Assembly (NCBI RefSeq): GCF_026241135.1
Contig: NZ_JAPFGA010000014.1
Span: forward strand, 62,001 to 126,000
Source of the DNA: Galbibacter kalidii
GTDB taxonomy: Bacteria > Bacteroidota > Bacteroidia > Flavobacteriales > Flavobacteriaceae
DNA length: 64,000 bases
Reading direction: 5' to 3'
Under the pieces are notes generated by a model that saw only the letters and a list, made by a program, of their open reading frames with translations, had not been told where the DNA came from and ran no database searches. Below, in pieces: positions 1 to 64,000 of this stretch. Made by a program: the position numbers and the translations under genes. Position 1 is the first letter of the stretch. Each line of letters begins with the position of its first letter.

Positions 1-1524
1 TACCCGAAAGCCCGGTGTAACTGAAAATGTTTCAGAGAATTTGAATATATTCTCCCCGAAAAACGCCAGATTAAGGTTAGGAAAATCATAATCCGATTGA
101 TTGGGGTAATTTGGATATTCATCAGTGTAAAAGTTAAAATCAGCATCACTACCAGCGCTCCCAGGTCCTTGAATAGCACTGTTATCTGACTGATAATATT
201 TCACCCCTAACAATAAAGCATTCTGATGGTCTTTAAAATTGTATTTGGTCAGTATACGGGCTTCTGCCCCCCAGTTTACAAAATTCCCTGTAATCAGGTC
301 GCGTTCCCCGCCTTCATCGGTTTGGGACACCCTATTCACTCTAAATCCAAGTGCTTTTCTGGAAGCATCGAGTCCGAAGAGATTCAAGGTAAACATGGTA
401 TTTTCTGAAAACCCATGCTTAAATTTTAGGGCAAACAAATTCCAATCTACCGAAAACCAGTTCCTTTCCCTGATACTTTGTGAAGGGTCTTCCAAAAACA
501 TGACATCTGTCAACCCACCGGCCTGCTGTGCCAGATAATAAAAATAAGTATAATCGAAACTCAAGCTCGTTCTTTCAGAAAACCGATAATTCAGGTTGGC
601 AAAAAAATTTCTCGAATCAAACTCTGAATTATCCTGATAACCATCACCTTGTTTGTAATTGTAATAGGTATAATAACTAAACTTGCCCATCGTACCGCTC
701 AAACTATTAAAACTCGTGAAAAGACTGTTTGATCCCAATGTTTGTCTGCTCACCAACGCTATCTTTTTATCGGCTACAGGTTCTTTTATTTTAAAATTCA
801 CCAATCCGCCAAACTGTGTTCCGTATTGAAGCGAGGCCGCCCCCCTTACTATTTGGATTTCCTGAAGGGCTTCTGTCGGGGGTGTATAATAACTTTCCGG
901 ATATCCTAAAACATCGGCACTTATATCATATCCGTTTTGTCTTATGTTGAAATTTGCCGAACGGTTGGGGTCGAGTCCCCTCCCTCCTATGTTCAGTTGG
1001 AGTCCGCCATCATTGCTTTCATATATATTCAACCCTACTACTTGTGAAAATACCTGTCTGGCATTATTAATCGCCATATTTCCCATTTGCTCACCTACCA
1101 GTACCACTTCACTCTTTTTTCCTGCGTAAATGGCTGTTTCGTCAACATCTTTTAATCGTTTTAAGGCAAAAAGTTCTTTCCGCTTCTGCGAAATGACTAC
1201 TTCTGATAATTCAACAGCTAAAGGATAGAGCTCCACGTCCAACTTCGTGATCTTATCTCCATTGACTTCAACATCCTTCTTCAAGGTGGTATACTGGTAA
1301 CTGAAAAATGTTATTTTATGGATTCCCTCATCAACATCAGCAAGCTCATAGCTACCATCATCATTAGTCTCAACAAGTTTGCCTATTGCTTCATCATACA
1401 CTTCAACAAAAGGCACCGGAAGACCTGTTTCTTGATCAACAACTACTCCCTTTATACTATTTTGGGAAAAAACAAATCCTGAAAGCATCAGGAAACACAT
1501 TAAATTACAAGCCTTTAATTTCAT
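1..1524 (-). CDS. TonB-dependent receptor, partial (C-terminus beyond left edge)
   Basis: Outer-membrane active-transport receptor. The reading frame is open from an ATG at 1524 to the window edge (508 codons seen). It begins with a signal peptide ending near FVFSQ, then a carboxypeptidase-like regulatory domain (NSIKGVVVDQETGLPVPFVE), then a TonB plug with NIGGRGLDPNRS and VRGAASLQYGTQFGG. The last visible residues (ENIFKFSETFSVTPGFRV) resemble the FecA/iron-type barrel region. Its start overlaps the stop of the upstream HTTM gene by 20 bp, so it is the last visible gene of the DUF4856-imelysin-HTTM operon. A ferric-chelate or haem substrate is inferred from imelysin context and not shown by sequence. 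Confidence 0.9.
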   Translation of the reverse strand, partial: MKLKACNLMCFLMLSGFVFSQNSIKGVVVDQETGLPVPFVEVYDEAIGKLVETNDDGSYELADVDEGIHKITFFSYQYTTLKKDVEVNGDKITKLDVELYPLAVELSEVVISQKRKELFALKRLKDVDETAIYAGKKSEVVLVGEQMGNMAINNARQVFSQVVGLNIYESNDGGLQLNIGGRGLDPNRSANFNIRQNGYDISADVLGYPESYYTPPTEALQEIQIVRGAASLQYGTQFGGLVNFKIKEPVADKKIALVSRQTLGSNSLFTSFNSLSGTMGKFSYYTYYNYKQGDGYQDNSEFDSRNFFANLNYRFSERTSLSFDYTYFYYLAQQAGGLTDVMFLEDPSQSIRERNWFSVDWNLFALKFKHGFSENTMFTLNLFGLDASRKALGFRVNRVSQTDEGGERDLITGNFVNWGAEARILTKYNFKDHQNALLLGVKYYQSDNSAIQGPGSAGSDADFNFYTDEYPNYPNQSDYDFPNLNLAFFGENIFKFSETFSVTPGFRV

Positions 1525-2872
1525 CTTCAAATGGTAATATCCATGTTTTATGAGCAAACGATTCTTTTTCGTCCGCCAAATTTACTGTACTGTCTATAAA
1601 TGGTCGACTACGGCGCCCGTTAAGGGTTACATAGCTGTTTACATATATCTCGGGGTTTGTTATACCCTGTTTTTTATAATGATCGTGTAAAAAATGTGCG
1701 TATTCCAGAATAAAATCAGGTTGAAACGACATTTGTTTTTCCTGGAAAGGTGTTAAAAATTCGCTGTTATCCACATGAAAAGATTGTTTCGTAACCGCAT
1801 CTTTCACTTTAAAATCGGCATGTCCGGCTTTTTCCATCAGCATTACCCGCCACGAAAATCGATAGCCTTCTTCGGTCCAAAAAAGTTCCCCGGGGTACAA
1901 CAAATACCTGAAGGGGAATAGCAATTGCACTGCAAAAAATAAAAGAATTATTATCCGCTTAAACCCAGAAAATGTTGTGTTGATAGTCGGGAAGGTTTTT
2001 CCATTATCAAAATAGGCTTTGTTTATTTTTAAAGTTGCTGAAAGCATCCCCAGGAATTTGTGATGCCATGCTGCACTAAAAAAGATCAACGCCGAAAAAA
2101 TCATCACATAGGGGAACATCCCTATGGGGAACATGATCCGCGTAAACACATGAAAAACCACCACGAGTATGAATGCGAACATCCGGGTTCGTCTAAATAA
2201 CAACAAAAACGGAATGGATAGGTCGTATGCCACACCTATCCAGCTAAAAGCGTAATGCGTCCACTCTTGTTGAAACAAGTCTCCCAACAGCGGAATATCG
2301 TATTTTGAAGGCAGCCATATTTTTAAGGGCATGGCATTAAAAAGCCAATCTGAATTCAGTTTTGCGAGTCCGGCATAAAAATATACGATGGTAATAAGCA
2401 GCATTACGGCATCGATACTCCATTTCGGGATTTTTTGAAACACTTTATCCTTATTTCTTTTTGCATCCACGGAAAAATAAACATTTGCAGGCAAAAAGAT
2501 CATCAAAAAAGCTGTGATACTGATGAAGTAGTAATGATTCAAATAGGTCGTTTTGTCCATCAGCTCTATATAGGTGAAACTCAAAAAAAAGCAGATAATG
2601 GCCATGCGATATTTATATCCAACAGCTACGGCGAAAGCTGAAAGTCCGCAAAAAATAAAAACGAGGTAGGTATAAACCCCTATGGGTTTTACCCATTCAA
2701 AACCGTAATATGAGAAAAAGAATTCGGGTTGAATGTATAATTTATCGACCCAACCCAAAGCCATAAACCTGATGATGCTCACACACATAAGTACCCCAAA
2801 CAAAACACGAAAGACTGCCAATGGTGCAGCCTCCGTAACTTTGTCGAAATATTTGATATGTGTTGAACTCAT
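1505..2872 (-). CDS. HTTM domain membrane protein (vitamin K-dependent carboxylase-like)
   Basis: A 455-residue polytopic membrane protein of the HTTM (horizontally transferred transmembrane) family, related to the N-terminal domain of vitamin K-dependent gamma-carboxylase. The family-typical DKTTYLNHYY segment lies near residue 108 and several hydrophobic helices fill residues 15-330. The C-terminal third is soluble. The start lies 3 bp after the imelysin stop and the end overlaps the TonB receptor start, so translation is probably coupled. The substrate is unknown. A distant paralogue lies at 15122-16447. The operon context suggests a role in maturing or assembling a surface metal-uptake system, which is inference. 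Confidence 0.85.
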   Translation of the reverse strand: MSSTHIKYFDKVTEAAPLAVFRVLFGVLMCVSIIRFMALGWVDKLYIQPEFFFSYYGFEWVKPIGVYTYLVFIFCGLSAFAVAVGYKYRMAIICFFLSFTYIELMDKTTYLNHYYFISITAFLMIFLPANVYFSVDAKRNKDKVFQKIPKWSIDAVMLLITIVYFYAGLAKLNSDWLFNAMPLKIWLPSKYDIPLLGDLFQQEWTHYAFSWIGVAYDLSIPFLLLFRRTRMFAFILVVVFHVFTRIMFPIGMFPYVMIFSALIFFSAAWHHKFLGMLSATLKINKAYFDNGKTFPTINTTFSGFKRIIILLFFAVQLLFPFRYLLYPGELFWTEEGYRFSWRVMLMEKAGHADFKVKDAVTKQSFHVDNSEFLTPFQEKQMSFQPDFILEYAHFLHDHYKKQGITNPEIYVNSYVTLNGRRSRPFIDSTVNLADEKESFAHKTWILPFEDEIKGL

Positions 2873-2875
2873 CTG

Positions 2876-4030
2876 TTAATCGCCATCAGCATCAACATAA
2901 TCTACACTAATACTCAAAGTAGAAAGCATATCCACTTTAAAATATACCACGTTGCGTTGCAGTTCGTCGTACAAGCTTATCATAAGTGAATTGTCGGTTT
3001 CTATTTGAGCGCTAAAACTATTGGATAATGCTGTCGACTTATTTTTAATTGTAGTAAATTGAGAGTTAATCAAGTCACTTAGCTTATCCCCTGCAATTTC
3101 ATTGATCTCGTGCATATAATCGAGGTAGCTCTTTAATGATTCTCCGGTTGAACTCCCATCAAATGCTTTTCCGTTGAAGAAATCCTGGGAAGCATTCACC
3201 GCTTCCAAATACAATTCTTTTGAGACATCGTTATTATAATAAGCTTCCACCTTATCGGGGAAAACCGTACCGCTTGAAAATACGCCTGCAGGAATCCCCA
3301 CTTTACCTGCGCGTACGTTCTTTTCGTAATTAAAAATAAAATCGTTGACCAGTTTATTGATTGAACTGGTACTACTGCTTCCTGAATTATTTATGAAAGT
3401 ATTTCGGTAATTCCCTTGCCAATCTGCTGTGACCTGATCTGTTAACGACTTTAAACGGCTCACCACATCGGTTAAATATTGTTTGTAATTATCAGCTGAT
3501 GCATCAGTAGTGTAAAGCAACAAAATATCAGCATCGCTTTCAGCTAAACCAAATAACAAGTAATCGAGTGCCGGAAAACCCTGCTCGTCTATAGAAGACA
3601 GTGTAGTTAAATCGTATGATCCAGACTGAATATTTTGATTGATCCCCTCACTATCATTATCATTAGCATCAGTCTGAGCCGGATAAATATTGGTGAAATC
3701 ATGTAATTTCAGCTCTTCAGCCTTACCAATTTCAAACATAGAAACATGCTGAAATGCCTTGTAAGCCTCTAACCAAGCGCTTCTGAGTTCGCTTAGCCCT
3801 GTTTCATCTGTACCGGTAGAAACAAGCACTTCTGTTTTTGTACTTAAAACTTCGAGTTTTGCTTGGTAATCCACATAGGCAGGAATTATAATATTATCTG
3901 CCCAGTTTGTCAACATCGCCTCGCGGTCAAACGGATCCACTCCTTTAGGCTGTTCTCCTCCCGAGTCGTCACTACCACCACTACAAGCTAAGAAAGCCAC
4001 ACAACTGAAAAACAAAAGTATCTTCTTCAT
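2876..4030 (-). CDS. imelysin-family lipoprotein
   Basis: A 384-residue imelysin (peptidase M75/IrpA-like) protein, a family linked to iron uptake. The N-terminus is a lipoprotein signal with FLAC and Cys16 as the lipidated residue, followed by SGGSDDSGGE, an acidic stretch of the type that directs Bacteroidota lipoproteins to the cell surface. The usual GxHxxE motif is replaced by GFPALDYLLFG, so the His and Glu ligands are missing. This protein is therefore probably a binding or scaffold member and not a peptidase. It lies between the DUF4856 lipoprotein and the HTTM gene on the same strand. Confidence 0.88.
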   Translation of the reverse strand: MKKILLFFSCVAFLACSGGSDDSGGEQPKGVDPFDREAMLTNWADNIIIPAYVDYQAKLEVLSTKTEVLVSTGTDETGLSELRSAWLEAYKAFQHVSMFEIGKAEELKLHDFTNIYPAQTDANDNDSEGINQNIQSGSYDLTTLSSIDEQGFPALDYLLFGLAESDADILLLYTTDASADNYKQYLTDVVSRLKSLTDQVTADWQGNYRNTFINNSGSSSTSSINKLVNDFIFNYEKNVRAGKVGIPAGVFSSGTVFPDKVEAYYNNDVSKELYLEAVNASQDFFNGKAFDGSSTGESLKSYLDYMHEINEIAGDKLSDLINSQFTTIKNKSTALSNSFSAQIETDNSLMISLYDELQRNVVYFKVDMLSTLSISVDYVDADGD

Positions 4031-4068
4031 CGGTTAATTATTTATTTAAATATTTAAATATTTAAAGA

Positions 4069-4141
4069 AGTTGTCTAAAAAACTGCAAATTCAGATATCA
4101 TGCTGACAAGTTAAATTCACCAAGGGCTTTTTAGACAATCA
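4069..4141. repeat. intergenic inverted repeat (TTGTCTAAAAA family), copy 1
   Basis: The arms GTTGTCTAAAAAAC (4070-4083) and GGGCTTTTTAGACAATC (4124-4140) are inverted, with a degenerate TCATGCTGACAAG between them. The same outer arms and a related core occur at 45915-46047, so this is a dispersed palindromic element. It sits between the DUF4856 and imelysin genes inside the operon and could form a hairpin in the transcript that changes the ratio of the genes on either side. Confidence 0.55.
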
Positions 4142-4158
4142 ATCTCCCTCTTTTTATA

Positions 4159-5367
4159 TTATTCAGCACTATTTGCCGCCCCAGCAACCGTAAATCCAAA
4201 GGCAGTTGCAATTTCTTCAGAACGTGTATCAAGTATTGCATTCAAATGATCAACATCCCAAAGACCGTTCTCTCCAGCGATTAAATCATCTAAAATAGCG
4301 TCCACATCTTCTTTTGAGATATAAGGCTCTCCTGTAGTCGGGTTTTGTGTAAAACGCAAGCTTAAGATAAATCCGTAAGCCTCAGATAATGCATGGAATG
4401 ATGCTGTAACATCAGGAGTTAGATTTGACTCCCCGCTTTTAAGGTAATAAACAGCTCTTACGGCAGCAACCAAGGATAAATTTTCACGGATGATAGCTAC
4501 TTGCTCATCTCTTGTTCCATAATCTTTATTAACAATAGCGGCTCTACCGGTAATAAATGCTTCATCGATAGCGGCTCTTACTCCTGCAAAATCAGGATCC
4601 GCATCTACCTCATCAATGTAGCCATCCCAGTATTTTCCGCCTCCGGCACCGTAGATATATCCATAAGCTTCATCCCACTTATGCTCCATAACGGTGTGAT
4701 TTTTACCTTCATCCAGAACGTCTTCATCGTTATTGGTTATGTTGTTAGCTTCATCCAACACCGCTGTACTTAAATAGTTGTTCAATATCTGATCCATTAA
4801 ACAAGCACCCATTAAGCCTTTGGCCATGAGTTGTTCAAATTCGAGTCCGTTGGCTCCTACCAAGCGTCCACCTTCAATTATACCGGCAACACCAGCAGAT
4901 GCTTGTGTTTCTGAGCTTCCATTTACAGAAGCATCAGCAGCTCCGGACAACCAAGCTTCAAAATCAGCTCTTACTGCTAGCTGCTCTTCAGTGGAGCCAC
5001 CTCCGTTAAGGTTTACAAAATAATCCGCTGAAGCAGCAGTTTTACTTTTTAATTGTTTTGAAGTCGCTTCGTTAAGTGCTACATCATCAAAAGGAGCATC
5101 GGTATTACTATACATGTTTAACAAGTGTTGCTCCTCCAATGGCCAATTTTCTGAAGTCTTTATCTCTGCTCTCACTTCATCCAACATTAACAGTCTGGTG
5201 TCTTGACCTCCATGACTCACTGAGCTTTCTCCGTTACGTTCAAATGTATATGAAGCGGGTATTGTATATCCTCCTTCATTCTCATTAATGTTATCATCGT
5301 CTGATGAACATGAGGTAAAAACCATGGCAGATACAGACAGTACCATAAGTAGATTTCTGAATTTCAT
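4159..5367 (-). CDS. DUF4856 domain lipoprotein
   Basis: A 402-residue protein with a lipoprotein signal (Cys20 in VFTSC) followed by SSDDDN, an acidic surface-export-like signal. The rest matches the DUF4856 family, which in Bacteroidota is commonly encoded beside imelysin-family proteins. No catalytic motif is evident. It is the first gene of the leftward operon, behind a well-formed promoter at 5408-5438, and is followed by imelysin after a 128-bp gap with an inverted repeat. A surface role in metal or haem capture is inferred from neighbours. Confidence 0.85.
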   Translation of the reverse strand: MKFRNLLMVLSVSAMVFTSCSSDDDNINENEGGYTIPASYTFERNGESSVSHGGQDTRLLMLDEVRAEIKTSENWPLEEQHLLNMYSNTDAPFDDVALNEATSKQLKSKTAASADYFVNLNGGGSTEEQLAVRADFEAWLSGAADASVNGSSETQASAGVAGIIEGGRLVGANGLEFEQLMAKGLMGACLMDQILNNYLSTAVLDEANNITNNDEDVLDEGKNHTVMEHKWDEAYGYIYGAGGGKYWDGYIDEVDADPDFAGVRAAIDEAFITGRAAIVNKDYGTRDEQVAIIRENLSLVAAVRAVYYLKSGESNLTPDVTASFHALSEAYGFILSLRFTQNPTTGEPYISKEDVDAILDDLIAGENGLWDVDHLNAILDTRSEEIATAFGFTVAGAANSAE

Positions 5368-5407
5368 TTTTTCTTTTTTTTATTTAGACTTATTATTAAT
5401 AAGTGGA

Positions 5408-5438
5408 CAAACTTATAAATGAAATTCAAATTGACCAA
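5408..5438 (-). promoter_or_regulatory. Bacteroidota-type promoter for the DUF4856-imelysin operon
   Basis: On the minus strand a -7 element TAAGTTTG (5415-5408) is preceded by TTG (5438-5436) at 20 bp spacing, matching the TTG-N19/21-TAnnTTTG consensus. The start codon lies about 40 bp downstream. No clear Fur-type palindrome overlaps it. Confidence 0.6.
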
Positions 5439-5459
5439 CTTTTTCGCAAAAAAAATTAA

Positions 5460-5660
5460 GGTTTATTTAACAAAAGAGCCTTTTTTTGAACACTAAACCA
5501 CTATGGATTTGAAATCCATAGGTTTATAGCAGACTGAAAGTCTGTTTTGCCACGGATACACGAATAATTTTCAAATAACTATTAGTATATCCGTGTATTC
5601 ATAGTCAAAGTTTATAGAAACTAAAGTAACTGCAATAGAATTGCAGGGTTTTTAACCTTC
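5460..5660. repeat. cluster of short intergenic palindromes
   Basis: The 345-bp gap between the DUF4856 and ArsC-like genes has no convincing ORF but holds successive hairpins: CTATGGATTT/GAAATCCATAG near 5501, CAGACTGAAAGTCTG near 5530, a longer pair around CACGGATA and TATCCGTG (5552-5605), and TGCAATAGAATTGCA near 5631. Such tandem palindromes resemble degenerate intergenic repeat units and not protein-coding DNA. Confidence 0.5.
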
Positions 5661-5713
5661 AACTTGATAATAAATGGATCAGCTTTGAGCAGGATTTTTA
5701 AAAGTTGATTGTG

Positions 5714-6130
5714 CTACCACTTATTTTCTTTTATAATCTGCTTGCAAAATAGCTTGATTTCGTTTCGGGTTTTTTCAAAAGCTCTGTGAACGGCCTCTTC
5801 AGAACCTCTTAACCTTACCGGGTCTTTGAATTCCTTATAAATAAACTTTAGCGAATCTTTAAAATTTGCCGCGATCACATCGACAAAACCACATACCGAA
5901 ATTACACAGTCAAACTTTTCAAGCTTATATTCGTCTATGGTATTACTCGTTATTCCTGTTATATCAACTCCGTCTTCCTGCATGATCGCAATAGCCCGCG
6001 GATTGATCCCATTCTTATTAAAACCTGCACTATAAATTAAGAGTTTATACCCCAAAAAATGGTTTAAATAACCATGTGCCATAATGCTTCTACAAGAGTT
6101 TTCATTCCCTATTACCAAAATTTTCTTCAT
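5714..6130 (-). CDS. ArsC/low-molecular-weight phosphatase-like protein lacking the catalytic cysteine
   Basis: A 138-residue protein with the low-molecular-weight tyrosine phosphatase/thioredoxin-type arsenate reductase fold. The N-terminal loop reads IGNENSCRSIMAHGY, where the family has C-x5-R. Arg14 is present, but the nucleophile position (residue 8) is Gly. The first redox Cys (Cys80 in VISVC) is kept and the second (position 87) is Ala. The general-acid Asp-Pro (D103-P104) is also kept. It is therefore probably inactive as an arsenate reductase. An ArsR gene lies upstream on the same strand, suggesting descent from an ars operon. Confidence 0.8.
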   Translation of the reverse strand: MKKILVIGNENSCRSIMAHGYLNHFLGYKLLIYSAGFNKNGINPRAIAIMQEDGVDITGITSNTIDEYKLEKFDCVISVCGFVDVIAANFKDSLKFIYKEFKDPVRLRGSEEAVHRAFEKTRNEIKLFCKQIIKENKW

Positions 6131-6155
6131 TACCTATTTAAATAAATTGATAAAA

Positions 6156-6190
6156 GAACTCGTTTATACTTTTTTCAATTGGCTAAAAAT
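6156..6190 (-). repeat. 35-bp AT-rich dispersed repeat, copy A
   Basis: The segment from GAACTCGTTTATAC to TTGGCTAAAAAT is matched almost base for base at 17429-17463. Each copy lies upstream of a leftward gene (the ArsC-like gene here, ribF there) and within about 120 bp of a copy of the GC-rich hairpin element. Confidence 0.6.
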
Positions 6191-6237
6191 GATTGCCAAC
6201 GCATAAACCGGCCTTAATTTATCCATGTGCCTTCTGG

Positions 6238-6340
6238 TTTTATGCCCATGCGGCAAGCCGGTGGTTCCATTTGCCCGCGCGCCGGCTGGCTCCATCGCTA
6301 AAAACATCCACCGGATGTTTTTTTAACGCTCGGTCCTATT
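6238..6340 (-). ncRNA. structured intergenic element, copy A (candidate RNA)
   Basis: This intergenic stretch is much more GC-rich than its surroundings. Read on the minus strand it has the hairpin AAACATCC/GGATGTTT (6324-6299), then the core GAGCCAGCCGGCGC (6292-6279), then a second GC-rich palindromic part. The same order, with a different but still complementary stem, occurs on the plus strand at 17541-17622. Both copies precede a gene in the sense orientation. It could be a cis-acting leader RNA or a mobile repeat. Confidence 0.45.
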
Positions 6341-6419
6341 ATACAAGATAGACATTGAATATTGAATGAATATTTCTTAACTGTTATGAAAAAGTTGTAA
6401 AGATCTAAAGCATATCTTT

Positions 6420-6731
6420 CTACTGCACCTTATTGAAAAAGGTACTAATCAAATGTTTTACTTCGTAAAGCTTATCAACATTTATACGATAACACATCTT
6501 TTTCCCTTCCTGATGACCGCTTATCAAGCCTACTTTTTTCAATTCAGTTAAATGTTGGGAAATAGTAGCCTGTGCCAGATCGATATCGTTGACGATATCG
6601 TTGCATATACAATTAGGCTGTTCACTTATGTGTTGAAGAATAGCAACACGAGCAGGATGAGCCAGTGCTTTGAATATAGCTGAAAGTTCATTCTGCTCTA
6701 TGGTATGCGCTAATATTTTAGTATAACCCAT
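6420..6731 (-). CDS. ArsR-family transcriptional repressor
   Basis: A 103-residue winged-helix metalloregulator. Residues 15-95 form the ArsR DNA-binding domain, with recognition helix around ATISQHLTELKKVGLI. The NCICNDIV segment (Cys41, Cys43) corresponds to the ELCVCDL arsenite/antimonite-binding motif of classical ArsR. A near-palindromic operator lies 13 bp upstream of the start. The gene downstream encodes an ArsC-like protein, but the 289-bp gap contains a structured repeat, so co-transcription is uncertain. Confidence 0.88.
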   Translation of the reverse strand: MGYTKILAHTIEQNELSAIFKALAHPARVAILQHISEQPNCICNDIVNDIDLAQATISQHLTELKKVGLISGHQEGKKMCYRINVDKLYEVKHLISTFFNKVQ

Positions 6732-6743
6732 AGCTAATCATCT

Positions 6744-6765
6744 ATTATTGCATAATTGCGATAAT
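6744..6765. promoter_or_regulatory. putative ArsR operator
   Basis: A 22-bp imperfect palindrome with outer arms ATTAT and ATAAT and inner half-sites TTGCATA and ATTGCGA lies just upstream of the arsR start. Size, symmetry and position fit autoregulatory ArsR operators. No direct proof is possible from sequence. Confidence 0.5.
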
Positions 6766-6803
6766 AAAGGTATTAAAAAAATTCCAAGTTGATTTGGTTT
6801 TGT

Positions 6804-7190
6804 TTAAAACCAAGGTTTTTTACCTACTTGGTATGTATTATAAAACTCTTCATCAGATTTGGTGAGGTAGATAATCCCTTCAATAAGGCCTATTACCCAT
6901 ACTACCCAACCGAGCATCCCACAGGTAAGTCCTCCTAATATCAAGGTTGCCACCAACATGATGATCCCTTCTTTGTTATAACCCAATATAAATTTATGGA
7001 TACCAAAACCACCTACGACAATGGCCAATATCCCAACCAATATTTTTTTATTGTCATTGCTATCAAAGGTATCCTTGACCCCCTCTTTGAATTCATCAGC
7101 AGTTTTCTTGGCCTCTTTGGAGGTTTTGTCAGCAAAGTCTTTAGCCTTATCTCCTAAATCTTTTTCGTTTTCGTTTTCGCTCATTTTCAA
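6804..7190 (-). CDS. TM2 domain-containing membrane protein
   Basis: A 128-residue protein. Residues 1-47 are highly charged and probably helical (DLGDKAKDFADKTSKEAKK). Residues 48-115 form a TM2 domain of two membrane helices joined by the conserved turn FGIHKFILGYNKEGI. The C-terminus is a short polar tail. The TM2 domain is common in Bacteroidota and its function is not established. The start could be the second Met (residue 3). It stands alone on the minus strand, between arsR and the dehydrogenase gene. Confidence 0.85.
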   Translation of the reverse strand: MKMSENENEKDLGDKAKDFADKTSKEAKKTADEFKEGVKDTFDSNDNKKILVGILAIVVGGFGIHKFILGYNKEGIIMLVATLILGGLTCGMLGWVVWVIGLIEGIIYLTKSDEEFYNTYQVGKKPWF

Positions 7191-7265
7191 TTTTTTAAAT
7201 TGGTTAGCGTCACTAATTTAAGAAAAAAAATCCATTCGTCATTTTTAATTAAGTTGAAAAAATGG

Positions 7266-8219
7266 TCATGAAAATTTTTCCTTAATCTTATCCACAATAG
7301 TTTGAGCAAGTTTTTCTTTACTTTCTACTGTCCAACCAGCTACATGGGGTGTGAGCAGTACATTATCAGCATTGACAAGATATTCGAACGCTTCCGGCAT
7401 TCCACCGGTAAACAAATTTTCAAAAGAAGCTTTTTCATATTCCAACACATCCAGTCCGGCACCCAAGACCTTACCGGATTTTAAAGCGTCAACAAGATCT
7501 TTCGTCACCACACTTTTCCCTCTTGCCGTGTTTAAAAACCAAAAAGGCTTGTGGAACGCTTCTATAAACTCTTTGTTTATCATCCCCACGGTCTCCGGGG
7601 TTTGCGGTGTGTGCAAACTAACAACATCTACATTCTTTTGAAACTCCATAATACCTACTTGGCGAGCATTTTTATCATCAACACCACCTACAATATCATA
7701 ACAGATCACCTCAGCGTCAAAACCTGAAAGTTTTTTGGCAAACGCCTTTCCCATATTGCCATAACCTATAATCCCGATGATTTTTCCATCAACTTCAAAG
7801 CCTCTGTTTTCTTCCCTTCGCCACATTCCTGACCTTACCTCACGGTTTGCACTATTAAGTTTATTGAATAGGGACAACAGCATCCCCAGCACGTGTTCTC
7901 CAACCGCATTTCTGTTTCCTTCCGGAGCATTGAATAGCGATATCCCCAGTTCTTTGGCCATGCCGACATCGATGTTTTCTAATCCTGCTCCTACCCTACC
8001 TATAAACTTCAGGCGGGTGGCTGCTTTTAAAAATTGTGCGTCAATAGGAATTCTACTTCTGATTATAAGTCCGTCATAAGCATGGACCTTAGCTTCAATT
8101 TCCGTTTTGGGAGAGGTATAATCTGTATCGTTCCGGAAACCCAGTTCGGCAAGCTGTTCTATCAATAATGGATGGTTGGTATCGAGATGAAGTACTTTTA
8201 AAGACATAAACAATAGCAT
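7266..8219 (-). CDS. serA: D-3-phosphoglycerate dehydrogenase-like 2-hydroxyacid dehydrogenase
   Basis: An NAD-dependent D-isomer-specific 2-hydroxyacid dehydrogenase of about 315 residues, without a C-terminal ACT domain. The Rossmann motif GYGNMGKAFA lies near residue 152. The substrate/catalytic set is visible as NTARG (Arg), the following Glu segment and PHVAGWT (His). This short form is the usual Bacteroidota phosphoglycerate dehydrogenase candidate for the first step of serine synthesis. The true start is probably the second Met (8207), giving MSLKVLHLDTNHP. No serine-pathway gene is adjacent, so another 2-hydroxyacid substrate cannot be excluded. Confidence 0.82.
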   Translation of the reverse strand: MLLFMSLKVLHLDTNHPLLIEQLAELGFRNDTDYTSPKTEIEAKVHAYDGLIIRSRIPIDAQFLKAATRLKFIGRVGAGLENIDVGMAKELGISLFNAPEGNRNAVGEHVLGMLLSLFNKLNSANREVRSGMWRREENRGFEVDGKIIGIIGYGNMGKAFAKKLSGFDAEVICYDIVGGVDDKNARQVGIMEFQKNVDVVSLHTPQTPETVGMINKEFIEAFHKPFWFLNTARGKSVVTKDLVDALKSGKVLGAGLDVLEYEKASFENLFTGGMPEAFEYLVNADNVLLTPHVAGWTVESKEKLAQTIVDKIKEKFS

Positions 8220-8298
8220 TATGTATTACAAAACACAAATGTACATTTTAAACTGTCTAGTGATATAACAAATATGAATTAAACTACCTTCTCCTAAA

Positions 8299-8373
8299 GA
8301 GTTCTCCCTAACCCCTCCAAAGGAAGGGAACCTCCCATCCCTCCCCTTCAGGGAGGTTAGGTGGGGATAAACT
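8299..8373. repeat. dispersed palindrome (AACCCCTCCAAAGGAAGGGA family), copy 1
   Basis: The outer arms GAGTT (8299) and AACTC (8373) enclose CCCTAACCCCTCCAAAGGA and, inverted, TTCAGGGAGGTTAGGTGG. The core AACCCCTCCAAAGGAAGGGA recurs exactly near 48632-48651. It occupies the gap between the dehydrogenase gene and the unknown gene at 8440. Confidence 0.6.
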
Positions 8374-8439
8374 CTGTACATTCAAACCAAAGTTTTCGCC
8401 TAAAAGCCATAGATTTCCACCCATTCCTCGAGTGGGATA

Positions 8440-8895
8440 TTAATGACTCCTAAGCGTGTTTTTGATCATCCGCATACGATCTCCTTGATGTTCATAATAA
8501 CTTCCCAGTATATCAAAACGTTGTATGACCTCATCTTCAACGACCAAACCTTGTAAAATACCAAAATTCTTTTTCTCTAAAGAAATGGCCCTATTAAACA
8601 AAAAACGAAATTTATTCTTGACAAAATACAAACGCAGGGTAAGAACACTGATATAACATATCGATCTTATCTTTGAAAAAAAGAGTCCCCATTTATTGGT
8701 TTCCTTCAGGTGATGATATAAATTATCACATATACTATTAATGGAAAAAAAATTTTCTTCATAAAATTTTTTTAACTCATCATGAGACATGTAGAATTGA
8801 CATTCGTAATAAGTTTCCTTTAATTTCGAATTGACAACATACAACTTGGTTAGCTTTCTCTTAACGCTACTACGAATTTTTCCTTCTTTTTCCAT
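8440..8895 (-). CDS. hypothetical protein, 151 aa
   Basis: I do not recognise a family. The protein is 151 residues, lysine-rich and basic, with a single moderately hydrophobic stretch near residues 78-90 (SICYISVLTLRLYF) and no signal peptide. It contains only common residues, with no metal-binding or catalytic pattern. It is monocistronic on the minus strand, with a palindromic repeat downstream. Base composition is AT-rich but codon choice looks normal for the window, so I consider it a probable real gene. Confidence 0.55.
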   Translation of the reverse strand: MEKEGKIRSSVKRKLTKLYVVNSKLKETYYECQFYMSHDELKKFYEENFFSINSICDNLYHHLKETNKWGLFFSKIRSICYISVLTLRLYFVKNKFRFLFNRAISLEKKNFGILQGLVVEDEVIQRFDILGSYYEHQGDRMRMIKNTLRSH

Positions 8896-9046
8896 AACAA
8901 TTCAGCATAAGTCAGCAACATGAATGAGGGCAACAATGTTCCTAAATGTACTAAAAATAGTATTAAGTAGGAAAAATCAACTGTATTTTAACACTGTATT
9001 AGGGACTATTTCTCTTTAAACAACGTCATAACACCTAATAAAAGTA

Positions 9047-10402
9047 TTAAAACCCTAAAATAAATTTTGCAATAGTGAAGTAAATGAGAATTCCGAAAAC
9101 GTCGTTACTTGTTGTGATAAAAGGTCCGGTTGCCACAGCAGGATCGACACCTCTCTTGTCTAAAAAAATTGGAATAAAAGTACCTATAATAGCCGCAATA
9201 ATAATAACTGTGACCAAAGCTATCCCAATGGTTATTGAAACCATATAGGTAGTATTAAACAAAAAATGGCTGATGAGTAAAACCACAAATGCGATGGCGA
9301 CCCCATTTATCAATCCGAGTATAAACTCCTTCCCCAATTGTTTGATCATTTCTCCGCGGATGGTGTCATTGGCCAAGCCCTGTACCACAATCGCCGATGA
9401 TTGCACCCCTACATTTCCCGCCGTAGCCTGAATCAAAGGGACAAAAAACATCAAAATAGGATAAGTGATCATTGCTGTTTCAAAACCCTTGATAATACTA
9501 GCCCCACCAACGCCTCCCAGCATTCCGATAAGCAACCAGGGCAAACGTGCTTTGGTGAGTTTCCAAATACTGTCATCGGCCTCAACATCCTGGGTAATAC
9601 CCGCAGCTAACTGATAGTCTTTTTCAGCCTCTTCACGAATCACATCCACGATATCGTCGATCGTAATCCGTCCTACCAATCTCCCCAGCTCATCGATAAC
9701 AGGAATAGCTTCCAAGTCGTATTTCGACATCAACCTGGCCACTTCTTCTGCTTTATCATTGACCGTTACATAATCTACTTTGGGGATATAAACACTGCTT
9801 ATCTGTGCCTTGGTCGAAGTGGTCAACAAGTCTTTGAGTGATAAGCGTCCTTTCAGCTTACCGTCATTATCCACCACATAAATGGAGTGCACACGGGTTA
9901 CATTTTCAGCCTGTCTGCGCATTTCCTTCACACAGGTGAGCACATTCCAGTTTTCGTTTACCTTCACCAACTCTTTTGCCATCAATCCCCCAGCAGAATT
10001 CTCATCATAACGCAAAAGATCAACAATATCCCGGGCATGTTCCCTATCATCTATCTGAGAAATGATCTCATTTACCCTCTTATCGGGCAATTCGTTAATG
10101 ATATCGGCCGCATCATCGGTATCAAGTTCACTCAGCTCATCAGCAATCTCCTTGGCCGACAAGTTTCCAAGGATCTGTTCCCGGATATCCTCATCCAGTT
10201 CCGTTAAAACATCCGATGTTTTCTCACTATCGAGCAGCTTGATGATATAGGTCGCCTCCTCCAGCGTCAGTTCGTCGATGATCTCGGCTATATCCGCATA
10301 GTGGAATTCTCCCATCATCTTCAGCAAAGTAGCATCCCCATTGGCTTCAATGAGCTGCTCTATCTCTTCGATAAGTTCATCGCTAAGTTTAAATGGAACC
10401 AT
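9047..10402 (-). CDS. mgtE: MgtE magnesium transporter
   Basis: A 451-residue Mg2+ channel/transporter. Residues 1-130 form the acidic MgtE N superhelical domain. Residues 135-260 hold two CBS domains that sense cytosolic Mg2+. Residues 285-451 form the five-helix membrane domain. Family signatures are visible: PLIQATAGNVGVQSS and, in the last helix, TGPFITTSNDVFG, including the pore-lining Asp. Length matches the family. The 102-bp gap to rsmA upstream is filled by a structured element that would form the 5' leader of mgtE if transcription reads through from rsmA. Confidence 0.96.
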   Translation of the reverse strand: MVPFKLSDELIEEIEQLIEANGDATLLKMMGEFHYADIAEIIDELTLEEATYIIKLLDSEKTSDVLTELDEDIREQILGNLSAKEIADELSELDTDDAADIINELPDKRVNEIISQIDDREHARDIVDLLRYDENSAGGLMAKELVKVNENWNVLTCVKEMRRQAENVTRVHSIYVVDNDGKLKGRLSLKDLLTTSTKAQISSVYIPKVDYVTVNDKAEEVARLMSKYDLEAIPVIDELGRLVGRITIDDIVDVIREEAEKDYQLAAGITQDVEADDSIWKLTKARLPWLLIGMLGGVGGASIIKGFETAMITYPILMFFVPLIQATAGNVGVQSSAIVVQGLANDTIRGEMIKQLGKEFILGLINGVAIAFVVLLISHFLFNTTYMVSITIGIALVTVIIIAAIIGTFIPIFLDKRGVDPAVATGPFITTSNDVFGILIYFTIAKFILGF

Positions 10403-10408
10403 TCCTCA

Positions 10409-10500
10409 CAATTTTTTTGGGCGCACGAGCGGGCTATCCACTATATCTGCTAGCTCTTGTTTCACAATCGCTTGCAGGATGCCGTTCCTATCCCTTGCGC
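10409..10500 (-). ncRNA. structured leader-like element between rsmA and mgtE (Flavo-1-like candidate)
   Basis: Read on the minus strand this gap begins GCGCAAGGGATAGGAACGGC and ends GGATAGCCCGCTCGTGCGCC. The flanks pair (GCGC/GCGC and GGG/CCC), and the GGGATAGGAACGGCATCC plus ATAGTGGATAGCCCG pattern recalls structured RNA elements widespread in Flavobacteria. I name the Flavo-1 class only as a possibility from memory. It begins 4 nt after the rsmA stop and ends 6 nt before the mgtE start. Confidence 0.45.
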
Positions 10501-10504
10501 AAAA

Positions 10505-11368
10505 TTACGTTACATCCTTTTCTATACTGACTGTAAGTGTGATGAAGTCCTGAACACTCATTTGTTCCGGTCTCCGGTCAAATATAGCATCTTCTTTTAA
10601 ATTATCGGTCAGATTGAATGTTTTTAAACTGTTACGCAAAGTTTTTCTTCGCTGTTGAAACGCGGCTTTCACCACCCTAAAAAACATCCTTTCATCACAA
10701 GGCAGGGAAAAATCCTTCTTCCGGGTCAACCGTAACACCCCAGATTGTACTTTAGGCGGCGGATTGAAAACTTCGGGAGGAACAGTAAACAGATATTCCG
10801 CATCGTAAAAAGCTTGTGTCAAAACCGAAAGGATCCCATAGGTTTTACTTCCTTCCTTCTCACAGATACGCTCGGCTACTTCTTTTTGGAACATCCCTGA
10901 AAATTCCGGGATTTGCGAACGATGTTCCAAAGCCTTGAATACAATTTGTGAAGAGATATTATATGGGAAATTCCCTGTGATAGCAAACGGTTCATCTCCA
11001 AACAATTGGGTTATATCATACTTCAAAAAGTCGGCTTCAATGACTTCAAAGCTATTTTTGGCATTAGCCGGTTGGTGCTCCAACAAAAAGGTGGTCTGTA
11101 AATATTCGATCGACTCGCTATCCAAATCCATTGCAAAAACATCCACTTCCTTCTGAAGCAAATATTTGGTCAGCACTCCCATTCCCGGACCAATCTCCAA
11201 CACTTTGGAATACGTATTCAAACTAAGGGTGTCACCAATCTGTCGGGCTATATTTTCATCTTTCAAAAAATGCTGTCCGAGGTGTTTTTTGGCCCTTACC
11301 TCTCCGTTTTGAACATTCGAACGACTCTTGTGATAGGACTTTCCGTGTTTTTTCTTCTTTTTAGCCAT
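10505..11368 (-). CDS. rsmA: 16S rRNA (A1518/A1519) N6-dimethyltransferase
   Basis: Dimethylates two adjacent adenosines near the 3' end of 16S rRNA during small-subunit assembly. The 287-residue protein has a lysine/histidine-rich N-terminal tail of about 25 residues, then [11 protein letters not shown], the AdoMet loop EIGPGMG and the catalytic motif [11 protein letters not shown] (NLPY type). The C-terminal helical domain is complete. The basic tail is longer than in E. coli KsgA, but the first Met is kept because no better start follows until mid-domain. It precedes mgtE on the minus strand. Confidence 0.96.
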
Positions 11369-11392
11369 TTTTGTTTTTCAAGGCGATAAGCA

Positions 11393-11704
11393 TCAATATT
11401 CGCTTATAATTTCCAATTCCGTTCTAAAAGCCACAAATTTATCAGCAAACTTTTTCATCGCCTTGCCTCGCATGTCATCAGCATCTTCGTCATAATAACG
11501 CTGTAAAGTGTCTTTGTCTTTGGTGTGGTATTGTACCGAGTAGGTGATCCCTCCCATAGGTTCTTCCGTCAATACTTTTACCATCCTTGCATTGGTGAAT
11601 TTTCCTGTTTCCAGCATTTCGGGGATATGGATTTCCTTCATCCATTCCAACCATTGGTCGTGTACCCCTTCATCAATATTGATCGTTACGTTGTATATGT
11701 ACAT
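11393..11704 (-). CDS. DUF4286 family protein
   Basis: A 103-residue soluble protein matching DUF4286, a small alpha/beta barrel-like family typical of Bacteroidota. Visible family features are MYIYNVTINIDEGVHDQWLE at the start and GGITYSVQYHTKDKDTLQRY in the middle. It has no signal peptide or catalytic motif. It lies 24 bp upstream of rsmA and 45 bp downstream of the TPR gene on the same strand, a conserved-looking gene order. Function is unknown. Confidence 0.85.
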   Translation of the reverse strand: MYIYNVTINIDEGVHDQWLEWMKEIHIPEMLETGKFTNARMVKVLTEEPMGGITYSVQYHTKDKDTLQRYYDEDADDMRGKAMKKFADKFVAFRTELEIISEY

Positions 11705-11749
11705 GCTTAGTTATTTTTTAACAAATTGTGACAAAACCTGCTTATAAGG

Positions 11750-13540
11750 CTAATTGATGGCATCACCGCGGAGCATCCTGTATTTTTTCCGGGCATCTAC
11801 AAAAAACACACTGTCCTCGTGTTCAAAAATAATCCGCTCCAACAAACTTTTTGCCTCCTCCGGCTTTTCCAACACATCGGTATAGAGCAAAGCCAAATGA
11901 TACAAAGCATCATCCATTAAAATATCTGTTGGGTAAAATTCGATGACCTTTTGATAATTGTATGCCGCTTTTTCATAGTTCCCCTCTTTTTCATACAGTA
12001 AAGCTTGCCTCAACAAAGCCTCGTCTTCTATCGGCTCATATCTATGTTTTGTCAAAATAGTGTCTAAAAGCTGAATAGCTTCTTCATTTTTTTCCTGATA
12101 GGCCAAAAGATCTGCTTTTGCATAAATCTTCAAGGCGGTATGGGTAGAATCCTGCAATCTATTATCTGATATGAGGAGCTTCAATTCTAAGGCATCATTG
12201 GCAATCAATTGTGATGTTGATGATTTCAATACTTTGAGTTGGGTTTCTGCCCAATCAAAATCGCCTTTATAAAAACTGGTTTGTGCTACCTTGAACCGGG
12301 CTTGCTGCCCTATAACATCATTTTTAAGACTTTTTTGAACCTGGGAATAAAAAATCAACGCCTGATTGAACTGCTCTTTATACACCAAAATATCACCCAA
12401 ATTCATTCTTATTTGTGCTTTCGAAAACCGATTCAATGGAAGTATCAATGCCTCTTTCAGCATATCGATTCCAGCTTCGCTCCTGTCCATATCAAAAGCC
12501 AAGAATTTAGCATAGGCAATTTGAATCGGTACGGTTTGGGCTGTCATTCCGTATTCTTCCAAAAGCGCTTCAAACTGTGTGTTGATCGCTTTGTACTCCC
12601 TCTTCTTGGCATTGGACAAGCTGAACGTAATCAGTTTTAACTTGGAAAACATGATAAGTTGTTGGTCGGCTGTGTTTTCTATGACAAAGCCATATATATC
12701 TTTTGCCGTTTCATGATCTCCGGCTTCAGAAGCCATTCCACCCAGGTCGACAATGCTGTTTATAGACGACTCCGGGGAGCGGTTATAGATCGCTTTTTCC
12801 TGTGCAAAGGCATTTTTATATTCCTTTTGCTGAATAAAAAGCCAACTCAGCAGTTCATTCCATAAAATATTGGGATTGGCTTGTGCTCTTTTTAGCAACA
12901 ATTTTTTGAATAACAAATTATTCGATCCGTCAGTATCACTCCCTATAAATCTGCTTAAACTTCTCTTGATATTGTTCGTCAAATTGGTCCGTTCCAACAT
13001 AAGATCGAGATACATATCATACATGTTCTCTATATCGCCCATTTCACCATAGATGTAAGCCAGATCGTAATTAAAGTTGAATTTAGGGTCAAGTTTCATC
13101 CCTTTTTTATACGCTTTTATGGCATATTCCAACAGGGATTTGGATTTAAAAGCTTTACCTATGCCATAGGTAAAATTCGGATTGTCATCAATGGCATTCA
13201 AGGCTTTGTTGTAGTATTCTTCAGCTTTACTCTTTTTTTTCATCAACTGATAATTATATCCGGTCTCTATAAACAATATCGGATTCACCCTTTTGTTCTC
13301 AAGCGCTTTAAGCAAAACACCTTCGGCATTTTCAAATTGTCCTGTCTGCTGATATGATTCTACTAACGCAAGCAGGTAGTTTCGATGATTCGGATTCTTT
13401 TTATGCAGTTTTTCGTAATAAACAATGGCCTTTTCATAATCCCCTTTCTCAAAATACTGACGTGCAATAGCTTCATTTTGGGCATAAACCCCAAAACCCA
13501 TCAGCAGAAAAGTCATTATTATAAAAATTTGTTTTGCCAT
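11750..13540 (-). CDS. secreted tetratricopeptide repeat protein
   Basis: A 596-residue protein with an N-terminal signal peptide (cleavage after VYAQ, residue 21) followed by many TPR units; clear examples are YFEKGDYEKAIVYYEKLHKK near residue 30 and EGNYEKAAYNYQKVIEFYP near residue 525. It is probably periplasmic and acts as a protein-interaction scaffold. No partner domain is fused. It is followed by the DUF4286, rsmA and mgtE genes on the same strand and is separated from serS upstream by a terminator. Confidence 0.85.
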   Translation of the reverse strand: MAKQIFIIMTFLLMGFGVYAQNEAIARQYFEKGDYEKAIVYYEKLHKKNPNHRNYLLALVESYQQTGQFENAEGVLLKALENKRVNPILFIETGYNYQLMKKKSKAEEYYNKALNAIDDNPNFTYGIGKAFKSKSLLEYAIKAYKKGMKLDPKFNFNYDLAYIYGEMGDIENMYDMYLDLMLERTNLTNNIKRSLSRFIGSDTDGSNNLLFKKLLLKRAQANPNILWNELLSWLFIQQKEYKNAFAQEKAIYNRSPESSINSIVDLGGMASEAGDHETAKDIYGFVIENTADQQLIMFSKLKLITFSLSNAKKREYKAINTQFEALLEEYGMTAQTVPIQIAYAKFLAFDMDRSEAGIDMLKEALILPLNRFSKAQIRMNLGDILVYKEQFNQALIFYSQVQKSLKNDVIGQQARFKVAQTSFYKGDFDWAETQLKVLKSSTSQLIANDALELKLLISDNRLQDSTHTALKIYAKADLLAYQEKNEEAIQLLDTILTKHRYEPIEDEALLRQALLYEKEGNYEKAAYNYQKVIEFYPTDILMDDALYHLALLYTDVLEKPEEAKSLLERIIFEHEDSVFFVDARKKYRMLRGDAIN

Positions 13541-13630
13541 CAGCGTTTATCAAATACAAACCATTGTGCATTAGAAATACACAATTAGGTCAAATATACT
13601 GTATAAAAACGAGTTTTCAGGGGTAGAAAT

Positions 13631-13660
13631 AAAGCCCAAACCATAGGCTCGGGCTTTCAA
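13631..13660 (-). terminator. hairpin terminator downstream of serS
   Basis: AAAGCCC (13631-13637) pairs with GGGCTTT (13651-13657). On the minus strand the stem is followed by ATTTCT. It lies about 130 bp after the serS stop and before the TPR gene start. The U-run is weak. Confidence 0.45.
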
Positions 13661-13787
13661 TGATAATGCTATTAATCAATTTGCATGAGATTGATTTCTC
13701 TATAAACGATTATTTATCATTACTATAAATATATTAAATTTCTGATTAAAATTAAGGGGTTTCTCCCATTTATTTACGGAATTCCGT

Positions 13788-15059
13788 TCATGAAATCATA
13801 TCAAACCCAGTGTAAGACACCAATACTTCTGGGATTTTAATTCCCTTCGGGGTCTGATAATTCTCAAGGATTCCCGCAATTACCCGTGGCAAGGCCAGTG
13901 AACTTCCGTTCAATGTGTGTGCCAAGACATTTTTTCCGTTTTCGTCCTTATAACGCAATTTCAATCTGTTGGCCTGATAGGTTTCAAAATTGGAAACCGA
14001 ACTAATTTCCAACCAGCGTTCCTGAGCTGTGGAATAGACTTCAAAGTCATAGGTCAAAGCAGAAGTAAAAGTCAGATCCCCTCCACAAAGCCTTAAAATC
14101 CTGTACGGAAGTTTCAATTCGCGTAAAATATTTTTTATGTGTTCCACCATACCATCCAAAGCTTCATACGATTTTTCCGGATGTTCCACACGAACGATCT
14201 CTACCTTGTCAAATTGGTGTAATCTGTTTAATCCTCTCACATGTGCGCCATAACTCCCCGCTTCTCTTCGGAAACAGGGGGTATAAGCCGTACAGCAAAT
14301 AGGAAAATCGGATTCCTTTATAATTTCATCCCTAAAAAAATTGGTCACCGGTACTTCCGCAGTGGGAATTAAATATAAATCATCCATCCCCACATGATAC
14401 ATCTGCCCTTCTTTATCGGGCAACTGCCCCGTTCCATATCCGGAAGCTTCATTGATCATGTGCGGCACTTGGTATTCCTCGTATCCGGCTTCGGTGTTCT
14501 TATCCAGGAAATAAGCAATCAAAGCACGTTGTAATCGGGCTCCTTTTCCTTTGTACACCGGAAAACCGGCACCCGTTATTTTTGCGCCAAGGTCAAAATC
14601 TATGATATCATATTTTTTGGACAATTCCCAATGTGGCAAAGCTCCTTCCGCCAAAGTTGGCACATCGCCTTCTTTGAAAATCTCCTCATTGTCCTCATCA
14701 GATTTTCCTTCTGGAACAGACGGATGGGGTACATTTGGTATTTTATAGAGTAATTCGGTTAATTCTTCTGCTTTTTCGTTTAGCTTTTCATTCAGGGTTT
14801 TTGAAGTTTCTTTCAGAGCCCCTGTTTTGGCTTTCAGCTCGTTTGCTTTTTCAACTTCACCATTCTTGAAACACACTCCTATTTCCTTCGACAATTTATT
14901 GGATTCTGCCAAGGTGGCATCCAACTCTGTTTGCAACGATCTACGTTCTTCGTCCAAGGAAATAACTTCTTCGATCATGGAAGTCGCATCGATATCCCTA
15001 ACGCGCAACTTTTTGATAACTTCCTCCTTGTGCTCTCTAATAAACTGTACTTGAAGCAT
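13788..15059 (-). CDS. serS: seryl-tRNA synthetase
   Basis: Class II aminoacyl-tRNA synthetase charging tRNA-Ser. The start is set at MLQVQFIREHKEE, because the 11 residues upstream in frame are not family-like. Residues 1-110 form the coiled-coil arm. The catalytic core carries motif 2 (FRREAGSYGAHVRGLNRLHQ), the TAEVPVTNF serine-binding segment and motif 3 (SSLALPRVIAGILENY). The length of 423 residues is normal. It lies downstream of the HTTM gene, in the order ribF-HTTM-serS. Confidence 0.97.
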   Translation of the reverse strand: MLQVQFIREHKEEVIKKLRVRDIDATSMIEEVISLDEERRSLQTELDATLAESNKLSKEIGVCFKNGEVEKANELKAKTGALKETSKTLNEKLNEKAEELTELLYKIPNVPHPSVPEGKSDEDNEEIFKEGDVPTLAEGALPHWELSKKYDIIDFDLGAKITGAGFPVYKGKGARLQRALIAYFLDKNTEAGYEEYQVPHMINEASGYGTGQLPDKEGQMYHVGMDDLYLIPTAEVPVTNFFRDEIIKESDFPICCTAYTPCFRREAGSYGAHVRGLNRLHQFDKVEIVRVEHPEKSYEALDGMVEHIKNILRELKLPYRILRLCGGDLTFTSALTYDFEVYSTAQERWLEISSVSNFETYQANRLKLRYKDENGKNVLAHTLNGSSLALPRVIAGILENYQTPKGIKIPEVLVSYTGFDMIS

Positions 15060-15121
15060 GGTTTTATTTTTTCTACTGAAATTAAGCCACAAATTTAAAT
15101 CTTTACTAATGATTAGGAAAC

Positions 15122-16447
15122 CTATTTTGTTTCTTTTTTAAACGGATAGATCCACTCCTCATGTTTGAAAATATGCCAGGGTTCTGCAGCTAAATCCACA
15201 TCGGGTTTAATCAATGGCATCCCTTCCCTGTTGTTTACCCATACTTTACTATTGGTGACATAAACACTTACCTCTTCTCCCTTGGCAGCATATTCTTTTT
15301 TCAAATGTTGTGCGAACTGCCATATTACATCGGGTTTGGTTCCAATCATCCTAAGTTGCTTGGTCGATAGATATTCCCGATGATTTATCTTCACCCTCTC
15401 TCCTGTAGCTTTCTTTTCCACTACAAAAGTAATATATCCCGACTTCGACCGGAGCATCATCCGCCAACTGAGTCGGTGTCCTTCTTCAGTCCATAGTACA
15501 TTGTCTTTTATAAACCAATGCCGAAGTGGTAAGGCTAACTGCAATGCAAAATACAACCCTCCAATGATTAGAAATGCTTTTTTATAAGATGAAATTACAA
15601 TTTCATCAGCGGTATATGGTGTTTTCTTCTTTAAAAAAAGTCTTCTGATGGCCTCCGGTTCAAAGAAAAACAAACAAAATGCCAGAGACATGTAGGGAAA
15701 AATTCCTATTTGAAAAACAACCGAATTGAACAAATGAAAGAAAATCGAAGCAAAAAACGCCCATTTTCGGGTAGGTTTATACAAAAGCAAAGGGACTATC
15801 AGAAAATCGAATGCAATTCCGCTATAAGCGATAAAAAAATGCACCCATTTTTGTTGTAACAGTTCGCCAATCAGCATATACTCTTTCTTGGATATCATCA
15901 GCAATTCCACAACTGAAAGATCGAGCCAATCGGGATACAGTTTTGCGATGGCAGCATAGGTATAAACGATCCAAACCTGCATGATGATCAACCACGAGCA
16001 CCATCGGGGCATGGATAGCTTTTTTATGGAGGGTTTAAAATGAACATCAGCAGAAAGATAACGATTTGCCGGCAAGGTCATCATTAACAAACACAGTAAA
16101 AGAAGGAGGTAATAATGATTGTTGTAGGACGCTTTTTGCATAAAATAAACCCCAGCCCACATCAAGGTAAAAGCTCCAAGGCTGTATTTATATTTATACC
16201 CGATCATAACCATCAAGGAAAAAACACCCATTAGGGCAAAATAAAAATACATCCCATTACTGGGGAGGGGTTGCAAAAAATCAAATCCGATAAAATTGAA
16301 GGTGAAATCCGGTTCGATCAAGGTCTTTTTGACCCATCCCGTAAAAATAGCTCCAACAGCTTCCAAAAAAATCAACAAACCGAATATCATCCGGAAAACC
16401 ACTAAAGGCGCATTGTCAATTCTCTTGAAAAGGAATTTATTGAACAT
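15122..16447 (-). CDS. HTTM domain membrane protein
   Basis: A second vitamin K-dependent carboxylase-like HTTM protein, about 441 residues from the Met at 16447 (MFNKFLFKRIDNAPLVVFRM). It shares with the copy at 1505-2872 the motif KASYNNHYYLLLLL, the ending of the form W..PF, and LLWTEEGHRLSWRMMLRSKSGY-like segments (here VLWTEEGHRLSWRMM). At least eight hydrophobic segments lie in the first 310 residues. Its start overlaps the ribF stop by 11 bp. Function is unknown; HTTM proteins may carboxylate or otherwise modify a membrane or surface substrate. Confidence 0.85.
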   Translation of the reverse strand: MFNKFLFKRIDNAPLVVFRMIFGLLIFLEAVGAIFTGWVKKTLIEPDFTFNFIGFDFLQPLPSNGMYFYFALMGVFSLMVMIGYKYKYSLGAFTLMWAGVYFMQKASYNNHYYLLLLLCLLMMTLPANRYLSADVHFKPSIKKLSMPRWCSWLIIMQVWIVYTYAAIAKLYPDWLDLSVVELLMISKKEYMLIGELLQQKWVHFFIAYSGIAFDFLIVPLLLYKPTRKWAFFASIFFHLFNSVVFQIGIFPYMSLAFCLFFFEPEAIRRLFLKKKTPYTADEIVISSYKKAFLIIGGLYFALQLALPLRHWFIKDNVLWTEEGHRLSWRMMLRSKSGYITFVVEKKATGERVKINHREYLSTKQLRMIGTKPDVIWQFAQHLKKEYAAKGEEVSVYVTNSKVWVNNREGMPLIKPDVDLAAEPWHIFKHEEWIYPFKKETK

Positions 16448-17375
16448 AGTTTTTTGAAATATAGGCCAGCGAGGTTTTTTTGTCTTCCCCAAGTTGCTTT
16501 TTCAGTTCTTCGATCGAGTCGAAGCGCTTTTCATCCCTCAAGCGCTCCAGTAATTCTACACGGATCTCCTTGTCATACAGGTCTTCATCAAAGTTGAAAA
16601 AGTGTACTTCTATGGTTTTTTTCTCCCCATTCACCGTAGGGTTGTACCCAATGTTCATCATTCCGAAAATGGTTTTCCCTTCATACTCACTTTTCACCAC
16701 ATACACCCCTTTCATCGGAATTAATTTATAACGCTCTTTGATCTGGATATTGGCCGTTGGAAAATCCATTTGCTTCCCAAGCCCTTTTCCGGTAGCAACC
16801 GTTCCCGTAAGCATATAATTGTATCCCAAAAAAGTATTGGCCGTTTTGATATCACCCTGATTCAACGCTTTCCTTATTTTGGTCGAACTTACCGACACTT
16901 CGTTGACTTCTTCCGCAGAAATTTGTTCAACTTCAAAATCATAACGCTGTCCGAATTTGATAAGATCGTCTATAGTTGCTGTACGGTTCCTTCCAAAACG
17001 GTGGTCATAACCTATGATCACTTTTTTTGCATTAATACTTTCTGCCAAGATATCGCGAACGTATTCCTCAGCCGTTAGTCTGGAAAATTCTTTTGTAAAA
17101 GGATGGATAATCAACTGGTCGAGTCCGGTTTTTTCAAGAATGGCAATTTTTTCATCCAGCGTATTCAACAACTTCAAACTTGAATCCTGCTGCAACACCA
17201 TTCTGGGATGAGGAAAAAAAGTGAGTATCGTCGATTTCAGATCGTTTGCCTTTGCATTGGCGACCAGTTTATCTATAATTTTTTTATGTCCAATATGAAC
17301 GCCATCAAACGTCCCAACAGTTACTACAGTATAATGACCTTCTTCTTTGCTAAAAAGATTGCGCTTTATAATCAC
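16437..17375 (-). CDS. ribF: bifunctional riboflavin kinase/FAD synthetase
   Basis: Makes FMN and FAD from riboflavin. The 312-residue protein has an N-terminal nucleotidyltransferase domain with GTFDGVHIGHKKII and GYDHRFGRN (residues 20-130). The C-terminal riboflavin-kinase domain has GKQMDFPTANI (residues 196-206). The start is a GTG at 17375, because the family N-terminus follows directly. The 3' end overlaps the HTTM gene, suggesting an operon ribF-HTTM-serS. Confidence 0.95.
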   Translation of the reverse strand: MIIKRNLFSKEEGHYTVVTVGTFDGVHIGHKKIIDKLVANAKANDLKSTILTFFPHPRMVLQQDSSLKLLNTLDEKIAILEKTGLDQLIIHPFTKEFSRLTAEEYVRDILAESINAKKVIIGYDHRFGRNRTATIDDLIKFGQRYDFEVEQISAEEVNEVSVSSTKIRKALNQGDIKTANTFLGYNYMLTGTVATGKGLGKQMDFPTANIQIKERYKLIPMKGVYVVKSEYEGKTIFGMMNIGYNPTVNGEKKTIEVHFFNFDEDLYDKEIRVELLERLRDEKRFDSIEELKKQLGEDKKTSLAYISKNYVQ

Positions 17376-17428
17376 TTAAAAGCATTTAGTGTTAAACTTT
17401 GTATCTACAAAATAACGAATTTATAAGT

Positions 17429-17463
17429 GAACTCGTCTAAACTTTTTTCAATTAGCTAAAAAT
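17429..17463 (-). repeat. 35-bp AT-rich dispersed repeat, copy B
   Basis: It runs from GAACTCGTCTAAAC to TTAGCTAAAAAT and matches 6156-6190 with only a few differences. It lies about 55 bp upstream of the ribF start. Read on the minus strand both copies precede a leftward gene, so a promoter-like or leader role is possible, but it may simply be part of a mobile repeat. Confidence 0.6.
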
Positions 17464-17540
17464 TCACTACTTTTTATATCCCTTTTGTGTTTTTTCCTTT
17501 CTTAGCCTTGTTACACAACCAAAAAAACCATTAATAAAAC

Positions 17541-17622
17541 TCTGGGCGGAACCATGTAAAAATAACCTGTTGGGTTATTTTAATGAACGAGCCAGCCGGC
17601 GCAAGGATTAATTTTACCTGTC
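17541..17622 (+). ncRNA. structured intergenic element, copy B (candidate RNA)
   Basis: The hairpin AAAATAACC/GGTTATTTT (17559-17581) is followed by the core GAGCCAGCCGGCGC (17589-17602) and a T-rich tail. It aligns to the reverse complement of 6238-6340. The core is identical, while the stem sequence differs but remains self-complementary. It lies 135 bp upstream of the metalloprotease gene in sense orientation. The remainder of the 381-bp gap (17376-17757) holds the AT-rich repeat and no ORF. Confidence 0.45.
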
Positions 17623-17757
17623 CGCAGACAAAGTTTTCCTTAACCAAAAAACAAAACAAGTTCAGTGAATATTAAATAAAATAATAGTAGGTATTCCATA
17701 TTTTTTTAGATATTACCGCACATTTTTGATTATTTTTATTCCATACTTTTCAAAAAA

Positions 17758-20700
17758 ATGAAAAAACCGATCATCTTTGTCTTTTGTTTTTGCATACTAT
17801 TATGCGCTTCCACATTGTATTCTCAAACGCGAGTTTGGACACCTACACAAGCCCAATCAAAAAATCCGCAATTGAAAGCAGGAAGTAAAGCTCCCGTTTT
17901 TAAACTTAATATGATCGGATTTAAATCAGATTTAAAAAATGCGGAAAAACGAAACAAAGGAACTGTTGCAAAATCATCGAATGTCATTATAGAATTTCCA
18001 ACTTCAGCTGAAAAGACGGCCGGCTTTAGGGTATATGAAAACCAAGTCTTTTCTGAAGGTTTGGCAGAAAAATATCCGAATATCAAATCCTACATCGGTA
18101 TTTCAACAACAAATCCGCTTCAAAAGATTTATTTTTCAGTTGATGCTATGGGTTTCCACGGAATGATTTGGGATGAACATGCGGTGAGTTATATCAATCC
18201 GACAAAAGAGGAAGAAGACACCTATTATCTCGTATCAAAAAACGACCTCGAAAAAGACAATTTCATGTGTAGGACAATGGATTCAAAGCTTTATGGATCT
18301 GCCGGATCTGCCAAAGACGAAACCTTATTTGAAGAACGCCCTGTTGATGACAGTCAGTTAAGGACTTACCGATTGGCCTTGGCCTGTACCGGGGAATATG
18401 CTGAATATCATATTAATGCGGCAGGCGTCTCCACCGGGACTGATACTGAGAAAAAAGAAGCCGTACTTTCTGCTATGAACACCAGCATTACCCGTGTTAA
18501 CGGTATTTTTGAAAACAATCTTGCCATCACATTTGAAATCATTGATAACAACGACTCTATTATTTTCCTCGATCCGGAAACAGACGACATGACCAACGAT
18601 AATGGTAGTGCACTTATCAATGAAATTCAAGATATTATCGATGGAAATATTGGCTTTTCCAATTATGATATCGGACATGTTTTTAGTACCGGTGGTGGCG
18701 GAATTGCGCAATTAGCTTCTGTTTGCACTTCGCGAAAAGCACAAGGCGTGACCGGATCATCGTCTCCCGAAGGTGATTTTTTTGATATCGATTTTGTTGC
18801 CCATGAAATTGGGCACCAGTTTGGGGCAACACATACATTCAACAATTCCTGCGAGTCAAACAGGACCAATGCTACAGCCGTAGAACCGGGAAGTGGCTCT
18901 ACCATTATGGCCTATGCCGGAATCTGTCCTGACAATGTTCAAGGGAGCAGCGACGCCTATTTTCACGCTATCAGCATTTCACAAATATGGGATAATGTCA
19001 CTCAAGGGAACAGTACGTGTGCAACGACCACTGCCATTAGCAATCAAGCTCCTGTTATTACCGGGTCACCAAATTATACCATCCCAGCCGGAACGGCCTT
19101 TGTTTTGGAAGGTACTGCGACTGATGCTGATGGCGATGCTATGACCTATGCCTGGGAACAACAGGACAATGAGGTTTCCGTACAACCCCCGGTTTCGGAT
19201 GCCAATGGCGGACCTTTGTTCAGATCCAGAGCTCCTAAATCATCTCCAAAAAGATATTTTCCCCAGGAAAGCGATATCCTCACCAATAACCTCACCCCTA
19301 TCTGGGAGGTAATACCCTCGGTTTCAAGAAGCCTTAATTTTTCGTTATTGGTAAGGGATAACAACGAACTTGGAGGACAAATCGCACGGGATGATATTAC
19401 AATAAACACTCATGATACCGGAACTCCGTTTTCCGTTACTTCACAAACCACCGCTGAAACCCTCAACGGAGGATCGGCATACGACATCACGTGGGAAGTG
19501 GGCGGAACAAACGAATATCCCATTAGCACTAATTTTGTCGATATTTATCTGATTGTAGACAACGATTTTGAAAACCTTATCCCGCTTACGGAAAACACAG
19601 ATAACGACGGTTCACAGCAAACTGTGATTCCCGGAGACATCGAAACTACAAATGCCAGAATCATGGTAAAAGGAACCGACAATATCTTTTTTGCCATTAA
19701 CGAAGCCGTGCTGTCAATAACGTCGTCTTCCAATTTTGCGTTGATATTTGATTCCTTAGAACACGACGTTTGCCAGCCCAACAACCTAACAATCCCTTTT
19801 GTTTACAATACTTATCAGGGATTCAATGAAACAACTACATTTAGTGCCGAGAATGTTCCTGCAGGTTTAAACGTCAATTTTAGTCAAAACAACGCTACAA
19901 ATAATAATACAAGTGTTGATATTACTGTTAGCGGAACAGGAAGTCAGACTGTTGGTAATATCGGGTTTACCGTTTTGGCCACTGCCTCCGGAGGGGAAAT
20001 ACTGGAATATCCCATAGAATTATCCATCTATTCTGATACTTTTCAAGATGTTCAGTTAAGTTCGCCTGCTGATGGTGCAACCGACGTGCCTTTAAGTACA
20101 TTATTATCGTGGGAACCCTATGAAAATGCTCAGGAATATCAGATTGAGATCTCTGATCTATCAGACTTCAGTAATATTTTAGAAACTGCGACAACCTTTT
20201 CCAACGAATACAAACCTTCTATTGCTTTAGAAGAAACATCAACCTATTACTGGCGTGTAAAACCAATCAATCAATGTGGAGAAGGTACTTTTGGTACAGC
20301 TTTTTCATTTACCACCATCAGTATTGCTTGTAATACTTATACGAACAGTTCGAGTGTTACTATCCCAAGTTCGGGAACACCAACGGTGACTTCGGTTATC
20401 GATGTTTTGGAAGACGGTATCCTGAACAATATTTCCGTTTCTGTCGATATTACCCATACCTGGATAGAAGATCTCAGTTTAAGCTTGATCTCCCCGTCAG
20501 GAACCATCATTACCCTCATAAGCAATCAATGTGGAAGAAATGACGATATGAACGTTATTTTTACCGACGAAGGAAATACGATCACATGCTTATCAAGTGC
20601 TCCTACTTTATCAGGAGATATTCAACCTCAACAACTTTTGGCTGCGCTTCAAGGAGAAAACATTAAAGGAAGGTGGACGCTTAAAGTGGATGATGGGGGC

Positions 20701-21576
20701 GATGAAGATGGTGGTTTCATAAACGCTTTCGGTATAGATCTTTGTGTGGATGGAGATTTTGCCCCGGACACTGACCAAGACGGGGTTTTGGACAGCGATG
20801 ATCTGTGTCCCAACACTCCTTTAGGAGCCAAAGTAGATGTAAATGGCTGTGAACTCTTTACCATTGCTCCCAACAATTACCTCCTTCAAACTACAGCTGA
20901 ATCTTGTATAAATAGCAATAACGGTAGTATTTCCATTACTACTGAAGAAACCTATAATTATACGGCGACACTAAGTGGAACAAGTACAAACACCTCTGAA
21001 ACATTTAGCAACACTATCAATTTTACAAATCTTTCCGCAGGAAACTATGAGCTGTGCTTCACTGTAACAGAAGACAGCAGCTACGAACAATGTTTTACTG
21101 TTTCCATCGGTGAGCCGGAACCGCTAAGTGTTTTTTCCAGACTCAACAGAGAAGACAATACTGTCTCATTGGAATTGAATGGCGGAACGCTCTATACCAT
21201 AGAACTGAACGGAACGACAACACAAACCGATAAAGACAATATCGTCCTGGAGTTAAAAGATGATGTCAATTTCATAAAAGTCTATACCGATAAAAACTGT
21301 CAAGGGGTTTATGAAGAACGGATACTCTCTGCTGATGCTGTTCAGGTGTACCCGAATCCGTTTAGCAGCTATTTGAATATCTATACCGGAATGCCCGAAA
21401 CAGAAACAAATATTGAATTATACAATATGATGGGGCAGTTGGCAAAACAAGTTCGAGCGGTCAGCGACGCACAGGGGAAAATCGAAATTCCGCTTGGCGG
21501 ACTTCTTCCAGGTTTATATATTGTAAATGTTGAGAATAATGAAGCCCATAAAACGTTTAAAGTAATAAAAAGGTGA
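17758..21576 (+). CDS. secreted reprolysin-like metalloprotease with P domain and T9SS sorting domain
   Basis: A 1272-residue multidomain exoenzyme. A signal peptide (1-22) is followed by a propeptide-like region, then a metzincin catalytic domain with HEIGHQFGATH (zinc ligands H349, H353, H359; catalytic E350) and a Met-turn near TIMAYAG (residue 384). Later come fibronectin III-like repeats (one near 770-860), a proprotein-convertase P domain (about 885-1000), a thrombospondin type 3 repeat (TDQDGVLDSDDLCP, about 1005) and a type IX secretion C-terminal domain from VYPNPF (about 1197) to the end. It is predicted to be exported by T9SS and released or anchored at the surface. A lipoprotein gene follows almost without gap. 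Confidence 0.93.
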   Translation: MKKPIIFVFCFCILLCASTLYSQTRVWTPTQAQSKNPQLKAGSKAPVFKLNMIGFKSDLKNAEKRNKGTVAKSSNVIIEFPTSAEKTAGFRVYENQVFSEGLAEKYPNIKSYIGISTTNPLQKIYFSVDAMGFHGMIWDEHAVSYINPTKEEEDTYYLVSKNDLEKDNFMCRTMDSKLYGSAGSAKDETLFEERPVDDSQLRTYRLALACTGEYAEYHINAAGVSTGTDTEKKEAVLSAMNTSITRVNGIFENNLAITFEIIDNNDSIIFLDPETDDMTNDNGSALINEIQDIIDGNIGFSNYDIGHVFSTGGGGIAQLASVCTSRKAQGVTGSSSPEGDFFDIDFVAHEIGHQFGATHTFNNSCESNRTNATAVEPGSGSTIMAYAGICPDNVQGSSDAYFHAISISQIWDNVTQGNSTCATTTAISNQAPVITGSPNYTIPAGTAFVLEGTATDADGDAMTYAWEQQDNEVSVQPPVSDANGGPLFRSRAPKSSPKRYFPQESDILTNNLTPIWEVIPSVSRSLNFSLLVRDNNELGGQIARDDITINTHDTGTPFSVTSQTTAETLNGGSAYDITWEVGGTNEYPISTNFVDIYLIVDNDFENLIPLTENTDNDGSQQTVIPGDIETTNARIMVKGTDNIFFAINEAVLSITSSSNFALIFDSLEHDVCQPNNLTIPFVYNTYQGFNETTTFSAENVPAGLNVNFSQNNATNNNTSVDITVSGTGSQTVGNIGFTVLATASGGEILEYPIELSIYSDTFQDVQLSSPADGATDVPLSTLLSWEPYENAQEYQIEISDLSDFSNILETATTFSNEYKPSIALEETSTYYWRVKPINQCGEGTFGTAFSFTTISIACNTYTNSSSVTIPSSGTPTVTSVIDVLEDGILNNISVSVDITHTWIEDLSLSLISPSGTIITLISNQCGRNDDMNVIFTDEGNTITCLSSAPTLSGDIQPQQLLAALQGENIKGRWTLKVDDGGDEDGGFINAFGIDLCVDGDFAPDTDQDGVLDSDDLCPNTPLGAKVDVNGCELFTIAPNNYLLQTTAESCINSNNGSISITTEETYNYTATLSGTSTNTSETFSNTINFTNLSAGNYELCFTVTEDSSYEQCFTVSIGEPEPLSVFSRLNREDNTVSLELNGGTLYTIELNGTTTQTDKDNIVLELKDDVNFIKVYTDKNCQGVYEERILSADAVQVYPNPFSSYLNIYTGMPETETNIELYNMMGQLAKQVRAVSDAQGKIEIPLGGLLPGLYIVNVENNEAHKTFKVIKR

Positions 21577-21578
21577 AA

Positions 21579-22292
21579 ATGAAAGATGTTTTAATCCATA
21601 CAAGATACTGTTTCGCTATAAGTTTGTTCATTTTCATTGTTGGATGTAGCCGAAACGACGATAATCCACCTCCCGGCCCACCGGAGGCTGCTATCCTTAT
21701 TTTTCCTGAACAAAATTCTGAATGTACCACAGGCATTGTTTCTACAACCGACCCAAATAAGAGTACCATCACCTTTGAATGGTCTGAAGCAAAAAATGCT
21801 GATTCTTATCGCATTACGATCAGGAATCTTGAAACTAACGCCACACAAACCTATACCGCCAACACAACGACACAAGAAGCTGTCTTAGATAGGGCTACGC
21901 CCTATGCCTGGCAGATCACTTCATTGAAAACAACCATGATCGAAACTACCGATAGTGAGGAATGGAAATTTTACAATGCCGGTGAAGGTTCCACCTCGTA
22001 TGCGCCATTTCCGGCCGATCTTATCTTCCCAACATCAGGTGGAACCATATATGCTTCCAGCACAGTAGAATTTAGCTGGGAAGCCAGTGATGTTGATAAT
22101 GACATTTCGGATTATGAATTATTGTTGGATACTGCCAATCCCCCAACGAGTAGTATTGCTTCAGGTATTACCGATCAGAGTTACACGCATACATCGCTTT
22201 CGGCAGGAAATATCTATTACTGGCAAGTATTGACCACAGATGAACAGGGAAATGTTTCCACCTCGGAAGTTTCGCAGTTTAAAGTGGAATAA
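21579..22292 (+). CDS. lipoprotein with fibronectin III-like domains
   Basis: A 237-residue protein. The start is set at the ATG at 21579, 2 bp after the protease stop, in preference to the overlapping GTG. The lipobox is FIVGC, followed by SRNDDNPPPGPP. Two fibronectin III-like modules are suggested by FEWSEAKNADSYRITIRN and VEFSWEASDVDNDISDYELL, each ending in a YYWQV/YAWQI strand. The same ISDYELLL/YYWRV style occurs in the upstream protease, so the two may share surface partners. It is translationally close to the protease and probably co-transcribed. Confidence 0.8.
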   Translation: MKDVLIHTRYCFAISLFIFIVGCSRNDDNPPPGPPEAAILIFPEQNSECTTGIVSTTDPNKSTITFEWSEAKNADSYRITIRNLETNATQTYTANTTTQEAVLDRATPYAWQITSLKTTMIETTDSEEWKFYNAGEGSTSYAPFPADLIFPTSGGTIYASSTVEFSWEASDVDNDISDYELLLDTANPPTSSIASGITDQSYTHTSLSAGNIYYWQVLTTDEQGNVSTSEVSQFKVE

Positions 22293-22311
22293 CAGGGGCT
22301 GTTAATATGCT

Positions 22312-22935
22312 CTAGGTATTGTTAAACGTATTCATGGTGATGCTTACTCCGGCTGTTCCGAAGGACTTTATCAATTCCTTAGCCTTTTCCAGCCTCTCAG
22401 GAAGTTTAGCACTTTCTTCCTCTTCCCATTCTCCCAAGACATAATCTACTTGACGACCTTTGGTAAACTCACCTCCTACACCAAAACGAAACCTGTTGTA
22501 TTTAGTGGTTCCCAGTTGTTGCTGAATGTCTTTAAGTCCGTTATGTCCACCGTCACTACCTTTTGTCTTTAAGCGGATCGTTCCAAAAGGCAAATTGATA
22601 TCATCGGTAATGACCAACAGGTTTTCCATGGCTATTTTTTCCTTGGTCATCCAATATCTTACTGCTTTCCCACTTAAATTCATATAGGTGGCAGGCTTTA
22701 AAAAAATAAAGGTTCTTCCCTTAAATTTATAGCTCGTAGTAGCTCCCAGCCTATTGGATTCGAAAGTAACCGATTCCTTTTCAGCAAAAAAATCAAGAAT
22801 CTTAAAACCTATATTATGTCTTGTATTTTCATATTCGGCGCCAATATTTCCAAGTCCGACTACTAAAAATTTCTTCATAGGGTCTATTTCTTCGCTTTGT
22901 TCCTTTTTGAACAATTTTTTAAAAAATGATATCAT
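22312..22935 (-). CDS. pth: peptidyl-tRNA hydrolase
   Basis: Releases tRNA from prematurely dropped peptidyl-tRNAs. The 207-residue protein has the Pth core starting MKKFLVVGLGNIG (residue 20), with catalytic His in NTRHNIGF, the substrate-binding Asn in YMNLSGKAV and the Asp in ITDDINLPFG. The first 19 residues (MISFFKKLFKKEQ) form a short basic extension seen in related Flavobacteria. A start at 22878 is the alternative. It lies downstream of rplY, separated by a terminator. Confidence 0.95.
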   Translation of the reverse strand: MISFFKKLFKKEQSEEIDPMKKFLVVGLGNIGAEYENTRHNIGFKILDFFAEKESVTFESNRLGATTSYKFKGRTFIFLKPATYMNLSGKAVRYWMTKEKIAMENLLVITDDINLPFGTIRLKTKGSDGGHNGLKDIQQQLGTTKYNRFRFGVGGEFTKGRQVDYVLGEWEEEESAKLPERLEKAKELIKSFGTAGVSITMNTFNNT

Positions 22936-22970
22936 ACTTAAAGATATGATATTAAGAACTTGTTTAAAAA

Positions 22971-23000
22971 TAAAAAAGCACCCCGAAAAAGAGGTGCTTC
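22971..23000 (-). terminator. rho-independent terminator downstream of rplY
   Basis: On the minus strand AGCACCTC (22998-22991) pairs with GGGGTGCT (22984-22977) around a TTTTTC loop, followed by TTTTTTA. It lies 30 bp after the rplY stop and separates rplY from pth. Confidence 0.75.
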
Positions 23001-23027
23001 TTGTGTTATTATTAAACCGACTGTGAT

Positions 23028-23681
23028 TTATTCTTTAGTATCACCTCCGTTATCTCCGCCTTCAGCTGCTCCTTCTTCACCTTCAGCTCCTTCTACCGCT
23101 TCGTCTTCAAGCTCATCTTCTGGCAAGGCCATAGCAGCACGTGAAACTCTTACTTGACATACAACGGTATTATCCGGATGCATGATCTTGTAATCTTCAT
23201 TTTCTAAGGCAGTAACATATAGTTTGTTACCGATTTTCAAACGTGATATATCTGCATCGATAAAATCAGGTAGGTTCCCAGGTACAGCTTTTACTTTCAG
23301 CTTACGCTTGTTCATACGCAAAACACCCCCGTTGATAACCCCCGGAGAATCACCAATTTTTCTTACAGGAATATTCATAGTCACCTCTTTATCATCAAAT
23401 AATTGATAAAAATCGATGTGTAAAATAGCATCACTTACCGGATGAAACTGAATGTCCTGTAGAATAGCGCTATACTTATCGCCATTATCTAATGAAATAA
23501 CAACTGTATGCGCATTTGGAGTGTATACCAAATCTTTAAACGCTATTTCATTCGCTGAAAAATGTAATGGCTTGTCTCCTCCGTATAATACGCAAGGAAC
23601 CTTTCCAGCATTACGTAAGGCTTTCGTCGCAATTTTGCCCACGCTTTCTCTTTGAGATCCTTCAATTGTAATTGACTTCAT
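23028..23681 (-). CDS. rplY: 50S ribosomal protein L25, general stress protein Ctc form
   Basis: A 217-residue L25 of the long TL5/CTC type that binds 5S rRNA. The N-terminal L25 domain ([20 protein letters not shown]) covers residues 1-95 and is followed by the beta-rich CTC domain. The last 30 residues are an acidic, glycine-rich tail ([17 protein letters not shown]), common in Bacteroidota. It lies 20 bp downstream of prs, so prs-rplY is probably one transcript ending at the terminator at 22971-23000. Confidence 0.96.
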
Positions 23682-23701
23682 TATATAAAAATTAAATTAA
23701 T

Positions 23702-24643
23702 TTACATTAAAAATTTAGAGCTGATAGATGTATTGTGGTGTACACGATGCATAACATCGGCAAACAAATTGGCACAACTCAATACTTTTATTTTATCGCT
23801 CTGTTGTCTAATCGGAATTGAATCGGTTACGATCAATTCTGTAAGCTTCGACTTTTCTATTTTTTCATACGCATTTCCCGAAAGCAATGCGTGTGTTGTT
23901 ATGGCTCTTACACTCTTAGCCCCTTTTTCGATCATAAGGTCGGCTGCTTTTGTAAGTGTTCCGGCAGTATCGACCATATCGTCTACCAGAACCACATTTT
24001 TATTGGTTACTTCACCAATAAGCTCCATATGACCGATTATATTGGCGGCTTTTCGTTGTTTGTAACAAATCACCACATCAGACTCTAAAAACTTAGAGTA
24101 TGCATAAGCTCTTTTTGAACCTCCCATATCCGGTGAAGCCATGGTTAGGTTATCCAGATTTAAACTTTCCAAATATGGCAAAAAGATGGTCGACGCAAAT
24201 AAATGGTCAACCGGCTTTTCAAAGAACCCTTGTATTTGGTCTGCGTGGAGATCCATGGTAATGATCCTGGTGGCTCCGGCAGCTTCCAACAATTTTGCAA
24301 CGAGTTTAGCTCCTATCGGCACTCTGGGTTTATCCTTTCTGTCTTGCCTGGCCCAACCAAAATAGGGCATTACAGCTGTTATGTGTCTGGCTGATGCTCT
24401 TTTTGCCGCATCTAGCATCAGCAACATTTCCATCAAGTTTTCAGAACTTGGATTGGTAGAGCCGATAATAAAAACCCTAGCTCCCCTTATCGATTCTTCA
24501 AACGACGGTTGGAATTCCCCGTCGCTATATCTGGTAAATGCTACTTCTCCTAATTCTGCTCCAAAAGCTTTTGCTATTTCAGTTGCCAAAACTTGACTCT
24601 GAGTACAAGCAAAAATCTTTGGATCCGGTACCGAATAAGACAT
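23702..24643 (-). CDS. prs: ribose-phosphate pyrophosphokinase
   Basis: Makes PRPP for nucleotide, His and Trp synthesis. The 313-residue protein is of normal length. The divalent-cation/ATP region DLHADQIQGFF and the PRPP-binding loop VDDMVDTAGTL are present, as is the flexible-loop segment around RQDRKDKPRVPIGAK. It is transcribed from a -7 element at 24695-24702 and followed by rplY after 20 bp. Confidence 0.97.
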   Translation of the reverse strand: MSYSVPDPKIFACTQSQVLATEIAKAFGAELGEVAFTRYSDGEFQPSFEESIRGARVFIIGSTNPSSENLMEMLLMLDAAKRASARHITAVMPYFGWARQDRKDKPRVPIGAKLVAKLLEAAGATRIITMDLHADQIQGFFEKPVDHLFASTIFLPYLESLNLDNLTMASPDMGGSKRAYAYSKFLESDVVICYKQRKAANIIGHMELIGEVTNKNVVLVDDMVDTAGTLTKAADLMIEKGAKSVRAITTHALLSGNAYEKIEKSKLTELIVTDSIPIRQQSDKIKVLSCANLFADVMHRVHHNTSISSKFLM

Positions 24644-24694
24644 TTAATATCTTGTTTAGTAGTTATTTATCGTTGTGTGTTGCAAAATGAGGTG

Positions 24695-24702
24695 CAAATT
24701 TA
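24695..24702 (-). promoter_or_regulatory. -7 promoter element for prs-rplY
   Basis: On the minus strand TAAATTTG matches TAnnTTTG, 52 bp before the prs start. No TTG with ideal spacing is seen upstream, so the -33 part is uncertain. Confidence 0.45.
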
Positions 24703-24747
24703 GAAATTTATTCCAACTGTTAAAGTATAATTGTTACTATTTTTTTG

Positions 24748-24777
24748 TTGGTTGATTAAAAATATTTTTTAGTTTTG
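24748..24777 (+). promoter_or_regulatory. promoter of the tRNA-Leu/GIY-YIG locus
   Basis: TTG (24748-24750), a 19-bp spacer and TAGTTTTG (24770-24777) form a strong Bacteroidota promoter 46 bp before the first tRNA-like sequence. No comparable promoter lies between the endonuclease gene and the intact tRNA, so this promoter probably drives fragment, endonuclease and tRNA together. Confidence 0.65.
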
Positions 24778-24823
24778 CAGTCCAATTGCTCAACATGCTT
24801 TTTGAGATGGTTGGATTAACAAT

Positions 24824-24872
24824 GCTCGAGTGGCGGAACTGGTAGACCTGTCTGCCGACAGGCAGGCGCGCT
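24824..24872 (+). pseudogene. 5' fragment of tRNA-Leu interrupted by a hairpin insert
   Basis: Nucleotides 24824-24847 are identical to the first 24 nt of the intact tRNA-Leu at 25139, and the identity extends 5 bp further upstream (24819 and 25134). A 20-bp insert (24848-24867) containing CTGTCTG/CAGGCAG arms follows, then GCGCT, which matches tRNA positions 25-29. The tRNA sequence then stops and the GIY-YIG gene begins 7 bp later. This piece lacks anticodon, variable arm and T arm and cannot form a tRNA. Confidence 0.85.
24847..24866 (+). repeat. CCTGTCTGCCGACAGGCAGG hairpin inserted in the tRNA fragment
   Basis: An almost perfect 20-bp palindrome (8-bp stem with one G-T pair, CCGA loop) that splits the D-arm side of the tRNA fragment from its anticodon stem. 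From memory, similar palindromes are frequent intergenic elements in Bacteroidota. It may be part of the mobile unit or a later insertion. Confidence 0.6.
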
Positions 24873-24878
24873 AGTATT

Positions 24879-25127
24879 ATGATTACAGTATATGCAATAT
24901 CAAGTATAGAACACAATTACATATACGTTGGAATGACCAATAATCTTGAAGAAAGAATTAAAAGACATAATTCAGGAAGAGAAAAAACAACAAAGCCATA
25001 TCTTCCATATAAATTAATTTTTTCTGAAATTTGTATCGACAGAAAAGAAGCTCGTACCAGAGAAAAATATTGGAAATCTGGAATAGGCAAAGAAAAGCTA
25101 AGAGTCATCAGAGACTCTATGACATAA
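24879..25127 (+). CDS. small GIY-YIG endonuclease inserted at tRNA-Leu
   Basis: An 82-residue protein consisting of one GIY-YIG nuclease domain. The core is visible: VYA (residues 4-6) and YVG (16-18), Arg26 in NNLEERIKRH, and the Glu/Lys segment EARTREKYWKSGIGKE (57-72). It has no DNA-binding domain, as in the small UvrC-N-like proteins common in Flavobacteria. The gene starts 7 bp after a 5' tRNA-Leu fragment and ends 11 bp before the start of an intact copy of the same tRNA. That placement suggests a homing-type element which preserves the tRNA gene it enters. Confidence 0.85.
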   Translation: MITVYAISSIEHNYIYVGMTNNLEERIKRHNSGREKTTKPYLPYKLIFSEICIDRKEARTREKYWKSGIGKEKLRVIRDSMT

Positions 25128-25138
25128 AAAATGACAAT

Positions 25139-25220
25139 GCTCGAGTGGCGGAACTGGTAGACGCGCTGGATTCAAAATCCAGTTCTTTCGGGAGTGTGGG
25201 TTCGATTCCCACCTCGAGTA
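25139..25220 (+). tRNA. tRNA-Leu (CAA)
   Basis: An intact 82-nt tRNA. The acceptor stem GCTCGAG pairs with CTCGAGT (25213-25219, first pair G-T), with discriminator A25220. The anticodon stem CTGGA/TCCAG encloses TTCAAAA, giving anticodon CAA (25173-25175). There is a long variable arm and a T arm GTGGG-TTCGATT-CCCAC. CCA is not encoded. The 5' 24 nt are duplicated at 24824, upstream of the GIY-YIG gene, and a terminator follows immediately. Confidence 0.95.
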
Positions 25221-25221
25221 C

Positions 25222-25259
25222 AAAAAAGCCGGAATAAAATCCCGGCTTTTTATTTTTTT
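25222..25259. terminator. terminator after tRNA-Leu, usable in both directions
   Basis: AAAAGCCGG (25224-25232) pairs with CCGGCTTTT (25242-25250), with A-runs and T-runs on each side. It ends the tRNA transcript on the plus strand and the KDPG aldolase transcript on the minus strand. Confidence 0.8.
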
Positions 25260-25929
25260 ATCCTCTTTGTTTCTTCACAAACTCAATCGCTTCTTTCAGT
25301 TTCAGCTCAATTTGTTTATAGTCAAAAGTGCCGTCTTGTTTTTTGGTAAACACCTGTGAGCCTACCCCAACGCAGTGCACTCCGGCATCAAACCAAGGTT
25401 TCAAGCCTTCTTCACTGGCCTGTACACCGCCTGTAGGCATAATATTTGTCCACGGCATTGGTCCCTTTACAGCCTTTACAAAACCAGGGCCACCTACTTG
25501 TGTTCCAGGGAAAATCTTTACGACCTCAGCGCCAAGCTCTTCAGCATAAGAAATTTCAGTTACCGTACCACAACCCGGCATCCAGGCTACTTTTCTACGA
25601 TTACATGCCTTCGCAACTTCTTCATTGATAAGCGGAGCTACAATAAAATTCGCCCCCAACTGCATATAGATGGAAGCTGTACCAGCTTCAACTACAGAAC
25701 CTACGCCCATGATCATCCCAGGCAGATTTTCTACGACATATTTATTCACTTCAGCAAAAACTTCGTGAGCAAAATCACCTCTATTGGTAAATTCAAACAC
25801 TCGAACTCCAGCCTCATAACAGGTTTGGACTACTTTTTTACACACTTCGGAATCGCTATGATAAAAAACCGGAATAATTCCCGTTTGATACATTTCTTGA
25901 ACTACTTGTATTCGTGAATGACTAGCCAT
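25258..25929 (-). CDS. 2-dehydro-3-deoxy-phosphogluconate (KDPG) aldolase
   Basis: Class I aldolase splitting KDPG into pyruvate and glyceraldehyde 3-phosphate. The 223-residue TIM barrel carries the EFTNRG glutamate motif near residue 46, the Schiff-base lysine in EVVKIFPGTQVGGP, and PTGGV near the phosphate site. It is encoded 22 bp after the KDG kinase gene, so the pair would convert 2-keto-3-deoxygluconate to central metabolites, as in uronate (pectin or alginate) use. The rest of that pathway is not in the window. Confidence 0.92.
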   Translation of the reverse strand: MASHSRIQVVQEMYQTGIIPVFYHSDSEVCKKVVQTCYEAGVRVFEFTNRGDFAHEVFAEVNKYVVENLPGMIMGVGSVVEAGTASIYMQLGANFIVAPLINEEVAKACNRRKVAWMPGCGTVTEISYAEELGAEVVKIFPGTQVGGPGFVKAVKGPMPWTNIMPTGGVQASEEGLKPWFDAGVHCVGVGSQVFTKKQDGTFDYKQIELKLKEAIEFVKKQRG

Positions 25930-25951
25930 TTTTTATATTGAGTTTACAATT

Positions 25952-26956
25952 TTATCTTTTTATACGTCCGGTTAGGTTTCCTTGTTCTATTTCCAAAACC
26001 TCATCTACGGAAACCAAATTCACATCCCCCGGAATAGTATGTTTCATTGCACATGCAGCATTGGCAAAACGCAAAGCCTTATGATCGTCAAAATGCTTAA
26101 GTCCGTAGATCAATCCGGCTGCAAAAGCATCTCCCGTCCCTATTCTGTCGACCACATGTGTAATCTCTATTTTCGAGGTTTCAACATATTCATCGTTCAC
26201 CCATGCTCTTCCATAGACACTTTGCCATGAAGCGTTTCCTCCGGATCTTATCTTATCAAATATTTTGGTAATGCTCGGGCATGTAGCCTTCAATTTTATA
26301 CAAGCATCTTCAAACCCTCTTTGATCGTTACTGAAGTCTTCACCTAAGATCTCATTGATCTCATTCACGCCCCCGATAAACACTGTTGAATAAGAAACAA
26401 GTTCGGCAAGGATTTCTTTTCCTTCCTTACCGTAATTCCACAGATTTTTTCGGTAAGCAGGATCGGCTGTGACCTCAATTCCTCTTTCCTTCGCGGCAAT
26501 AAGTCCTTCTTTCAAAGTTTCATAAGCCCCTTCTGAAATCCCCGGAGAAATACCGGTCCAATGTAACAGCTCACAGTTATCCAACACCGCATTCCAATCC
26601 ACCACATTAGGAGTGATTTTTGAAAAAGCACCATGAGAACGGTTGTAGGCTATCCTACTGGAACGAATAGACGAGCCCACCTCAAGGAAATATAATCCCA
26701 TAGGGTGATCCACAACATTAATGGCGGACACATCGATTCCGTATTGCCTCATTTTCTTTAACGCGGCGTCCCCTACCAAATCATTTGACACATTGGAAAC
26801 TTGCTTCACTTCCATTCCGAAATTGGCCAGTGATGCAGCCACATTCATTTCTGTTCCTCCGAAGAAATATTCAAGTTGTTCTGATTGTTGAAATTTCTTA
26901 TTTCCCAAAGGCGACAACCTCATGATCACTTCCCCAAAGGTAACTACTTTCCCCAT
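25952..26956 (-). CDS. kdgK: 2-keto-3-deoxygluconate kinase (PfkB family)
   Basis: A 334-residue PfkB/ribokinase-family sugar kinase. The catalytic signature is RIGTGDAFAAGLIYGL (Asp as general base) near residue 272, and the N-terminal FFGGTEMNVA loop binds sugar. Pairing with a KDPG aldolase gene makes KDG the likely substrate. It is the first gene of a two-gene leftward unit. Upstream, 26957-27272 (316 bp) is AT-rich and contains no recognisable gene or clear promoter match. Confidence 0.9.
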   Translation of the reverse strand: MGKVVTFGEVIMRLSPLGNKKFQQSEQLEYFFGGTEMNVAASLANFGMEVKQVSNVSNDLVGDAALKKMRQYGIDVSAINVVDHPMGLYFLEVGSSIRSSRIAYNRSHGAFSKITPNVVDWNAVLDNCELLHWTGISPGISEGAYETLKEGLIAAKERGIEVTADPAYRKNLWNYGKEGKEILAELVSYSTVFIGGVNEINEILGEDFSNDQRGFEDACIKLKATCPSITKIFDKIRSGGNASWQSVYGRAWVNDEYVETSKIEITHVVDRIGTGDAFAAGLIYGLKHFDDHKALRFANAACAMKHTIPGDVNLVSVDEVLEIEQGNLTGRIKR

Positions 26957-27272
26957 CTTTTCTTATTCTATTTTTTTAGTATGATTGATTCTGATTCCTC
27001 ACTTTATCGTTTGCGTAATACACTCAAAAAGCATTTCGCCTTCAATATTAATGAATACTTGATTATTAACATAAAAATCTCGCATTATTTAACGCAATCC
27101 ATCAAAAATAACATATTAAAAACAGTTGTGATTTTAACGAAGTTATACAATCAAAATCTACCCAAAAATAGATCGTACTATAAGTTTTTCCTTTCGTACC
27201 ATCAATGATATAGAATATAACTATTTGACATTAAGGTATATATTCACGTTCTTTGTTCTGTAAACAACTATT

Positions 27273-27464
27273 ATGGCGTTTGTAAAAATTAAAAGAAAAA
27301 CAAGATTAGAAAGAAGGTACAGTAAAAAAATGGGGAACATCAACGTGAAGGTTACTTATATAAAAAAGCAACTGCTTGGCATTCCCTTTAAAACGATTCA
27401 CAAGTACAGAGAAACCTATTATGGCACTGTAAAAGATTGTGAAGACTGTGTCTTAACAGCATGA
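27273..27464 (+). CDS. small basic hypothetical protein, 63 aa
   Basis: A 63-residue basic protein (MAFVKIKRKTRLERRYSKK start) with a C-terminal CEDC pair. I do not recognise a characterised family. It is likely a real gene: it has a start following an A-rich leader and is followed 19 bp later by a strong terminator. The two cysteines could bind metal, but there are only two. It is monocistronic on the plus strand. Confidence 0.6.
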   Translation: MAFVKIKRKTRLERRYSKKMGNINVKVTYIKKQLLGIPFKTIHKYRETYYGTVKDCEDCVLTA

Positions 27465-27483
27465 TTATTAAACTTTAAACATA

Positions 27484-27515
27484 AAAAAATCCGCGTAAAA
27501 CGCGGGTTTTTTGTT
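27484..27515 (+). terminator. rho-independent terminator after the 63-aa gene
   Basis: CCGCG (27491-27495) and CGCGG (27501-27505), extended by an A-run and T-run, form a stem followed by TTTTTTG. It lies 19 bp after the stop codon. Confidence 0.75.
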
Positions 27516-27609
27516 TCATCAAAGTTCATTATTTTTCTCCTTTGTCGAAATATCATTTTTTTACAGCGGAGTTCTCCACAGTTCCAACAGTGTAGGAAAG
27601 ATTTAATCT

Positions 27610-27771
27610 TTAGCGTTTTGCTATTTTACTAATCAATGATATGACAAACAAAACAATGAAGACAAAGAACAGAATTTTAGCGATTCCCGTAGCTGCTCCT
27701 GCAATGCCTCCAAAACCGAAAATTGCAGCAATTATTGCTACAATTAAAAAAATGATTGTCCAACGTAACAT
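27610..27771 (-). CDS. DUF1328 (YtjA-like) small membrane protein
   Basis: A 53-residue protein encoded on the minus strand from an ATG at 27771. It reads [19 protein letters not shown], then [18 protein letters not shown], and ends in a basic SKIAKR tail. This is the complete DUF1328 pattern: two hydrophobic helices joined by a glycine-rich turn. The family is found in many bacteria, often stress-related, and its function is unknown. It is a single gene between the terminator at 27515 and fabD. Confidence 0.85.
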
Positions 27772-27893
27772 AATTAAAAGTTTTTTGGTTATGCTCTAAG
27801 ATACACAAAGTTTAACTCTTCTTATGTCCGGGTTAGCATTTTTAACACTTAAACCTTTGATTATTAACCCGAAATACTCCATTTCAGTAAACT

Positions 27894-28769
27894 TTACGCT
27901 GATTGCACCTCAGCTTCACGATGGATTTTCTTCACCAAGCCTTGCAACACTTTTCCCGGACCAACTTCGGTAAACAAAGTCCCACCGTCTTTTATCATAT
28001 TTTGTACACTTTGTGTCCATTTTACCGGTGCCGTAAGCTGGGCGATCAAATTCTTTTTGATCTCTTCAGGGTCGGTTACTGCCGTAGTACTCACATTTTG
28101 ATATACCGGACATGTAGGTGTATTGAATTGGGTTTGCTCGATAGCCGCTGCCAGTTCTTCTCCCGCAGGCTCCATCAATGGGGAATGGAAAGCACCTCCA
28201 ACCGGTAGTACCAAAGCCCTTCTCGCCCCTTTTTCTTTTAAGGTCTCACAGGCTTTGTTAATCGCTTCCACTGCTCCGGAAATCACAAGCTGTCCCGGAC
28301 AGTTATAGTTGGCCGCTACCACGATACCTTCTGTTTCTTGGCATACTTGTTCCGCCACACTGTCTTCCAAACCTAAAACAGCCGCCATAGTTCCCGGTGT
28401 GATCTCACAAGCCTTTTGCATGGCCATGGCCCTACGGGACACCAATTTCAATCCGTCTTCAAAACTCAAGACTCCGTTGGCTACCAAAGCCGAAAGTTCC
28501 CCCAACGAATGTCCGGCCACCATATCGGGTTTAAAATTATCTCCCAACACCTTGCTCAATATTACCGAATGTAAAAAGATAGCCGGTTGGGTCACCTTGG
28601 TCTGTTTTAAATCTTCAGCAGTACCTTCAAACATGATATTGGTAATGCGAAATCCTAAAATATCATTGGCTTTTTCAAAGAGTTCTTTGGCGAGATCAGA
28701 CTTTTCGTATAGATCCAAGCCCATTCCTACAAACTGCGCTCCTTGTCCCGGAAAAATATATGCGTTCAT
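27894..28769 (-). CDS. fabD: malonyl-CoA:ACP transacylase
   Basis: Loads malonyl groups on acyl carrier protein for fatty-acid synthesis. The 291-residue protein has FPGQGAQFVGMG at the N-terminus, the nucleophile Ser88 in GHSLGE and the catalytic His195 in GGAFHSP. Length is normal. It stands alone on the minus strand behind a TACTTTTG -7 element at 28787-28794. Confidence 0.97.
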   Translation of the reverse strand: MNAYIFPGQGAQFVGMGLDLYEKSDLAKELFEKANDILGFRITNIMFEGTAEDLKQTKVTQPAIFLHSVILSKVLGDNFKPDMVAGHSLGELSALVANGVLSFEDGLKLVSRRAMAMQKACEITPGTMAAVLGLEDSVAEQVCQETEGIVVAANYNCPGQLVISGAVEAINKACETLKEKGARRALVLPVGGAFHSPLMEPAGEELAAAIEQTQFNTPTCPVYQNVSTTAVTDPEEIKKNLIAQLTAPVKWTQSVQNMIKDGGTLFTEVGPGKVLQGLVKKIHREAEVQSA

Positions 28770-28786
28770 TGTGTTTTAATTTTGAG

Positions 28787-28794
28787 CAAAAGTA
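28787..28794 (-). promoter_or_regulatory. -7 promoter element for fabD
   Basis: On the minus strand TACTTTTG matches TAnnTTTG, 18 bp before the fabD start codon. The spacing implies a short leader. A -33 TTG is not obvious. Confidence 0.5.
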
Positions 28795-28927
28795 CATAAA
28801 ATTTTTTGTTGGGATTAAGGTGTTTTGCTTCGTTCTTCCGCAAAGTTGGGAGACGTTTGCTGAGCGGGGTAGCACCTACTTTGGGAAATAATTTCATTGT
28901 TTAGTTTTTTATGTGAGGTAGTTTGTT

Positions 28928-30541
28928 TTACATATCGGCCATCAAAGCCAAGAACTCTTTGTCATGCTGTGGTTTCACCTCACAGGTGTTATCGAAGAAC
29001 ATGGTGGCTGTATTCTCTGGATTGTATTGAGGCCATTGTGGCAACCCATCGTGATTGGGGTTTCCTGTCTTTGCAAAATTGATCCAGGCCCTGCTCATCT
29101 TATCGGCAAGTACATTGGCCTCTTCTCCTCCACCTGTCATCTGTCTGGCACGTTCCACATTGTCGAACACAAATGGGAGCTCCATGCAATGAAGGGCTTT
29201 GTACTTCCCATCAAAAACTGGGGATTGCCAAGTAAACATAAACATGTAAACAGCTGCTCCGTTCTCCAATTGCGACTTTTGGTTTGCCTGAAACACAGCC
29301 CCGGGCCTAAATGCGGTATCTATATTCAATAAATCAGATGGCCTGGTATCGTTAGGATATGCTTTCTTAACGGCAGCTATATAATCATCCGCCTTATCTT
29401 TATAGGTTTCTTTGATATGTGCTATCACCTCTTCTTCCGATGCTTTGAAAAAGCGTCCGTTCATAAATGGCGTGAATTCATTTTTGGTAGTACCCAACAT
29501 CAATGGGATATCTTTGGAAAGTTCGAATGCTTCCGAGGACATTAAATCGTACGGGAGCACAGACCCGTCCATACTGGGACCCCAGTTAAGGCCAAAACCA
29601 ACAGGGACAATTCCTTCTTCCTTCATTTTTTCAGCTACCACGTTTAGAGCCGCTGATCCTGCTGCACTCAATTTATCAAACGGAATTGATTGAAGACTAT
29701 CCACTTGGTTCTTAGATAGGGAAAGTTGATTTAAAACCTCTGCGGCAATAGCTTGGGTTGTTTCTTTTTTGGACAAATTGCCCCTGAACGAACCACTTTG
29801 GTTGATTGCTTTATGGAACAATCCTTTTGCTCTCGGCATCGCCATTAAGGTATTTACCTTGGCACCACCTCCTGACTGACCAAAAATGGTGATGTTGTTC
29901 GGGTCTCCACCAAAGTTGGAAATATTTGTTTTTACCCAATCCAAGGCAGTAACAATGTCCAACATACTATTGTTGGCAGATTCCTTGTATTTTTCGCCAT
30001 AGGCAGATAGATCCAAAAAGCCTAAAATGTTTAGTCTGTGGTTGATAGAAACTACTACTACATCACCTTTAGCACTTAAGTTTTCTCCATGGTAAGATGG
30101 TAATTCTTGGCTGGAACCTGCGGTATAACCACCACCGTGAATCCAAAAAAGGACCGGTCTTTTTTTACTGTCGTCAATGCTTGGGGTCCAAACGTTTAGT
30201 CGAAGACAATCTTCGCTGGTATAACCCCAATCGTGATCAAAAACAAATTCGGATTCATCTTGAACTTGTGTGGTAGGTATCATTAAAGGAGCCACGGGAC
30301 CATACATTGTGGAACTTCTCACCCCTTCCCAGGGTTCTACTTTTGTCGCTGGCATAAAGCGTTCAGCTCTTGCGTAGGGTATTCCTTTGTACGTATAAAT
30401 TCCGTTTTGGATAAATCCACGGACTTTTCCAGATTCAGTATCAGTAACCGCTACATCTTCTCCGGTAATGACTTCAGTTTGTGCATTTGCCATAAATCCT
30501 GAAAGGAAAACAACAAATAGAAACAGTATTCTTATTTTCAT
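28928..30541 (-). CDS. secreted type-B carboxylesterase
   Basis: A 537-residue alpha/beta hydrolase of the carboxylesterase/para-nitrobenzyl esterase family. A signal peptide ends after MANAQ. The oxyanion-hole motif is HGGGYTAGS (135-143), the nucleophile Ser223 is in GQSGGG (GESAGG in most relatives), the acid is Glu355 in TTKNEF and His451 is in ALHCMELPFVF. It is predicted to be periplasmic or outer-surface. The natural ester is unknown. It lies 114 bp downstream of the second TonB receptor gene on the same strand, but co-transcription is not demonstrated. Confidence 0.92.
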   Translation of the reverse strand: MKIRILFLFVVFLSGFMANAQTEVITGEDVAVTDTESGKVRGFIQNGIYTYKGIPYARAERFMPATKVEPWEGVRSSTMYGPVAPLMIPTTQVQDESEFVFDHDWGYTSEDCLRLNVWTPSIDDSKKRPVLFWIHGGGYTAGSSQELPSYHGENLSAKGDVVVVSINHRLNILGFLDLSAYGEKYKESANNSMLDIVTALDWVKTNISNFGGDPNNITIFGQSGGGAKVNTLMAMPRAKGLFHKAINQSGSFRGNLSKKETTQAIAAEVLNQLSLSKNQVDSLQSIPFDKLSAAGSAALNVVAEKMKEEGIVPVGFGLNWGPSMDGSVLPYDLMSSEAFELSKDIPLMLGTTKNEFTPFMNGRFFKASEEEVIAHIKETYKDKADDYIAAVKKAYPNDTRPSDLLNIDTAFRPGAVFQANQKSQLENGAAVYMFMFTWQSPVFDGKYKALHCMELPFVFDNVERARQMTGGGEEANVLADKMSRAWINFAKTGNPNHDGLPQWPQYNPENTATMFFDNTCEVKPQHDKEFLALMADM

Positions 30542-30654
30542 TGTATTGGTGGTTATGTTATTATTGAACTCATTTTGTATGCACTAAAATACAATTTTAA
30601 CCCTTACGGATATTTTTACCGGAATTAAGCTGTTTTGCTTTATTCACCCACTAA

Positions 30655-32922
30655 CTACAAACTGACTTTGATACCGATGTTTGCCGTAGCACCTCGACCT
30701 TTTACATAATATCTCCCCTCGAAATTGGCTCCCCGGACTTCGGAATGTACAGGAAAGTAGTCTTGGTTGAACAAATTATTGACAGAAAAAGTAATTAGCA
30801 TATTTTTGAGCTGGTAGGAAACATACATATCAAACAAGGTATACCCGGAGATAGGATATCTTCCATAATTATATTCTTCCGGAGGAAAAACATCCCGCGA
30901 ACCAATATTCACCATTTGTAAAAGAAAGTTAAAATCCTTCGTGATCTTAAAATCTGCATTGGCTGTGATTTTCCGGGGAGATAAATTGCTATTATCTATT
31001 TCTCCCTTAAAATCACCATCGTTATCTACATCTTCTTTCCCATCCATATATCCTAATGTCCCTCCTATATGGAGCCAGCTTGTTGGTTGAGCACCCAATA
31101 CAATTTCCAGACCATATATTCTTTGTGGTAGTTGAGTAGCATCATATACCCCTGGACTTACCTCACTAAAACGGGTTCCTCTTTCTGAATAGCTATAGTA
31201 GCCTGCAAGCTGGTAGTTAAAAATCTGACACCTTCCGCTGATACCAAGTTCATAGTTGTCCACCACCACAGGTTTAGCATTGATCGCACTAAGCGGCACC
31301 CCGTTACGCAAAATAAGCCCTACATCGCCTATGGAATAGCCTTGAGAAAAACTAATAAAGGGTTGTAGAAAAGAAAGCCTGTTGTATCTGGCTCCCGCAT
31401 TAAATACTATGGCATTATACCGATCAGATTCTCCTTCTACTACTTCGCCTTCACTGGTGGTGAGGTCACCAACTTCGAATTTAATATTTTCGAACCGTAG
31501 TCCGGCCTTGAAAATCCAGTCATTATTAAATGTAAATTTTGATTGTAGATAAGGAGCAATACTCGACATATCCATATCCGGTGTCACAAAACTTTCCTCA
31601 AGTGTTTTCTGAGCCGTATAGTCCTTCAGTACATCCAAGCCATAAATCAGGGAAAGGCTTTTGTCCTCCCCAAGGCTAAAGGGTGTATTAAAATTCAGGC
31701 GTACTCCCTTATTGGTAGAGTAAATCTGATTCCAGCCTTCAAAAATGGTTTTAAAATCGTTGTAATAAGCACTTAGAACGGCCTCTGTCCTTTTAAACTG
31801 GCCTTCATATTTTAAGCTATAGGTGTTATTATAAGGTGTTCCCCCGCGGATATCAGAATCTCCAAGAACCCCAATGGAAGGAGACACACCAAATTCGCCC
31901 GGAGTGCCCACATATTTACTATCTTGGACGCTCTTATAATAATTCGCCATGAATTCGATTCGATGTTCATCAGAAAAATCATATCCAAGTTTTGCCAGCG
32001 CATTATAGGTATCGGTTTCCCCTATGCCATAAAAAGGACTGATTATTTCTCCATCTGCCGAACGGCTGACCCCGGTTTCTCCTATCTTTCCTGATACCAG
32101 ATAATCAAATGACCCAATATCGCCTGCAAAAGTCTGGGAAAGATTGTATCCGGCGGTTTGAGCCCCATCGACCAAGTTGATAGATCCATTCAGGTTTGTA
32201 GTCGAACTAAAAGCATCATTCCGGGGAGCTTTTTTGGTTACATAATTAATAATTCCGCCTGCTCCACCATTACCATACATAGCCGAAGCACCGTTCACCA
32301 CTTCAATCCGTTCAATAGCAGTAATATCAATAGATTTCAAGTCCCGACCTCCATTCCGCAAGGGGGTACTTTGCGGAACACCGTCTATCAACACCAAGAA
32401 ATCCCGACCTCTTATTTTACCAATAAAATTGTTCTGGCTTTCTTCGCTAGGCGAAATGCTGGGAATCTTTTGCATAAGGAGAGCCGGAAGATTCGTACTG
32501 ATCTCACTCTGGCGCTCCACTTCCTTTTCGGAAATCATTGTTAAGGTTGAAGGAACCTCATTGGCCTTTTCAGATATTCTGCTTGCAGTCCCAAAAACTT
32601 CTACCATTCCAAGTTCGTCGACTGACTCCTCCAGAATAATATTCAGGGTTGTCGTCTCGTCACTCTTTACCTGCACGTGTTTCTCCAGGGTTTTGAATCC
32701 TATAGAACTAAAAACAATAGTTTGATCTCCCGCAGGAATATCAGAAAGAAAAAAAGCACCACCTTTATCGGTAACACCTGCTATGTCGCTATCTTTAATG
32801 ACAATATTAACAAATTGAGCAGGTTTTTGATCGGATGTTTTGACTGTACCGGCAATAGAACCGGTTTGAGCAGCACTATAAAAGCTATAGGTCATTAACA
32901 CCAAGAGTAGCAATTTTTTCAT
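30655..32922 (-). CDS. TonB-dependent receptor, siderophore type
   Basis: About 755 residues from the Met at 32922 (MKKLLLLVLMTYSFYSAAQ signal peptide). After a carboxypeptidase-like regulatory domain (GSIAGTVKTSDQKPAQFVNI) comes a plug with RGRDFLVLIDGVPQSTPLRN and VNGASAMYGNGGAGGIINYV, then a beta-barrel ending GATANIGIKVSL with the terminal aromatic/hydrophobic pattern. The plug resembles ferric-siderophore or vitamin B12 receptors. No sus-like SusD partner is adjacent. The C-terminus is complete. The likely substrate is a ferric siderophore, which is inference. Confidence 0.92.
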   Translation of the reverse strand: MKKLLLLVLMTYSFYSAAQTGSIAGTVKTSDQKPAQFVNIVIKDSDIAGVTDKGGAFFLSDIPAGDQTIVFSSIGFKTLEKHVQVKSDETTTLNIILEESVDELGMVEVFGTASRISEKANEVPSTLTMISEKEVERQSEISTNLPALLMQKIPSISPSEESQNNFIGKIRGRDFLVLIDGVPQSTPLRNGGRDLKSIDITAIERIEVVNGASAMYGNGGAGGIINYVTKKAPRNDAFSSTTNLNGSINLVDGAQTAGYNLSQTFAGDIGSFDYLVSGKIGETGVSRSADGEIISPFYGIGETDTYNALAKLGYDFSDEHRIEFMANYYKSVQDSKYVGTPGEFGVSPSIGVLGDSDIRGGTPYNNTYSLKYEGQFKRTEAVLSAYYNDFKTIFEGWNQIYSTNKGVRLNFNTPFSLGEDKSLSLIYGLDVLKDYTAQKTLEESFVTPDMDMSSIAPYLQSKFTFNNDWIFKAGLRFENIKFEVGDLTTSEGEVVEGESDRYNAIVFNAGARYNRLSFLQPFISFSQGYSIGDVGLILRNGVPLSAINAKPVVVDNYELGISGRCQIFNYQLAGYYSYSERGTRFSEVSPGVYDATQLPQRIYGLEIVLGAQPTSWLHIGGTLGYMDGKEDVDNDGDFKGEIDNSNLSPRKITANADFKITKDFNFLLQMVNIGSRDVFPPEEYNYGRYPISGYTLFDMYVSYQLKNMLITFSVNNLFNQDYFPVHSEVRGANFEGRYYVKGRGATANIGIKVSL

Positions 32923-33113
32923 AAAGTTGATTCGTTTTATCACTGATTAATTTAGACTGATTATAAATTAGTGCAAAGAAAGTATTTCTCCTCTAAAACT
33001 GCAATAACTCTAAGCAAATATTTTGATACTGATTTTATAATACTAGTAAAGAGCTAGTTATATGGAAAGCTGTTTATAAAGTGTTTATCATGACTTAAAT
33101 GTGAATAATCTTT

Positions 33114-33320
33114 AGCAGCGGGGAGAACTATGCCTTTCTGGAAAAGAAACGGATCAAAAGTTTTATCCCACCCCATGGCACATATAAAGGCGGCCCGGAA
33201 GGTTTTATTTATGTTGAGGCAGGAACTACTGGTTATGCCCGCAAGGCAAGAAAGTAACCTACCGCAAACAAAAAGTTGGAGAAAGGCACCTTAAAAGGAC
33301 TCTTATGTATCTTGTTTTTA
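33114..33320 (+). pseudogene. IS1182-type transposase remnant
   Basis: In one plus-strand frame 33114-33226 reads NYAFLEKKRIKSFIPPHGTY, then KGGPEGFIYVEAG. After a frameshift, 33227 onward reads YWLCPQGKKVTYRKQKVGE. Together they match the internal region of IS1182-family transposases (IPPH-x-Y-KGGPEGF...CPQGK). No start, catalytic domain or terminal repeats remain. It lies in the 440-bp gap between the TonB receptor and the NmrA-like gene and marks past transposition next to the accessory region. Confidence 0.8.
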
Positions 33321-33383
33321 TAAAACTAGTTACTTGTGCAATGGTTACCGCTGTTATGTACCTAGACTATTATAAAATATTTG

Positions 33384-34079
33384 CTAAACTTTAATATTGG
33401 ATTTGTGAGCAAGTGCCGAAGGACTTTGACAACCAACAATTGCAGGTGCTTTATGAATTAGTTCATCATTTTCGAGCGCTTCTACCATAAAAAGGGCAAA
33501 ATCGATTCGCCGTACAAGGTTGCTTTTCAAGATAGAATCCCCCACATGCTCACTCCATACAGGTAGTCCCTCACTTTCCCCCTCCTCGAGATTGCTGCCT
33601 CGCACAACAGTCCAGTTTTTATCACTGGCAAATACCAGATCACAGGCCCTAACCTGATCCTGAATATCAACGAGTCGCAACATTTTAGCAATCCAACCGG
33701 CAACTTTTACAAGCGTTTTCATCATCCACGTATATTCATCCTTCCCGTCTTTAGTAATATGCCACCCGCAGGAAAAAATCAGACGTGCATGGGGCTCGGC
33801 AAAATCCAGTACCGCTTGTGCCGTTCCTGATGAGTAATTGTTAACTCCCCACGGTGCCAACACGGTGAGCACTCCATCACATCCTTCTACGGCTTTTTTA
33901 ATCACCTGCCGGCCATTTGTCATTCCCGGGACAATGGTTATCCGATCTTTAAACTGATCCAGTTTTTCGACACTTTTTTTCCTGCAAACACCGACAACCT
34001 CGTAATTTCGATCCAGTGCATGCTGAACCATATATTTGCCAAGTTTCCCTGATGCTCCTATAATGCAAACTTTTTTCAA
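33384..34079 (-). CDS. NmrA-like NAD(P)-binding oxidoreductase
   Basis: A 231-residue atypical short-chain dehydrogenase-fold protein. GASGKLGKYM near the N-terminus is the dinucleotide-binding loop, and CRKKSVEKL follows the second strand as expected for NADP binding. The SDR catalytic Tyr-x3-Lys is not clear, so an NAD(P)-sensing or isomerase role is possible. It is the third gene of a leftward operon after the secreted protein and the DUF4386 gene, with 13 bp between them. Confidence 0.82.
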   Translation of the reverse strand: MKKVCIIGASGKLGKYMVQHALDRNYEVVGVCRKKSVEKLDQFKDRITIVPGMTNGRQVIKKAVEGCDGVLTVLAPWGVNNYSSGTAQAVLDFAEPHARLIFSCGWHITKDGKDEYTWMMKTLVKVAGWIAKMLRLVDIQDQVRACDLVFASDKNWTVVRGSNLEEGESEGLPVWSEHVGDSILKSNLVRRIDFALFMVEALENDELIHKAPAIVGCQSPSALAHKSNIKV

Positions 34080-34092
34080 TTGCTTATAAATT

Positions 34093-34800
34093 TTAAATGT
34101 TAGTGCTCACTGAATAAGTAGATGTTTCTTTTGCTCCTTTAATCAAAAGCCAAAATATAATTGAAAATTCACCCATCACTAAAAAAGGTATCAAAATATA
34201 AGTGAACACGTCCATAAGTTGAATTTCCATAAGACTGACGAAAGCCGTAATTAAATAGGCAAAACAATTCATCACTAACAAAATGCCAAATATTTTTGGA
34301 ATAAATTCTGATTTAATAACCAGAATCCCAAATGGCAAAAGCCAAAGTCCCCAGAAAATTTTCACGAATAAGATGCCCTGATCAAATAAATTCACAGCCC
34401 ACAAGGCCATTGCATTTTGTTCACTGATGTCAAAAACACTCAGATAATTGGTTCCACTTGCAATCATTTCAGCAGGCACCAATGCTAGAGTACTAAGAAA
34501 AGTTATAGGCACAGAAACAGACACCAACGTTACCAGAAGTCTCGCCTGCTTCGAATCCACATCTTTAAATAAACGGTAGAGTGTTAATGCCAGAAAGATG
34601 AAAAATACATTGCCGGCTAAGCTACTTACTATACTTAATTGGTATATCCATCCTGAATCGACGATGTTTTGAACTGTTGCAGAGGCATCTCCGGAAACTG
34701 TAATGTTGAGGGGTACATACATTGTTCCAAAACCCCCCGCTATTGCTAATAGCAGGTACCATAGCCCCGCAGTTCGTGCAGTTTTTTTTCTTGAATTCAT
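34093..34800 (-). CDS. DUF4386 membrane protein
   Basis: A 235-residue protein with about six transmembrane segments, typical of DUF4386. Family-like segments are ARTAGLWYLLLAIAGGFGTM at the start and VKIFWGLWLLPFGILVIKS in the second half. Function is unknown. A decayed relative of the same family lies at 37892-38398. This intact copy is the middle gene of a three-gene operon probably driven by the ECF-like promoter at 35601-35632. Confidence 0.85.
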   Translation of the reverse strand: MNSRKKTARTAGLWYLLLAIAGGFGTMYVPLNITVSGDASATVQNIVDSGWIYQLSIVSSLAGNVFFIFLALTLYRLFKDVDSKQARLLVTLVSVSVPITFLSTLALVPAEMIASGTNYLSVFDISEQNAMALWAVNLFDQGILFVKIFWGLWLLPFGILVIKSEFIPKIFGILLVMNCFAYLITAFVSLMEIQLMDVFTYILIPFLVMGEFSIIFWLLIKGAKETSTYSVSTNI

Positions 34801-34823
34801 ATTTGGTTGCTTAGTCTGATTTT

Positions 34824-35567
34824 TTAAAAAGTTTCATTTAATTCCATTGACATTTTCCTACCGTTAAAATCGATATTCTGTTTAAGGATTTTTCGAGTTT
34901 TGTCATCTATATAATAGGTACTGATTGCGGTGTTCTTTGAAATATCATCGGTGGATTGGACTTTCCATACGGAATGTTCTTGTTCGTTTAAACGCATCGA
35001 TGTTTTTTCCACACTTTTTACCGTTGCAGTAATGACCCCGGTTTTAGCCTTAGGGTTATAATCAAAAATTGAAATCACAGTGGAATAGTCCTCTTCCAAG
35101 GGAAGACATCTTATGAGCTGTGGATAAAAATTACTGTCGAAATATGACTTTTCGGTTTTTTCTGAAATAGTTGTTTTTGTTCCTGTTTTTTTATCCAGAT
35201 AGTAACCTGTTACCGCTTTTCCAAAATTTAACACCATATCCCTTTGTTGATTATAAGATGAATGGTAAACCGGCTTGAAATTTGCGGTTTCAACAACGGT
35301 AGTGTCCGTCCATTTTGAAGCAGTTTGTTTCATATCAACTGTGGTGATGACAACTATTTCCTTTTTATTCTTCTCAATTTTAGTAAATACTTTTCCAATT
35401 TCGATCTTGACAGTATCCTGTAACATAAACCAGGTCATTTCTGAACTTTCGTCCGCAACAAATTTTTTATCAGCTGGATTATTATCAGGATTTAGTACGG
35501 CTTTTTGACTAAACGCTTGTATTGAAACACATACTACAATTAATAAAATAAAGTTTTTAATCCTCAT
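34824..35567 (-). CDS. secreted hypothetical protein (DUF3108-like beta fold)
   Basis: A 247-residue protein with a signal peptide (MRIKNFILLIVVCVSIQAFS). The mature part is rich in beta strands with the rhythm of LolA/DUF3108-type lipid-binding folds (SKWTDTTVVETANFKPVYHS; TGYYLDKKTGTKTTI; AISTYYIDDKTRKILKQNI). This assignment is tentative. It is the first gene of the operon with DUF4386 and NmrA-like genes, 34 bp downstream of the ECF-like promoter unit. Confidence 0.65.
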   Translation of the reverse strand: MRIKNFILLIVVCVSIQAFSQKAVLNPDNNPADKKFVADESSEMTWFMLQDTVKIEIGKVFTKIEKNKKEIVVITTVDMKQTASKWTDTTVVETANFKPVYHSSYNQQRDMVLNFGKAVTGYYLDKKTGTKTTISEKTEKSYFDSNFYPQLIRCLPLEEDYSTVISIFDYNPKAKTGVITATVKSVEKTSMRLNEQEHSVWKVQSTDDISKNTAISTYYIDDKTRKILKQNIDFNGRKMSMELNETF

Positions 35568-35600
35568 GTTTTTTCATTTAAACATTATTGTTATACAGCT

Positions 35601-35661
35601 TGTTAGTATACTAACCTGAAAAATTGTTACACTTTTAATCCTTAAAATTCGGATTAAAAGC
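35601..35661 (-). promoter_or_regulatory. ECF-like promoter with upstream inverted repeat, copy 1
   Basis: Read on the minus strand: GGATTAAAA-like inverted repeat (TTTTAATCC 35633-35641 and GGATTAAAA 35651-35659), then TGTAAC (35631-35626), 16 bp, then ATACTAACA (35609-35601). Two other copies keep exactly the same spacing. In this copy GTTAGTATACTAAC is itself a perfect palindrome. The start codon of the secreted-protein gene is 34 bp downstream. Confidence 0.55.
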
Positions 35662-35724
35662 TTTGCAAAAGTTAAAGAACCAAACACAGTAGTGGGGGTT
35701 CTATGAAACAAAGCAACCTTACTT

Positions 35725-36315
35725 TTAGAACTGATATCCGATATAAAACCAAATATTATTAACATATTTATGCTGCTCTATCTTTGTATCTCCCCATTGT
35801 GTTTCTGGTATGCTATTAAAGTAATAGCGAAATGGAATGGATGCATTGATATACAAATGCTTCACACCAAACAGATTTATTTTTTTATAACCTATAGCAA
35901 ACCCGATAGTGGCTGTTTCATTATCTATCCTTCTGTCTGATATCAAGTGATTATATTTATCGCGGACATAAGCCATACTTCCGCTTGCATACCAGTTTTT
36001 TCTCTTGAAGAAAAATCGGTCATAATACAATTCATATATTCTAAAATAACCATCTACATTTTTTCCATCTACGGCATATGCTTGCCATTTGCTACTTAAA
36101 TGTTGCTCAGTAAGTTTTACTTCACCAGCCATCATCCTTATTTGATGTTTCGGGTTGATACGGTAACCAACCTCTCCGGCAAAGTTTTGGAATCGGTTCA
36201 TACTCATTTCTAATGTTTCATAGCCAATAAACCATTTTTGTGTTTTTAAGCTGTCCTGACCAAAAGCATTGTGCTGAAAAATTAACACCAATGCAAACAG
36301 GGATAATAATTTCAT
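35725..36315 (-). CDS. outer-membrane-type hypothetical protein
   Basis: About 196 residues from the Met at 36315 (MKLLSLFALVLIFQHNAFGQ signal peptide). The mature part alternates aromatic and polar residues (GYFRIYELYYDRFFFKRKNW, NNIWFYIGYQF at the C-terminus), as in small outer-membrane beta barrels. The C-terminal residue is Phe, as usual for barrel proteins. No family is recognised. It is a single leftward gene, upstream of the ECF-like promoter copy 1. Confidence 0.65.
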   Translation of the reverse strand: MKLLSLFALVLIFQHNAFGQDSLKTQKWFIGYETLEMSMNRFQNFAGEVGYRINPKHQIRMMAGEVKLTEQHLSSKWQAYAVDGKNVDGYFRIYELYYDRFFFKRKNWYASGSMAYVRDKYNHLISDRRIDNETATIGFAIGYKKINLFGVKHLYINASIPFRYYFNSIPETQWGDTKIEQHKYVNNIWFYIGYQF

Positions 36316-36455
36316 CTGTTTTACCATTTCATATTTTTTTAATTTAAAACAAAGATGAATTACACGCTAATAAAAATCGCCCCAATATGTAAGGTGGGAC
36401 TTCATTTCGCTCTCAGGCATACCAACCCATAAGTAAATCTAGAAAAGTTGCATTA

Positions 36456-37589
36456 TTAACTGGAGCCTAAATGAGACTTAACCTGCTTTAAATATTGAGT
36501 AGGTGAAAGACCGGTGACCTTTTTAAAGTTACGGTTGAATGTGGTCTTTGAGTTAAAACCACAATCATATGCGATGGAAAGTATTGTGAATTTTTGATTG
36601 TCAGGACGTGATATCTCATGTTTGAATTGCTCTATCCGATGTCTGTTGATATAGTCGAAAAAGTTTCGTTGTTCCTTAGTGTTGATGATTTGGGAAAGTG
36701 TATTGGGATGAACTTGCAATTTTTCAGCCAGATCATTTAAACCAAGGTAAGGATTTAGAAAGGGTTTCTCCTCTTGCATTATTTGTGTCAAATTCTCATA
36801 TATTGCGTCTGCCTGTGAGTACGATAGATTTGATTTTTCGTATTTGTTTTTTTTAGATGTACTGATTCTCTCTTCAATATTATTTTGAATTGATTGAATG
36901 ATGGGCTTATCTCTAACAAATTTGGTGGGATTGGTAAAAATCCCCACTTGCTTTATCCCAAAAAAACCGATAAAAAATACATAAACGACAATAGCCCCAA
37001 ATATGACCTCGTCTGTTCCAAAAATAACCAACAACCAAATAATGCCAGATCCTAATATCAGATAACGAAGCCAAGACAAATTGATTTTTTCAGTGTTTGA
37101 AAAGAGATTTGTAATGTTTTTCTTGTGTCGATATAATTTTTGTAATGACACAAGGGTATATCCAATCCCTGAAATAATGATTGCGACAAACAAAATGATC
37201 AACAATACTTCAAAACCGGCTCCTTTGTTATCATATGTGTTTATTTTGTCATGATAAGGTAATATGAAAAAAGGGTGTAAAGTACATAGTCCTACAAAAT
37301 AGGGAACAAAGTGCAACGCCATTTTTGCTTTTAGCCTTTCTTTTTGAGTTAGGGCTGTAACATATAAAAATATAAATGACCCATGCAGTAAAGGCATGGG
37401 AAGATCAAACCCTAAAAGGTAAGGAAATTGACGGTATTGCTTGGTGATATATAGGTTGAACATAAACAAATGAACCCCTGAAATAAGGAGCCATAAAGCC
37501 AGTATTTTATCCGCTTGACTTTTGTCCTTTTTTGTCAAAAGGATAACACATAAAAATAAGGAAATGATAACTCCAACAGTATACAACAT
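36456..37589 (-). CDS. AraC-family regulator with N-terminal membrane domain
   Basis: A 377-residue protein. Residues 1-215 contain seven hydrophobic segments (a 7TM-like sensor region common in Bacteroidota AraC proteins). Residues 265-375 hold the AraC DNA-binding domain with two helix-turn-helix motifs, including LAEKLQVHPNTLSQIIN and the signature SIAYDCGFNSKTTFNRNFKKVTGLSPTQY. It is probably a membrane-bound transcription factor. Its 301-bp upstream region contains ECF-like promoter copy 2, pointing towards it. Confidence 0.9.
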   Translation of the reverse strand: MLYTVGVIISLFLCVILLTKKDKSQADKILALWLLISGVHLFMFNLYITKQYRQFPYLLGFDLPMPLLHGSFIFLYVTALTQKERLKAKMALHFVPYFVGLCTLHPFFILPYHDKINTYDNKGAGFEVLLIILFVAIIISGIGYTLVSLQKLYRHKKNITNLFSNTEKINLSWLRYLILGSGIIWLLVIFGTDEVIFGAIVVYVFFIGFFGIKQVGIFTNPTKFVRDKPIIQSIQNNIEERISTSKKNKYEKSNLSYSQADAIYENLTQIMQEEKPFLNPYLGLNDLAEKLQVHPNTLSQIINTKEQRNFFDYINRHRIEQFKHEISRPDNQKFTILSIAYDCGFNSKTTFNRNFKKVTGLSPTQYLKQVKSHLGSS

Positions 37590-37689
37590 ATTGTTTATTG
37601 TGCTTTTCTAAAGATATCAGTAGAGCTATTTTTATCATAAACTCCTGTACCAAACTTGTCCAGATAACACTATCCTAGATTGTATGTTT

Positions 37690-37752
37690 TGTTAGTATCC
37701 CAACTCGGGGATTTGTTACACACTTTTAATCCTTAAAATTCGGATTAAAAGC
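37690..37752 (-). promoter_or_regulatory. ECF-like promoter with upstream inverted repeat, copy 2
   Basis: On the minus strand TGTAAC (37720-37715), 16 bp, ATACTAACA (37698-37690), preceded by the inverted repeat TTTTAATCC (37724-37732)/GGATTAAAA (37742-37750). It has the same layout as copies 1 and 3. It lies 101 bp upstream of the AraC-family gene. The rest of 37590-37891 shows no gene. Confidence 0.55.
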
Positions 37753-37891
37753 CTATTGAAGTTAAATGACTACGTAAAAACCCAGATGTTTCAAAAGCTC
37801 AGTAGCAATTATCATATTTTCTTAACAATCGTCAATTTTCACATGATTTCTTTTATCTATTTTTGAAAGACAAAAAATAAAAATTACAAAA

Positions 37892-38398
37892 ATGTCAAAC
37901 ACTTATCTCGCTCGACTATCCGGCTTAGTGTATTTAATATTTATTCTAACCGGTATCTATGGTCTTGTCTACGTGCCTTCGACACTTTTTGATTGGGAAA
38001 ACCCTGCTTTAATAGCAAACAACATACTTGATAATGAATTGACTTTCAGGCTTGCTGTCACAGCTGAAATTGTTTGCCTTATCTGCTTTATTTTTTTGCC
38101 CTACTACTATACAAACTGTTATCACCTGTCAATAAAAATATGGCGGTATTGATGATCGCTCTTTCCATTTCAAGTATTCCGATGACGCTAACGCATGTGG
38201 CAAAGCATGTCGATGTATTAAAAACCAGGAATACTTGAACGCCTCAACTACAGAATTTATTCAGGCTAATGTTATGCTCAAACTTGCTTTTTTTAATAAT
38301 GGCGTTTTGGTATCAAATATATTTTGAGGTTTATGGTTATTACCTTTTGGTTTTTGACTGTTGGTGCCAGGCCAAGTATTTTAAAGAGAAAGAATTAA
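37892..38398 (+). pseudogene. DUF4386 pseudogene (frameshift and stop)
   Basis: The first 70 codons read as a normal DUF4386 N-terminus (SNTYLARLSGLVYLIFILTG). Near 38100 a frameshift is needed to continue LLLYKLLSPVNKNMAVLMIA. Another shift follows near 38235 (STTEFIQANVMLKLAF), and a TGA replaces the Trp of the family motif IFWGLWLLPFG (here IF-stop-GLWLLPFG). The remnant ends near 38398. The intact paralogue at 34093-34800 carries the same motif, so this is a broken second copy. Confidence 0.85.
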
Positions 38399-38850
38399 TC
38401 CCCTGAAGGTTTCATCTTAGTGTCTATCCTTTTCTTGATTCTACTAAGTGATTCAGATGTATATCCTAAAAAACTCGCCAAATGTTGTTGAGAAACACGT
38501 TGAACCAAATCAGGTCGCTTTTCGAGTAGCATTTGGTATCGCTCTAATGGATTACAATGTATATAAGCTAAAAGTCTCATGGGTTTGTTTAAAAATGTCT
38601 TCGGTTAAAATTCTGCATAGGGATTCAAATCGAGGATATTTTTGGATAAATTCGGCATCATCGGGTCTGAAATATGCAACATAAATTGTTGAATCTTCAA
38701 GACATTCCAGATAATATGCAGATTTTGGGTCTTCAACATAGAATAAAACAGATTTTTCTTTTCCGTCATTGGAAAAATCTTTACTATTCTGGAAATTAAT
38801 TCATTTTGCATATCTTTTTCATTTTTCTTCTTGTCATTACACGAAAACAT
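38395..38850 (-). pseudogene. Crp/Fnr-family regulator remnant
   Basis: Two frames are needed. The middle part reads VLFYVEDPKSAYYLECLEDS, then FESLCRILTEDIFKQTHETF (38785-38590), a cyclic-nucleotide-binding-domain pattern. After a frameshift, 38580-38395 reads RYQMLLEKRPDLVQRVSQQH, then LASFLGYTSESLSRIKKRI, the helix-turn-helix of Bacteroidota Crp/Fnr proteins. The N-terminal part is missing or garbled. It lies downstream of ECF-like promoter copy 3. It is adjacent, tail to tail, to the DUF4386 pseudogene, so the two decayed together or were one inactive unit. Confidence 0.8.
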
Positions 38851-38892
38851 CCCGATAAATTACCGGGAACACTCCATCTATATTTTATAATC

Positions 38893-38956
38893 TGTTAGTA
38901 TCCTGACCTATGAATTTGTTACATTGTTTATTCCTTAAAATATACGGGGTAAAAGC
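38893..38956 (-). promoter_or_regulatory. ECF-like promoter unit, copy 3 (degenerate)
   Basis: On the minus strand TGTAAC (38923-38918), 16 bp, ATACTAACA (38901-38893). The upstream inverted repeat has decayed to TTTATTCC (38927-38934)/GGGGTAAA (38946-38953). It points at the Crp/Fnr remnant. Confidence 0.5.
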
Positions 38957-38972
38957 TTAGGAGGAGTAAGAG

Positions 38973-38996
38973 ACCACGCGAGAAGACTCGCGCGGT
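38973..38996 (-). terminator. strong hairpin downstream of the ECF42-type sigma gene
   Basis: ACCACGCGAG (38973-38982) and CTCGCGCGGT (38987-38996) form a 10-bp stem with a 4-nt loop, 12 bp after the sigma-factor stop. On the minus strand the stem is followed by CTCTTACTCC, not a clean U-run. It may be a terminator or a dispersed palindrome. Confidence 0.45.
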
Positions 38997-39008
38997 AGCG
39001 GAGGATCC

Positions 39009-40262
39009 TTATTGCATATTGCCTTTTGCTTTCAATTGCTCAATTTCCCTTTTGATGGTTTGTTTTTCAGTTTTGGATTTTGTCAATTGAATAGCTTGCT
39101 CATAATGGTCAATCGCTTTGTCAATAACTAATTCTGCATACAAATACCCCAATAATTTATGATAATAATTGCTTTCGGTCAGGTTCAACTTTTCAGCTTC
39201 GATAATGGCTTTTTCACATCCGTAAACTTTGGCAAAAGCAAATGTTCTATTCAATGCAATCACAGGCGAATATTCTATTTGGATCAGTTGATTGTACAAT
39301 TGCAAAATGTGCTGCCATTTGTTTTTATCAACAGGCGTTGTATGCCAATAGGCTATCCCTGCCTCGAGGTGAAATTTGGAAATGTCATTCCCTGTACAAG
39401 CATTCACTAAATAATAATTGCCTTTTTCAATCAGTGATTTGTCCCATAGGTTTTTATCCTGTTCATCAAAAAGAATGGTTTCTCCTTTGTCGTTTGTCCT
39501 CGCTTCAAGCCGTGAACTTTGGAAGCACATTAAAGCAAGTAAGGCATTTGTCTGTGGTGTATTGGTTAATGGATTTTCTGTAAGTATCAAAGTAAGTCGG
39601 ACAGCTTCCGAACAGAGTTCTTTCCTGATTAACTGATTATTAGTTTTTGAAAAGTAACCTTCATTAAACAGCAAGTACAATGTTCTTAAAACCGTATCTG
39701 ATCTTGATTTTATTTCTGTTTCACTTAATGATTTGATTTTAAAATTGTCGTTGCAAAGATTATTCCTGGCCCTTAGCAGGCGTTTTTTTATGGTTTCGGT
39801 TTTGGATAGGAAAGCATTGGCGATTTCCTCTACACTGAAACCACATAAAACCTTAAGCGCCAAAGCAATCTGACTCTCGGTAGAATTAGCAGGATTGCAA
39901 ACCGCAAAAATCATTGCCAATTGACTATCCGCAATGTTTTGATTGCTAAATTCGAAGTCCTTTTCTTTCTCAAGTTCTTTCGGTTTTAAGACATCTTTGA
40001 TTTTCGTTTCAAAAACAGAAATGTGTTTGAAATAATCTTTGGTTTTGTTCTTTGCTACCGTATAAAGCCAAGCCGTTGGATGATCAGGAACACCATTAAT
40101 TGCCCAATTTTCAGAAGCTTTCAGAAATGTGTCGCTTGCGATATCTTCGGCAATTTCAATGTGTTTTAAACCAAAATGACGGCATAAAACAGCCGTCATT
40201 TTTGCATATTCCTGTCGGAATAAATGTGGTAAAAGTTCCTTATGTAATTGTTTATTTCCCAA
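39009..40262 (-). CDS. ECF42-type RNA polymerase sigma factor with C-terminal TPR extension
   Basis: A 417-residue sigma-70 family protein. Region 2 (YAKMTAVLCRHFGLKHIEIA, DTFLKASENWAINGVPDHPT) and region 4 (VEEIANAFLSKTETIKKRLL) lie in the first 190 residues. A helical, TPR-like C-terminal extension (DUF6596) follows to residue 417. This layout is that of ECF42, whose regulation depends on the C-terminal extension in place of an anti-sigma factor. The gene begins 2 bp after the DGPF/YCII gene, the usual ECF42 partner, supporting the assignment. Confidence 0.92.
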   Translation of the reverse strand: MGNKQLHKELLPHLFRQEYAKMTAVLCRHFGLKHIEIAEDIASDTFLKASENWAINGVPDHPTAWLYTVAKNKTKDYFKHISVFETKIKDVLKPKELEKEKDFEFSNQNIADSQLAMIFAVCNPANSTESQIALALKVLCGFSVEEIANAFLSKTETIKKRLLRARNNLCNDNFKIKSLSETEIKSRSDTVLRTLYLLFNEGYFSKTNNQLIRKELCSEAVRLTLILTENPLTNTPQTNALLALMCFQSSRLEARTNDKGETILFDEQDKNLWDKSLIEKGNYYLVNACTGNDISKFHLEAGIAYWHTTPVDKNKWQHILQLYNQLIQIEYSPVIALNRTFAFAKVYGCEKAIIEAEKLNLTESNYYHKLLGYLYAELVIDKAIDHYEQAIQLTKSKTEKQTIKREIEQLKAKGNMQ

Positions 40263-40264
40263 TA

Positions 40265-40606
40265 CTAATCACGTTTCATAACTTCCCGAACTTCAATATT
40301 GCCACCGATTTTGAAAATCGGGTTTTCTTGTGCCATTTCAACTGCTTCATCAATCGTTTCGGCTTTTACCACAATATAACCACTGATAAATTCCTTGATT
40401 TCGGTGTAAGGACCGTCCGTTACCACATTGTCGGGTTTTACGGTTTTGGCACTTCCCGGAACGGGCAAAAGGGTATTTCCCTTGTCCACCAACTTGTTTT
40501 GTGCTGCAATGCTTCCCAGCCAGTTCATCCGTTCCTGCATTTGTTCAGGCGATGGTTTAAAGTCGGTAATGTCTTTTAGTCTGAAGATTAATGCAAATTC
40601 TTTCAT
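40265..40606 (-). CDS. YCII-related DGPF-domain protein (ECF42 partner)
   Basis: A 113-residue protein of the DGPF/YCII superfamily. The diagnostic VVTDGPYTEIKEFISGYIVV segment lies near residue 60, and EFALIFRLKD is the first strand of the ferredoxin-like fold. DGPF genes are found beside ECF42 sigma factors and are often their targets. It is the first gene of the operon, with the sigma gene 2 bp downstream and a candidate ECF42 promoter at 40638-40661. Confidence 0.9.
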   Translation of the reverse strand: MKEFALIFRLKDITDFKPSPEQMQERMNWLGSIAAQNKLVDKGNTLLPVPGSAKTVKPDNVVTDGPYTEIKEFISGYIVVKAETIDEAVEMAQENPIFKIGGNIEVREVMKRD

Positions 40607-40637
40607 TTTGATTGTTTTTTAAATTCACCCTAATGAC

Positions 40638-40661
40638 GATCGGCATATACAAATGGGGACA
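40638..40661 (-). promoter_or_regulatory. candidate ECF42 promoter of the DGPF-sigma operon
   Basis: On the minus strand TGTCCCC (40661-40655) and CCGATC (40643-40638) are separated by 11 bp. This resembles the TGTCGA and CGA/TC-type elements reported for ECF42 promoters, but the -35 match is incomplete. Transcription would start about 25 bp before the DGPF gene, consistent with autoregulation. Confidence 0.35.
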
Positions 40662-40670
40662 ACTTTTGCT

Positions 40671-41024
40671 TTATTTCTTATTATTAGTGTTGTTTTCTGT
40701 CACTCTATATTTCACAATTCTTTCAATTAGTTCGTAGGGCATTGGTTTGTCAAGTGGAAATTGGACTGAACCTTTGCCATGTTTATATTTTGAAAGTTCG
40801 TCTTTAAATTCACTGTGCCCAGTCGGTGTGGCATAAAATCCTATATGATTTTTATATGCAGCAAAGTAGACCAGTGGTTTCCCGTGAATCTTATAACCGG
40901 GCATGCCATAAGAAATTTTTTCTTCGGCTTCCGGGGCGTTGTCCTTTATCAACTTTCGCATGTTTCGTAAAATGCCTTGAACATTTTCTGGAAATTGCTC
41001 AATGTATTTTTCTATTTCATCCAT
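40671..41024 (-). CDS. DUF1801 protein (YdhG/iron-chaperone-like)
   Basis: About 117 residues from the Met at 41024 (MDEIEKYIEQFPENVQ); the 13 residues upstream in frame are not family-like. DUF1801 features are visible: EEKISYGMPGYKIHGKPLVY near the middle and GSVQFPLDKPMPYELIERIV near the end. The family is a small frataxin-like/YdhG fold, and functional evidence is sparse. It is a single leftward gene 64 bp upstream of the DGPF gene. Confidence 0.85.
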   Translation of the reverse strand: MDEIEKYIEQFPENVQGILRNMRKLIKDNAPEAEEKISYGMPGYKIHGKPLVYFAAYKNHIGFYATPTGHSEFKDELSKYKHGKGSVQFPLDKPMPYELIERIVKYRVTENNTNNKK

Positions 41025-41154
41025 TTTGTCGTTTTTTAAGCTAACACACAACTCGTTACACAAACACTAAAATTACAGATTTTCATTCGACTTCAGAAAA
41101 ACTTATTGTTAGCCGATTAACATTTCTCTATAATTTCCAATGAAAAAAATAATG

Positions 41155-41162
41155 TACATTTG
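41155..41162 (+). promoter_or_regulatory. -7 element before the ECF sigma gene
   Basis: TACATTTG (41155-41162) matches TAnnTTTG. Transcription would begin only a few bases before the TTG/GTG start codons at 41175/41181, so the mRNA would be nearly leaderless. Confidence 0.4.
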
Positions 41163-41180
41163 ATATAAAATAAATTGCTT

Positions 41181-41741
41181 GTGCCCAAAAACAAACTAAA
41201 TCCTTCCAATTGGGTAGATCTGTATGCAGACTACCTTTTTAACTATACCATCACTAGAGTAAACGATTCCGTTGTCGCTGAAGATTTGGTACAGGAGACC
41301 TTTTTGGCAGGATTGAAATCGGCCGCTAACTATAAAGGGGATGCCGCAGAACGCACCTGGTTGATCTCTATCCTGAAAAGAAAAATAATTGATTATTACC
41401 GCAAGATCAATTCAAAAAAAGGAAAAGCCGAAATAAAAATGGGCTATTCCAACAAGGAAGATGGGGAAGGCGATTGGCTTGAAGACCATATAGCCGATCC
41501 TTTTGATATTAATGCGGAAGACGCCATGCAAAATGAAGAACTGGGCTTAGCAATTCAGGAATGTGTTATGAAACTTCCCGAAAAACAAGCCAAAGTATTC
41601 ACTATGAAAACGGTACAAGGTATAGATACCGAAGATATTTGTAAAGAATTGAATATCACTCCGTCTAATTTATGGGTGATCGTTCATCGCGCCAGAACTG
41701 CTTTGATGGACTGTTTAGAAAATAATTGGTTTAAAAAATGA
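41181..41741 (+). CDS. ECF-type RNA polymerase sigma factor
   Basis: About 186 residues of a sigma-70 ECF factor. Region 2 includes AEDLVQETFLAGLKSAANYK, the region-2.4-like RTWLISILKRKIIDYYRK follows, and region 4 has KVFTMKTVQGIDTEDICKEL with ITPSNLWVIVHRARTALMDC. I prefer the GTG at 41181 (or the TTG at 41175, two codons earlier). The stop overlaps the start of a small gene by 4 bp (ATGA), the arrangement typical for a cognate anti-sigma factor. Confidence 0.9.
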   Translation: MPKNKLNPSNWVDLYADYLFNYTITRVNDSVVAEDLVQETFLAGLKSAANYKGDAAERTWLISILKRKIIDYYRKINSKKGKAEIKMGYSNKEDGEGDWLEDHIADPFDINAEDAMQNEELGLAIQECVMKLPEKQAKVFTMKTVQGIDTEDICKELNITPSNLWVIVHRARTALMDCLENNWFKK

Positions 41742-41995
41742 GTAGCATAAAAAAGTACTTCTTAATCTCTTGTGAGGAAGCAAAACAGATTTGTGACAAA
41801 ATGCAGTATGGAGAAGCTACATTTTGGGAAAAGATGAAGTTAAAATTCCGACTGATGTGGTGCGACACCACCAAATCGTATTCCGAAAAAAACGGAAAGC
41901 TCACAAAATTGTGTAACGAAGCCAAGCTGAAATCATTGGACGCACAAAAAAAGGAGGAGATGAAAAAGAAAATAAGTACAGGTACAGAAGTTTAA
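41738..41995 (+). CDS. small protein overlapping the ECF sigma gene (candidate anti-sigma factor)
   Basis: An 85-residue protein whose start overlaps the sigma stop by ATGA. The N-terminus (FLISCEEAKQICDKMQYGE) resembles the start of anti-sigma zinc-finger (ZAS) domains (SCEEA), but the downstream H-x3-C-x2-C is reduced to a lone Cys (MWCDTTKSY), followed by LTKLC. It has no transmembrane segment. It may be a soluble, zinc-independent or degenerate anti-sigma factor. Function is inferred only from overlap and residual pattern. Confidence 0.7.
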   Translation: MSSIKKYFLISCEEAKQICDKMQYGEATFWEKMKLKFRLMWCDTTKSYSEKNGKLTKLCNEAKLKSLDAQKKEEMKKKISTGTEV

Positions 41996-42807
41996 ACAAA
42001 AAGTAAGAGAAGTCCCCACCAAAGCAAAGGAATACTTTCCACAAAAAAACTAGAATAATAATCCGATTGCTCTTTTCGAGCAAACCCAATCAACAACAGA
42101 CTCACAAGCCCTACACCCCACTCCACTAACTTTTCATTCAGGGTTAAATCATTTTTAAAAAACGTAAGCAAACAGAACAGGGTCACTAAAAAAGCCCCTA
42201 AGAATTTTACATTTTTGACCCCCATCACCTGCGGAAGTGTTAGTAGCCATTTTTCATCGGTTTTCAGGTCTCTTATTTCAAACGGGATCATTATGGCGAC
42301 AATAAAAATAAAACGCTGTAATAATTCCAAATAGACTTCTCTACCTATCGATATTTCAGCATTTAGCGCCGGCAGTAAAACCGTAGAGATCGACCAGGTC
42401 AACCCGACGATATAGATTTTCATTCCTTTTAGACTTCGGAAATTTCTCTTACTGCTTATTGCAGGAACCACATAAAAAAAGGCCAATAAGACAAGTACGC
42501 CCACAGCTATTAAGGTAGCCTTATTCAGTTGGAACATATAATAAACCGCAATAATGAAACAGGCACCACTAAAAAATTGAATTGCCCTATAATATTTATT
42601 CGAGACAAAGATGTAATACTTGGCATGCGGACTGTATTTTATAAAACCGTACTCAACTATGGTTCCAAAAAACAAGGCATAACTAATGGCTTCGTCATAA
42701 GGCAGATCAAAATTGGACAAGCTCACCCTCACTAGCGCATAAACAGCCAAGGCTACTTGAACACTTGAATCCAAATAAAAATCGAAAAGCCACTTCAACT
42801 GTTTCAT
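41992..42807 (-). CDS. UbiA-like polytopic membrane protein
   Basis: A 271-residue protein with about eight hydrophobic segments. The DLKTDEKWLLTLPQVMGVKN segment resembles the second Asp-rich motif of UbiA-family prenyltransferases; the first motif (NxxxDxxxD) is not evident, so activity is uncertain. The last 4 bp overlap the 3' end of the convergent 85-residue gene. It is single and leftward, without an obvious partner. It could instead be a member of an unnamed Bacteroidota membrane family. Confidence 0.6.
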   Translation of the reverse strand: MKQLKWLFDFYLDSSVQVALAVYALVRVSLSNFDLPYDEAISYALFFGTIVEYGFIKYSPHAKYYIFVSNKYYRAIQFFSGACFIIAVYYMFQLNKATLIAVGVLVLLAFFYVVPAISSKRNFRSLKGMKIYIVGLTWSISTVLLPALNAEISIGREVYLELLQRFIFIVAIMIPFEIRDLKTDEKWLLTLPQVMGVKNVKFLGAFLVTLFCLLTFFKNDLTLNEKLVEWGVGLVSLLLIGFARKEQSDYYSSFFVESIPLLWWGLLLLFV

Positions 42808-42996
42808 ATCAATAAAATAATCAGTGAAAATCTAATTCGTTCACAGACTGTGTAAAACTTTAGTTAAAACCCTTTCAAAAGTACTTTTTTAAACAAAACG
42901 ATATCAATTTTTCATTGCAAATACATACAAGTACGATTAAAAAGGGATTCCCTCTCACCGATTTAACAAATTGTTTTTTTAGAGAGGAATAATATG

Positions 42997-43004
42997 TACT
43001 TTTG
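42997..43004 (+). promoter_or_regulatory. -7 promoter element of gcvP
   Basis: TACTTTTG (42997-43004) matches TAnnTTTG exactly and lies 31 bp before the gcvP start codon. A TTG upstream has a longer than usual spacing (23 bp). No riboswitch-like structure is evident in the 227-bp gap. Confidence 0.5.
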
Positions 43005-43034
43005 CGCAAATTATAACATTTTTAGACGCTTACA

Positions 43035-45884
43035 ATGAGAACAGATTCTTTTGTTACAAGGCATATTGGCCCTCAACAAGATGATTTAGGCACCATGTTC
43101 AAAACCATCGGTGTTAAAAATATGGATGAACTTCTATACGAAACATTCCCTGACGGAATTCGTTTAAGATCAGACCTTGATCTTCCGGAAGCAATGACTG
43201 AGCACGAATATTTGATTCATTTAAAGCAACTGGCCAGTAAGAACAAAATTTATAAAACATATATAGGTTTAGGTTATCACGAATCCATCACACCATCGGT
43301 GATACAAAGAAACATCTTGGAAAATCCGGGATGGTATACCGCCTATACACCTTATCAAGCTGAAATTGCACAAGGGAGGCTGGAAGCACTTTTGAACTTC
43401 CAAACCATGATCTCCGATCTTACCGGGATGGAACTCGCCAACGCTTCCTTGTTGGATGAAAGTACCGCTGCTGCTGAGGCCATGACCATGCTCTATAGCG
43501 TTAGAAGCCGTGATCAGAAAAAGAACAACATCAATAAATTTTTCGTTTCCGAAGAAGTATTACCGCAAACCCTTTCTGTCTTAAAATCACACGCAGAACC
43601 GCATGGTATCGAATTGGTAGTTGGTGATCATACTTCATTCAATTTTTCAACAGACTTCTACGGAGTATTTTTACAATATCCGGGGAAATACGGAGCTGTT
43701 TTCAACTATGCTGAATTTGTTTCAGAAGCCAATAAAAACAACATCAAAGTTGCAGTTGCGGCAGACATCCTGAGTTTAGTCAACTTAACCCCTCCGGGAG
43801 AATTTGGTGCTGAAGTGGTTGTAGGTACTACGCAACGTTTTGGTATTCCTTTAGGATATGGTGGACCACACGCTGCTTATTTTGCCACAAAAGCAGCTTA
43901 CAAGCGTAATATTCCGGGTAGGATTATTGGAATCACCAAGGATATGGATGGTAACCAAGCCTTAAGAATGGCATTGCAAACCCGGGAGCAACACATTAAG
44001 AGAGACAGAGCTACATCAAACATCTGTACCGCTCAGGTATTATTGGCCGTTATGGCAGGGATGTATGCCGTTTACCACGGACCTAAAGGCTTAAAATACA
44101 TTGCGGACAAAGTACATCATTCTACTGTTGCTTTGGCCAATGCTTTAGCTGAATTGGGTTATGAACAATTAAACGAATCTTATTTTGACACTCTTTTGGT
44201 CAAGGCAGATGCCCAACAAGTGAAAAACATCGCTGAGCTTCAGGAAGTCAATTTCTTATATATTGAAGACGACAAAGTAGCTATCTCACTCAACGAAGCT
44301 ACTACTTTGGAAGACCTCAACACCATTGTTCAAATTTTTGCTGATGCCGCCGGAAAAGATACTGTAAAAATCGACCGTCTGGCAGAAAACAAAGCTATTT
44401 TGAACGGAACTACCCGTGTTTCCCCATTTTTGGAACACGAGGTTTTCAACGCATACCATTCTGAAACAGCTTTGATGCGATACATCAAGAAACTGGAACG
44501 CAAAGACCTCTCTTTAAACCACTCTATGATCTCATTGGGTTCTTGTACGATGAAATTGAATGCCGCTTCAGAAATGCTGCCGATCAGCTGGCCTGAATGG
44601 GGAAATATCCACCCTTTTGCTCCGGTTGAACAAGCTGCCGGTTATCACGAGGTCTTGAAAACACTTGAAGAACAATTAAACGTTATTACCGGTTTCACCG
44701 GAACTTCACTACAGCCTAACTCGGGAGCACAGGGAGAATACAGCGGACTAATGGCCATAAGGGCTTATCACAAAGCCAACGGACAAGGACATAGAAACAT
44801 CTGTTTGATCCCTGCTTCTGCACACGGAACCAATCCGGCTTCAGCGGTATTGGCAGGTATGAAAGTAGTGGTAACCAAAACCGATGAAAGAGGAAATATC
44901 GATGTTGACGATCTCCGCGAAAAAGCTGAATTGCACAAAGAAAATCTTTCCTCATTGATGGTTACTTATCCATCCACGCACGGAGTTTTTGAATCCTCTA
45001 TCAAAGAAATTACGCAGATTATCCACGACAATGGCGGACAAGTATATATGGATGGTGCCAATATGAACGCACAGGTTGGATTGACCAATCCGGCAACGAT
45101 TGGAGCCGATGTTTGTCATTTGAACTTGCACAAAACCTTTGCCATTCCACACGGTGGTGGTGGACCGGGAGTTGGACCCATCTGTGTTGCTGAACATCTG
45201 GTAAAATTCTTACCGTCTAATCCAGTGATAGAAACAGGAGGTAGCGAAGCTATTGAAGCTATTTCTGCCGCTCCATGGGGAAGTGCTTTGGTCTGTGTTA
45301 TCTCTTACGGATATATTAAAATGTTGGGGGCTGCCGGTTTAAAACAAGTAACCAGCACAGCCATTTTAAACGCAAACTACATTAAAAGCAGGCTTAATGG
45401 TTCGTTTGAAGTTTTATATACCGGAGAAAAAGGAAGGGCTGCCCACGAAATGATCATTGACTGTAGACCGTTTAAAGCCAAAGGCATTGAAGTAACCGAC
45501 ATCGCCAAGCGATTGATCGACTACGGATTCCACGCACCTACGGTTTCTTTCCCAGTTGCAGGTACTTTGATGATCGAGCCTACGGAAAGTGAAAGTCTTG
45601 CTGAATTGGATCGTTTTTGTGACGCCTTGATCGCGATCAAAAATGAAATTGACGAATTACCGGAAGACAGCACCAACAACGTACTGAAAAATGCTCCGCA
45701 TACATTAAAAATGCTTACCGCAACAGATTGGCCGTTCTCTTATTCCAGAGAAAAAGCGGCTTATCCACTTGAACATATCGCTGAAAACAAATTCTGGCCT
45801 ACCGTAAGACGTGTAGATGAAGCCTATGGCGATCGTAATTTAATGTGTACCTGTGCTCCTATCGAGGATTATATAGAAGCATAA
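43035..45884 (+). CDS. gcvP: glycine dehydrogenase (decarboxylating), P-protein of the glycine cleavage system
   Basis: A 949-residue PLP enzyme with fused N- and C-terminal halves (single-chain type). Visible are [13 protein letters not shown] (N-half), the conserved SCTMKLNA and [22 protein letters not shown], and the PLP lysine (Lys700) in [18 protein letters not shown]. The C-terminus ([16 protein letters not shown]) is complete. It decarboxylates glycine with transfer of aminomethyl to the H-protein. No other gcv genes are adjacent. Confidence 0.98.
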
Positions 45885-45914
45885 ACTTAGCAAACTCTAT
45901 AACATCAGAACTAA

Positions 45915-46047
45915 GGGGTTGTCTAAAAAGTATAAAACCATTGTCATACTGAGCTTGTCGAAGTATAATTCATTGCAATACAAAAAAATGTCTTCGACAG
46001 GCTCAGACTGACATATCAATCCGTTAAATACTTTTCAGACAACCTCT
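45915..46047. repeat. long intergenic inverted repeat (TTGTCTAAAAA family), copy 2
   Basis: The outer arms are GGGGTTGTCTAAAAAGTAT (45915-45933) and ATACTTTTCAGACAACCTC (46028-46046). Inner arms centre on CTGAGCTTGTCGAAG and CTTCGACAGGCTCAG. The whole unit can fold into one long hairpin about 130 nt long. It lies 31 bp after gcvP. The rest of 45885-46160 shows no gene. Confidence 0.65.
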
Positions 46048-46160
46048 TTCTATTTTTCACAAGGAAATATGTAACAATCAGCATTTGGACATCGTAAAAT
46101 AATTCCTGAATTCCTTCAGCAAACAATTAATATCCATATATTTAGTAAAATTAGAACACG

Positions 46161-47219
46161 ATGCACATCAAGATTACCGGGACGGGATGTTATATCCCTT
46201 CCCAAATAACAAAGAACAGTGATTTTTCACAGCACGAATTTCTCAATACAGACGGAAGTTCTTTTTCACATCCCAATCAAGTCATTATTGAAAAATTCAA
46301 AGCCATTACCGGAATTCAAAAAAGACGGTATGTGGAAGATAAATACACTACCTCCGACATCGCTTTCTTTGCTGCAGAAAAAGCCATTGAAGACGCTCAA
46401 ATAGACAAAGAAATCCTTGATTATGTTATCGTCGCCCACAATTTTGGCGATATTAAAAAAGGAACTGTTCAAAGTGACGCCGTTCCCAGTATTGCATCCA
46501 GAGTAAAACACGCTTTAAAGATCAAAAATCCGAAATGTGTGGCCTACGACCTGCTTTTTGGTTGCCCGGGATGGATAGAAGGAATGATTCAAGCTCAGGC
46601 ATTTATCAAGGCCGGTATTGCCAAAAAATGTTTGGTTGTTGGCGCTGAAACCCTTTCGCGGGTTGTCGACGAACACGATCGGGATTCCATGATCTATTCT
46701 GATGGTGCGGGAGCAGCGATTATCGAATCTACTACTGATAAAGGAGGTATTCTGTCCCATCTTTCAACTACCTATGCCTATGATGAGGCCTACTATCTTT
46801 TCTTCGGAAAATCTTATTGTCAATCGTTAGACTGCAACACCAAATACATCAAAATGTACGGCAGGAGAATCTATGAATTTGCCGTGACCTATGTGCCCAA
46901 CGCTATGAAAGAATGTTTGGAAAAAAGTGGTGTTGACATCGAAGATGTAAAAAAAGTGTTCATCCATCAGGCTAATGAAAAAATGGACGATGCTATCATC
47001 CAACGTTTCTACAAACTGTACGGAAAAGAAATGCCCGAAGGTATTATGCCTATGAATATCCACGAACTTGGGAACAGTTCCGTAGCCACCATTCCTACCC
47101 TATTTGATTCCGTTAAAAAAGGAATGATCGAGAATCAGGAAATACATAAAGGAGATGTTGTTATATTTGCAAGTGTCGGCGCCGGAATGAACATCAACGC
47201 GCTGGTTTATAAATGTTGA
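46161..47219 (+). CDS. 3-oxoacyl-ACP synthase III-like (ketosynthase III) protein
   Basis: A 352-residue thiolase-fold condensing enzyme of the KAS III/FabH-like class. The catalytic Cys135 lies in LLFGCPGWIEGM. His is in KVFIHQANEKMDD and Asn in HELGNSSVATIPTL. The chain is longer than E. coli FabH (317) and the Cys context (GCPG) is unlike GCSG/ACAG, so it is more likely a specialised acyl-condensing enzyme than house-keeping FabH. It is followed after 1 bp by a methyltransferase gene and then a glycosyltransferase gene, suggesting a dedicated lipid or secondary-metabolite pathway. Confidence 0.88.
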   Translation: MHIKITGTGCYIPSQITKNSDFSQHEFLNTDGSSFSHPNQVIIEKFKAITGIQKRRYVEDKYTTSDIAFFAAEKAIEDAQIDKEILDYVIVAHNFGDIKKGTVQSDAVPSIASRVKHALKIKNPKCVAYDLLFGCPGWIEGMIQAQAFIKAGIAKKCLVVGAETLSRVVDEHDRDSMIYSDGAGAAIIESTTDKGGILSHLSTTYAYDEAYYLFFGKSYCQSLDCNTKYIKMYGRRIYEFAVTYVPNAMKECLEKSGVDIEDVKKVFIHQANEKMDDAIIQRFYKLYGKEMPEGIMPMNIHELGNSSVATIPTLFDSVKKGMIENQEIHKGDVVIFASVGAGMNINALVYKC

Positions 47220-47220
47220 T

Positions 47221-47748
47221 ATGTACGAAAACAGCTTTCCAAGCAAACGCTATAAAAAAACAATAGAATTCCTCGAATCCAGCCTCCCTCAACCTGCCAA
47301 AATATTGGATCTGGGAGTGGAAAACCCTTTCAGCAAAATCATGAAAGAGCGAGGTTATGAGGTGACAAACACACAAGGCGAAGACCTTGACCTTGACACT
47401 ACAGCCGTTGCACAAACAGATGCTGATGTCGTGACCGCTTTTGAAATCTTCGAACACCTCATCGCACCCTACAACACCCTCAAAGCTATTAAATCTGACA
47501 AACTGATTGCCTCTGTGCCATTACGATTATGGTTTTCGCGGGCGTACAGAAGTAAAACTGATATATGGGACAGACATTATCACGAATTTGAAGACTGGCA
47601 ATTCGATTGGTTATTGGAAAAAGCAGGCTGGGAGATCAAAAAAAGAGACAAGTGGACCAATCCGGTTAAAAAAATAGGGATTCGGCCTTTGCTACGCTAT
47701 TTTACGCCGAGATACTACATTGTCTATGCTGAACGCAAAAAATCCTAA
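47221..47748 (+). CDS. SAM-dependent methyltransferase-like protein
   Basis: A 175-residue class I methyltransferase fold. PAKILDLGVENPFSKIM forms the AdoMet loop (DLG followed by a shortened Gly pattern), the acidic residue of strand 2 lies in VTNTQGEDLDLD, and VVTAFEIFEHLIAPYNTL is the motif typical of UbiE/methyltransferase-11 types. It starts 1 bp after the ketosynthase stop. A substrate in the same lipid-like pathway is inferred. Loss of the canonical GxGxG makes the activity less certain. Confidence 0.8.
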   Translation: MYENSFPSKRYKKTIEFLESSLPQPAKILDLGVENPFSKIMKERGYEVTNTQGEDLDLDTTAVAQTDADVVTAFEIFEHLIAPYNTLKAIKSDKLIASVPLRLWFSRAYRSKTDIWDRHYHEFEDWQFDWLLEKAGWEIKKRDKWTNPVKKIGIRPLLRYFTPRYYIVYAERKKS

Positions 47749-47768
47749 CAAGTCATCATTTTTTGAAC

Positions 47769-48620
47769 ATGGATTATTACATCGTCATTCCCGCCCATAA
47801 CGAAGAAGCTTTTATAAAACTGACGCTGGATTCTATTGTCAAACAGACTTTGCTACCCAAAAAGGTGGTTGTTGTCAACGATAACTCCACCGACAACACA
47901 GAAACAATTATCGATTCTTTTGTTGCTGAATACAATTTCATTCAAAAACTGAACGCCGTATCCACTTCAGAACACATGCCCGGCAGTAAGGTGGTTAACG
48001 CTTTCAACAAAGGCTTAGCAATTTTGGACGAACACTATGATTTTATCGTAAAACTGGATTCTGATCTGATTTTACCCCTTGATTATTTTGAAAAAATCGC
48101 TGTAATCTTCAGTAAAAGCGAAAAAATAGGCCTGGCCGGAGGTTTTGTTTATGAAGAAAATGAAAAAAAGGAATGGATGCTGAACCATCCCATGAACAAA
48201 GACCATGTGAGAGGAGCTTTTAAAGCCTATAGAAAACCCTGTTTTAAAGCCATTGGCGGACTTAAAAGTGCGATGGGTTGGGACACTGTCGATGAATTAC
48301 TCACAAGGTTTCACGGTTATGAAATCCACACCGACGATTCCCTAAAAGTAAAACACTTGCGCCCTACTGGAAAAAACTACAACAAAAAAGCAAAATTCTT
48401 ACAGGGAAAAGCCATGTACACCCTACGCTACGGATTTTTCATTACGCTCATCGCTTCAGCTAAAATGGCGTGGAAACAACGAAAGCTACAAACGCTTATC
48501 GATAACCTCCGAGGTTATTTTTCAGCTAAAAAAGAAAAAACGCCCTTTCTTGTATCGCAAGAAGAAGGCGCTTTTATTCGTTCGTATCGGTGGAAAGGGA
48601 TTTTGGGAAAATTATTCTGA
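47769..48620 (+). CDS. family 2 glycosyltransferase
   Basis: About 283 residues from the ATG at 47769 (MDYYIVIPAHNEEAFIKLTL). The GT-A domain has VVNDNSTDNTE near residue 38 and the metal-binding LDSDLI near residue 98; the acceptor side has RKPCFKAIGGL and GWDTVDELLTRFHGYE. The C-terminal portion carries a hydrophobic segment (YGFFITLIASAKMAW) that may anchor it. It ends the ketosynthase-methyltransferase-glycosyltransferase cluster. The substrate is unknown. Confidence 0.9.
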   Translation: MDYYIVIPAHNEEAFIKLTLDSIVKQTLLPKKVVVVNDNSTDNTETIIDSFVAEYNFIQKLNAVSTSEHMPGSKVVNAFNKGLAILDEHYDFIVKLDSDLILPLDYFEKIAVIFSKSEKIGLAGGFVYEENEKKEWMLNHPMNKDHVRGAFKAYRKPCFKAIGGLKSAMGWDTVDELLTRFHGYEIHTDDSLKVKHLRPTGKNYNKKAKFLQGKAMYTLRYGFFITLIASAKMAWKQRKLQTLIDNLRGYFSAKKEKTPFLVSQEEGAFIRSYRWKGILGKLF

Positions 48621-48621
48621 A

Positions 48622-48681
48622 ATCCTCCCCCAACCCCTCCAAAGGAAGGGAGTATAGTCCCTCCCTTTTAAGGAAGTTACT
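48622..48681. repeat. dispersed palindrome (AACCCCTCCAAAGGAAGGGA family), copy 2
   Basis: The core matching 8311-8330 lies at 48632-48651, followed by an inverted TCCCTCCCTTTTAAGGAAG. It fills the 56-bp convergent gap between the glycosyltransferase and phosphatase stops and could act as a shared terminator. Confidence 0.6.
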
Positions 48682-50326
48682 CTATCACCTCACTGATAGG
48701 CTCCCCGGTTTTTCCATCGGGATAAGCGATTCCCAATAGCGCACAAATAGTATTGGCTATATCGGGAATTTCCGTACGTTTTAAGGTTTCACCCTGTTTG
48801 ATTCCTTTTCCAAAGAACAACAAAGGCGAATGTGTATCGTAGGCATAACCGGAACCATGTGTTGTTCCTGTTTTTGATGAAGACGGGATATAACTAGGAT
48901 CCAGTATATACAAAACATCACCAGAACGCTTAAAATTATATCCCATTTGCAAGTTATGTGTAACTCCATGTACAAACTCACCATTTCTCATCGCCGTTCC
49001 CGTGTAGGCCTCTGCAACATTTTTATAGTTCTTGATCTCGTTTACAATGGCTGTTTCCACATCCTCAGAAGCGATATTTATTTTTTTCAACAAGGCTTGA
49101 TCTAAGAAAATTTGTTCGTTAGAAATATTCTTGACAAGCTTATCACTTCCAAATTTCTCGGTTAGAAAAGTATTCAACTGGTCGTGAAGTTCCTTTGTGC
49201 TGAAATTCCCTCCGGGCATATTCAAGCTTTCCAGATAAGACGGTACTTCTACTGCTCCGTGATCGGCTGTTAAGAATACCGTATATTCTCCCTTGCCCAC
49301 TTTTTGATCCAAAAAGCTTAAGAAACGCCCCAAATCTTTATCCAAACGCAAATAGGTATCCTCGGTTTCCACAGCACTCACTCCATAACGATGTCCTACA
49401 TAATCCGGGGAAGAAAAACTCACTGCAAGAAAATCGGTTATATTGTCTTTTCCTAAATCTTCACCAGCTACAGCTGCTTCGGCAAAATCTACAGTTAACG
49501 AATTTCCATAAGCCACTCCTTTCAATATGTCAAATCCTCCATTATCGTCCCAAAGCTTTGGTAAATCGTGAGGAAATACTGCAGCTTTTTCGCCTTCAAA
49601 AGCACCTTCAAAATTGTTTTCGTCAGCAATACTCTCTGTGTAGTCATCTATGTCATAAAGTGTATTCCACACCTTTTTGTATTTCTCTGCCGCATCAGAT
49701 TTGTTGAATTTAGTTACCCATTTTGGCAATTCATCCATATAAAATGTACTACTGATCCAGTGCCCTTCATCTTTCCCATGAAACCAATAGGCAGCATCGG
49801 CAGCATGTCCGGCAGGGAGAATAGCTCCTCTGTCCTTAATCGATATTCCAATCACCTTCCCTTTAGAAACCGTAGCCAATTTCAGTTGGTCCGTCACTGT
49901 AGAAGCAATCATTCTTCGAGGAGACATCTTTCCGGCATCAGTATCTGTTCCCAAAGATTCTACCGTAGCATCTTCCGTACAATAAACCATTCTGTCTTCT
50001 ACTTTGTCATACCAATCATTTCCTATGATCCCATGTACTTTTGGAGTTGCCCCTGTGTAAACAGTTGCATGTCCGGCTGCCGTTTTTGTCGGAACGTAAT
50101 TAAAGTGGTTATTCCTGCAGTTGAAGCCTTCACTTATCATTCTTTTAAATCCATCATCTCCATATTTATCCCAATAACGGGTCAAATAGTCATAACGCAT
50201 TTGATCAACAACAATCCCTACAACCAATTTTGGCTTGGCAAAAGGAGCCTCCTGCGTATTTTTTTGAGCTTGCAGTGTGATTATTCCGCACAACATCACG
50301 CCCAACAAAAAGGTAATGTTCTTCAT
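48677..50326 (-). CDS. alkaline phosphatase family protein (PafA-like)
   Basis: About 549 residues from the Met at 50326 (MKNITFLLGVMLCGIITLQA signal peptide). The alkaline phosphatase/nucleotide pyrophosphatase fold is shown by VGIVVDQMRYDYL (metal Asp), PTKTAAGHATVYTGATP (nucleophile Thr), YVGHRYG (metal ligands) and FLTADHGAVEVP near the C-terminal metal site. It resembles PafA, the Ca-dependent phosphatase of Flavobacteria that releases phosphate from organic monoesters. It is predicted periplasmic, is single on the minus strand, and converges with the glycosyltransferase. Confidence 0.9.
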   Translation of the reverse strand: MKNITFLLGVMLCGIITLQAQKNTQEAPFAKPKLVVGIVVDQMRYDYLTRYWDKYGDDGFKRMISEGFNCRNNHFNYVPTKTAAGHATVYTGATPKVHGIIGNDWYDKVEDRMVYCTEDATVESLGTDTDAGKMSPRRMIASTVTDQLKLATVSKGKVIGISIKDRGAILPAGHAADAAYWFHGKDEGHWISSTFYMDELPKWVTKFNKSDAAEKYKKVWNTLYDIDDYTESIADENNFEGAFEGEKAAVFPHDLPKLWDDNGGFDILKGVAYGNSLTVDFAEAAVAGEDLGKDNITDFLAVSFSSPDYVGHRYGVSAVETEDTYLRLDKDLGRFLSFLDQKVGKGEYTVFLTADHGAVEVPSYLESLNMPGGNFSTKELHDQLNTFLTEKFGSDKLVKNISNEQIFLDQALLKKINIASEDVETAIVNEIKNYKNVAEAYTGTAMRNGEFVHGVTHNLQMGYNFKRSGDVLYILDPSYIPSSSKTGTTHGSGYAYDTHSPLLFFGKGIKQGETLKRTEIPDIANTICALLGIAYPDGKTGEPISEVIE

Positions 50327-50463
50327 GTTTAATTTTTTATGGTTTCTTCTCTTTAGATATATTAACATCACAAAACTACTATTTTAAAATAATCGAAACT
50401 TTAAATCTTGGTTAAAAGAGAAGTAATTTTATTTTTTTACTTTAGCTATTCTATTTTTGCTAC

Positions 50464-51201
50464 ATGATTTACCTTGAAAATATTGGCAGGTACTTTTTAA
50501 TGCTCAAAGGGGTTTTTAGTAAACCCACCAAATGGCCTATCCTAAAAGATCTTATCTTCAAAGAGATCGACGATTTGATATATGGTTCGTTGGGTATTAT
50601 TGTTTTCATTTCTTTCTTTATAGGTGGAGTTGTAGCCATACAAACGGCTTTGAATATTGACAATCCTTTGATTCCTAAATATCTGATTGGTTTTACCACA
50701 AGGCAATCGGTTATTTTAGAATTTGCCCCTACTTTTACTTCCATCATCATGGCGGGTAAAGTGGGTTCATATATCACCTCCAGCATTGGTACCATGAGGG
50801 TTACTGAACAAATTGATGCCCTGGAAGTCATGGGAGTCAATTCGTTGAACTATTTGGTGCTTCCAAAGATCGTTGCCCTTATGCTCTATCCTTTTGTTAT
50901 AGCCATTGCCATGTATATGGGTATTCTTGGAGGATGGATAGCCGTTGTTGTTGGGGGATACAGTACAAGTGCCGAATTTATAAGGGGGCTACAAGAAGAT
51001 TTTGATACTTTTCACGTGTTTTATGCCTTTACAAAAACTATTGTATTTGCTTTTATTCTGGCGACCATCCCTTCTTTTTACGGATATTACATGAAAGGTG
51101 GCGCACTGGAAGTTGGAAAAGCCAGTACTTCTTCTTTTGTCTGGACCAGTGTAGCTATTATTATTGCCAATTATTTACTCACTCAAATGCTTTTAGGTTA
51201 A
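50464..51201 (+). CDS. MlaE-like ABC transporter permease
   Basis: A 245-residue integral membrane protein of the MlaE/YrbE family that moves phospholipids between membranes. Features include FTTRQSVILEFAPTFTSIIMAG and KVGSYITSSIGTMRVTEQID (the conserved TMRVTEQIDALEVMG loop), with five to six hydrophobic helices. The stop overlaps the ATP-binding gene start by 1 bp. No MCE-domain (MlaD-like) gene is adjacent. Confidence 0.92.
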   Translation: MIYLENIGRYFLMLKGVFSKPTKWPILKDLIFKEIDDLIYGSLGIIVFISFFIGGVVAIQTALNIDNPLIPKYLIGFTTRQSVILEFAPTFTSIIMAGKVGSYITSSIGTMRVTEQIDALEVMGVNSLNYLVLPKIVALMLYPFVIAIAMYMGILGGWIAVVVGGYSTSAEFIRGLQEDFDTFHVFYAFTKTIVFAFILATIPSFYGYYMKGGALEVGKASTSSFVWTSVAIIIANYLLTQMLLG

Positions 51202-51968
51202 TGATCAAGGTTGAAGACATACACAAATCTTTTGGTGATACTGAAGTATTGAAGGGCATCACGACCAATTTTCACAAGGGAAAGACCAATTTGATCATCG
51301 GGCAAAGTGGATCGGGGAAAACCGTTTTCCTTAAATGTCTGTTGGGATTGCATCATCCGGATAGTGGAAAGATTACCTACAACGATCGGGTATATTCTGA
51401 TCTGAATGATGACCAAAAGCGAAACCTGAGGCAAGAAATGGGCATGGTTTTTCAGGGAAGTGCACTTTTTGACTCTATGACCGTTGAAGAAAACGTGATG
51501 TTCCCGCTCAGGATGTTCTCTAAACTATCTAAAAACGAAATGCAGGAACGTGTTGATATGGTTTTGGACAGGGTTAATCTGGTTGACGCCCATAAAAAAT
51601 TACCTTCAGAAATATCCGGAGGTATGCAAAAACGTGTGGCCATAGCCCGGGCTATTGTCAACAAACCAAAATACTTGTTTTGTGACGAACCCAATTCAGG
51701 GTTAGATCCAAGGACAGCCATTGTTATAGACAACCTTATTCAGGAAATCACCCGGGATTTTGATATCACGACCATTATTAACACCCACGATATGAACTCA
51801 GTGATGGAAATTGGAGAGAAAATCATTTTCCTAAAAGATGGTTTTAAAGAATGGGAAGGCACCAATAAAGAAATTTTCAAGACCGATAACGAGGCGGTGA
51901 CCAATTTTGTGTATTCATCAAATTTGTTTAAAAGAATACGACAGACTTATTTAGAGGAAGACAATTAA
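51201..51968 (+). CDS. MlaF-like ABC transporter ATP-binding protein
   Basis: A 255-residue ABC ATPase. Walker A is GQSGSGKTVFLK, the signature is EISGGMQKRVAIARAI and Walker B is YLFCDEPNSGLDP; the H-loop is in INTHDMNSV. It is encoded with the MlaE-like permease (start overlaps its stop by 1 bp). The pair probably powers retrograde lipid transport with an MCE protein encoded elsewhere. Confidence 0.95.
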   Translation: MIKVEDIHKSFGDTEVLKGITTNFHKGKTNLIIGQSGSGKTVFLKCLLGLHHPDSGKITYNDRVYSDLNDDQKRNLRQEMGMVFQGSALFDSMTVEENVMFPLRMFSKLSKNEMQERVDMVLDRVNLVDAHKKLPSEISGGMQKRVAIARAIVNKPKYLFCDEPNSGLDPRTAIVIDNLIQEITRDFDITTIINTHDMNSVMEIGEKIIFLKDGFKEWEGTNKEIFKTDNEAVTNFVYSSNLFKRIRQTYLEEDN

Positions 51969-51973
51969 TTATA

Positions 51974-52183
51974 TCAATAACCCCCGGACATTAACGCACC
52001 ACATATACCAAGTGACACTATTAAATAAAGAACGGCTAGAATAAAAAATACTTTCGCTGCTTTTCGTTTTTTGTTGTAAGACAATATTCCCCCGATAATT
52101 GCAAGTAATGCCGCTGGGCCAACCATGATGACTATAAGAAGGATAATCAATCCATTTAAATTCCCTATTTCTAAAAACATCAT
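51974..52183 (-). CDS. 69-aa two-helix membrane protein in the radical SAM operon
   Basis: A small protein with two transmembrane helices (IILLIVIMVGPAALLAIIGG and FFILAVLYLIVSLGIC) separated by a basic turn (SYNKKRKAAK). I recognise no family. Its start overlaps the radical SAM stop by 4 bp, so it is translationally coupled as the last gene of the operon. It converges with the MlaF-like gene, 5 bp apart. Confidence 0.65.
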   Translation of the reverse strand: MMFLEIGNLNGLIILLIVIMVGPAALLAIIGGILSYNKKRKAAKVFFILAVLYLIVSLGICGALMSGGY

Positions 52184-53574
52184 ACCATTTCTTTTTTAAG
52201 TTGATTTAAATACGCAACCTTATCATCTCTATAAAACAAGTTCATTGTTTCAAAAGGGATTATTTTATAATCTTTATTCACAATATGCACACATGATTTT
52301 TTTACTGCCCTCACATCAAAATTATACGCATCAATAAATTGCATAATAATAACTCTGAATAAATTATCATAGCCCAAATTTGGCGCATCAATATTTGGCA
52401 AGCAACACATAATCGATTTTAGGTTTTCTTCAGCCACTTCAACAGAATTCCCAGTACTAAAGAGATCAATCATTTTCCCATGTAATACTTCATCTTGTTC
52501 ATAAACAATGGTGTTTTTACTATTGTCCAGCAAATCATTCGGATTTATATAGCGGGTTAATGGAAACACTTCTCCATTCAATTTTAATGCATACCCCATC
52601 ACCAATGCATCGGGATTGCATGGAACCGGCAATAAATCGTCCTGATTAAAAAAAGTTGTTTGTTCTAAAATCTTTCTTCTTACTTCAGTAAGTGTAATTC
52701 TATCTTTTTCAGGATTAAAATGTTCTAACCTCCCCGCAATTTGCGTAGGTTGAAAAGTAACACCCCGCACACATTTTTGTTTCAACGCATAATTAATGAT
52801 CTTTCCTATTTCGTCATCATTTAACCCTTTTTGCAATGTCACCACCAATGTAGTAGAAAGATTTACCTCATTTAAGTTTTCCAAAGCCTGTTGTCTGATG
52901 CTACTCAATGTAGCGCCACGCATTTCTTTCAAAACTTCGTCATCAAACGAATCAAATTGAAGGTATATTTCAAAATCCGGAGTGTATTCTTTTAATCGTT
53001 TTACAAACTCTTTTTCTTTTGCTATTCGCAAACCATTTGTATTCAACATTAAATGTCTAATAGGTAATGATTTTGCATAATCCATAATCTCGAAAAAATC
53101 CGGGTGAATCGTTGGTTCTCCTCCACTTAGCTGAACAACATCCGGTTCTTTCTCATTTTCAACTACTGCATCCAGCATTTTTTTTATCTCATCTAACGTC
53201 CTATGTCTACCATATGTAGGTGAAGAGCCGGCATAACAAGTAGGACATGTTAAATTACAACGGTCTGTTACTTCTACTATTGTTAGACATGAATGCTGTT
53301 CGTGATCGGGACAAAGGCCACAATCGTAAGGACACCCATAATGTGTTTCTGTATTGAACTTATGTGGCGTTTCCGACGGTTTATTGTAGTTTCTTATATT
53401 TTTATAATAAGCAATATCATCAGCAATCAAAACCTTAGAAGCACCATGCTCTTTACAACGTTTTAGCATATATACCTTTTCATTCTCAAACACAATTTTA
53501 GCATCCACTCGTTTTAAACATTCTGGACAAAGGCTCAATGTAAAATCGTAATAAGTATATTTTCTAGTAGGCAT
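52180..53574 (-). CDS. radical SAM protein of the MJ0619/Tes family
   Basis: A 464-residue radical SAM enzyme. Cys16, Cys19 and Cys40 with CKEHG look like an N-terminal zinc ribbon. CPYDCGLCPDH (81-91) and Cys96 suggest an extra cluster. The radical SAM site is C106-x3-C110-x2-C113, followed by GGEPT (151-155). C-terminal CC (390-391) and SCVHI (427-431), with IIPFETMNLFYRD, fit the family. Homologues include the archaeal tetraether lipid synthase Tes and MJ0619-type methyltransferases. It overlaps the Lgt-like gene by 11 bp, pointing to a lipid substrate. Activity here is inference. Confidence 0.85.
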   Translation of the reverse strand: MPTRKYTYYDFTLSLCPECLKRVDAKIVFENEKVYMLKRCKEHGASKVLIADDIAYYKNIRNYNKPSETPHKFNTETHYGCPYDCGLCPDHEQHSCLTIVEVTDRCNLTCPTCYAGSSPTYGRHRTLDEIKKMLDAVVENEKEPDVVQLSGGEPTIHPDFFEIMDYAKSLPIRHLMLNTNGLRIAKEKEFVKRLKEYTPDFEIYLQFDSFDDEVLKEMRGATLSSIRQQALENLNEVNLSTTLVVTLQKGLNDDEIGKIINYALKQKCVRGVTFQPTQIAGRLEHFNPEKDRITLTEVRRKILEQTTFFNQDDLLPVPCNPDALVMGYALKLNGEVFPLTRYINPNDLLDNSKNTIVYEQDEVLHGKMIDLFSTGNSVEVAEENLKSIMCCLPNIDAPNLGYDNLFRVIIMQFIDAYNFDVRAVKKSCVHIVNKDYKIIPFETMNLFYRDDKVAYLNQLKKEMV

Positions 53575-54310
53575 AAAAAAATGTTTTGAGTGTTTTTCTA
53601 TAATAAATGAAACAGATAATGCAAAGAATTTGAATACTGCTAAGACCGAAAGTAAAGAAAATATTCGGTTTTAAGAATTCCATAAAAAAACGAAAACCAA
53701 AATAAAGCAACATGAAATACTGAAACAATATCCCATCCCTCAGTTTTCCCGATTTTCGCAACCGGTACAGTAAAATAAAAATGATTATAAGGAATAGCAG
53801 TTCGTATAAAGCCAATGGATGCCGCATAATACCATCTCCCAAATCCATTCCTACAAAAGAAGTTGTTTCAATTCCATAGGTAAACTCGTTCACTCCTGCC
53901 AAAAAACAACCTATCCGACCCATAAAAATCCCTAGAATAATTGGCAACACAAACAAATCTCCCGATGATTTTTTCTCACCAATAATCTTTTTGGCAGTCT
54001 CTACCCCTAATAACCCACCAAAGAGTCCGCCCATAATTGTTTTTGTATTCAGCAAATCAATAAAACCTCTTAAAGAAGTATTAAAAACAGGGTTCTCCAG
54101 AAAACCAACTAAACGCGAACCTATAAATGCCCCAATTGCTGCTCCTAAAATTATAGACAATCTATTGTTTGTGTTGATAGCATCACGGGTGTTTTTTCTT
54201 AAATAAAGATAATACCGAAACGCCACAAAAAAAGCCAAATATTCAAGAACAAGATGGACGTTTATGTGAACACCGAAAATTTTAGCTTCAAATGGAAGTG
54301 ATATAAACAT
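53564..54310 (-). CDS. Lgt-like prolipoprotein diacylglyceryl transferase homologue
   Basis: A 248-residue polytopic membrane protein with Lgt features: GGLFGGLLGVETA, the GRIGCFLAGV loop in place of GRIGNF, HPLALYELLF (HPxxxYE) and FRFFMEFLKP (the R-x3-E near the C-terminus). It may be a divergent paralogue and not the main Lgt, because it is fused by overlap to a radical SAM gene and lies outside the usual lgt surroundings. It heads a three-gene overlapping operon. Transfer of a diacylglycerol-type group onto a protein or lipid is inferred. Confidence 0.82.
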   Translation of the reverse strand: MFISLPFEAKIFGVHINVHLVLEYLAFFVAFRYYLYLRKNTRDAINTNNRLSIILGAAIGAFIGSRLVGFLENPVFNTSLRGFIDLLNTKTIMGGLFGGLLGVETAKKIIGEKKSSGDLFVLPIILGIFMGRIGCFLAGVNEFTYGIETTSFVGMDLGDGIMRHPLALYELLFLIIIFILLYRLRKSGKLRDGILFQYFMLLYFGFRFFMEFLKPNIFFTFGLSSIQILCIICFIYYRKTLKTFFYAY

Positions 54311-54322
54311 TTAATGGGCTAC

Positions 54323-55054
54323 TTAATACAATAATTTCAATTCTTTTAAATCAAACTCCTTTAGTATTTCGTCTTCCATCAATATTTTCAGACACCCTTG
54401 GTCAGACACTCCTTTGATAAATCCCATGATCAATTCGCCGCTTTTCAGTTTAAAAGTAGAAGGCTTATCTTTTCTGAACAAATGATGTTCATAAAGTGTT
54501 TTTAATTCTTCATAACGTCCATCAGCCACCCATTTTTCATATTTTTTGAATTGTTCGATGATTTTAAAGAGCACCTCCTCCCTTTGGTAATATATCCCGG
54601 TAATTTTTTTTAGGGACGAAGCATTCATCACACCTTCAAAATCTGTTTGGTTAAGGTTCAAGCCTATACCGACGATCGTCGCGCTCATTTCCCCCTTTTT
54701 TATGATACTTTCTATCAGAATTCCGCAGATCTTACTATTTACTGACAAAATGTCGTTTGGCCATTTTATCTTTAATTGTGGAATTATGAAATAGCTTAGT
54801 GCATCATAAATGCCCAAAGACACCGCCATACTCAAATAGAATTGATTGTTCTTTTTCAGATGATTGATCTTCTTGAACACACTAAACATAAGGTTTTTAC
54901 CCTCTTCGGAAAGCCATTTCGTCCCCATTTGCCCCCTTCCTTCGGTTTGTTTTTCGGCCATCACAACCGTATAATCCTCCAGTTCATTTTCAGCAGCCAA
55001 ACGCCTTAAATACGAATTTGTGGAGTCAATGGCATCAAGTTTGATTAATTTCAT
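54323..55054 (-). CDS. birA: biotin-[acetyl-CoA-carboxylase] ligase
   Basis: A 243-residue biotin protein ligase without an N-terminal DNA-binding domain (start MKLIKLDAIDSTNSYLRRLA). The biotin/ATP loop is EGRGQMGTKWLSEEGKN, and KWPNDILSVNSK carries the adenylation lysine and Asp. Residues 200-243 form the C-terminal SH3-like domain. It attaches biotin to carboxylases. It is divergent from rsfS, with 91 bp between. Confidence 0.95.
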   Translation of the reverse strand: MKLIKLDAIDSTNSYLRRLAAENELEDYTVVMAEKQTEGRGQMGTKWLSEEGKNLMFSVFKKINHLKKNNQFYLSMAVSLGIYDALSYFIIPQLKIKWPNDILSVNSKICGILIESIIKKGEMSATIVGIGLNLNQTDFEGVMNASSLKKITGIYYQREEVLFKIIEQFKKYEKWVADGRYEELKTLYEHHLFRKDKPSTFKLKSGELIMGFIKGVSDQGCLKILMEDEILKEFDLKELKLLY

Positions 55055-55119
55055 CTAGAATACTACATTAAATATGTAATCTTATGTTAATTTGAATAGT
55101 CCAAAAACCAAAAAAATAA

Positions 55120-55127
55120 TAACTTTG
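55120..55127 (+). promoter_or_regulatory. -7 promoter element of rsfS-ftsH
   Basis: TAACTTTG (55120-55127) matches TAnnTTTG and lies 19 bp before the rsfS start. The -33 element is not at ideal spacing. Confidence 0.5.
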
Positions 55128-55145
55128 TGAAAATAAAACTTTTTA

Positions 55146-55514
55146 ATGGCAAAAACGAATAGTAGCGCAGATCAGTTAATAACATTTATCTTAAAAGGAA
55201 TCGAAGAGGTTAAGGGGAATGACGTAAATATTTTAGACTTAAGAGATATTGAAAATACGGTTTGCGATTACTTTATAATCTGTAATGGTACTTCGAACAC
55301 ACAGGTAAACGCCATCGTAAATTCTATTCAAAAAACTGTCAGCCGAGAACTTAAAGACAAACCATGGCATGTAGAAGGTACAGAAAATGCCGAATGGGTC
55401 TTGATCGATTATGTGAATGTGGTTGTACACGTTTTTCAGAAACACATTAGGGAATATTACGATATAGAAGGGTTATGGGGAGATGCAAAAATGACCGCAA
55501 TCTCAACGAATTAA
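55146..55514 (+). CDS. rsfS: ribosome silencing factor RsfS
   Basis: A 122-residue protein binding ribosomal protein L14 and blocking subunit joining in starvation. Family segments are VNILDLRDIENTVCDYFIIC and KPWHVEGTENAEWVLIDYVN, with the end VVVHVFQKHIREYYDIEGLW. It is the first gene of a plus-strand run; ftsH begins 26 bp later. Confidence 0.96.
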   Translation: MAKTNSSADQLITFILKGIEEVKGNDVNILDLRDIENTVCDYFIICNGTSNTQVNAIVNSIQKTVSRELKDKPWHVEGTENAEWVLIDYVNVVVHVFQKHIREYYDIEGLWGDAKMTAISTN

Positions 55515-55539
55515 AACAAACAAGAAGCAACAAAAATTA

Positions 55540-57489
55540 ATGGCAAAAGATAATAATAACAATACAAGCCCAAAAAAACCTAAATTCAGTTCATATTGGA
55601 TTTACGGGATTATATTAGTCCTTATCATAGGTATGCAATTTTTTTCCGGGGGAAGCAGTTGGCAATCGCCTCCTGATATAACCCCTTCTAAATTACAAGA
55701 CTACCTCAAGGACGGAGATGTAAGTAAAATACAGATCATAACCAATACCAGACAAGCTAAGGTATATCTCACCAAAGAAGCACAACAGAAGGAAGTTCAC
55801 AAGGATGCCTTGAGCAAAACCCTTATTCCTTCTACTTCACAAATACCACAATATCAACTGAAGTATGGTGATCTTCAGAATTTTGAAAACGACATCAAGA
55901 AAACCATCGACGAGAACGACCTCACGGCTTCGGTCGAGTATGAACAGGAATCCAATCTGTTTGGTGAATTGTTGTTGAATTTACTTCCTTTTATTCTGAT
56001 TATCGGAATATGGATATTTTTGATGCGAAGAATGTCCGGAGGTGCCGGTGGAGGTGCCGGTGGACAGATTTTCAATATTGGAAAATCAAAAGCCCGCCTT
56101 TTTGACGAGAAAACCGACATGAAAGTTACTTTCAAGGATGTTGCCGGATTGGAAGGGGCAAAAGAGGAAGTACAGGAGATTGTAGATTTCCTTAAAAATC
56201 CGGAAAAATATACTTCCCTTGGTGGTAAAATTCCTAAAGGGGCTCTTTTGGTAGGTGCTCCCGGAACAGGTAAAACCTTATTGGCAAAAGCAGTTGCGGG
56301 CGAGGCAAAAGTACCGTTCTTTTCCCTTTCAGGTTCCGATTTTGTGGAAATGTTTGTAGGGGTTGGTGCTTCGAGGGTAAGAGACTTATTCAAACAAGCT
56401 AAAGATAAATCCCCGGCCATCATTTTTATAGATGAAATTGATGCCATTGGTAGAGCTCGGGGTAAAAATAATATCACAGGTAGCAACGACGAAAGGGAAA
56501 ACACCCTGAACCAACTGCTTACCGAAATGGATGGTTTTGGCACCAACACCAATGTTATTGTATTGGCCGCCACCAACCGTGCCGATATTTTGGACAAAGC
56601 ATTGATGCGAGCCGGACGTTTTGACCGACAAATCTATGTGGATCTTCCCGATGTAAGGGAACGTAAAGAAATCTTTGAAGTCCATTTAAGACCCATCAAA
56701 ATATCCGACAACTTGGATTTGGAATTTTTGGCTAAACAAACACCTGGGTTCTCAGGAGCGGATATTGCTAATGTCTGTAACGAAGCAGCCCTTATTGCTG
56801 CCAGAAACGGAAGAAAAGCAGTAGACAAACAATCGTTCCTCGATGCGGTGGACAGAATTGTGGGCGGACTCGAAAAGAAGAACAAGATCATCACTCCGGG
56901 AGAAAAGAAAACCATTGCTTTCCACGAAGCCGGTCACGCTACCGTAAGCTGGATGCTCGAACACGCAGCGCCTTTGGTGAAAGTAACCATTGTCCCTCGT
57001 GGACAAAGTCTTGGAGCAGCTTGGTATTTGCCTGAAGAACGCCTTATCGTCCGTCCGGAACAAATGTCAGACGAAATGTGTGCCACACTGGGAGGAAGAG
57101 CTGCTGAAAAAGTGATCTTCGACAAAATATCCACTGGGGCTTTGAGCGACCTTGAAAAAGTGACCAAACAGGCTAGGGCCATGGTGACCATCTACGGATT
57201 GAATGATAAAGTAGGAAATCTAACATATTACGATTCAAGCGGACAAACAGATTACAACTTTTCGAAACCCTACAGTGAGAAAACCGCTCAATTGATCGAC
57301 CAAGAAATTTCCAAAATTATTGAGGCACAATACATAAGAGCCATTGAGATTTTGGAACAAAATAAAGACAAACTCACAGAACTGGCAGAACACCTGCTCG
57401 AGAAAGAAGTAATCTTCAAAGACGACCTTGAACGTATATTCGGGAAAAGACCTTTTACCAAAGAAGAGGAAGAATTACAAGAGAATTAA
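55540..57489 (+). CDS. ftsH: ATP-dependent zinc metalloprotease FtsH
   Basis: A 649-residue membrane-anchored AAA+ protease. There is one transmembrane helix near residues 17-33, a periplasmic loop and a second near 145-163, followed by a Gly-rich linker. Walker A GAPGTGKT (239-246), Walker B IIFIDEIDAIG, and the second region of homology ADILDKALMRAGRFDR are all present. The protease site is HEAGH (462-466), and the third zinc ligand region follows GALSDLEKVT. Length and domains are complete. The usual partner rsfS lies upstream. Confidence 0.98.
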   Translation: MAKDNNNNTSPKKPKFSSYWIYGIILVLIIGMQFFSGGSSWQSPPDITPSKLQDYLKDGDVSKIQIITNTRQAKVYLTKEAQQKEVHKDALSKTLIPSTSQIPQYQLKYGDLQNFENDIKKTIDENDLTASVEYEQESNLFGELLLNLLPFILIIGIWIFLMRRMSGGAGGGAGGQIFNIGKSKARLFDEKTDMKVTFKDVAGLEGAKEEVQEIVDFLKNPEKYTSLGGKIPKGALLVGAPGTGKTLLAKAVAGEAKVPFFSLSGSDFVEMFVGVGASRVRDLFKQAKDKSPAIIFIDEIDAIGRARGKNNITGSNDERENTLNQLLTEMDGFGTNTNVIVLAATNRADILDKALMRAGRFDRQIYVDLPDVRERKEIFEVHLRPIKISDNLDLEFLAKQTPGFSGADIANVCNEAALIAARNGRKAVDKQSFLDAVDRIVGGLEKKNKIITPGEKKTIAFHEAGHATVSWMLEHAAPLVKVTIVPRGQSLGAAWYLPEERLIVRPEQMSDEMCATLGGRAAEKVIFDKISTGALSDLEKVTKQARAMVTIYGLNDKVGNLTYYDSSGQTDYNFSKPYSEKTAQLIDQEISKIIEAQYIRAIEILEQNKDKLTELAEHLLEKEVIFKDDLERIFGKRPFTKEEEELQEN

Positions 57490-57493
57490 TGTG

Positions 57494-57527
57494 CAAATGG
57501 GGGTATTTATGAAATTTACCCCCATTT
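57494..57527 (+). terminator. hairpin after ftsH
   Basis: AAATGGGGGTA and TACCCCCATTT arms enclose TTTATGAAATT, 5 bp after the ftsH stop. The U-run is short, so it may be a weak terminator or an attenuator before the LUD gene. Confidence 0.5.
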
Positions 57528-57599
57528 CCTACGTTATACTTAATAATTTCATACTTTTAAGCGAGTAAATAATTAATCTTTTCCCCCATTAAAATTATA

Positions 57600-58208
57600 A
57601 TGAGCTTATTTAAAAAACTTTTCGGATCCAAACAAAAGAAGGATGAGTCTGGCACAGGAACTGATGAAAGAGGAAAGTTTATGCCGGAAATTAAGCTTCC
57701 TACCGACGAAAAATTCACTATTAATTTCAAAAAGAACGGCGGTAAATTCTTGTATTGTGATTCTCTGGAAGAGGTTTATGATTGTTTTTCCAATATTCTT
57801 ACTGAAAATAGCTGGAGTCCCGCAGATGTCTGTTGTTTGGACAGTAATCTGAAAAAGACCTTTCAGCACTTCAAAATTTCCCAAAAAAACGATTGTATAG
57901 GTGCTACTTTGTTATTAGCTCGTTGTGAAAATTTGGTTGCCGACAACGGATCCATCCTTATTTCATCCAATCAAATAAAAGAAAGCAAACTCAATGACCT
58001 GCCCGACAATTTTATCGTATTCGCCACTACAAGTCAGCTTGTTGACACCATCGGAGAAGGATTAAGGGGCATTAAGAAAAAGAACAGAAATCAGATTCCT
58101 ACCAATATCACCACCATAAAACACTTCAGTATAAAAGAAGAAAAAGATTTTCTGACTTACGGAAGTAGTTCAAAAAACTTATATTTGCTCCTATTGGAGG
58201 ATCTATAA
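57600..58208 (+). CDS. LUD domain protein
   Basis: A 202-residue protein of the LUD (lactate utilisation, LutC/YkgG, DUF162) superfamily. The Bacteroidota short type has GATLLLARCENLVADNGSIL in the middle and FIVFATTSQLVDTIGEG later. No LutA/LutB partner lies nearby. It is encoded 34 bp upstream of cdsA and probably co-transcribed. A role in this lipid operon is unproven. Confidence 0.88.
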   Translation: MSLFKKLFGSKQKKDESGTGTDERGKFMPEIKLPTDEKFTINFKKNGGKFLYCDSLEEVYDCFSNILTENSWSPADVCCLDSNLKKTFQHFKISQKNDCIGATLLLARCENLVADNGSILISSNQIKESKLNDLPDNFIVFATTSQLVDTIGEGLRGIKKKNRNQIPTNITTIKHFSIKEEKDFLTYGSSSKNLYLLLLEDL

Positions 58209-58241
58209 GGCAAAAATTCATAAGACTTAAAATTTAACCGT

Positions 58242-59057
58242 GTGAAAGAACTTTTAAAACGTACCCTTACGGGCATTATCTATGTTTTTTTACTCCTTTC
58301 AGCTGTCTTTCTGAGTAATGACGCTTTTGATTTTCTGTTCATGGCTTTCGGCCTTATTTGTATCTATGAATTTAAAAAGATCATTCGTCTTAGCGGTTAC
58401 TATATTTTCATTGCTTTTATGGCACTTTGGTGGGTTTTTATCTACCTTTTGGGGGAAATTCCATTCCAAAACCTATTGCGCTGTATCCTCCTTGCTTTAA
58501 GTGTAGGTGTTAATATTTTCTTGATTACACTGCTGTATTCCCACAAAAAACCGAATTATACCAACACCCAAAAATTTATCATCACGCTTTGTTATATCGG
58601 TGGTGGATGTATCTTTTTGACCATGATTCCCTATCAGCCACACCATTTTGCCGAATCTTTAATAATTGGTATCTTTATATTGATATGGGTAAACGATTCT
58701 TTTGCCTATATTGTGGGAAAAGGCATTGGGAAACACAAGCTTTTCCCCAGTGTTTCCCCAAAGAAAACCATTGAAGGATTTATCGGCGGATTGTTATTTG
58801 CCCTTGTTGCGGCCTATTTATTGTACATGTATAGTGGAGAACTCAACTTAGTGCGATGGATGGTACTTGCCATTGTTGTTGTTGTCAGTGGTTCTATAGG
58901 CGATTTGGTAGAATCTAAATTCAAACGCTTGGCAGGTGTAAAAGACAGTGGTGCTATTCTACCCGGACACGGTGGTTTGTTGGATAGACTGGACAGTCTT
59001 ATTTTTGCTGCCCCTTTTTCATATTTAACTCTTCAATTATTTAATTATGTTTCATAA
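58242..59057 (+). CDS. cdsA: phosphatidate cytidylyltransferase
   Basis: Makes CDP-diacylglycerol from phosphatidate and CTP. The 271-residue protein with about eight helices carries the family signature GSIGDLVESKFKR followed by KDSGAILPGHGGLLDRLDS near the C-terminus. The start is a GTG at 58242 (KELLKRTLTGIIYVF). Its 3' end overlaps psd by 11 bp, giving a coupled phospholipid pair. Confidence 0.96.
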   Translation: MKELLKRTLTGIIYVFLLLSAVFLSNDAFDFLFMAFGLICIYEFKKIIRLSGYYIFIAFMALWWVFIYLLGEIPFQNLLRCILLALSVGVNIFLITLLYSHKKPNYTNTQKFIITLCYIGGGCIFLTMIPYQPHHFAESLIIGIFILIWVNDSFAYIVGKGIGKHKLFPSVSPKKTIEGFIGGLLFALVAAYLLYMYSGELNLVRWMVLAIVVVVSGSIGDLVESKFKRLAGVKDSGAILPGHGGLLDRLDSLIFAAPFSYLTLQLFNYVS

Positions 59058-59700
59058 AGAAGGCCATAAAATCATCCTTTTCACCTTCATTTTTGTAGCC
59101 ATTGGGGTCATTTTGTCTCAATTTTATATTGACATTTTATGGCTGAAAAAGCTTGTTCAATTTGCACTGTTGATCATTTTGGTTCTCATACTTCAGTTTT
59201 TTAGGAATCCGAAACGAAAAACCGAACTAAACAATAAACATATTATTGCCCCTGTTGATGGTAAAGTAGTTGTTATAGAAGAGGTATTTGAAAAGGAATA
59301 TTTTAAGGATAAACGCATTCAAGTTTCCATTTTTATGTCCCCCATCAATGTGCATGTTACCAGATATTCATTGGGCGGAACGATAAAATATAGCAAATAC
59401 CACCCCGGGAAATATCTCGTGGCGTGGCATCCCAAATCGTCTGAGGAAAACGAACGCACCACTGTGGTAGTCAACAACCCTGTGTATGGTGAAGTGTTAT
59501 ACCGACAAGTAGCCGGTGCTATGGCCCGAAGGATCGTAAATTATGCGCAAGAAGGCGACAAAGCTGTGCAGGGAGCAGATTCAGGATTCATTAAATTTGG
59601 CTCCAGGGTTGACCTCTTCCTGCCGTTGGACACCGACATAAATGTAGTACTACAACAGAAAGTAAAAGGAGGAATTGACGTTATTGCATCCAAAAAATGA
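59047..59700 (+). CDS. psd: phosphatidylserine decarboxylase
   Basis: Makes phosphatidylethanolamine. The 217-residue form is the short, membrane-anchored type: two N-terminal hydrophobic segments, then the pyruvoyl proenzyme. FIKFGSRVDLFLP contains the self-cleavage Gly-Ser (FGSR). IQVSIFMSPINVHVTRYSL is the catalytic-fold marker. It overlaps cdsA at its start and the ACBP gene by 4 bp at its stop. Confidence 0.95.
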   Translation: MFHKEGHKIILFTFIFVAIGVILSQFYIDILWLKKLVQFALLIILVLILQFFRNPKRKTELNNKHIIAPVDGKVVVIEEVFEKEYFKDKRIQVSIFMSPINVHVTRYSLGGTIKYSKYHPGKYLVAWHPKSSEENERTTVVVNNPVYGEVLYRQVAGAMARRIVNYAQEGDKAVQGADSGFIKFGSRVDLFLPLDTDINVVLQQKVKGGIDVIASKK

Positions 59701-59966
59701 ACTCGGATTTGAACACAGCATTTGATGAAGCGGTAGAGCGTATTAACAATTGTAAGGAATTGTTTCCTGCCGATTTCTTATTGCGCCTGTATGGCTATTA
59801 CAAAAAAGCTACAAAAAACAGTGAACCCCCCAGTAGCAGGCGACCTATTATCAATGCGTTTAAAGCCAATGCTCTTTTTCAAACAAGAGACATTAGCGAA
59901 AAAGAAGCCAAGGAAAAATACGTCAAGTTGGTGAACGAGTATTTTAAAGAAAAAGATAAAACGTAA
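59697..59966 (+). CDS. acyl-CoA-binding protein
   Basis: An 89-residue ACBP four-helix protein, binding long-chain acyl-CoA in the cytoplasm. The family pattern shows as LLRLYGYYKKATKNSEPPSS, and NAFKANALFQTRDISEKEA. Length equals that of classic ACBPs. Its start overlaps the psd stop by ATGA, so it is the last gene of the cdsA-psd unit. Bacterial ACBPs are uncommon outside some groups, including Bacteroidota. Confidence 0.85.
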   Translation: MNSDLNTAFDEAVERINNCKELFPADFLLRLYGYYKKATKNSEPPSSRRPIINAFKANALFQTRDISEKEAKEKYVKLVNEYFKEKDKT

Positions 59967-59985
59967 ATCTGACTTAAAAACAAAA

Positions 59986-60028
59986 TTGACATTGTCAAAC
60001 TGAGCCTGTCGAAGTTCAACAATGTCAA
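59986..60028. repeat. palindrome with CTGAGCCTGTCGAAG core
   Basis: The arms TTGACATTGT (59986-59995) and ACAATGTCAA (60019-60028) enclose ACTGAGCCTGTCGAAGTT, the same core as the inner arms of the element at 45915-46047. It lies between the convergent ACBP and valS stops and may serve as a terminator for both. Confidence 0.6.
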
Positions 60029-60053
60029 CGTCTATTTTATCAATATAGCTAGC

Positions 60054-62684
60054 TTATTTCAAACTAATCAATCGCTCTTTTAAGGTCGCTATCTTGGCGA
60101 TGGCATCTGTTTCTTTTTTCTTTTCTCCGGCTACTACCTTTTCCGGCGCGTTGTTTACAAAGCGCTCGTTGGAAAGTTTCTTTTGAACAGACTTCAAGAA
60201 ACCTTCGGTATAGCTCAGTTCTTCTTCAAGCTTCCCGATTTCTTCTTCAACATCTATCGCTCCGCTTACCGGAATGAAATATTCGTTGGATTTCACCCTG
60301 AAAGAAAGTGCGCCATCCACTTTTTCATCCACATAGGAAAGTTCATCAATATTCCCCATTTTTTTGATGATGGTATCAAAAACCGAATCGGCTTTTTCAT
60401 TGTTGATCAACGACAATGAAATTCCATTCTTAAAAGCAATATTTTTCTCCTTTCTGATGGTTCTTATTCCTGAAATCACTTCAGAAGCAAAATCGAAGTT
60501 TTTAATGATTTCAGTATCAAAATCGGTCTGAGAAGGCCATTTTGAAACAATCAAAGCATCTTCAGGAGTACGTTCTTCCATCAACTGCCATACTTCTTCA
60601 CTTAAAAACGGCATAAACGGATGCAACAACTTCAAATTATCTTCAAAAATAGCAATAACCTCCCTGTATGTTTTCTCATCTATCGGCTGCTGATAGGCTG
60701 GTTTTACCATTTCCAACAACCAAGAGCAGAAATCGTCCCAAACCAATTTGTATGTCGCCATCAAGGCATCGGAAATTCTGTATTTTGAATACTGATCCTC
60801 GATTTCCTTCAGCGTTTGTTGAAACTTGTTTTTATACCATTTGATTGCCGTTACGGCATATTCAGGCTGCTCGATATCGGCCATTTCCCATCCTTTGACC
60901 AAACGGAAAGCATTCCATATTTTATTAGAGAAACTCTTTCCTTGCTGACATAAAGCTTCGTCAAACAACAAATCGTTTCCGGCGGCAGAACTCAACAACA
61001 AACCTACGCGAACTCCATCAGCACCATATTCTTCTATCAATTTCAAGGCGTTCGGGGAATTTCCTAAGGATTTTGACATTTTCCGACGTTGTTTGTCACG
61101 CACCAAACCGGTAAGGTATACATTGCTGAACGGTTTTTTTCCTCGGAATTCATATCCGGCAAAAATCATTCTCGCCACCCAGAAAAACAGAATATCAGGT
61201 CCGGTAACAAGGTCGTTGGTCGGATAATAGTATTCAATTTCTTTGTTTTCAGGTTCCAAAATCCCGTTGAAAACACTGATAGGCCACAACCAAGAAGAAA
61301 ACCAGGTGTCCAGGGAATCATTGTCTTGTTGAAGATCGGCTGTTGTAAGCGCTTCATTTCCAGATTGCTTTTTCGCCTTTGCAAGCGCTTCATCAGCATT
61401 TTCAGCAACAACAAAATCTTTTTCCCCATCGCCGTAATAGTAGGCCGGGATTTGGTGTCCCCACCACAATTGGCGTGAAATATTCCAATCCCTGATATTT
61501 TCCAACCAATGGCGATAGGTGTTTTCAAATTTTGACGGGAACAGTTTGATCTCCTTAGTATCCAACACTGCTTCCAGTGCCGGTTTTACCAATTCTTCCA
61601 TTTTCAGGAACCACTGATCGGACAAACGAGGTTCGATAATCGCTTTCGTACGTTCGGAAGTTCCTACTTTATTCACATGATCTTCAGTTTTCACCAAAAA
61701 TCCTTTTTCTTCCAATTCTTTAACAATCTCTTTTCGAACCACAAACCTGTCTTTTCCTTCGTAATGAAGTCCGTTACTGTTCAAAGTAGCATCTTCATTA
61801 AAAATATCGATGACTTCAAGCTTGTGCTTATCCCCTAAATTCTTATCGTTTTCATCGTGTGCAGGTGTCACTTTCAAACAACCGGTACCAAATTCAACAT
61901 CTACATATTCATCTTCAATAATAGGAATGGCACGGTTTGCCAAGGGAACAATGGCTTTTTTTCCTTTCAAATGTTTATATCGTTCATCATTGGGATTGAT
62001 ACAAATTGCAGTATCTCCCAAAATGGTCTCCGGCCTTGTCGTAGCGATGGTCACTTTTTCATCACTTCCTTCAATGGCGTAGGATAAATAATACAATTGT
62101 CCCTGACGCTCTTCATAAATCACTTCTTCATCAGAAAGGGTGGTTTTTGCTTCCGGATCCCAATTGACCATGCGATAACCGCGATAAATCATCCCTTTTT
62201 CGTAGAGATCGACAAAAACCTTGATCACCGATGCTGACATATCGTCATCCATGGTGAATTTTGTGCGATCCCAATCGCATGAACACCCCAATTTCTTTAA
62301 TTGTTCCAGGATCACACCTCCGTATTCGTGTGTCCAGTCCCAGGCGTGTTTCAAAAACTCTTCACGGGTGAGGTCTGATTTCTCGATCCCCTCTGCTTTT
62401 AATTTTGCCACCACTTTTGCTTCTGTGGCAATCGCCGCATGGTCGGTGCCCGGCACCCAACAAGCATTATAGCCGTTAAGGCGCGCCCTTCTTATCAGCA
62501 CATCCTGGAGAGTATTGTTCATCATATGCCCCATATGCAGTACTCCGGTGACGTTTGGTGGCGGAATTACTATGGAATACGGTTCTCTTTCGTCCGGTTC
62601 AGAACGAAAAAAACCGTGCTTCATCCAATAGTCATACCACTTGTTTTCAACCGATTTTGCATCATATTTTGACGGAATATCCAT
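60054..62684 (-). CDS. valS: valyl-tRNA synthetase
   Basis: Class I synthetase charging tRNA-Val, about 876 residues from the Met at 62684 ([20 protein letters not shown]). The HIGH motif appears as [18 protein letters not shown] as [10 protein letters not shown], and the editing domain as [14 protein letters not shown]. The C-terminal coiled coil ([19 protein letters not shown]) is present. Length and domains are complete. It is single on the minus strand behind a TACTTTTG -7 element. Confidence 0.98.
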
Positions 62685-62714
62685 ATTTTGGAACACTTTT
62701 TGGGATTAAGACTG

Positions 62715-62722
62715 CAAAAGTA
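62715..62722 (-). promoter_or_regulatory. -7 promoter element of valS
   Basis: On the minus strand TACTTTTG matches TAnnTTTG, 31 bp before the valS start. A -33 TTG is not clear. Confidence 0.5.
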
Positions 62723-62758
62723 GCTATATCCGCAGGATTATAAAAGAAAAGAATAAAT

Positions 62759-62789
62759 TTTGCGGGTTGATCAAAAGTAATTAAATTTG
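62759..62789 (+). promoter_or_regulatory. promoter of the DUF1573 gene
   Basis: TTTG (62759-62762), a 19-bp spacer, and TAAATTTG (62782-62789) form a full consensus promoter, 20 bp before the start codon at 62809. Confidence 0.65.
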
Positions 62790-62808
62790 ATATTCACTTA
62801 AATCTAAA

Positions 62809-63198
62809 ATGATGAAAAAATTACTAATGCTTTTGTTTGTCGGAGTTATTGGCTTTGCAGCTACAGCTCAGGACAATACAGCGAAAATAGAGTTTAAAAG
62901 CAACGTGATCGATTACGGTGAAATCACTCGAGGAAGTGATGGCGTACGTATTTTTAAATTTACAAATACAGGTGACGCTCCTTTGGTTATTTCCAATGTT
63001 CGTTCCAGCTGTGGATGTACTATTCCAAAAAAACCCGATGCTCCCATTGCACCAGGAGCCATCGGAGAAATCGAAGTGAAATACGACACTAAACGCGTAG
63101 GTCCGATTAGAAAGACCATTACGGTAGAATCTAACGCAGACACACCTACAATTGCGTTAAAAATCAAAGGAACCGTACTGGCTAATTCAGGAAAATAA
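62809..63198 (+). CDS. secreted DUF1573 protein
   Basis: A 129-residue protein with a signal peptide (MMKKLLMLLFVGVIGFAATAQ) and one DUF1573 Ig-like domain. The family motif VRSSCGCTIPKKPDAPIAPG and the IEVKYDTKRVGP strand are present. It is predicted periplasmic or surface-exposed. Function is unknown; relatives are very common in Bacteroidota and often tandem. It is single, divergent from valS, and ends at a terminator. Confidence 0.92.
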   Translation: MMKKLLMLLFVGVIGFAATAQDNTAKIEFKSNVIDYGEITRGSDGVRIFKFTNTGDAPLVISNVRSSCGCTIPKKPDAPIAPGAIGEIEVKYDTKRVGPIRKTITVESNADTPTIALKIKGTVLANSGK

Positions 63199-63219
63199 TT
63201 ATTATTTAAATTTATATTG

Positions 63220-63254
63220 AAAATCGGCTTTTCTTGCGAAAAGCCGATTTTTTT
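63220..63254. terminator. bidirectional terminator
   Basis: AAATCGGCTTTT (63221-63232) pairs with AAAAGCCGATTT (63239-63250), with a T-run on the plus strand and an A-run upstream. It serves the DUF1573 gene and the convergent aspartic-protease-like gene. Confidence 0.8.
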
Positions 63255-64000
63255 ACAGCACTTTTTTCAAAACAAAGGAGAATTTCAGCTCAGAACCCGA
63301 TCTGTCGACCGTAAGGTATATCTTTTCCCCCGCTTTTTTATTGATCATTCCCCTGACCTCCTGTAAACTATACCTGTAAACATTCCTGTTGTTTACTTCT
63401 ACAATAACATCTCCTTCTTTCAAGCCTACTTTGTGGGCCGGACTACCTTCCCTGATCTCTGCGATTTCCAATGCTGGATGTAATTCTAAATGAAATTGCT
63501 CGCTCGCCAATATTTTGATTCTGTTATCGGCACTATTATCTTTTACCCCTCTGTCTATCCCTCCTGCTAATGCTTTTACCACTCTCAGTCCATTGTGTTG
63601 TAGTTCGATACCACTCATATTATATTTAAACGGATCTTTATAGCTTGAATTTTTCTTAAAAGTGATCTTATTGTTCGGATAATCCAATATCAAATTAAAC
63701 CTTCTCAATATCTCTGAGCCCAATGAGCCATTTCGGTCCCTCATTGAGTTAATATATTGTAAAGCGAGCGAATCGGGATAGGCCACTTTAGCCCCTTCCA
63801 TCTCAAGACCAGCTATAATAAAATTCTTTACCCGAGCCCGCTTTCCGTGAATGCGCCCACTGAGTCCGAACCCCAGAAAATCATCAAAAAAATGGGCGGG
63901 CTCTACGATTTCCTGTTCCTTGTTCTCAAACAACCATAAGGCATCACTACTCCCGGTATCCAACAATAGCTTCACCCCAACCCATTTGTTTGTTGAAAAT
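63253..64000 (-). CDS. retropepsin-like aspartic protease with PDZ domain, partial
   Basis: The N-terminal part lies beyond the right edge. The frame is open at position 64000 (FSTNKWVGVKLLLDTGSSDALW), so the internal GTG at 63975 is not a real start. The active-site motif LLLDTGSSDALW matches single-lobe retropepsin-like enzymes; ALQYINSMRDRNGSLGSEIL and FNLILDYPNNKITF are further family segments. The PDZ domain follows (AEIREGSPAHKVGLKEGDVI). This protease-PDZ arrangement is typical of Bacteroidota. The C-terminus is complete. Confidence 0.88.
   Translation of the reverse strand, partial: FSTNKWVGVKLLLDTGSSDALWLFENKEQEIVEPAHFFDDFLGFGLSGRIHGKRARVKNFIIAGLEMEGAKVAYPDSLALQYINSMRDRNGSLGSEILRRFNLILDYPNNKITFKKNSSYKDPFKYNMSGIELQHNGLRVVKALAGGIDRGVKDNSADNRIKILASEQFHLELHPALEIAEIREGSPAHKVGLKEGDVIVEVNNRNVYRYSLQEVRGMINKKAGEKIYLTVDRSGSELKFSFVLKKVL

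Follow-up and report, generated by a model that had tools for sequence, protein, structure and literature searches.

Organization of the tRNA-Leu(CAA) locus

The window analyzed here, a 64-kb stretch of the Galbibacter kalidii genome, contains one tRNA gene by ARAGORN, a tRNA-Leu(CAA) on the + strand at 25139–25221, which Rfam RF00005 also matches (59.8 bits, 25139–25220). The start of this intact gene is the right copy (25134–25162) of an exact 29-bp direct repeat, the left copy of which lies at 24819–24847; the repeat comprises a 5-bp leader and nt 1–24 of tRNA-Leu(CAA). On the left these letters belong to a broken 5' half of the tRNA (24824–24872), in which nt 1–24 run into a 20-bp palindromic hairpin insert, CCTGTCTGCCGACAGGCAGG (24847–24866), at the D-loop/D-stem boundary, followed by GCGCT and then by divergence at the anticodon stem. 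Next comes an open reading frame of 82 aa (24879–25127) that matches the Pfam GIY-YIG domain PF01541 with an E value of 2.1e-18. Behind the intact, regenerated tRNA, an inverted-repeat search finds an inverted repeat and then a T run (25223–25251), likely a transcript terminator. All of these features are read on the + strand. The inserted unit, ~315 bp in length, holds a single plausible gene, the GIY-YIG ORF, and an integrase gene is absent. An earlier note on this DNA had described the 29-bp repeat, the hairpin-broken half tRNA, the 82-aa GIY-YIG ORF and the intact tRNA, and this description holds by repeat comparison, ARAGORN, Rfam and Pfam. An intron is rejected, since no Rfam intron family matches within 24600–25400 up to an E value of 1 (cmscan).

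The motif TAnnTTTG, which we take to be the Bacteroidota-type −7 promoter motif, occurs once on the + strand of 24700–25260, at 24770–24777, where it would mark the native promoter of the tRNA-Leu gene, now standing ahead of the broken copy. The single promoter that the earlier note had placed before the truncated copy is thus found there, and no TAnnTTTG stands just before 25139, where a separate promoter was looked for. Among relatives with the half copy on the 5' side of the ORF (5'-type loci), 33 of 51 have the −7 motif at most 60 bp from the half copy and 6 of 51 have it that close to the intact tRNA, while a control stretch of ORF gives 0. Because promoters cluster before the half copy and are seldom seen before the intact tRNA, the tRNA is probably often transcribed through the nuclease gene, with a second promoter near the intact copy at few loci. 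Expression through the ORF had been proposed before; the promoter positions, in the window and in many 5'-type relatives, would fit such a route.

Occupied and empty sites within the genus

The occupied sites of the genus, in the window genome and in G002, G004 and G005, all adjoin prs, and G005 carries two nuclease units in tandem, 313 bp apart. Empty sites are found in G001, G003 and G006, where the same prs neighbor and promoter are followed by a single tRNA start, GCTCGAGTGG; the half copy, the palindrome and the ORF are all missing at this locus, and no relative of the nuclease was found in these three genomes at E ≤ 1e-12. From the −7 motif to the tRNA, the empty sites measure 38–52 bp. 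At the four occupied sites, the motif lies 51–62 bp from the half copy and 369–707 bp from the 5' end of the last copy, with the 5' ends of successive tRNA copies 313–335 bp apart at all four. It follows from these distances that the native 5' end still stands in place as the half copy, and that the renewed tRNA has been pushed downstream by 313–335 bp with each insertion. The window's intact tRNA-Leu(CAA) shares 99% identity with its single-copy counterpart in G001 and G006.

The earlier note had proposed an insertion with regeneration of the tRNA and had called for a comparison with empty sites in close relatives. Such sites exist, and they bear the proposal out: three genomes of the same genus jointly lack the half copy, the hairpin and the ORF, and have one tRNA start behind the same promoter. 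Occupied and empty alleles at one site, as looked for in an intronless homing element, are accordingly present within the genus. A relative of the nuclease at E ≤ 1e-12 occurs in 9 of 99 genomes, its own counted, which is a patchy distribution; the Leu half-plus-hairpin motif matches 3 of 296 genomes of the order, again with its own counted, and this form is therefore rare and patchy.

The anticodon regions of tRNA genes serve as attachment sites, and in G003 and G005 an apparent integrated element of 51–68 kb also interrupts the same tRNA near nt 43. Both observations would suit a reading of the locus as what is left, after decay, of a larger integrated island or prophage, with the tRNA as its attachment site and the repeats as attL and attR. 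We consider this very improbable and reject it, because unit size is near-constant in the genus (the 313–335 bp spacing recurs at all four occupied sites with the GIY-YIG gene alone between the copies), the unit carries no recombinase, and the integrations of G003 and G005 look different, their half copies having no hairpins.

Relatives of the nuclease and their tRNA neighbors

A profile built from twelve relatives gave at least 546 confirmed places in a GTDB-based collection. We retained the 80 that ranked as most similar to the window protein, a choice that favors Leu/Ser elements. Among these best 80 of at least 546, 76 have a tRNA within 700 bp on the nuclease's strand (ARAGORN), the nearest being in every case one for Leu (CAA, TAA, GAG, CAG, TAG) or Ser (GGA, TGA), and the hosts are mostly Flavobacteriaceae and other Bacteroidota, with further records from Balneolota, Ignavibacteriota, Patescibacteria, Omnitrophota and one Pseudomonadota MAG.

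At 72 of the 76 loci (from the best 80 of at least 546), a partial copy of the same tRNA lies on the far side of the ORF (blastn, E ≤ 0.01), as against 2 of 74 control windows placed 500 bp away and 9 of 73 placed just past the intact tRNA, several of the latter matches being further broken copies. Chance as the origin of the layout is excluded, because the same partial tRNA copies recur at the corresponding place in homologous loci. The four loci that have no half copy significant by blastn are L085, L088, L117 and L120. Four others, L064, L091, L106 and L107, have no ARAGORN tRNA and are excluded from the counts of half copies, hairpins and tRNA ends; by eye, all four have tRNA halves with hairpins.

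The earlier note had taken the 5' half of the tRNA to be the element's target, a claim that finds no support in that form: the half copy is on the 5' side of the ORF at 52 of 76 loci and on the 3' side at 24 of 76 (best 80 of at least 546). At several 3'-type loci, the terminator behind the tRNA appears, by eye, to be duplicated too. The 5' halves extend to tRNA nt 36–43 in 8 of 51 cases and the 3' halves begin at nt 25–29 in 6 of 21 (one entry in this count, L111, is a match to a neighboring tRNA). Given these two sets of ends, the break would be better placed in the anticodon arm, despite two 3' halves that begin earlier, at nt 16 and 20. Since half copies decay, no sharp insertion point can be fixed from their ends.

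prs is the neighbor at 43 of the 80 loci (best 80 of at least 546), and with so many relatives sharing this location, much of the history may be vertical. In a broad sample of Pfam GIY-YIG genes (L141–L170), an ARAGORN tRNA is present at 5 of 30 loci, one of which, L163, has no clear tie to its tRNA; most small GIY-YIG genes are not tRNA elements.

The nuclease

Residues Y5, Y16, G18, R26 and E62 are invariant in an alignment of 47 sequences, consisting of the window protein and 46 chosen from the best 80 of at least 546, with three that contain in-frame stops left out. We take the Tyr, Tyr, Arg and Glu among them to be the catalytic residues of the GIY-YIG domain. The PF01541 match and the invariant residues together place the protein in the GIY-YIG superfamily; domain searches found no further domain beyond bare GIY-YIG in its 82 aa. 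By profile, its closest solved structures are UPF0213 proteins (1zg2, 1ywl), SLX1 and an intron-associated endonuclease (1mk0, presumably I-TevI). Compared with copies from the same genus, the window ORF has dN of 0.11–0.14 and dS of 0.68–0.97, and the nuclease is under purifying selection; a stop codon falls within the matched ORF in 3 of 80 relatives (best 80 of at least 546).

A tree of the nuclease was computed from 80 alignment columns; its bootstrap is not settled, and L002 and L006 are long rows within the Arg/Met clade. With these two, the Arg and Met elements share one clade (98/95) apart from Leu/Ser. Isotype changes 5 times on the tree, as against 8–10 in 200 shuffles, and the side of the half copy changes 10 times, as against 17–25. 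With both counts below those of the shuffles, nuclease lineages tend to keep their target class, yet they have swapped sides repeatedly. For host phylum the tree gives no signal, with 10 changes against 10–11 in shuffles, 67 of the 78 rows being Bacteroidota and 11 of 78 lying outside. L108, from a Patescibacteria MAG, groups with L106 of Flavobacteriaceae (100/89), a grouping to be read with the unsettled bootstrap and possible contamination of the MAG in mind.

The fidelity of lineage to tRNA class, together with the same-strand tRNA linkage in 76 of 80 (best 80 of at least 546), could also be understood if the nuclease acted on RNA, as an anticodon-nuclease-like or tRNA-processing enzyme kept beside its substrate. 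Such an activity would leave the half copies, the empty sites and the versions in epimerase genes (described below) unexplained, and the closest solved relatives by profile, UPF0213, SLX1 and an intron-associated endonuclease, also argue against it; we hold it to be highly unlikely.

Other targets, mosaics and fossil copies

Searches with the window protein recover the same layout at tRNA-Arg(TCG), tRNA-Arg(ACG) and tRNA-Met/Ile(CAT), and the broad Pfam sample adds, by eye, versions at tRNA-Val(TAC) and tRNA-Asp(GTC). In the genome from which the window comes, a tRNA-His version (L006) is decayed and, by eye, has no hairpin. Of five viral contigs that encode a relative, three have the nuclease beside a hairpin-bearing broken tRNA copy, in one case of tRNA-Arg(ACG) (by eye).

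Two further GIY-YIG units of the same genome, L002 and L003, sit inside two different NAD-dependent epimerase/dehydratase genes (PF01370; 366 and 322 aa). The nuclease parts of L002 and L003 are identical at 289 of 306 positions (94%) and their renewed starts at 55 of 65, whereas the next 200 nt agree in 113 of 218 alignment columns. Both units lie at the same GAGF|IG motif. Upstream is a remnant, a truncated gene start that runs to ...GGAGF or ...GVAGF and then into a common AACCCATGAAATGATG; downstream is a complete epimerase gene with a similar renewed start, MKxxxSKKNKR(L/I)LITG, which reads MKREVSKKNKRLLITGGAGFIGSH or MKNKDSKKNKRILITGCAGFIGSH. The 5' end supplied by the unit uses codons unlike those of the remnant, which is to say that it is recoded. 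No hairpin of at least 6 bp was found at the L002 and L003 junctions. This pair would be the clearest sign of movement that we have, one unit having apparently entered two non-allelic genes that share a target motif.

Composite loci occur as well. L078 begins with a 5' half whose acceptor strand is GCTCAAG; the nuclease comes next, then an intact tRNA whose acceptor strand is GCCTTGG, and behind that a broken 3' copy with two hairpins. The 5' half of one acceptor-stem allele is here joined to the complete tRNA of another. The 3'-type loci L065, L085, L103 and L125 have 5' halves with hairpins upstream as well, and L016/L203, L180, L185 and L201 are hairpin half copies with no nuclease of this type nearby. 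We read the mosaics and the nuclease-less halves as probable traces of several successive invasions of a single tRNA gene, which has stayed intact at the center.

Tandem arrays and half copies without a GIY-YIG gene (L016, L125 upstream, L180, L201) might alternatively reflect ordinary recombination that duplicated part of the tRNA in tandem, with capture of a GIY-YIG gene that now serves the host and does not home; the prs-side locus shared by many Flavobacteriaceae would suit such an origin. That the association recurs over several isotypes, on either side of the ORF, in several phyla and patchily within one genus speaks against this, as does the presence of 94%-identical units in different epimerase genes of one genome, and we judge it unlikely.

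The hairpin in the broken half copy

Of 76 half-copy flanks, 69 contain a GC-rich hairpin that is not part of the tRNA letters, and in 65 of 76 it lies within 6 nt of a matched tRNA segment (best 80 of at least 546). Hairpins were counted if the stem had 6 bp or more and a GC content of 50% or higher and lay clear of the tRNA-matched letters; among control windows, 4 of 74 contain any such stem. A looser count, 71 of 76, takes in the tRNA's own anticodon arm in L065 and L072. The strict count finds none in L065, L072, L085, L102, L116, L117 and L121, four of which (L065, L072, L116 and L121) have, by eye, a palindromic insert with a longer loop. Hairpins of 5' type come after tRNA nt 8–9, 13–15, 17–18 or 22–24, and most of those of 3' type after nt 54–68, round the T-arm. 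The earlier note had not remarked that nearly all members of the tRNA family carry such a hairpin in their dead copy.

At Asp, Val and some Arg elements the palindromes have other sequences. Hairpin families found in half copies at different tRNAs, or next to the CCTG type, include TCCCGA...TCGGGA, TCCCCAAG...CTTGGGGA or CCCGCCC...GGGCGGG. A fixed sequence signal is ruled out by the Asp, Val and Arg cases; since palindromes differ between targets, sequence alone is not the common factor. When folded, the window's half copy forms the hairpin, and its whole fold is not stabler than shuffles (z −1.28).

Within its own genome, a search that tolerates up to 3 mismatches finds the CCTGTCTGCCGACAGGCAGG palindrome family 41 times forward and 49 times in reverse, in ~70 places, many forward and reverse matches being one place read on both strands; the reversed-pattern control gives 0. 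Such dispersal of a short palindrome is a trait shared with REP elements. Three Y1_Tnp matches are present in the same genome. In relatives, 20 hand-picked palindrome copies away from the listed GIY-YIG hits include 2 in half tRNAs (tRNA-Leu(TAG) and tRNA-Thr) and 18 elsewhere, and no match to the window protein was found in these 20 stretches at E ≤ 0.01. A passive origin of the hairpins is a serious rival, which we regard as possible, if doubtful. The nuclease element would remain as described, and the hairpins would be unrelated REP-like passengers, moved by a Y1/RAYT transposase or another agent, that prefer tRNA-like folds and survive only in dead halves, insertion into a working tRNA being lethal; they would have no role. 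The dispersal in the host, with 18 of 20 hand-picked copies outside tRNA halves, the Y1_Tnp matches and the differing hairpin families at other tRNAs or beside the CCTG type would all be expected of passengers.

Several observations weigh against passengers. A hairpin is found in 69 of 76 half copies (best 80 of at least 546), a frequency far from the 4 of 74 of the control. The CCTG-type palindrome is matched in only 27 of 99 genomes, its own counted, and most of these 27 have a few copies; it is unmatched in 72 of 99, yet most half copies have a hairpin, which also disfavors random genomic background as its source. In G044, the one palindrome copy of the whole genome is inside a half tRNA-Arg. 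Among 44 Leu(CAA) 5'-type loci (from the best 80 of at least 546), 40 have GGTAGA, and in 23 of these 40 the next 20 nt are exactly CCTGTCTGCCGACAGGCAGG, even though the adjoining spacer is poorly conserved: in 22 loci, mean identity is 50% in the spacer behind the palindrome and 68% in the ORF. (These 22 loci were picked with a pattern that required the palindrome, which biases the identities of palindrome and half copy and leaves the spacer figure unaffected.) Lastly, the two tRNA halves made by the larger integrated elements of G003 and G005 are without a hairpin. We infer instead that the hairpin disables the dead half, either by blocking a nuclease site or by preventing it from pairing with the real tRNA's remaining half.

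Proposed mechanism

Taking this evidence together, we think it probable that the locus carries a minimal intronless homing element, consisting of a hairpin, a GIY-YIG gene and a fresh tRNA 5' end, ~315 bp long at tRNA-Leu. The GIY-YIG nuclease would cut or nick an unoccupied tRNA gene, with the anticodon arm as the probable place, and the break would be repaired by homologous recombination with an occupied allele as template. The half copy and the complete tRNA, which lie on either side of the nuclease gene, would serve as the arms for this repair, a source of homology independent of the flanking genome. The resulting arrangement is the one that the anatomy of the window and its comparison with empty sites show, with half tRNA, nuclease gene and complete tRNA in that order, and it leaves the host a working tRNA. 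From its position, the old promoter would drive the tRNA through the nuclease gene, with release by processing. The GC-rich hairpin seen in the D- or T-arm may then disable the dead half, which could otherwise offer a nuclease site, spoiled by the insert, or act in the transcript as a false partner for the real tRNA's other half. A mirror form would restore the 3' end of the tRNA, in several loci together with its terminator, and related elements would treat other tRNAs likewise, and sugar-epimerase genes with recoded 5' ends.

In favor of homing we count the empty and occupied sites, the tRNA linkage, the half copies, the hairpins and the other targets, as well as purifying selection, the lineage-bound target class, the epimerase pair, the L078 mosaic and the patchy distribution. 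Against it stand the bare GIY-YIG domain, the shared prs site, the stops in 3 of 80 relatives (best 80 of at least 546), the nuclease-less hairpin halves and a tree that carries no usable host-phylum signal. The regenerated tRNA, moreover, is not recoded, being equal to the half copy at 29 of 29 bp and 99% identical to the empty allele. Because it so resembles the empty target, the enzyme must also read the flank, use a special form of DNA or be restrained.

The layout seen in many other bacteria looks like an unrecognized family of selfish elements. As a joint reading, which we offer tentatively, Bacteroidota mainly, along with Patescibacteria and others, might hold a large unrecognized class of selfish tRNA-gene elements, in which a lone GIY-YIG gene cuts its target and rebuilds it from either end. 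The leftover half would have to be silenced by a hairpin in the D- or T-arm, or it would be re-cut or mispair; rounds of invasion would stack tRNA fossils round one working gene; and on protein genes the ends would be recoded. If true, this would be a widespread selfish element of ~315 bp and one gene that lives in essential tRNA genes with neither intron nor recombinase. It would account for one class of small GIY-YIG genes, and for tRNA fragments, that adjoin tRNA genes, and would provide natural constructs in which tRNA folding and processing choose between two competing halves. It raises the questions of how a nuclease can home into a gene while hardly altering it, and of what the dead tRNA half needs a hairpin for.

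Comparison with known systems

Phage Seg and Mob are free-standing homing endonucleases. To our knowledge, free-standing homing enzymes adjoin their target and do not renew half of it, and by renewing half of its target the tRNA element is unlike them. The likeness lies in a bare nuclease gene, in occupied and empty alleles and in a presumed spread by break repair, as in the general scheme of intronless homing by free-standing endonucleases given in excerpts of PMC3984707. Group I introns occupy the anticodon loops of tRNA-Leu(UAA) and tRNA-fMet, some with a homing endonuclease (works cited in PMC3984707); there, too, the anticodon region of tRNA genes is invaded, but the present element has no intron match or splicing, and its tRNA is renewed as DNA.

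The Tsy transposon in comM resembles it in having a GIY-YIG gene in a mobile element with parts of the target gene flanking, and, as described in part of PMC10293859, two tyrosine recombinases are essential to Tsy and the GIY-YIG nuclease is not, whereas in the tRNA element GIY-YIG is the sole gene. REP palindromes and RAYT transposases (PMC3733652, PMC6006769) offer a parallel for short dispersed GC-rich palindromes in a genome with Y1_Tnp genes; insertion into tRNA halves and a link to GIY-YIG go undescribed in the portions of those accounts considered here.

The nearest precedent found is the mORF gene hybrid of fungal mitochondria, known from atp6 of Allomyces macrogynus and from atp6, atp9, cox2 and nad3 of Glomus sp. 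(PMC3630166, in excerpt). There, an essential gene acquires an endonuclease ORF (GIY-YIG in atp9) with a duplicate gene end; the gene remains complete, and its native end, now displaced, persists as a remnant. An endonuclease ORF accompanied by one duplicated end of the target gene is likewise what is seen at 72 of 76 of our loci (best 80 of at least 546). The mORFs, by the same excerpts (PMC3630166), lie in mitochondrial protein genes and have diverged, probably foreign C-terminal ends; no hairpin is mentioned for them there. The element described here, in contrast, has as its target a bacterial tRNA gene, of which the 5' or the 3' end is renewable by a copy that is not recoded, and its remnant bears a hairpin. 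The diverged carried end of the mORFs has no counterpart at the tRNA (29 bp identical) and is found only in the epimerase elements. A search of open-access titles and abstract openings, with subscription journals outside its scope, found no literature on GIY-YIG genes with broken tRNA copies and no bacterial tRNA case, and because of this we class the element as a variant of intronless homing with target regeneration. In this reading it works like the mORF hybrid, with the carried end left undiverged at the tRNA.

Related Loci

Two GIY-YIG units in the genome that contains the window each lie within an epimerase/dehydratase gene, one on contig C59 (locus L002, 1380-1860) and the other on contig C1 (locus L003, 1380-1860). 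The units are identical at 289 of 306 positions, and the host genes, which are two different epimerase/dehydratase genes, are both entered at one shared NAD-binding motif; upstream of each unit is the native start in truncated form, and downstream is a renewed start. A hairpin-bearing broken tRNA copy adjoins the GIY-YIG gene in IMG/VR contigs called viral (L191, L192, L195); L195 has a cut in its second tRNA copy too, at the anticodon.

The palindrome CCTGTCTGCCGACAGGCAGG occurs at ~70 places in the window's own genome, where it is far commoner than in the relatives searched and is also contained in longer composite repeats (for example, L008, L009, and L012-L014). Broken copies precede tRNA-Leu(TAG) on contig C70 of this genome (L016, 1197-1520) and in the same-genus genome G004 (L180), and one of them carries the same palindrome as the window's half copy; within these two loci, a nuclease gene of the window's GIY-YIG type is absent.

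In two other genomes of the genus, G003 (contig C15, 90265-158053) and G005 (contig C1, 343069-394676), ~51-68 kb of DNA interrupts the prs-adjacent tRNA-Leu(CAA) near nt 43, and behind its first half a complete but different tRNA-Leu(CAA) is provided (L130-L135). The intervening DNA is probably an integrative element that uses the tRNA anticodon arm.

Among 30 loci sampled broadly from the GIY-YIG family (L141-L170), direct repeats flank a substantial share of small GIY-YIG genes that have no tRNA link, and several of these repeats resemble dispersed repeats. Such flanking repeats suggest that this family of small nucleases has a wider link to repeats.
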